Virus record (IMG/VR): IMGVR_UViG_3300046002_004546
Span: 1 to 21,600 of that record
Length of the DNA: 21,600 bases
Strand: one strand, 5' to 3'
Origin: a virus
Shown here: positions 1 to 21,600 of the stretch, one piece after another
Numbering within the stretch: position 1 is the first letter of the stretch
Layout of the letters: each line of letters starts with the position of its first letter
Notes under the pieces: generated by a model
Told to the model about the DNA's origin: nothing
The model's input: only the letters and a program-made list of their open reading frames with translations
The model's database searches: none
Program-made: the position numbers and the translations under genes

Positions 1-337
1 TCAGACCAAAATCGAGGGCCTGCGAGTACTCTACCTCAACGCGCACTCCGTGCCAACGAAACCACAGATAGGCCACGTCAAGAGCCAGCATTACAGCCGC
101 GATAGAGGCGATTGCAGCACTTCCCGGAATCGGCCTCCGAAGATGCAGCCAGAACAGAACCGAGGCGCTACACAGGCTGATAACCGACCATGACCGCCAA
201 GCCGTCTCAGGAATGAGCAGGCCTAGCACATACGCTACTGTCCAGCCCGTCAGAATCGTCAGGGCATACGGGCTTGCTCGCCTGTCGAAGAACGACAGAG
301 CGCAGACAAACAGGCAAGCCAGCCCGTACTCGATCAT
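1..337 (-). CDS. Four-helix membrane protein, 3' end outside window
   Basis: Reading the complement from the ATG at 337-335, the frame stays open for 112 codons to the window edge. The translation begins MIEYGLACLFVCALSFFDRR and shows four hydrophobic segments at about residues 3-17, 24-43, 49-66 and 72-93, with Arg-rich turns (FFDRR, HLRRP) between some of them. It is therefore very probably an inner-membrane protein. Its start overlaps the stop of the upstream polyproline peptide gene as ATGA, so translation of the two is probably coupled. The place, after the tail fibre and tailspike genes, is where many phages keep lysis genes, so a holin-like role is possible, but no family was recognised. 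The C-terminus lies beyond base 1. Confidence 0.7.
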   Translation of the reverse strand, partial: MIEYGLACLFVCALSFFDRRASPYALTILTGWTVAYVLGLLIPETAWRSWSVISLCSASVLFWLHLRRPIPGSAAIASIAAVMLALDVAYLWFRWHGVRVEVEYSQALDFGL

Positions 338-432
338 TTCTTCTTCGGCGCAGGGCGGGCCACGCGACCGGGCGGCGGGGGTGGCGGCGGGGGCGGAAGT
401 TGGCCGCCGGGGCCTTTGCTCAGTTTCTTCAT
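334..432 (-). CDS. 32-aa polyproline peptide
   Basis: This small frame starts at the ATG at 432-430 and encodes 32 residues: MKKLSKGPGGQL, then nine consecutive prolines, then GRVARPAPKKK. The start is well supported: AAAGGAG at 445-439 lies 6 nt before the ATG, and the gene begins 17 nt after the tailspike stop. Its TGA at 336-334 overlaps the next ATG as ATGA. Both ends are lysine-rich and there is no hydrophobic stretch, so it is neither secreted nor membrane-inserted by sequence. Nine prolines in a row are known to stall ribosomes unless EF-P acts, so it could pace translation of the coupled membrane protein, or act as a small basic ligand; both ideas are inference. No family was recognised. 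Confidence 0.65.
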   Translation of the reverse strand: MKKLSKGPGGQLPPPPPPPPPGRVARPAPKKK

Positions 433-449
433 TTCAGTCTCCTTTGGGG

Positions 450-2363
450 TTAGGTGGCGATAAAGCCATGGGCACGGCATCGAGCCAAGAGCGCATTTAA
501 CTGTGTGATTGCTGAGGCTGCGTCGGTAGCATCCGCCACAGCCGCTCCTTGAAGGCCCAACACCTTCGTTGACCCCGCAAAGATGGACGTGGCGTAATAG
601 ATCGACCGGACGCCAGCCGAGGACGTGCCAATATCATACGCATTGTTCGACGCAGGGAAATAGTGACCCGTTCCCGACCAGTCCCACCGCGAAGTCGCGT
701 TAGTAACAATGCGGAAAGTGTGGTTGGTCGCGGTCCCTGCTGTTCCCACTGAAGCCTGAGCGTTGAGCTCAATCTTTGCGCCGCTCTGACGCTCCGCGCT
801 GATAATGCTGTTCGCCCCGTTGCGAGACAGGACCAGATTGGCGTCGGCGCTCAGAGTGTTAAGCGTCGTCCCGGTGGTGCGGAGGCCAACTAGCGCGCCA
901 TTGTTCGTTCCCGAGACGACCGAGTTGTTTGTGTCCCAGCCAGCGTCCCCGCCATAGCCTCCCGTGATGTTATTGGCGGTGTCAAACGCGGTGCAGCGGC
1001 TTCCGCTGGAACCGGAAGCAAAGAACACGCCGTAGCCCTGACCGCCCTTTTTACCGGTCGTGGTCCCGTTCATGGACTGCCCGCCCGTCAGCGACACGGC
1101 AGAGCCAGAGCTTACATAAACCCCGTGATAGGTTCCGTTCTGGACAGTCCCATCAACCCACGAGTTGTCAACCGCCGTCGTCCCGGTCAGGACCAGACGC
1201 GACACTGAAGTATCAATGAAAATGCCATGTTTGGCGTTGCGCGAGGCGGTGTTCCCCGCGCCCGAACAACCCTGCACGTTGTTGAACGCAAACCCGTAAT
1301 CTAGGCCAGCCGTCGCCTCGTTTCCGCTGATCGTGCAGTTGCGGATGCTGCTGAACTGGAATCCCGGAGAGCCGTTACCGCTGGCCAAGTTTCCGATAAA
1401 AACACTATCGCGAACAACGTAGTCACCGTTCGCAAACGTCCCCTTGCATTCAAGCCCCTGCAAGGTGTTGTCGCACAGGACGTTATTCGCAAAGACACTT
1501 TCCACGAACCCGTCGTAAAGGTCAGCGCCGTCACGGGCGTTGTCGATGCAAGTGTTATTAGCAATGATGGTCCGGTAGGTAAGACCACTGGTCTTGATCC
1601 CGTCCGTACCAGACAGGCGGCAAATGTTGCCGTAAATCTGGCTGTTAGAAGTACGAACGATCTGAAGGCCAGAGCTTGCGGTGCGCTCCGTGGTGCAGTT
1701 CAAAATACGGTTTTTGGTGTTAACCGAATAGTCGCCAACACTGTTCGCAAGATACACACCGTAGTGACCGCCAATGACAGTCACGTTCTCAACGATGCAG
1801 CCCGTCCGGTCCTGAATGAGAATATCCGAGCAGCCAGACGCTGCGCCAGTGGCGATGTTGGTTGCGTTAGCGGTGCCGTTGACCGTAATCCCCGCAATCC
1901 GCACATTGTCGGCGTTGACCAGAATACCGGGCAGGTTCTGTGCAGCGGCGGTGTAAACAAGGATGCCGTTACCAAAAAGCTGAGTGCGGTCCGTGCTGAC
2001 CACAAGCCCGTAAACATTGGCCCCCGACGTGATCTTGTACGTCCCGTCCGGGAAGAACACGGGGCGTCCGGTGTCGATAGCTTTCTGAATAGCCGCCGTG
2101 TCATCGGTCACGCCATCCCCAACAGCCCCGAAATCCTTTACAGACACCGAGTCGCGAAGACGGTCTTGAACCCGGCGCAGCACCGCACCGACGCCAGATT
2201 GCAGGAAGGCCGCAAGCGTCTGGACCACATAGGTTCCGAACGCACTAGCCGTCAGCCTCCGCAAAGGCCCCGGCGAGCGATAGGCTGCCAGTACGTCTGC
2301 ATCCTCAACCGGCGTAGAGAGCGCGGTAAGTTCTGGATAGGTCTTGCGGGGGGTGAGGGCCAT
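450..2363 (-). CDS. Beta-helix tailspike with pectate-lyase-3 domain
   Basis: A 637-aa protein that probably forms the trimeric tailspike binding or cutting a host surface polysaccharide. Residues 1-70 look like a particle-attachment and lead-in segment. At about residue 73 comes VSVKDFGAVGDGVTDDTAAI, the typical opening of pectate-lyase-3 (Pfam PF12708) right-handed beta-helix spikes, followed by several hundred Asn/Gly/Thr/Val-rich residues with helix-rung spacing. Near the C-terminus, NAYDIGTSSAGVRSIYYATS resembles the knob repeat of phage fibres, and the last 30 residues (ADATDAASAITQLNALL and on) look like a short trimeric coiled-coil end. The start ATG overlaps the fibre stop as TAATG with only a weak ribosome site, so it is probably coupled. 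Catalytic residues were not assigned, so depolymerase activity is inferred from the fold. Confidence 0.88.
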   Translation of the reverse strand: MALTPRKTYPELTALSTPVEDADVLAAYRSPGPLRRLTASAFGTYVVQTLAAFLQSGVGAVLRRVQDRLRDSVSVKDFGAVGDGVTDDTAAIQKAIDTGRPVFFPDGTYKITSGANVYGLVVSTDRTQLFGNGILVYTAAAQNLPGILVNADNVRIAGITVNGTANATNIATGAASGCSDILIQDRTGCIVENVTVIGGHYGVYLANSVGDYSVNTKNRILNCTTERTASSGLQIVRTSNSQIYGNICRLSGTDGIKTSGLTYRTIIANNTCIDNARDGADLYDGFVESVFANNVLCDNTLQGLECKGTFANGDYVVRDSVFIGNLASGNGSPGFQFSSIRNCTISGNEATAGLDYGFAFNNVQGCSGAGNTASRNAKHGIFIDTSVSRLVLTGTTAVDNSWVDGTVQNGTYHGVYVSSGSAVSLTGGQSMNGTTTGKKGGQGYGVFFASGSSGSRCTAFDTANNITGGYGGDAGWDTNNSVVSGTNNGALVGLRTTGTTLNTLSADANLVLSRNGANSIISAERQSGAKIELNAQASVGTAGTATNHTFRIVTNATSRWDWSGTGHYFPASNNAYDIGTSSAGVRSIYYATSIFAGSTKVLGLQGAAVADATDAASAITQLNALLARCRAHGFIAT

Positions 2364-3418
2364 TAGGCAAGCACCTGAATATTGATGCTGGTGGGACTGA
2401 CAGGCCCAGCCGCGTTATTGAATGCGATGATGGTGACGTAAGCAGTGTTCCTGCTACTGACTTGCAGGAAGATGCGTGGGTCAGTGTCCTCAAAACCAAG
2501 GAAAACTGCGTAATCTGTGGAAGCCATAGCCGTCGTGAAGTTTACTTGAAAAACGCCCGTTCCAAGCACTGTCACACTGGCGATGTTTCGTCCGTAATCG
2601 ACGGTCGAGCCACTGAAATGACCCCACGCTTTAAGCTCAGTGTTAAGCCATGTACCGTCCGCGCCTAGAACTTTCCTAGCCGCCGCGTCCCCCGCAGCAG
2701 GAGCCGGAACAAGGCCCTTCGTTCCGCCAGCCCCCGAATCCCCCACAACCGCATTGAGGATTGCCGTCGCCTGAGTAGCCGACAGGTCTTCAGGAGCGCC
2801 AGAACCCGCCGTGGTGCGGCCCTTGATCGTCTGCGTAGCCATGTTGGCCAGCTTGGCATTCGTGAAGCTCGCATCAGGAACCGTGACCGTATTGGAGAAG
2901 GTTTGCGGGCCTGTGAATGTGCCGGTAGCGGCTACCGTCAGGGTATCACCTACGGCATTGCCAAGCGTGGTATTGCCGTTGATCGTCAGGTTCGCGGAGG
3001 CTGTGATGCTCCCCGTAACCGTCACGTCTCCGGTGATGGCCAATGGGCCTGTAATCGTCCCGGCGAAGGTCACGCCGAGTGGGAAGGTTACGCCGGTCGA
3101 GTTTGCCGAGAAGACAGCAATGCCGCCGCACGCAAGCGCAGCCTGATTAGCAGCCGGGAAATAGAAGCCCGTATCGCCGTCTCCAATCACAGAGATTGCA
3201 GGAGCCGAGACAAGGCCGTCAGAGACGGAAAGGCCCTGAGCAAACGGGATGCGCGCCGACGCCGTGGTCTGGCCGTCAGATGCAAGCGAGCCCGTCAGCG
3301 CCGTAGCCAGATCGGCAAGCGTGACGTTCCAATCATCCGAGAGAATGGGCGTCTCGGGAGTGGCCGGGTTCCAAGTGTTTGAGGGGGGCGAAAATGATCC
3401 GCTGCCATTTCTAGGCAA
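2363..3418 (-). CDS. Tail fibre protein (TTG start)
   Basis: A Ser/Thr/Ala/Gly-rich fibre protein of about 351 residues. The frame can be extended to a TTG at 3430, but the TTG at 3418-3416 is better: GGAGG at 3428-3424 lies 5 nt before it, and the product then begins MPRNGSGSFSPPSNTWNPAT, the familiar PRNGSG opening of phage tail fibres, followed by a DIATALT-like segment (ADLATALTGSL). The middle has repeated TxTGxIT-type strand motifs expected of a thin beta-structured shaft, then KGLVPAPAAGDAAARKVLGA, common in fibre tips, and a C-terminal beta-rich domain. It probably attaches to the tail and contacts the host, working with the tailspike just downstream (1-nt overlap). Confidence 0.85.
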   Translation of the reverse strand: MPRNGSGSFSPPSNTWNPATPETPILSDDWNVTLADLATALTGSLASDGQTTASARIPFAQGLSVSDGLVSAPAISVIGDGDTGFYFPAANQAALACGGIAVFSANSTGVTFPLGVTFAGTITGPLAITGDVTVTGSITASANLTINGNTTLGNAVGDTLTVAATGTFTGPQTFSNTVTVPDASFTNAKLANMATQTIKGRTTAGSGAPEDLSATQATAILNAVVGDSGAGGTKGLVPAPAAGDAAARKVLGADGTWLNTELKAWGHFSGSTVDYGRNIASVTVLGTGVFQVNFTTAMASTDYAVFLGFEDTDPRIFLQVSSRNTAYVTIIAFNNAAGPVSPTSINIQVLA

Positions 3419-3423
3419 ATCGG

Positions 3424-3428
3424 CCTCC
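3424..3428 (-). promoter_or_regulatory. Ribosome-binding site setting the tail fibre start
   Basis: The complement reads GGAGG, followed by 5 nt and TTG. No purine-rich site precedes the alternative TTG at 3430. Together with the PRNGSG protein opening, this fixes the fibre start at 3418. Confidence 0.7.
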
Positions 3429-3514
3429 AATGATGTATGATGCGGGCATGGAGAAGATCGTCATCTTGCTTGCCGTCTTGGTTATGCCGTTTGCGGGAGA
3501 GTGGGGGACGGCGA

Positions 3515-5668
3515 TCATTGTCTTGCTCGCCTTTGTCCTTGTGTGGAGTTCTGAGCGTCGGGCACAAGTTGTGACGCCACCACAGGCGAGCGCAGAAGTG
3601 CCGCAATCAAGCCGTCCACGTCTCGTGTGGAGCCGCCCCGGTCAGACGCTCGATAAAGCTGGTTAGCCAGCGCAATAGCAGGCTTCGAGTACGCAGCAGA
3701 AACCCCGCCGGTCAGAAGCCCGGCCATCGTCAGCGCGGCAGGATCAAGGCCGAGAGCCATGCCGCCGCCGCCGAGGCCCGCACCGGTCACCAGCGACCGC
3801 AGCGGCGTACCGCTATCAGGGACAGTGCGCGGGAGAACTAGCATTGCGTCGTCTGTCAGGTCTTGCATGAGGCTTTCGCCCCGTGCGGCCCGTCTATCGC
3901 TCGCCTCGCCGATAACAGCGCGGTTCAGAGTGGCGGGCGACGCATCCCCGCCGCGACCAGCAGACGCAACGTCGGATGAGGCTTTGCGGACAAGGCGGTA
4001 TTGAGCCTCTGCTGCGTCCGCCGCAGAGACCTGATCTAGCGCGTCTTGCGAAACGCGGCCAAGGTTGTCCCGCCATGCCGTCCGCGCTTGGCGAAGACGG
4101 TCACGCAAAGCGGTCATTTCAGGTCGGGTCGCCGCGCCTGCCTCAGCCTGTCGAGACGCCGCCGCTAACTGAGAGTCGATTCGCTTCCAAGTCTGCCCGT
4201 CAATCTCGCCAGACGCCTGACTCAAGATGTTATCAAGGGTCGAGTTCAGGGAGGCCGCCGCGTCGCCCGTCAGCATATCGGGCCGCCGCGCTTCTAGCAG
4301 TTCCGCCAAAAGTTGAGGGTTAGCCGTGTCCACAGAGACAGGATCAAGAGCGCGCCCATAAGCGCCACTAATAATGTCGTCAACCGACCGAACACCCGCG
4401 CGCCCCGCCGTGTCATCGACCCGTTGGCCAAGCGAGGCAATCGCCGTGTTAGATGCCAGATTGTCGAAACTGGAAAGCGTGTCCCGTTGGCGAGAGCGGA
4501 TTACATCGCCCGCGAAAGGAAGAGACGTTAGTGCGTCCTCGACACGCTGAGAGCCGCCACCCAACATTTGCCCGTAGGTCAGTTCTTGCCCCATGCGAGA
4601 CAAGCGCCGTTGCGCGGTGTCGGTAGCGGGCTGCGCAAGGCGGTTAACCCCCGCCTGCAAAATACCGCCAGTTCCGGCTGACAAAGCCGCCCCAAGCGCC
4701 GCTGCCTGCGAGCGGTCCTGAAGGCTACCGTCCGCGTTCCCCGCCCCAAACAGCGCGCCGCCAGCACTACTGAGCGCCGCCGCCCGCAATGACTTGTCCG
4801 CAGCGTTTGCGCCCCCCGACACAATCTTGCTGCCAGCCCCCCACGGGGCAAGCATCGTCGCACCAAAGCCAGTCAGGCCCCCCGCAACGCGCTGGGCACG
4901 GTTAGTTTGGTTGTCGATTTCCTGAAGCGCGCGGTAGCTGTCCCGCGTGTCGGAGTAGCCCCGGCCACTGATAGCTCCAGCCGCCGCTACAGCCGCATCC
5001 TCAAGGAACGGGACTTGTTCGGCCGTCGCCATTGCAAAGGCGCGGCTTTGATCGCCAAGATTCCGCTCGCGCAGATTGACGCCCCCTAGACCCTGATCGT
5101 TCGCCGAGTTCTCGTCAATGTACGCATCGCCGGTCATCCGCCCGATAGAGCCGTCAGGATGCTGAACATACATTCCGCGAGACAGATTCATCGCGGCCCT
5201 ACGTTGCGCGAAGTCCGCCTCCGAGCCAATCTCTACGTCTTGCAGAACAAACGGGTTGGCCTCCGAGGAGCCGGGGCCGGTATAGGACGGGGAGTTACGC
5301 GCGTTCATCGCCGCCAGCGAGTCGGTGTAGATGTTCTCTGGACGGTGAATGTTCGGGTCGGATGGAGCGTCCTCGACAATCGGGGCTTCAGCCGCCCAAT
5401 CCTCAACACCGACAGCCGGTTGCTGGCGACGTTCGGCCATAAGCCGATCAGCCTCTTCCGGCGCATACCCCTGATAAATCAGGTTGTCGCGTTCCTCCGC
5501 ATCCGTAATGCCAAGGTCATTAAGGGCGGGAGCGGGAGGCGCAACAGGGGCCACAGGCGCAGCACGGCGCGGCTGAGGACGCGGAGCCGCAGGACGTGCG
5601 CGAGGGGGCGCAGCAGGCTCTTGGCCGACAACGGGAGCATTAGCCCACCAAGCGTCTTGCATGGTCAT
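3515..5668 (-). CDS. Large ejection / internal virion protein
   Basis: A 717-aa protein that I place by context as an ejection protein, carried in the head and released into the cell envelope with the DNA. It is the last of three long unknown proteins between nozzle and fibre genes, the slot used by P22 gp7, gp20 and gp16. The N-terminus begins with a WWANAP-type segment, followed by a Pro/Ala/Arg-rich stretch to about residue 50. A Gly/Ala-rich, partly hydrophobic region (roughly 262-330) and another near the C-terminus could meet membrane. No lysozyme or transglycosylase motif was seen. GGAGG lies 8 nt before the ATG, which overlaps the upstream stop as ATGA. A second ATG two codons later is possible. 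Confidence 0.72.
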   Translation of the reverse strand: MTMQDAWWANAPVVGQEPAAPPRARPAAPRPQPRRAAPVAPVAPPAPALNDLGITDAEERDNLIYQGYAPEEADRLMAERRQQPAVGVEDWAAEAPIVEDAPSDPNIHRPENIYTDSLAAMNARNSPSYTGPGSSEANPFVLQDVEIGSEADFAQRRAAMNLSRGMYVQHPDGSIGRMTGDAYIDENSANDQGLGGVNLRERNLGDQSRAFAMATAEQVPFLEDAAVAAAGAISGRGYSDTRDSYRALQEIDNQTNRAQRVAGGLTGFGATMLAPWGAGSKIVSGGANAADKSLRAAALSSAGGALFGAGNADGSLQDRSQAAALGAALSAGTGGILQAGVNRLAQPATDTAQRRLSRMGQELTYGQMLGGGSQRVEDALTSLPFAGDVIRSRQRDTLSSFDNLASNTAIASLGQRVDDTAGRAGVRSVDDIISGAYGRALDPVSVDTANPQLLAELLEARRPDMLTGDAAASLNSTLDNILSQASGEIDGQTWKRIDSQLAAASRQAEAGAATRPEMTALRDRLRQARTAWRDNLGRVSQDALDQVSAADAAEAQYRLVRKASSDVASAGRGGDASPATLNRAVIGEASDRRAARGESLMQDLTDDAMLVLPRTVPDSGTPLRSLVTGAGLGGGGMALGLDPAALTMAGLLTGGVSAAYSKPAIALANQLYRASDRGGSTRDVDGLIAALLRSPVVASQLVPDAQNSTQGQRRARQ

Positions 5669-7173
5669 GGCTTACGCCTCCGCGAGCCATCGGGGGCGAT
5701 AAAGACAGCGCCGCTAGGAAGCGCGTCATACTCCTCACGCGACTGAACACTAACAGGCTCGCGGGCCTGACGCTCACGGGCCAGACGGATGCCTTCCGCC
5801 AGAGATTCCGGCGTGTAACTGACATCAGCGCCAGACATTTGCTCAGCGTACTTACGCTCGCCCTCGGTTGGGTTCGTGCCGAAGAACGGAAGGATGGCGG
5901 CGACAAGCTGACGCGCTTCGTTTTTGAATGTCTCGGTAGCGCGGACCTGACGGATAGCGTCTTGGTTTCCTGTCGCAGCAAGCGCGCGAGCCGCGCTGAG
6001 GCGTTGTTCAGCGGCATACCCCGCGATAACGTCAGGGAGCAGGGCTTCCATGTTTGCAAGTTGTGGAAGGGTGCGGACAGCCGCCGACGCGCGAGAGCGG
6101 GCCGTTTCCGCCGCTGCAACCTCGTTTCGAGCGGTCCCTATGGCACGTTCACGGTCTTCCGCAGACTGACCTTGGAATACACCGCCCGCCGCCGAAGCCG
6201 CTGACATGGTAACCGGCTGACCTTCCGGGCCTTGCACGTTGACGAACTGATAGGGCGCGCGAGCCGCCGCTTCCGCCCCCGCCGTAACGCCCGCGTAACT
6301 GGCGCGGCTGGCGTTTGAGGCGTCCGCCGTAGCGCGCTCCCTAGCGCCTAGAGCCTCAATAGCCCCCGCCAGATTGCGAACCCCGACGATGTTGCGGTTC
6401 TGGTCGTAAACAGGCTCCTCGCCTTGCTGAAGGTCGGGAAGGTAGCGACCGCTGGCGGCGGGATCGTTAGTGTCCACAAGGAAGCCGTTGACGTTCTCGA
6501 CGTTGCGGAACCGCTGGTTAAGAACCTCCGGGTCGTTCGTGTTGAACGGGGTTCCATCGGGACCGATTTGAATGTCCACTTCCGGGCGCGTCGCCATACG
6601 CATCCGGATTTCTTCCCACGTTTGCTGCGCCCAAGCGAGCTTACCGGGATCGCCGCTGTTAGCCGCTTCGGTAATCAGTGCAATCTCTTCCGGAGTAGGC
6701 CCGCGCGGGTTCGGGGGCGCAGCGGGGGCCGGTGCGGCTTGTGGGGCAGGCATGGGGCTAGCCGCAGGCATAGCGCCTTGGGGCGGGAGCGGCGCGCCTT
6801 GAATGCTCGCAGCCGGGGCAATCTCAGCCTGTTGCGGGATTTGCGTATTCGTCACCGGGGGCGGGGAAAGAGCATCCGCCAGAGCCAGAGCCGCTGGGGC
6901 AGGAGCCGAGCCCGGAAGAGGAGGGAGGCTTGCCAAAAGCCCTTCGCGTTGAGCATTCATCGCCCCTTCGCGCTCGCTACGAACCGTCTTGTCTGCCTTG
7001 TTAGCCCCCCACTGCGTGATGCCTTGGGCCAGCAAACGAGCGCCAAGCTCGCCGTAACCGCCCCGAATCTCGGTCGGCTGGCGTTGTTCCTCAAGCATCT
7101 TGGCCAGCAAGGCGCTGCGACGCATTGCGGGCGTCTCGATCATCTGAGGGGCAGGCATGGGGGCGCGGGCCAT
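5665..7173 (-). CDS. Ejection / internal virion protein (502 aa)
   Basis: A 502-aa unknown protein. Residues about 1-80 look helical and charged, 83-160 form a flexible Pro/Ala-rich linker, and about 330-460 are long Ala/Glu/Arg-rich helices. It ends with SREEYDALPSGAVFIAPDG and a basic RRRKP tail, a type of ending I recall from virion and ejection proteins of podoviruses. The fold and position fit an internal virion protein; there is no enzymatic motif. Its ATG follows the previous stop directly (TAAATG), and its own stop overlaps the next start as ATGA, so the set is translated together. The function is inferred from order and composition. Confidence 0.7.
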   Translation of the reverse strand: MARAPMPAPQMIETPAMRRSALLAKMLEEQRQPTEIRGGYGELGARLLAQGITQWGANKADKTVRSEREGAMNAQREGLLASLPPLPGSAPAPAALALADALSPPPVTNTQIPQQAEIAPAASIQGAPLPPQGAMPAASPMPAPQAAPAPAAPPNPRGPTPEEIALITEAANSGDPGKLAWAQQTWEEIRMRMATRPEVDIQIGPDGTPFNTNDPEVLNQRFRNVENVNGFLVDTNDPAASGRYLPDLQQGEEPVYDQNRNIVGVRNLAGAIEALGARERATADASNASRASYAGVTAGAEAAARAPYQFVNVQGPEGQPVTMSAASAAGGVFQGQSAEDRERAIGTARNEVAAAETARSRASAAVRTLPQLANMEALLPDVIAGYAAEQRLSAARALAATGNQDAIRQVRATETFKNEARQLVAAILPFFGTNPTEGERKYAEQMSGADVSYTPESLAEGIRLARERQAREPVSVQSREEYDALPSGAVFIAPDGSRRRKP

Positions 7174-8244
7174 TTACAGTTTCCCGTAATCGACCATGAG
7201 AAAGCCCGTCCAGTGACGGACAACCGCATCAATCCCCATCTTAAGAACGTCCTGCGCCATCACGCCGACATGACGCTTACGGCCCCAAACATAGCGGTAT
7301 TCATACACCGGAAGGCCGTTAGCCATCGTGCCAACGCGCTTAATGTCTCGCTTCAAGCGGCGATCCGAAGCACCAATAGCCGCCCCGCCAAGCTGGAACA
7401 GGCCGCCCATCAAGGCTTGCTGTTGTTGATTCCGAGATTGATAGTTCTGGTTCTGCTGGTTCAGGCTCAAAGCATTAGCCCCAAGCACGTCAGTCTGGCC
7501 TACGCCGGTCGGGTTGTACTGAACGCCCGTAGGCATTCCGACCTGCCCCGTCCCCAAGAGGGCCTGTAGCTGCTGAAGGGGTTGGTTCTGCTGATAAGCC
7601 CGCTCTTGAAGGCCCTGCGTCCGTGCTTGATTGTTGAACGTCGAACCGGCCAAGCCTTGCGAGAAAGCCCGCGATTGTTCGTCCCCGCCTTGGAACAGCG
7701 AGTCAGCCCGCGCTTGTCCGTAGGCGTCGTTACGGTCCCGAATCAGGTCTTGGCGCAGATTGCGGGAGGCGTCGCTATTAGCCCCCAAGCCCTGCGCTGC
7801 GAGCTTGGCGTCAGTCGAGGCTTCGTATTGCTGCCACTGAGGGTCAAGACGGCGCGTCGCCTGCTGATAGGCCGCGTCTTCGTACTTACCCCGATCAAAG
7901 GCGGCGGGGTCAAAACCTTGAAGGGCAGGAAGCCCCTCGGTGTTAAGCGGCTGGCCAAGGGCCGCGTTCACGCGCCCAAGCTGGTCACCCGCCGTTTGCA
8001 GCGCACCGCCATAGACGGACGTTGCCCGGTCATAGTTCTGCTGTTCACCGGCAGAGAGATTGGTTTCCTGACGATAGCCACCGGGCGCTGACGGGTCCGC
8101 AACATAGTTCACGGAACCTTGCGGCCCGCGAGTGTTTATAAGATTCATTCTTTGCTGCTCTTGCGCCGTGCGAATGTTCGCAGCCGACTGAGCGTTAGCA
8201 AGTTGGACGGGGTCAGGAGCCGCCGGGGGTTTTGGCTTCGACAT
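7174..8244 (-). CDS. Q-rich virion protein with C-terminal S74-like chaperone fragment
   Basis: A 356-aa protein. Residues 1-290 are helical and very rich in Gln, Ala and Asn, with an opening (PKPPAAPDPVQLANAQSAAN) of the kind seen in podovirus ejection proteins. From Ser293 it switches to SDRRLKRDIKRVGTMANGLP and on to VGVMAQDV, the signature of the intramolecular chaperone (peptidase S74) domain usually found at the end of tailspikes and fibres. Ser293 and Lys298 have the spacing of the known self-cleaving Ser-Lys pair, but the domain is only about 64 residues, shorter than the full fibre form. AAAGG lies 8 nt before the ATG. The start lies inside the 3' end of the GNAT gene (32-nt overlap). 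Confidence 0.78.
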   Translation of the reverse strand: MSKPKPPAAPDPVQLANAQSAANIRTAQEQQRMNLINTRGPQGSVNYVADPSAPGGYRQETNLSAGEQQNYDRATSVYGGALQTAGDQLGRVNAALGQPLNTEGLPALQGFDPAAFDRGKYEDAAYQQATRRLDPQWQQYEASTDAKLAAQGLGANSDASRNLRQDLIRDRNDAYGQARADSLFQGGDEQSRAFSQGLAGSTFNNQARTQGLQERAYQQNQPLQQLQALLGTGQVGMPTGVQYNPTGVGQTDVLGANALSLNQQNQNYQSRNQQQQALMGGLFQLGGAAIGASDRRLKRDIKRVGTMANGLPVYEYRYVWGRKRHVGVMAQDVLKMGIDAVVRHWTGFLMVDYGKL

Positions 8245-8680
8245 TTACGCGGCCTTTGTTGAAGCGGTGGACTTGCCACTCGCTCTTGAGAAGACCGGAT
8301 ATGATACAGTCGTCGTCACCGTAGCCACTTCGTACCGTTCCCTCGTGTTTGAAGCCAAACTTTTGGAGGAACTGGCGAGCCCGACGCAACTTCTTGGGCG
8401 TCAAACTGGTGATCCGGTTGCAATCGAGTTGATCGAAAGCGTAGCTGAGTATGCCCGTGACGAGACTAGGCGTCAACCAGTTGGGCCGGATCGCGGCAAA
8501 ACTGACCTCAATGTTGCGGTATTGAGGCTGATACTGGTTGAAGACCACGCCACCGATGAGATTATCATCCTTATCGACAACCCCGATTGCCTCGCACGGT
8601 CCCCAGTCCAGCCCGTGGCCGATCTGGTCCGCGACCCATTGGGCCACTAGCGGAGAGAAGGGGCCGGATAGCAATTTCAT
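8213..8680 (-). CDS. GNAT family acetyltransferase
   Basis: A 155-aa GNAT-type N-acetyltransferase. The N-terminal part has a strand pair (EAIGVVDKDDNLIGGVVFNQ); the middle (IRPNWLTPSLVTGILSYAFD) matches the acetyl-CoA-binding helix region; the end RARQFLQKFGFKHEGTVRSG is the typical GNAT 'fyeklGFk.EG..R' ending. The frame is open further upstream to 8758, but the ATG at 8680 is chosen because AGGAGG lies 5 nt before it and the GNAT fold begins there. The substrate is unknown. Such genes recur among podovirus tail genes, so it may modify a virion or host protein. A promoter-like sequence lies just upstream, and the 3' end overlaps the next gene by 32 nt. Confidence 0.82.
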   Translation of the reverse strand: MKLLSGPFSPLVAQWVADQIGHGLDWGPCEAIGVVDKDDNLIGGVVFNQYQPQYRNIEVSFAAIRPNWLTPSLVTGILSYAFDQLDCNRITSLTPKKLRRARQFLQKFGFKHEGTVRSGYGDDDCIISGLLKSEWQVHRFNKGRVNVEAKTPGGS

Positions 8681-8704
8681 TTGCGCCTCCTCCAAGGAGC
8701 GGGC

Positions 8705-8734
8705 ATTATAGCCCCGTAGAGAGCAGCGTGGAAA
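8705..8734 (-). promoter_or_regulatory. Candidate sigma70-type promoter before the GNAT gene
   Basis: The complement has TTTCCA (734-729, 4 of 6 to TTGACA), an 18-nt spacer and a perfect TATAAT (710-705), then about 24 nt to the GNAT ATG. It lies in the longest gap of the window (8681-8831), which holds no convincing gene. The TATAAT sits in the loop of a small GGGC/GCCC inverted repeat. It could feed the GNAT, ejection protein, fibre and tailspike genes. It is a sequence match only. Confidence 0.5.
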
Positions 8735-8831
8735 GCAGACACGCCGAGAATAGCTCACTGACCGTACGAGGCTTTCGTTGGACCCGTCTATCTGGCGGGC
8801 GAGTACGGAGCCGGAGTAGCGCCCGGCCTCT

Positions 8832-10517
8832 CTACAACTGCCCGCCCGTCTGGTTCTGGTACTTCACGTTGAAGGAGATAATCTCGCACGGGGCGTTGGT
8901 ATTGCGCGCGGCCTGAACCGCGACAATCCCGTCTCCATACGAAACGTCCTCATCCTCATCCACCGCAAGGTCAACATAGATGACCGGGCTAGGCGTCACC
9001 CGAAGGCGCACGGCTCCGCAGTAGCCAATCCCGGTAACCGAGGTCCAGCTATCCCGCGTCTCGATACCCGGCGACCACAAGGCCACGTCCCAAAGACCCG
9101 TGTCCCAACGCCCCCCCGTGGTGACAATCGTGGTCGGAACAGCCGTAGGCACCTTCTCTTTGAAGTCGGTTACAATCTCAACCGCTGGCGCTAGGTCCGT
9201 CGAGATACGCAACACCGGCTGGAGCATTTCAAACTTCTTCAGGCTTCCCCGTGAGCCGAAGTAGTTAAACGCTGTCTTGATATCCCCCACGATGCCCTCA
9301 AGATTGTCCGAATAGCCCGTGTCCCAAAGATACACCGCCTCCGTTCCGCCGAAGTACATTTGGTCATTGGCCACCGCCCAGCACAGGGCGTTGATGCCTG
9401 TGAACCGACACCACGCGCCCGTCTGGACGTTCTGAACGTATTGCTCCGCACGGGTCAGATTGGCAGTCGGGACATTGAAGATCGCCAAGGCCCCCTTAGG
9501 ATAAAGCGCCCCTTCCCATCCAAAGTTTCCGCGATACCGCTGCGTCGATTGCTGGAAGGCGTTTTGAATCCGCTGCGTCAGGGCGACTAGGTTTTCCTGC
9601 GCCCGGTCCAAGGCAAGAGCTTGCGAGAGAGGAACAACCCCGTCCGTCGTGAGGAGAACAAGGTCAGAGCCGTATTTGATGAGCGAACGGCGCGAGAGGG
9701 GAAGGCCAAGGTCATAGACCCCCACCAACGCCCAGCTATCCGCGTCGGAAGGGTCTAGCCCCTGATACACCGCCACCTGACCCTGTGTGGTGACAAACAC
9801 CGCCAGATCATCCGCACCGGAACCCCCGTCCAGAGTCCAAGTCGCCTGACAGAGAATCGAGCCACCACGATCAAAGATCGGTCCAAGGTCCAGCAAATCC
9901 GCCGCGCCTTGGATAGCAAACGGCGCGAGGTACCAGACACGCAAGCTGTTCTCCTGAACGAAGAACAAGCGGCCCTTGTGATCCATCACGTCGATAAGCG
10001 TTCGGGGATCAAGCGTAATCACCCCTGACGTGCCTGTGATGGCCGTCGAGGCAAACGCGGTCCCTTCGTAATAGATGGGAGCCACAGCGCCGTTAGCGGC
10101 TATCAGGAACGTCCCCGCGTCATTGGCGAAGTTGATCCATTGCCAGCGCGGGCTTTGAACGCCGCTGTAAACCTCTACCGGCGCATCATCCTGATTCGAC
10201 ACGTCATAGATGCTGCCTCCGCAACAGGCGAAAATGTCATCGGCGACAGACTGGTTATGGCCCCGCCAGACCATGATAGTCTCTGTCGGGAGCGTCAGGC
10301 CCTCTTGCCACGGGATATAGCCCTTACGAAGCTCGACATAGCCCGCGCGGGGAATGAAGTTGTCGAGGATCACCGCGTTCTCAGGCGGCATATTGGCTAG
10401 GGGCGATTGAGCATCCCAGCCACCCACCGGAGCCGGAATAGCCCGGCCAATCGTTACGCGCTGCTGACCCACCGAGCGCACAGGTTGCCGCCCGTATCTC
10501 TGAACGGCTTGCCTCAT
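8832..10517 (-). CDS. Tail nozzle / DNA-stabilisation protein (P22 gp10-like)
   Basis: A 561-aa beta-rich protein. The opening (IPAPVGGWDAQSPLANMPPE, then AVILDNFIPRAGYVELRKGY) is typical of the podovirus tail-hub family that includes P22 gp10, which closes the portal channel and forms the tail nozzle below the gp4 adaptor. Repeated short strands with Trp and Gly (for example HKGRLFFVQENSLRVWYL) fit the beta-propeller of this family. The frame extends to a GTG at 10529, but the ATG at 10517-10515 overlaps the upstream stop as ATGA and is preferred. Position directly after adaptor and 64-aa genes supports the call. It ends with TAG at 8834-8832, before a 151-nt gap. Confidence 0.8.
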   Translation of the reverse strand: MRQAVQRYGRQPVRSVGQQRVTIGRAIPAPVGGWDAQSPLANMPPENAVILDNFIPRAGYVELRKGYIPWQEGLTLPTETIMVWRGHNQSVADDIFACCGGSIYDVSNQDDAPVEVYSGVQSPRWQWINFANDAGTFLIAANGAVAPIYYEGTAFASTAITGTSGVITLDPRTLIDVMDHKGRLFFVQENSLRVWYLAPFAIQGAADLLDLGPIFDRGGSILCQATWTLDGGSGADDLAVFVTTQGQVAVYQGLDPSDADSWALVGVYDLGLPLSRRSLIKYGSDLVLLTTDGVVPLSQALALDRAQENLVALTQRIQNAFQQSTQRYRGNFGWEGALYPKGALAIFNVPTANLTRAEQYVQNVQTGAWCRFTGINALCWAVANDQMYFGGTEAVYLWDTGYSDNLEGIVGDIKTAFNYFGSRGSLKKFEMLQPVLRISTDLAPAVEIVTDFKEKVPTAVPTTIVTTGGRWDTGLWDVALWSPGIETRDSWTSVTGIGYCGAVRLRVTPSPVIYVDLAVDEDEDVSYGDGIVAVQAARNTNAPCEIISFNVKYQNQTGGQL

Positions 10518-10708
10518 AGCGCGACCCACACTCCCGAACGATTCTGATAGCCTTGCGAGCCGATGTAAAACAACCTTCCATCCGGGCTGTCTGCCGGGTC
10601 AGGAAGCGCAGAAGAGTAGCCCGGCGCATAGGTCGTCAGAAGACGGTTGATCCGCTGGCGCTGCGTCTGCTGGTTCTTCGTGTCGTTTATGGTCAGGGCG
10701 AAGGTCAT
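10514..10708 (-). CDS. 64-aa protein between adaptor and nozzle genes
   Basis: A small protein beginning MTFALTINDTKNQQTQRQRI and ending in an aromatic strand-like segment (GRLFYIGSQGYQNRSGVWVA). ATGA overlaps at both ends tie it to the adaptor and nozzle genes, so it is probably a real structural or assembly component. It is not recognised as a named family. The bases just before its ATG contain the perfect inverted repeat GGGGAACTTCCCC (10723-10711), which could partly hide its weak ribosome site; this is inference. Confidence 0.65.
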   Translation of the reverse strand: MTFALTINDTKNQQTQRQRINRLLTTYAPGYSSALPDPADSPDGRLFYIGSQGYQNRSGVWVAL

Positions 10709-11409
10709 CCGGGGAAGTTCCCCTCGGATATGTTGGCCGCGTACCCGTAGTAATCCCCGCCAGCGGTATCAATCACGCCATTGCCGCCATCGCGGGCCAT
10801 GCGTTGATTGCGTTCGTTCTGGTAGGTTTTGAAATCCTCGGCATATTCCAGCCCTTTGGACTTCAGGAAGCGCCAACGGATGCCAAGCGGGAAGAGTTTG
10901 CTATCCAGATACGTTTCGTCCGTGTCCGCCTCAAACTGAGACTGAGGGACGCCAAGGGTCGATTTAGCCCAATCTGTCGTGATGTACTCGTAAGCAATCT
11001 CTTGACCGGCAGGCGGGGTCGGCGTGACAAGGAACTGCCCGTCACGCTCCACAAAGGCCAGAAACACCCGGTTGAGTTGGGGCTGCGCTTGGATAGCCTG
11101 CCACTCTTGCGGAGTGATAGGGCCATAGATGTTCCGCATGGTCGTTCGGTTGAAGAACGAGTTAGCGATGAAGTGGTCAAAGTCCGAGGGGACCGCGCTG
11201 GCCTGAACCGCAGATGCCACCGTATCGAACAAGTGCTGACGACGCATGATCTGCCAGTCATACGTTCCGGCTAGCTCATCCCCTTCCTCATTGGCCAGCG
11301 CGTAAAGCTGCTGAACCTGAGCATCCGTCGAGGCGACGACTTCGGTAGGGACCGGAATCGAAAGCAGGCGGCAGGACCGCTGGATAATCTGTAGCAGCGT
11401 GAGCGACAT
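10705..11409 (-). CDS. Head-to-tail adaptor (P22 gp4 / T7 gp11-like)
   Basis: A 234-aa protein whose N-terminal helices (MSLTLLQIIQRSCRLLSIPV, then STDAQVQQLYALANEEGDEL and AGTYDWQIM) match the pattern of podovirus adaptor proteins that dock under the portal ring. A middle beta part (YGPITPQEWQAIQAQP, then DGQFLVTPTPPAGQEIAYEY) and a C-terminal helical segment (LKSKGLEYAEDFKTYQNERN) are also typical. It probably forms a dodecameric ring linking portal and nozzle. The ATG lies 3 nt after the previous stop with no clear ribosome site, suggesting coupling; its stop overlaps the next start as ATGA. Confidence 0.8.
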   Translation of the reverse strand: MSLTLLQIIQRSCRLLSIPVPTEVVASTDAQVQQLYALANEEGDELAGTYDWQIMRRQHLFDTVASAVQASAVPSDFDHFIANSFFNRTTMRNIYGPITPQEWQAIQAQPQLNRVFLAFVERDGQFLVTPTPPAGQEIAYEYITTDWAKSTLGVPQSQFEADTDETYLDSKLFPLGIRWRFLKSKGLEYAEDFKTYQNERNQRMARDGGNGVIDTAGGDYYGYAANISEGNFPG

Positions 11410-11412
11410 GGC

Positions 11413-11742
11413 TTAGGCTTTCGGTGGACGCCCGCGCTTTTTAGGCGTCGGAGGGGTTTCGTAATCCGCAGGGACGTGGACGTGTTCGTCGCTTACGGGT
11501 CGGAGAGCCCCTCCCGGCTCCCCGCTTTGGTCGTGATCGAACGCCTCAAGCGGCGCGTGATTGAATGCCTCTACTAGATATTGGTCGTACTCGAAACCAT
11601 GCGCTTTCTTGTCAGCCTCCGTAGCAGGACGGGGGCCGATCACAGACGCCGAGTCTGCCTGAAAGCGGAACATGAGAACGCCGTCCTCCTTGAAGAACCG
11701 CGCACCGGGGCGGTACATCACGTCTCGTTCCATCTTGCTCAT
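11413..11742 (-). CDS. 109-aa unknown protein with AT-hook-like tail
   Basis: A small protein of unknown function. The N-terminal half has a strand-rich segment (MYRPGARFFKEDGVLMFRFQ) and the C-terminus ends PTPKKRGRPPKA, where the RGRP core with flanking basic residues resembles an AT-hook, a minor-groove DNA-binding motif. Such basic tails occur in small phage head proteins, so it may touch packaged DNA (inference). It overlaps the upstream gene as ATGA, with AAGGA 6 nt before the ATG. A second ATG three codons in is possible. Confidence 0.7.
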   Translation of the reverse strand: MSKMERDVMYRPGARFFKEDGVLMFRFQADSASVIGPRPATEADKKAHGFEYDQYLVEAFNHAPLEAFDHDQSGEPGGALRPVSDEHVHVPADYETPPTPKKRGRPPKA

Positions 11743-12260
11743 GCCGCTTCCTTCTCTTTCGTGGCCTCAATCGCAGCCGCTAGTTTGTCCTCAAGCTCAC
11801 GGATACGCTGCGTCATTTCAGCAAGGGGCTTTTCGGCGTCAGTTTGTTCAATGAACCGCTGCGCCTTGGCGCGGAGAGCGTGACCGCCCATCGGAACGCA
11901 TTTGGCAAGCTGAGAGTCAGACAGGCTCGCAAGGGCCTCCACAGTGCGGATATGGACGCTGTTAAGCTCCATCACCTGACTACGGCCTACACCCGCCCAT
12001 TCGTCCAGCGGAGTGCCAGATTCAGGGGCTTCCATGTTGGCTTTGAACGCCGCGTACTTCGTAGGCCACCGATCCCGGTGTTCATCCTTCACCGCCACGT
12101 CAACGATATTCTTGTTATCGCCCGGCACGATAAGCTCGACGTACTCAACGTCGTTCCAGACCTCACGGCCTTGCTTCTCGCTTTGGAAGTTGTCTCGCAC
12201 GGGTTTGATGTGAAAGCGGGGGATGATCCGGTCCCTGCCATCAGGCGCAACGTAATCCAT
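11739..12260 (-). CDS. Conserved phage protein with C-terminal coiled coil
   Basis: A 173-aa protein without a recognised enzymatic role. The N-terminal half is beta-rich (RDRIIPRFHIKPVRDN, VEYVELIVPGDNKNIVDVAV); the middle carries ESGTPLDEWAGVGRSQVMEL and IRTVEALASLSDSQLAKCVP, a pattern I recall from podovirus head regions and possibly a short helix-hairpin-helix. The last 40 residues are a charged coiled coil (MTQRIRELEDKLAAAIEATK). Two ATGs stand side by side; AGGAGG lies 2 nt before the first (12263) and 5 nt before the second (12260), so the second is chosen. It follows the FkbM gene and begins the return to structural genes. Confidence 0.72.
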   Translation of the reverse strand: MDYVAPDGRDRIIPRFHIKPVRDNFQSEKQGREVWNDVEYVELIVPGDNKNIVDVAVKDEHRDRWPTKYAAFKANMEAPESGTPLDEWAGVGRSQVMELNSVHIRTVEALASLSDSQLAKCVPMGGHALRAKAQRFIEQTDAEKPLAEMTQRIRELEDKLAAAIEATKEKEAA

Positions 12261-12838
12261 CATGTCCTCCTATACACGGTGTCATTGCCAATCTTCATAA
12301 CGCGCTTGTAGCCGGGCAAATCAGCCAACCGGCCCAAGCCCTTCTCTTCAAGCACGACAATAGGCGAAAACTTCTCGATTGTCGCCCTCGCGCCTTCGAT
12401 TGCATCCGCTTCCGATCCCTCAATGTCCAGCCAGATAAGATCACAGGCATCCAAGCCCAGCCCGTCAATCGTCATCACCGGAACTGAGCCGTTTGGAACC
12501 GTCTTGTGTGCCCCGCAATTATCACCCTCGACCACCTGAACGGAGCAAGTCCCCGCCGCCTTCCCTAATGCCGCCTTGTAAATGGCAATGTTAGGCCGCG
12601 TCGCGTTCCTCAAAAGACAGGAGAGGTTCTCATCATCCGGCTCAAAGGTTACAATCCTCTCAAACGCATCAGCGAGCGCCAACGGATAGACGCCGACGTT
12701 TCCACCGGCCTGCACACAGACTCGCTTAGTCTCGACCAGCGGCAGAACAAGAGGCATCGCCTCCGCGCATTGTGCGACTATTACTGGCCTAGCCCGGCGA
12801 TCCGCGTCAGGCCACCAAAGGCCGTCAAACTCTCTCAT
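12260..12838 (-). CDS. FkbM-type SAM methyltransferase
   Basis: A 192-aa SAM-dependent methyltransferase of the FkbM kind, a family that O-methylates sugars and other hydroxyl groups. The SAM-binding loop is AGGNVGVY (44-51), with FEPDDEN (65-71) as the acidic ribose-binding motif, VMTIDGLGL (121-129) and IWLDIEGSEADAIEGA (135-150), the hallmark FkbM segment. FkbM proteins usually have DVGAN-type loops; the QAGGNVG variant is one I recall from phage copies. AGGAGG lies 7 nt before the ATG, which overlaps the DNA methyltransferase stop as ATGA. Its neighbour glycosyltransferase-DUF115 protein suggests that it caps or decorates a sugar, but the target is not shown by the sequence. Confidence 0.85.
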   Translation of the reverse strand: MREFDGLWWPDADRRARPVIVAQCAEAMPLVLPLVETKRVCVQAGGNVGVYPLALADAFERIVTFEPDDENLSCLLRNATRPNIAIYKAALGKAAGTCSVQVVEGDNCGAHKTVPNGSVPVMTIDGLGLDACDLIWLDIEGSEADAIEGARATIEKFSPIVVLEEKGLGRLADLPGYKRVMKIGNDTVYRRT

Positions 12839-13512
12839 AGCAAAGCCTCCTGAACGGGCTTGGCGACTGGCTCGGCAAAGAGCCGGGGCTGTTTGTAGGC
12901 CTCCTCGATACGACGGCAGGCGATGTCGAAATACGGTTCATGGATTTCGCACCCCACAAACGGCCTTCCTTTGACGCAGGCAGCTATTCCCGTGCTTCCC
13001 CCGCCCATAAACGGGTCAAAGACGACACCATGCGTCCAGCCAACTACAACCTCCATCAAGGCCACCGGCTTCTCAGTGGGATGAAAGTCGTTGCCCGTGC
13101 GCGGGCATTCGATCACGTCGTTAGGCCGCTTGCCGGGCCAGAAATGGCTTTCTCCCGCATAGAAAAAACACACTTCAGTCTGGCGTCCGTGTTCGTGCTC
13201 TAGGTCTCCCATTGACCAGTTGTTTTTGACCCACGTTATCAGGCTCTTTGGCTTGGGAATGTCCGCCAGATTATCCCACCTGCCAAACAGATACCGACTA
13301 TGAGAAACCGGAATCGCGCAGGCCCACTGAAGAAGATCGACCGTTTCATCATTAGCAATCTTGTCGTGCTGAACCGTTCGGTAATTTGACTGAAACGCCA
13401 TCCCATACGGCGGGTCCGAAACAACCGCATCTACCGCTCCAAGGGTCGGCAGAATGTCCCGGCAGTCGCCCAAATAAAGCGTGCAGTCGCCGATGGTTTC
13501 CACGCGGCTCAT
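12835..13512 (-). CDS. Beta-class DNA adenine methyltransferase (orphan)
   Basis: A 225-aa DNA methyltransferase. The catalytic motif SDPPYG (32-37) comes first and the SAM-binding motif DPFMGGGSTG (166-175) near the end, preceded by HPTEKPV (144-150) and followed by FVGCEIHEPYFDIACRR (185-201). This order is the beta class, and DPPY favours N6-adenine over N4-cytosine. The protein is complete but compact, with a short region between motifs for target recognition. No restriction enzyme is adjacent, so it probably protects phage DNA or alters expression rather than forming a restriction-modification pair. GGAGGT lies 7 nt before the ATG, which overlaps the glycosyltransferase stop as ATGA. The recognition site cannot be read from sequence. 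Confidence 0.9.
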   Translation of the reverse strand: MSRVETIGDCTLYLGDCRDILPTLGAVDAVVSDPPYGMAFQSNYRTVQHDKIANDETVDLLQWACAIPVSHSRYLFGRWDNLADIPKPKSLITWVKNNWSMGDLEHEHGRQTEVCFFYAGESHFWPGKRPNDVIECPRTGNDFHPTEKPVALMEVVVGWTHGVVFDPFMGGGSTGIAACVKGRPFVGCEIHEPYFDIACRRIEEAYKQPRLFAEPVAKPVQEALL

Positions 13513-14939
13513 GCCAGCAACCTCCCCATATCCGGAATCAGGCCCTTCCCATGGGCCACCAGCTTAACACCACGGTCGCGCAGATACAAAAACTGCTGCT
13601 GAAATTCCATAGCCTGCCTAATCATCCACCGGGCGCAAGTGTAGGTCTTGCCCGCTATGGTGACTTGCATGGTAGCCTCGCCATCATTCAGGGCTTGCGG
13701 ATAGGCGTGATGGCTTTCCTCGGAATAGGAGCTATCGAAGCCGTACAGGTGGATTTTCTTGTACCCCGACAGCCACGCCAGATTGATCGCCCGGAGCCCT
13801 ACAGTCCCCCCGCCCGGCACGAGAACGCACGGCCTTTGGTTCGGCCCTTCGTCAAACCACGGGTCAATGATCTCCCGTAGTTCCTCGCCCGACCCCATGC
13901 CGTTGTGCCACAGAACAACATCATGCCCCGAAAGCGCATCAAACACGCACGGATGAACCTGCGAGGCGAGGAAATAGCGCACGTCCTTTGGCGCATCCTC
14001 GACCATTGAGAGATTTTCTTCCCGCGCATCCAGCATCACGTGCGCGTCAGGCTTCAGCCCCTTGCTCATCAGATAGCGCAGGGCGTTGTTGACGGTGATG
14101 ATCTTCGCGCCCCGACGCTTCCAATCCTTCAGCTTGGGTATGCTGTCTTTCATGGAGGGACCGCCACCGACAATCACGGCGACCTCCTCACGCTCTCCAA
14201 AGCCTGTGAACCACGGAATGTCCCGCAGCACGTTCGCCCGCACATTGGCATAAGCGAAGTCATGCGTGACGTTCATGCCCTTTAGCTCTGGCATGGCCGT
14301 AAAGCCCCCGACGCGCCAGACACCCGGAACCCAACCCTCCGTCACTTCATGGGGCTTGGGATCGCCGTGGAATATGATCGCCTTCGCTAGTTCGGGAGGC
14401 CACGCCACCGCATCGCGATAGGAGACAAACCAACCCTCGGGGAATGTCTGCCACGCCGAGACTTGGCTAATCCACTCTTGGTCCCCACCGTTGACCTGAC
14501 CAGCCGGTAGAAGGCCTTTAAGGCTCTCCGTAGGGCGGTCGATAACGTCTGGCGTGAAGCGGTCCCAAATGGCGCTATGCTCGCCGTGCGTCCAGCGCAT
14601 CACGGAGCTATTGTAGGTCGGCCAATGCCAATCCTTAATGATGCCGTGCGGAAGTTCCTCAAGCCGACCCGTCACGCATACGTCTAGGTCCATGTAGAGG
14701 ACTTCATCGCCCCAAACCCACGGCATGTCCCGTGAGAACAGAAACACCTTCTGCCACCAACCCGGTAGCGCGCGGTTGTAGGCAATCGGTGTGATGCCTT
14801 CCGGCAGGCTGTCGGGATCGTCCGTCAGACACCAATGGCATTGCTCTTCTGCCAGATGCCTAGCGATGCCGTCGTGGAGATTGGTGACGTACTCGATTGG
14901 GTATTTTGAGCCGACGCGGACGGAGACGACGTTAATCAT
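13509..14939 (-). CDS. Glycosyltransferase (GT-A/GT8-like) fused to DUF115 domain
   Basis: A 476-aa two-domain protein. Residues 1-240 look like a GT-A nucleotide-sugar transferase: SVRVGSKYPIEYVTNLHDGI at the start, YMDLDV with the metal-binding D84-x-D86, and FHGDPKPHE (190-198), the His-containing segment typical of GT8-like enzymes. Residues about 252-470 look like DUF115 (Pfam PF01973, MAF/MptE-like): VAVIVGGGPSMKDSIPKLKD, ITVNNALRYLMSKGLKPDAH, VPGGGTVGLRAINLAWLSGY and IHLYGFDSSY. DUF115 proteins include flagellin-modifying MAF transferases and pterin kinases. It probably transfers a sugar to DNA, a virion protein or a host surface; the acceptor is unknown. AAAGGAGG lies 7 nt before the ATG. 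Confidence 0.8.
   Translation of the reverse strand: MINVVSVRVGSKYPIEYVTNLHDGIARHLAEEQCHWCLTDDPDSLPEGITPIAYNRALPGWWQKVFLFSRDMPWVWGDEVLYMDLDVCVTGRLEELPHGIIKDWHWPTYNSSVMRWTHGEHSAIWDRFTPDVIDRPTESLKGLLPAGQVNGGDQEWISQVSAWQTFPEGWFVSYRDAVAWPPELAKAIIFHGDPKPHEVTEGWVPGVWRVGGFTAMPELKGMNVTHDFAYANVRANVLRDIPWFTGFGEREEVAVIVGGGPSMKDSIPKLKDWKRRGAKIITVNNALRYLMSKGLKPDAHVMLDAREENLSMVEDAPKDVRYFLASQVHPCVFDALSGHDVVLWHNGMGSGEELREIIDPWFDEGPNQRPCVLVPGGGTVGLRAINLAWLSGYKKIHLYGFDSSYSEESHHAYPQALNDGEATMQVTIAGKTYTCARWMIRQAMEFQQQFLYLRDRGVKLVAHGKGLIPDMGRLLA
14913..14939 (-). repeat. Direct repeat copy B (start of glycosyltransferase gene)
   Basis: These 27 bases, encoding MINVVSVRV, match 15161-15187 at 25 of 27 positions. 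The two copies are 248 nt apart and each forms the first nine codons of its gene, so together they bracket the 83-aa gene. Confidence 0.85.
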
Positions 14940-15187
14940 AGGCCCGCCTCCTTTGCCTTACGGATAGTCTCCACCGCTTGAGGACCAAAGACTAGCCGTG
15001 CGGAAAGCCCATCGCCCCATCTGATTGAAAGCCACGGAACGCCAAACACGCCAGTTTTCGACTTCCAGCGCCAGACCGCAAACCCTTTGTTGGCGCAAAC
15101 TCGGTCTAATGCGACGACTTGGGAAAGGCAGTCGGCACCAATCCATGACGGATGAGTAGCGACGCGGACGCTGACGACGTTAATCAT
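14936..15187 (-). CDS. 83-aa unknown protein sharing its first nine residues with the next gene
   Basis: The protein begins MINVVSVRVATHPSWIGADC and ends in a helix (AVETIRKAKEAGL). The frame can start at a GTG at 15208, but the ATG at 15187 overlaps the HNH stop as ATGA and gives the same nine first residues as the downstream glycosyltransferase, so it is preferred. After residue 9 the two diverge. The middle is Trp-rich (FAVWRWKSKTGVFGVPWLSI). It is not recognised; it may be a small independent protein or a leftover of a GT-A-type N-terminus after recombination. Confidence 0.62.
   Translation of the reverse strand: MINVVSVRVATHPSWIGADCLSQVVALDRVCANKGFAVWRWKSKTGVFGVPWLSIRWGDGLSARLVFGPQAVETIRKAKEAGL
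15161..15187 (-). repeat. Direct repeat copy A (start of 83-aa gene)
   Basis: Partner of the repeat at 14913-14939; the two differences lie side by side in one three-base block (CAGC against CTCC on the coding strand). It includes the ATGA overlap with the HNH gene. Confidence 0.85.
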
Positions 15188-15504
15188 CGGGTCACCCGCT
15201 TTTTCCACGCCGCCCGCGTTCGCGCCTTGATAATCATGAGGGCTGTCCGGTGGTCTTGAGTCGGCGCGTCGCTGCCTTTCGACACGTTGCAGCGTCGGTG
15301 CGCCACAGTAAGGTTCCCGTGGTTCTTTCCGCCCGCACTTTTGGGCTGGACATGATCCAGCGAAATGCCGTCAGGATGGTTCATCGGCATAGGGTCGTCC
15401 GGGTGCGCCAAAGGCTTCAAGCAAAGAGCGCATAAGCCACCCTGAGCGGTCCAAAGAGAGACCCTGATATTCCGGCGTTTGACCGGACACTTGATAACCG
15501 ACAC
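15184..15504 (-). CDS. HNH endonuclease (GTG start)
   Basis: A 106-aa HNH nuclease. Cys25 and Cys28 (CALC) begin the zinc site, SLDHVQPKSAGGKNHGNLTV holds the catalytic Asp50-His51 and Asn64, and HRRCN (His69, Cys72) completes the zinc ligands. The frame is open further upstream to 15621, but that part runs through the terminator and into the upstream gene. The GTG at 15504-15502 with GGAGGT 5 nt before it is the better start. Free-standing HNH genes may be homing nucleases that spread neighbouring DNA, or may take part in packaging; its place at the head of an accessory cassette favours the first (inference). It ends with an ATGA overlap. Confidence 0.85.
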   Translation of the reverse strand: MSVIKCPVKRRNIRVSLWTAQGGLCALCLKPLAHPDDPMPMNHPDGISLDHVQPKSAGGKNHGNLTVAHRRCNVSKGSDAPTQDHRTALMIIKARTRAAWKKRVTR

Positions 15505-15520
15505 TCGCCACCTCCATAGC

Positions 15521-15550
15521 AAAAGACGCCGGACCGAAGCCCGACGCCTT
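15521..15550 (-). terminator. Intrinsic terminator with UUCG loop
   Basis: The complement carries a stem of about 10 pairs (some G-U) closed by a C(UUCG)G tetraloop, preceded by AA and followed by TTTT (524-521). It lies 47 nt after the small capsid-region gene and before the HNH ribosome site. It would partly end the highly expressed capsid transcript and lower expression of the accessory cassette. The T run is short, so read-through is likely. Confidence 0.7.
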
Positions 15551-15596
15551 AAGCTTAGCGCATAACCCCCGTGGAGGCGAGAGTGACGCGAAAGGA

Positions 15597-15884
15597 CTAG
15601 AGGGCGGTCTGTTTTGCCCAAAAGTACTGGCCAGCAGTCACGCCGCCCGTGGTGTTGACCGTGAAGCCCGCCGAGCCCGCATCCGAGGACGCGGAACCGG
15701 CAGTACCGATCAAAATGGTAGCCGTGGAAGCAAGAGCCTCCGAGGCGCGGGCGTAAACGTGCAGTCGCGCATCATTCGCCCGGATGGACGTGTTGACGGC
15801 GAAGGCCGGGGTGGACGACTTGGAATCAAGATCAATCCCAAGGGTCGGAGTGGTCGCGAAGACCGTTGCGGCAGTCGATGCCAT
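15597..15884 (-). CDS. Small Ser/Thr/Ala-rich protein, possible capsid decoration
   Basis: A 95-aa protein beginning MASTAATVFATTPTLGIDLD, composed largely of Ala, Ser, Thr and Gly with regular strand-like alternation (STATILIGTAGSASSD). It has the strongest ribosome site nearby, AAGGAG 8 nt before the ATG, lies 24 nt after the capsid gene and is followed by a terminator. High expression and this place fit a head decoration or stabilising protein; the sequence itself is not diagnostic. Confidence 0.68.
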   Translation of the reverse strand: MASTAATVFATTPTLGIDLDSKSSTPAFAVNTSIRANDARLHVYARASEALASTATILIGTAGSASSDAGSAGFTVNTTGGVTAGQYFWAKQTAL

Positions 15885-15908
15885 GTTAGTTTCTCCTTTC
15901 TAGGGGGA

Positions 15909-16880
15909 TCAGGTTTGGAAGAGGACGCCTTGGAGGAAGGCGTTCGAGAGGGTCATGTTACCCGCCCAAACGATCGGCTTCACCATGGCGTCTTGGTTGA
16001 TGGAACGGACTTCCTCAAGCGGGACCATGTTGCGGTCTTTGTGAGGACGCCAGTGGATATAGCCCGTGTTCAGCATGTACATATGATTGTCAGGGCAAGC
16101 GCCGCCGTGACCGCCATCGTACACAACGTCCGTGCCCTTGTACTTCAGCGAGACATAGCCCGCGTCAGCTTCGTTCGGGTTCGTGACGCGCTGAATGTCC
16201 TGCAACGCCGACTCGTAGAAGCCGAAGTAGTTGTCATCACACAGGATCAGGTCAGGCTTGTCCGTACCGCGCGAGCATTGGCGATACAGGGTGTTCATGA
16301 AGCGGACGATGTTAGCCGCCGAAGCCGCCGAACCGCCGTCAGCCGTAGCCGCGAACTTCTGGTTTTGCCAGAACGACCACGTCGCGCGGTTGATGCCGCC
16401 GACAGTGCCCGTGGTTGGGTCATCAGCCACAAGCAGTTGCAGGCCGCCGATCTGCTTTCCACCCGACGCAGTGCCGTTGGAGTACAGGTCTTCAGCCACA
16501 CCGTTCTGCATGGTCTTTTCCGCGTTTTTGATGCGCGAGGCCAGCAGATCAATGATCGCATCAACGCCGGAGTTTTGAAGCTGCTCCAGACCGCTCATGG
16601 TCACATTGACGGCGATTTGCTTCCAGTCGAACTCAGCAGCCGTGAACACGTCGCTAGGCGAGATATTCAGGACTTCGTAGCCGGAGTAACGCTGGTAAGT
16701 GACGTTCTCGGCGTACTCAAGCTCTTGCAGGATGGTGCGACCGCCAGACACCGGCTTGATGGTGCCGCGACGGTTCATGCGCGACAGAATCGCGTTGTTA
16801 TTTGTGATATTGTCCGCCAGCTTGCCCGTGCGTTTACGCAGGGTAGTGGTGGCGATTTCCGAGACATTCGGGGATGCCAT
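15909..16880 (-). CDS. Major capsid protein
   Basis: A 323-aa capsid subunit. MASPNVSEIATTTLRKRTGK, then GGRTILQELEYAENVTYQRY and SGYEVLNISPSDVFTAAEFD, are characteristic of a widespread phage major head protein group of similar length, expected to take the HK97-type fold. A conserved middle (SGLEQLQNSGVDAIIDLLAS, RIKNAEKTMQNGVAEDLYSN) and the end (NMTLSNAFLQGVLFQT) complete the match. No maturation protease is encoded nearby, so assembly probably uses the separate scaffold gene just upstream without proteolysis of coat. AGGAG lies 8 nt before the ATG, 11 nt after the scaffold stop. Confidence 0.92.
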   Translation of the reverse strand: MASPNVSEIATTTLRKRTGKLADNITNNNAILSRMNRRGTIKPVSGGRTILQELEYAENVTYQRYSGYEVLNISPSDVFTAAEFDWKQIAVNVTMSGLEQLQNSGVDAIIDLLASRIKNAEKTMQNGVAEDLYSNGTASGGKQIGGLQLLVADDPTTGTVGGINRATWSFWQNQKFAATADGGSAASAANIVRFMNTLYRQCSRGTDKPDLILCDDNYFGFYESALQDIQRVTNPNEADAGYVSLKYKGTDVVYDGGHGGACPDNHMYMLNTGYIHWRPHKDRNMVPLEEVRSINQDAMVKPIVWAGNMTLSNAFLQGVLFQT

Positions 16881-16891
16881 CTAATCTTCTC

Positions 16892-17908
16892 CTAGGCCGA
16901 ACCGGCGACTTCCTCAAAAGCCGCGCGAATGTCGTCCTCAATGGTGCCATTTGATTTACGGATCGGCGTATTGCCCGGCGATCCAGTGACGCTGACAGCC
17001 GCCCTGCGAGCCTGCGCCGCCCTGTCCTGCGTCGGAGCCGCCGTCTGCTTTGGTTGCAGGAACGGGCGAATATCCGGCCTCATCCAGCAAGCCATGTCGT
17101 AGGCTTCCTTCAAATCCTGCGCCCGTCCGTTCTTCAAGAGCACCGCCATATCGTCGCGGACGTTCTCAAAATACAGGTTGGCCGGATCGTTCTGGAAAGC
17201 CTCTAACTGACTCACGATAGGCGCTGTCTGCGCCGTCTGGACTTGGCTTTGCAGTTCAAGGAGTTGCTGCTTGAGAGTAGCAATCTCGGGGTGGCTGTCC
17301 GTCACGGGCTGGGGCTGTTGAGCCTGTCCCTGTTGCGGCTGGGCCGACATACTCACGCCGTAAGAGCGCGCCAGAAACTCAAGACCTTGCCTCGGGTCTT
17401 TCTCCAGCAAATCCTGAGCCGCAAGCAGCGTCTTGATTGCCGAAGCCTCATCCATCCCCTGTGCGGCCCAAAGGGCTCTACGGGGGGCAATGAGTTGTTC
17501 CAACGGTTCGTACCGCTTCACTTCCTCAGACTTGCGCCGCAGTCCGTGGTCGATCTCCTGCTCCCTCTTCGCAACGGCCTGTTGCACTTCCGGGGGCAGT
17601 TTATCGAACGTGGCCTTAGCCGCAGGCGACCATGAAGCGGGGGCGCGGATGGCAAGCTGTTTAGCAGGTTCCGCGACTGCCTCTGAGGGCTGGTCGGTAG
17701 TATCTTGCGCTGTTTCAGGCTGCTTTGCAATAAACTTCCCGTCAGGCCCGCGCTCACGACCGTCATTGGCCTTTTCCGCGCCCTCCTCGGGAAGTTCTAC
17801 CGGCCCATCATTGGTCGGATCGACCTCTGTAACCGTCTCAACCGGCTCCGGTGCGTCGTTCTCAAGGCTGGCCATCGCCGCCCGAATGTCGTCTTCCATG
17901 TCGCTCAT
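16892..17908 (-). CDS. Scaffold-like head assembly protein
   Basis: A 338-aa acidic, Gln/Ala/Glu-rich protein placed directly before the capsid gene, the usual place for a scaffold that shapes the procapsid and is then lost. Residues 20-85 look disordered; PASWSPAAKATFDKLPPEVQ (90-109) and following helices, a Gln-rich linker (189-201) and a coiled coil near 207-238 (LKQQLLELQSQVQ) fit this role. The motif EDDIRAA occurs twice, at residues 5-11 and 324-330, one at each end. It starts with an ATGA overlap. The call rests on position, composition and familiar segments, not on a catalytic signature. Confidence 0.78.
   Translation of the reverse strand: MSDMEDDIRAAMASLENDAPEPVETVTEVDPTNDGPVELPEEGAEKANDGRERGPDGKFIAKQPETAQDTTDQPSEAVAEPAKQLAIRAPASWSPAAKATFDKLPPEVQQAVAKREQEIDHGLRRKSEEVKRYEPLEQLIAPRRALWAAQGMDEASAIKTLLAAQDLLEKDPRQGLEFLARSYGVSMSAQPQQGQAQQPQPVTDSHPEIATLKQQLLELQSQVQTAQTAPIVSQLEAFQNDPANLYFENVRDDMAVLLKNGRAQDLKEAYDMACWMRPDIRPFLQPKQTAAPTQDRAAQARRAAVSVTGSPGNTPIRKSNGTIEDDIRAAFEEVAGSA
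16920..16943 (-). repeat. Terminal repeat copy in scaffold gene (C-terminal)
   Basis: These 24 bases match 17877-17900 at 21 positions and encode the same IxDDIRAA-type segment near the other end of the protein (residues about 323-330). Confidence 0.7.
17877..17900 (-). repeat. Terminal repeat copy in scaffold gene (N-terminal)
   Basis: Encodes MEDDIRAA at residues 4-11 of the scaffold-like protein. It is the partner of 16920-16943. Confidence 0.7.
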
Positions 17909-18234
17909 AGTCTGGCCTCCACCTGATCAATCGCCGTCTTGATATCCTGCTTAAGCTCACGGTCAGACAGCACCGCCCGTGGCTTTGGCGTCAGCTTCTC
18001 ATTGCCGACAATCTCGCATCCCGCATCCTTCACCCCCCGCTCATAGGCAGACCGGGAATCATAGATCAGCCCGTTGGCGTGGTTCATGATCGGGTCCATG
18101 CCGTCAGACCGGATCGCAGGCATAGGAAGCTCAGACCTAGCCCGGCGGAACTGCTCTAGGCAGTCTTGGGGCCATTCGGAAACCTCGTGCATATCCCCGC
18201 ACGATTTACAGACGCGGTAGGTTGCTCGGCTCAA
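17905..18234 (-). CDS. 109-aa protein with possible zinc site (TTG start)
   Basis: A small protein starting at a TTG (18234-18232) that overlaps the upstream TGA as TTGA. The N-terminus, YRVCKSCGDMHEVSEWPQDC, has Cys9, Cys12, His16 and Cys25, which could bind one zinc ion. The middle (IMNHANGLIYDSRSAYERGV) and the C-terminal helix (SDRELKQDIKTAIDQVEARL) give no enzymatic hint. I recall similar small proteins just before scaffold genes in podoviruses, so a head assembly or packaging role is possible. Its stop overlaps the scaffold start as ATGA. Confidence 0.72.
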   Translation of the reverse strand: MSRATYRVCKSCGDMHEVSEWPQDCLEQFRRARSELPMPAIRSDGMDPIMNHANGLIYDSRSAYERGVKDAGCEIVGNEKLTPKPRAVLSDRELKQDIKTAIDQVEARL

Positions 18235-18485
18235 GTGTCTAGCGTCCCCAAAGCGGACCAGTTGTCATAACTCTTGCTATCCGCGAAAGCCTGCATGGCC
18301 TCGGTCAAGTTCGTATAGCTCGCCGTCAGCCGTGAGTTGATGAAGCGCAGTTGTCGCTCATTGAACGTGCCAGCCGGAACGCCCTCGGCATCAAACAAAC
18401 GCAGCAAGTCCTCGTTGTAGTTCGACGCGGTCGGGAAAAGGCTCAGGTCATACGCGCTGGCCTGTCGCAATCCTTGCTGGGTCAT
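18231..18485 (-). CDS. 84-aa unknown protein after the portal gene
   Basis: A mostly helical small protein (FPTASNYNEDLLRLFDAEGV, NERQLRFINSRLTASYTNLT). It begins one base into the portal stop (TGATG) and ends in a TTGA overlap with the next gene, so it is held in a tight translational chain. No family was recognised. Confidence 0.68.
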   Translation of the reverse strand: MTQQGLRQASAYDLSLFPTASNYNEDLLRLFDAEGVPAGTFNERQLRFINSRLTASYTNLTEAMQAFADSKSYDNWSALGTLDT

Positions 18486-20566
18486 CAGGCAATCCCTTGC
18501 GGAGTCGGATCACGTTGGAGCGCCGCAGCCTTCACCTGAAGCTCTTGGCCCTTAAGCTGCAACTCAGCCGCTCCCAACTGGCCCTCCATCTGCGTCCGCT
18601 GTTGTTCGATCTGCGCCTGCATTTGAGCCGTCTGTGACTTCATCTGCTCAACCTGAATCGCGCTCTCATCGGGGGGCGGCGGACCGGGAGGTTGTGCGGG
18701 CGGTTGCGCCTTGGCTTCCTCAAACACCTTGTCAATCACGTCTTCCATCTGACGTGAGACGTTGAACGTCCTAGCCCCTTGCTTCAGAATCTCAGCGAAC
18801 AGGGGAGCCGTATAAGGCGCGCCGGGGACAATCGTAGCCGCAGCCTGCAACAGCCCAACCGTGGCCGTCGTGAACTCGGTGTAAGCCTGCTTGGCCGCGT
18901 TCTCATCCGGCTCAATGGTCGAGTCAGTCTCAACGTCGATACGGAACGAACGCAGCGCATCATTCTTCAGCAGCGCCATGACCTCATCCCATGAGGGTTG
19001 ATCCATCAGCGCCAGTTGATCCGGTTGAGGAGCCAAGCCCGGAGGAACCGGCATCCCCGCTTGTTCGGCTTGCTGGATCATCTGCATGACTTGCGCGATT
19101 TGCTGCTTTTCCTCTTGGGTCAGCAGCTTAACATTCGTCATCACCTTCAGCGTCTCAACCCCGAAATGCTCGGCGATGATCTCAGCCTTCAGGCGGATGG
19201 CGTCACGGCAGAAGCGTTGCAACTCCTTCTGACGGTCACGAACCCGCAGGCTTCCCCACTGGCCCTTCAGCCGTTGAGCCGTCGCCGTCTCGTTAGGATC
19301 GCTCTCGCCCCGGATGATGTCTGACAGGCCGGTGATCTGGTAAATGTCGTTCAGGACTTGCGCACGGGCCTCGTAACAGCCCTTCAGCACCTGAATGACC
19401 ATATCGACTGGAACCCACTCGATAAGCCCCTTGACCCCGCCCTTCTCTTTCCAAAGGTCGAACGTATCAATCGGAATCAGCTTGTTCTCATTGCCCGGCG
19501 AGAACACCAGTTGAAGCTCTCGGTTAGCCTCACCCGCATAGACCCCCACCATTCGCAGCGCGTCTTGCAGCTTGCCGATCCGGGCCGTCAGGTCGTCAAT
19601 CTCCGACGCCTGATCTTGATACATCACATAATCCGCAACCGGAATCGTGCTGTCATTCGCTGTCGTGGCGTTCAGGGGCGAGGGGCAGGGGAAGAACTCA
19701 CGCAGGCCTAGCGGGTCTTCCCTCTGGTCCAGAACGTCGCTCGTATAGCCCTTGCAGACCCAATAGGCGGTCTTGGTCGGCTTGTCCCAAATCTCATAGA
19801 CCTCACCCGTCTGCGTCGCTTGCTTCTGCGCGTCCGTGGCCGGATCAGCACCAGACGCCGTCGTGGTGATCGGAACTTGCTTGGCCTTCTCCTTGCCAAA
19901 CCGCTTTTCAAGTTCAGCCTTGGTCATATAGACCCGGCGCGCCACCCAACGGACCTCAGCCCACTCACGGCTAGGATTGGTCAGGAAGTCTTTCCATGAG
20001 ACGTGATCGCACTGGACCTCCTCATAGACCACTTCCTCCCCTTCTGGCCCCTCAGCCTCGCCAACCTCCGAATCGTCCGCGTCCTCTTCCCCCTCGCCTA
20101 GCTCCGGGTCTTGCTCGGCGTTCACCTTCTGCATATGCGGAATGTATCGCACCCACACCTGACCACGGCCCGGCAACAGATAATCCAGAACGCACAACTT
20201 CACCCGCCCGTCGAAGTCGTATTGGTCGAGGCTGAAGCCCAACGCCCGCTCAAGCACGTCAGACGCAACCTTGCCTACCGGGTCTTCGTCACGATAGCGC
20301 CTGTCCACCATAGGCTTGGGCGCATTGGCATAGATGGCAGGCTGTAGCGTCTGGACGTTGGACCACAGAACCGCAAAGCGCCGCTTATCGAAGCCAGCAG
20401 ACGGACGCCCGCCCGTCCTAGCCCGGTTCTCATTCTTGAAGCGGCGGACAATCGTATCGCCAGACTTCCACCACGGCTGAAGTTCTTTCTCAGCAAGATT
20501 GATCTCGTCAATCCATTTGGTGACAAGGTCGATGGCTGCTTGATTGTCTGGCTGCTCGGTAATCAT
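18485..20566 (-). CDS. Portal protein (P22-like)
   Basis: A 693-aa portal, the dodecameric ring at one head vertex through which DNA enters and leaves. Features of the P22-type portal group are the opening DLVTKWIDEINLAEKELQPW, the segment LQPAIYANAPKPMVDRRYRD (75-92), and the long C-terminal part. An acidic run at about 151-184 looks like a surface insertion, and the last 70 residues form a Gln-rich coiled coil (QVEQMKSQTAQMQAQIEQQR), comparable to the barrel or C-terminal helices of P22 gp1. Length is near that of P22 gp1. It lies 60 nt after TerL; its ATG has only a weak ribosome site (GAGCGATGG). Confidence 0.9.
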   Translation of the reverse strand: MITEQPDNQAAIDLVTKWIDEINLAEKELQPWWKSGDTIVRRFKNENRARTGGRPSAGFDKRRFAVLWSNVQTLQPAIYANAPKPMVDRRYRDEDPVGKVASDVLERALGFSLDQYDFDGRVKLCVLDYLLPGRGQVWVRYIPHMQKVNAEQDPELGEGEEDADDSEVGEAEGPEGEEVVYEEVQCDHVSWKDFLTNPSREWAEVRWVARRVYMTKAELEKRFGKEKAKQVPITTTASGADPATDAQKQATQTGEVYEIWDKPTKTAYWVCKGYTSDVLDQREDPLGLREFFPCPSPLNATTANDSTIPVADYVMYQDQASEIDDLTARIGKLQDALRMVGVYAGEANRELQLVFSPGNENKLIPIDTFDLWKEKGGVKGLIEWVPVDMVIQVLKGCYEARAQVLNDIYQITGLSDIIRGESDPNETATAQRLKGQWGSLRVRDRQKELQRFCRDAIRLKAEIIAEHFGVETLKVMTNVKLLTQEEKQQIAQVMQMIQQAEQAGMPVPPGLAPQPDQLALMDQPSWDEVMALLKNDALRSFRIDVETDSTIEPDENAAKQAYTEFTTATVGLLQAAATIVPGAPYTAPLFAEILKQGARTFNVSRQMEDVIDKVFEEAKAQPPAQPPGPPPPDESAIQVEQMKSQTAQMQAQIEQQRTQMEGQLGAAELQLKGQELQVKAAALQRDPTPQGIA

Positions 20567-20589
20567 ATGCCATCGCTCGCGGTTGCATG

Positions 20590-20618
20590 AACATATCGTG
20601 CGCGGTTCCGCTTGTCGA
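20590..20618 (-). promoter_or_regulatory. Possible promoter before the portal gene
   Basis: In the 60-nt gap after TerL the complement has TCGACA (618-613, 5 of 6 to TTGACA), a 17-nt spacer and TATGTT (595-590, 4 of 6 to TATAAT). Transcription would begin some 17 nt before the portal ATG. It is a moderate match that could arise by chance. Confidence 0.35.
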
Positions 20619-20626
20619 TAGAACGA

Positions 20627-21600
20627 TTATGCGCGCTCGTAAGCCGGTTCTGTCGGCTGGTTAGCCAATAGATCATCCCATGTCATATCCATGATGCCTT
20701 TGATTGGCTCATCGGGATTCACAATCTCGACCGGAAGCTCCTTGTAGCTCAAAGCTTCGTATCTGTAGGCGTCAGCCCCGTGCGAAGCCCAGTCACCGCG
20801 CGGCGTATCTTTCCAAACGCCCCGATCCTCATCCCACTCCTTGCGGTAGTTACGCAGGCACTTGAGACCGTCTGAACATTCTTCCTCATCCCACACACTG
20901 ATCGCCATAAGCTCGCGAGCGGCGTTAATCCCGTCATCCACACTGCTTAGCGGTATCTTCTTGGTGTTCGGAAACTCCTTCAGGAACTGCTCAATGCGCG
21001 TGAGCCCGGTTCCCCATTCCTTCACGCGGATGTCGTGCGGCATATGCTGGCGTCCGAGAATCCAGCCGTTCCGCTCATAGATCGCCCGCATCCCCTTGAC
21101 GATACTAGGCATCCCCTCGCCGGTCCCGTATTGAAACCCGACGTTTCTGATCTGGCCCGGCAATATCTGGAAGTACCAGATAGCGTGATGATCCCCCAAT
21201 CCGATGTCGTGCGCGGCATGGACCGGGTAGCCCTCAACCGCCTTGAACGAACCAATCCGCTGCTCACTGTCAGCCTTAGCCATCTGCTCGGCGTAATAGG
21301 CCCCCTCAACACTGGCCTCAAAAGCCTCCTCCGGGGTGGACGGAAACTCCCGCTTCATGTCCGCGCCCTGAACCTCGGCCTTCTTTGCGTACCACGCCTC
21401 CTTGCGAGGGTTGAGCGGTATGCCAAGAGTTAGCAGGCCATCGAAATACAGCCGCATCTGAGCCGTAATCACAACGTCCGCAGGGTCCATTTCATAGGCA
21501 GGCTCACGCCACCACGAATAGAAGTGAAACCGCCAGTCAAGCTCCGTATCAGCCACGCCCTGACGCTTCCTCGCCTGCGCAGCCTGACACATATCGTAGT
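20627..21600 (-). CDS. terL: Terminase large subunit, C-terminal part (5' end outside window)
   Basis: The frame is open through the right edge; the Met at 21592 is internal, since codons continue upstream. What remains is the end of the ATPase part and the whole RNase H-like nuclease domain that cuts DNA during packaging. REFPSTPEEAFEASVEGAYY is the familiar linker between the two. Likely metal-binding acids (numbered from that Met) are Asp129 in HDIGLGDHHAIWYF, Asp187 in PHDIRVKEWGTG and Asp274 in HGADAYRY. Walker motifs would lie upstream. Its TAA is 60 nt before the portal ATG. The order TerL-portal-scaffold-capsid is standard. Confidence 0.92.
   Translation of the reverse strand, partial: YDMCQAAQARKRQGVADTELDWRFHFYSWWREPAYEMDPADVVITAQMRLYFDGLLTLGIPLNPRKEAWYAKKAEVQGADMKREFPSTPEEAFEASVEGAYYAEQMAKADSEQRIGSFKAVEGYPVHAAHDIGLGDHHAIWYFQILPGQIRNVGFQYGTGEGMPSIVKGMRAIYERNGWILGRQHMPHDIRVKEWGTGLTRIEQFLKEFPNTKKIPLSSVDDGINAARELMAISVWDEEECSDGLKCLRNYRKEWDEDRGVWKDTPRGDWASHGADAYRYEALSYKELPVEIVNPDEPIKGIMDMTWDDLLANQPTEPAYERA

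Follow-up and report, generated by a model that had tools for sequence, protein, structure and literature searches.

According to PMC11339370, Maf enzymes O-glycosylate Ser/Thr residues of flagellin with nonulosonic acids, and FkbM genes are known as optional extras in flagellin glycosylation islands (PMC4875605). Glycosylation of the virion has been described in mycobacteriophages (Che8 and others), where, as cited in PMC12619734 and PMC11256854, phage-encoded glycosyltransferases glycosylate the capsid and the tail tube; we liken our locus to these phages by this described role of the glycosyltransferases and not by enzyme homology. Phage P1 carries pmgO, pmgP and pmgQ (record L323, P1 79592-82150) in a late "putative morphogenetic" cluster, and these three genes are non-essential in the laboratory (PMC10695390), as would be expected for a decoration system. 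Here we describe a locus in which a flagellin-type glycosyltransferase fusion and a dedicated methyltransferase are core to the head operon of one phage group.

The window analysed, a virus contig of 21.6 kb, holds the structural half of an Mx8-like phage and is transcribed from the minus strand in the order terminase, portal, scaffold, capsid, 95-aa protein, the interval 15504-12260, 174-aa protein and tail genes. Within the interval follow an HNH endonuclease, an 83-aa ORF, a 476-aa glycosyltransferase, an N6/N4 DNA methyltransferase and an FkbM methyltransferase. The sequence-only reading had placed five genes here joined by ATGA overlaps, and its genes, coordinates and overlaps are all correct on the minus strand, with a 4-bp ATGA overlap at 5/5 junctions from the HNH gene through to the 174-aa gene. 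The features are as follows.

15909..16880, minus strand: major capsid protein, Mx8-like (NF033394, E 6e-104; 50% identity to Myxococcus phage Mx8)
15597..15884, minus strand: Ser/Thr-rich (27%) 95-aa protein after the capsid gene, noted for its composition and kept beside the glycosyltransferase in relatives
15505..15597, minus strand: conserved intergenic leader with a GCCTCCACnGGGG element, a terminator hairpin and TTTT, then a GCTATGGAGGT ribosome site
15184..15504, minus strand: HNH endonuclease, 106 aa, GTG start (PF01844, E 2e-5)
14936..15187, minus strand: 83-aa ORF whose first 9 codons copy the start of the glycosyltransferase gene (27-bp near-duplicate)
13509..14939, minus strand: GT8-Maf fusion glycosyltransferase, 476 aa (PF01973, E 2e-26; phrog_1962, E 5e-20; AF2 model and structure matches)
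12835..13512, minus strand: N6/N4 DNA methyltransferase, 225 aa, between the glycosyltransferase and FkbM (PF01555, E 9e-16)
12260..12838, minus strand: FkbM-family methyltransferase, 192 aa (TIGR01444, E 5e-17; PF05050, E 7e-11; PDB 2py6, E 4e-8)
11739..12263, minus strand: 174-aa head/tail protein that forms a constant downstream border for the region (phrog_20268, E 3e-22)

The 476-aa protein had been labelled GT-DUF115 and can now be described more sharply, as two catalytic folds, GT8 and Maf. It scores 93.2 bits against the MptE-like/DUF115 profile PF01973, above the curated cut-off of 34.6. The AF2 model that we used was made from a diverse alignment and has a pLDDT of 88.4; a run with close relatives only gave a pLDDT of 51 and was set aside. 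The GT8 domain (residues 1-213) matches GT8 structures (LgtC 1g9r, Z 16.9 over 196 residues; GlyE, 16.4; glycogenin, about 16), and in the Maf/DUF115 domain (residues about 225-474), residues 225-474 match the Maf structure 5mu5 with Z 22.0, rmsd 2.9 and 18% identity over 224 residues. Judged from this model, the protein is a fusion of two enzymes. Its N-terminal half carries a DXD at D84/D86, GDQ at 152-154 and FHGxPKP at 190-196, and we assign the DXD, DQ and HxGxxKP motifs to GT8 after those of LgtC. Across 22 relatives (down to 34% identity), D84, L85, D86, D103, G152, D153, H191, G192 and P196 are invariant and Q154 is nearly so.

Compared with the Maf flagellin glycosyltransferases (PF01973; 5mu5, Magnetospirillum), the phage protein is alike in the fold and profile of its C-terminal half, but it is fused to GT8 and is encoded in a head operon, not in a flagellar locus. 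The N-terminal half has the fold (Z about 16-17) and the DXD, DQ and HG..KP motifs of LgtC, glycogenin and pneumococcal GlyE, whereas it is fused to Maf and has 14-20% identity to solved GT8 members. The GT8 half has a homologue in P1, PmgQ (hhalign probability 99.5, E 4e-23), and PmgO and PmgP give weak MptE/DUF115 matches that are short and under the Pfam cut-off. The P1 proteins thus share the domain types of the fusion and come from a late cluster, but they are encoded by separate genes, with no FkbM among the annotated neighbours, in another type of phage; by sequence comparison, pmgO/pmgP/pmgQ appear to correspond to the fusion in split form. Similar full-length proteins are present in databases as unnamed phage proteins. 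In a tblastn search of an isolate phage collection, none covered the whole fusion and the matches were to the GT8 half only, and a pattern scan of bacterial genomes did not find a glycosyltransferase homologue; two prophages located via the capsid carry relatives of it at the same site. Most prophages that have this capsid belong to Alphaproteobacteria.

The FkbM protein scores 62.8 bits against TIGR01444, above the curated cut-off of 37.7, and by analogy it is predicted to be an O-methyltransferase acting on the transferred sugar. It resembles the FkbM family (PF05050/TIGR01444; 2py6) by profile and PDB match, and members of this family also accompany flagellin glycosyltransferases; it differs in that it is a phage-encoded protein of 192 aa paired with a GT8-Maf fusion. 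Both genes are under purifying selection, and the low dN/dS values (0.08-0.13 for the glycosyltransferase and 0.09-0.18 for FkbM) indicate that both are maintained. A small gene with a core of about 57-60 aa, NERRKAWATLKWYPERLTDADRALLLLDEPDF, often stands right before FkbM in relatives (L013 4688-4918, L019 12807-12986) and is absent in the window.

The pairing of the two genes is well supported. Relatives were picked by capsid identity, so that their choice is independent of the interval, and those with a capsid identity of at least 92% and a contig reaching past the glycosyltransferase were counted; all close relatives are metagenomic contigs with no known host. Both genes are at this place in 44/44 of the relatives counted, and the glycosyltransferase keeps its position, with the capsid/95-aa genes on one side and the 174-aa gene on the other, down to 31% identity. 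The 174-aa gene in relatives comes after the 95-aa-type gene or after the pair. A capsid tree with 68 rows has the glycosyltransferase in 59, a proportion that is not a frequency because some rows were fetched via the glycosyltransferase itself, FkbM in 53, the glycosyltransferase alone in 6 and FkbM without it in 0. The fewest changes on this tree, which has long branches and an unsure deep part, are 4 and 6, with about six for FkbM. The view of the two genes as a unit of the late virion operon therefore stands, since FkbM occurs only with the glycosyltransferase on the capsid tree, and their order can flip, as in L180, where FkbM comes first. FkbM was not found in the entire 36-kb contig L047. 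L179 has a Methyltransf_24 gene directly after the glycosyltransferase, in place of FkbM, and L182 has a Methyltransf_11 gene just upstream of it; where FkbM is missing, its place is thus sometimes taken by a different methyltransferase of small-molecule type. A Rhodomicrobium prophage (L312 8302-10077) encodes a 591-aa methyltransferase-DUF115 fusion between the capsid and the 174-aa gene, together with a separate adjoining 293-aa glycosyltransferase candidate that matches no Pfam family. In the unrelated small phages L184, L242 and DSL-LC06, glycosyltransferase/FkbM pairs adjoin terminase, packaging or connector genes. Eight isolate types with FkbM homologues were inspected, and glycosyltransferases are nearby in three of them, which are small phages, but not in the other five, which are large-genome phages with no annotated glycosyltransferase within about 4 kb of FkbM; in one of these five, FkbM overlaps a DNA methyltransferase gene. 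FkbM can thus have other jobs. In Ochrobactrum phage OC (L119 3953-5348), FkbM overlaps a DNA methyltransferase gene, and no annotated glycosyltransferase is nearby.

The other three genes of the interval behave differently. Relatives differ in what lies in front of the glycosyltransferase and in the gap from there to FkbM: these slots hold several kinds of HNH gene or assorted small ORFs and are sometimes empty. This variability of the HNH gene, the 83-aa ORF and the DNA methyltransferase, set against the constancy of the glycosyltransferase and FkbM, distinguishes three passengers from two core genes. The HNH gene, which lies between the leader and the glycosyltransferase, is a mobile passenger: a 77% identical copy is at the same place in L165 and one of 43% identity in L168, and different HNH families occupy these slots in other relatives. 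No relatives of the 83-aa ORF were found when searched for, and its 27-bp near copy of the glycosyltransferase start suggests that it probably belongs to an insertion at the 5' end of that gene. A DNA methyltransferase of the PF01555 family is present in 9/22 records, in the slot between the glycosyltransferase and FkbM in only two (the window and G002) and elsewhere in seven; the two slot enzymes are mosaics that have the C-terminal tail in common but not the middle. The sequence-only reading had proposed an alignment with relatives lacking the interval, to reveal a clean insertion. For the DNA methyltransferase, L110 has an empty site, its glycosyltransferase overlapping straight into FkbM. 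The glycosyltransferase and FkbM are never missing in close relatives. The gene content of the capsid-selected relatives led us to reject the five-gene accessory cassette, which resolves into separate variable insertions around a two-gene core, and the single pathway including the DNA methyltransferase is not supported either. As far as gene content can tell, the region is a fixed two-gene module, putatively for glycans, with other genes inserted into it.

As for what the two core genes do, we lean slightly towards a late cytoplasmic O-glycosylation of a virion (head) protein that is capped by FkbM O-methylation, and we infer its chemistry, step order, target and benefit by analogy. The two enzymes would be made together with the head proteins and would put a short methylated sugar on a virion protein. 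As in flagellin glycosylation, the Maf domain may start the glycan on Ser/Thr of a soluble phage protein; the GT8 domain would take a UDP-sugar and add or supply a second sugar (hexose), and FkbM would O-methylate the resulting glycan. A homologue of the NAD-dependent epimerase family was not found in the phages, so the host would have to provide the nucleotide-sugar donors. The acceptor would most likely be the capsid or the 95-aa protein, and the Ser/Thr content of the latter (27%) is a weak hint that it is one candidate. Virions might, for example, be masked from decoy surfaces or proteases. The position in the head operon makes a virion target the most likely one, although position alone is no proof. 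Tentatively, we further suggest that the GT8-Maf fusion and its dedicated FkbM may represent a phage-own system of head-protein O-glycosylation, exapted from flagellin glycosylation, that is fused in Mx8-like phages and split in P1 and others.

A target on the host surface is less likely. Here the pair would act late on LPS, capsule or, via Maf, flagellin, and would prevent superinfection or the adhesion of progeny to debris. Maf does act on flagellin in bacteria, the flagellin glycosylation islands do contain FkbM (PMC4875605), and some isolated phages, such as DSL-LC06, have LPS/capsule-type glycosyltransferase clusters near FkbM. However, the GtrA flippase (PF04138) and a GtrB-type Glycos_transf_2 (PF00535), looked for as marks of an O-antigen gtr cluster, were each found in 0/18 records, and the fixed place in the head operon and the late timing would be odd for an exclusion system; we regard this explanation as unlikely, though deserving of some weight. 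O-antigen conversion in particular is disfavoured, as there are no gtr genes in the 18 records.

It could also be argued that the interval merely gathers unrelated morons in a permissive insertion slot, so that adjacency is meaningless. The HNH gene, the 83-aa ORF, the DNA methyltransferase and the small ORFs plainly act in this way, but for the glycosyltransferase and FkbM the idea is already disfavoured and seems improbable to us: neither is ever missing in close relatives, both are under purifying selection, FkbM is nested within carriers of the glycosyltransferase, their order can be reversed, and other methyltransferases can be swapped in. DNA glucosylation by phage glycosyltransferases is known, and with a DNA methyltransferase sitting between the glycosyltransferase and FkbM, the module could be thought to glycosylate and methylate phage DNA against restriction. 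DNA was among the targets that the sequence-only reading had offered, and it is now disfavoured to the point that we give it hardly any credence. A thymidylate-synthase-like hydroxymethylase (PF00303), as in T4-type hypermodification, was found in 0/22 records (the window and some contigs being incomplete), so that a hydroxylated base could not arise by any known route; moreover, the glycosyltransferase matches protein- and saccharide-directed folds, and in most cases the DNA methyltransferase is missing or located at another site.

If glycosylation of a head protein is what the pair carries out, flagellin-type O-glycosylation would be linked to virus particles in Gram-negative phages, and the non-essential pmgO, pmgP and pmgQ of P1 would gain a testable function. 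The two genes would also offer a compact pair to study or use for the methylated-sugar decoration of proteins. The tempting grouping of the glycosyltransferase and FkbM with DNA methylation is corrected in any case.

The leader ahead of the interval precedes the glycosyltransferase in relatives and the HNH gene in the window. A capsid terminator had been proposed here, and a strong hairpin followed by TTTT is indeed present at about 15555-15515 (-24.8 kcal/mol, z about -7 on folding), but it is not directly 3' of the capsid gene, as it follows the 95-aa gene (15884-15597). The hairpin is missing from the list given by a simple terminator scan; in four relatives, the same hairpin is built from different bases. 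CCTAGCCTCCACTGGGGTTAGGTGnTAGCTTA is a conserved single-copy element just ahead of the terminator in nearly all relatives (window 15505-15597, minus strand; L012 5118-5212) and might act as a promoter or regulator. A GNAT-type acetyltransferase-like gene of the window (8213-8758, minus strand) is kept in relatives, in their tail region, and a GNAT is annotated in phages L118 and L120.
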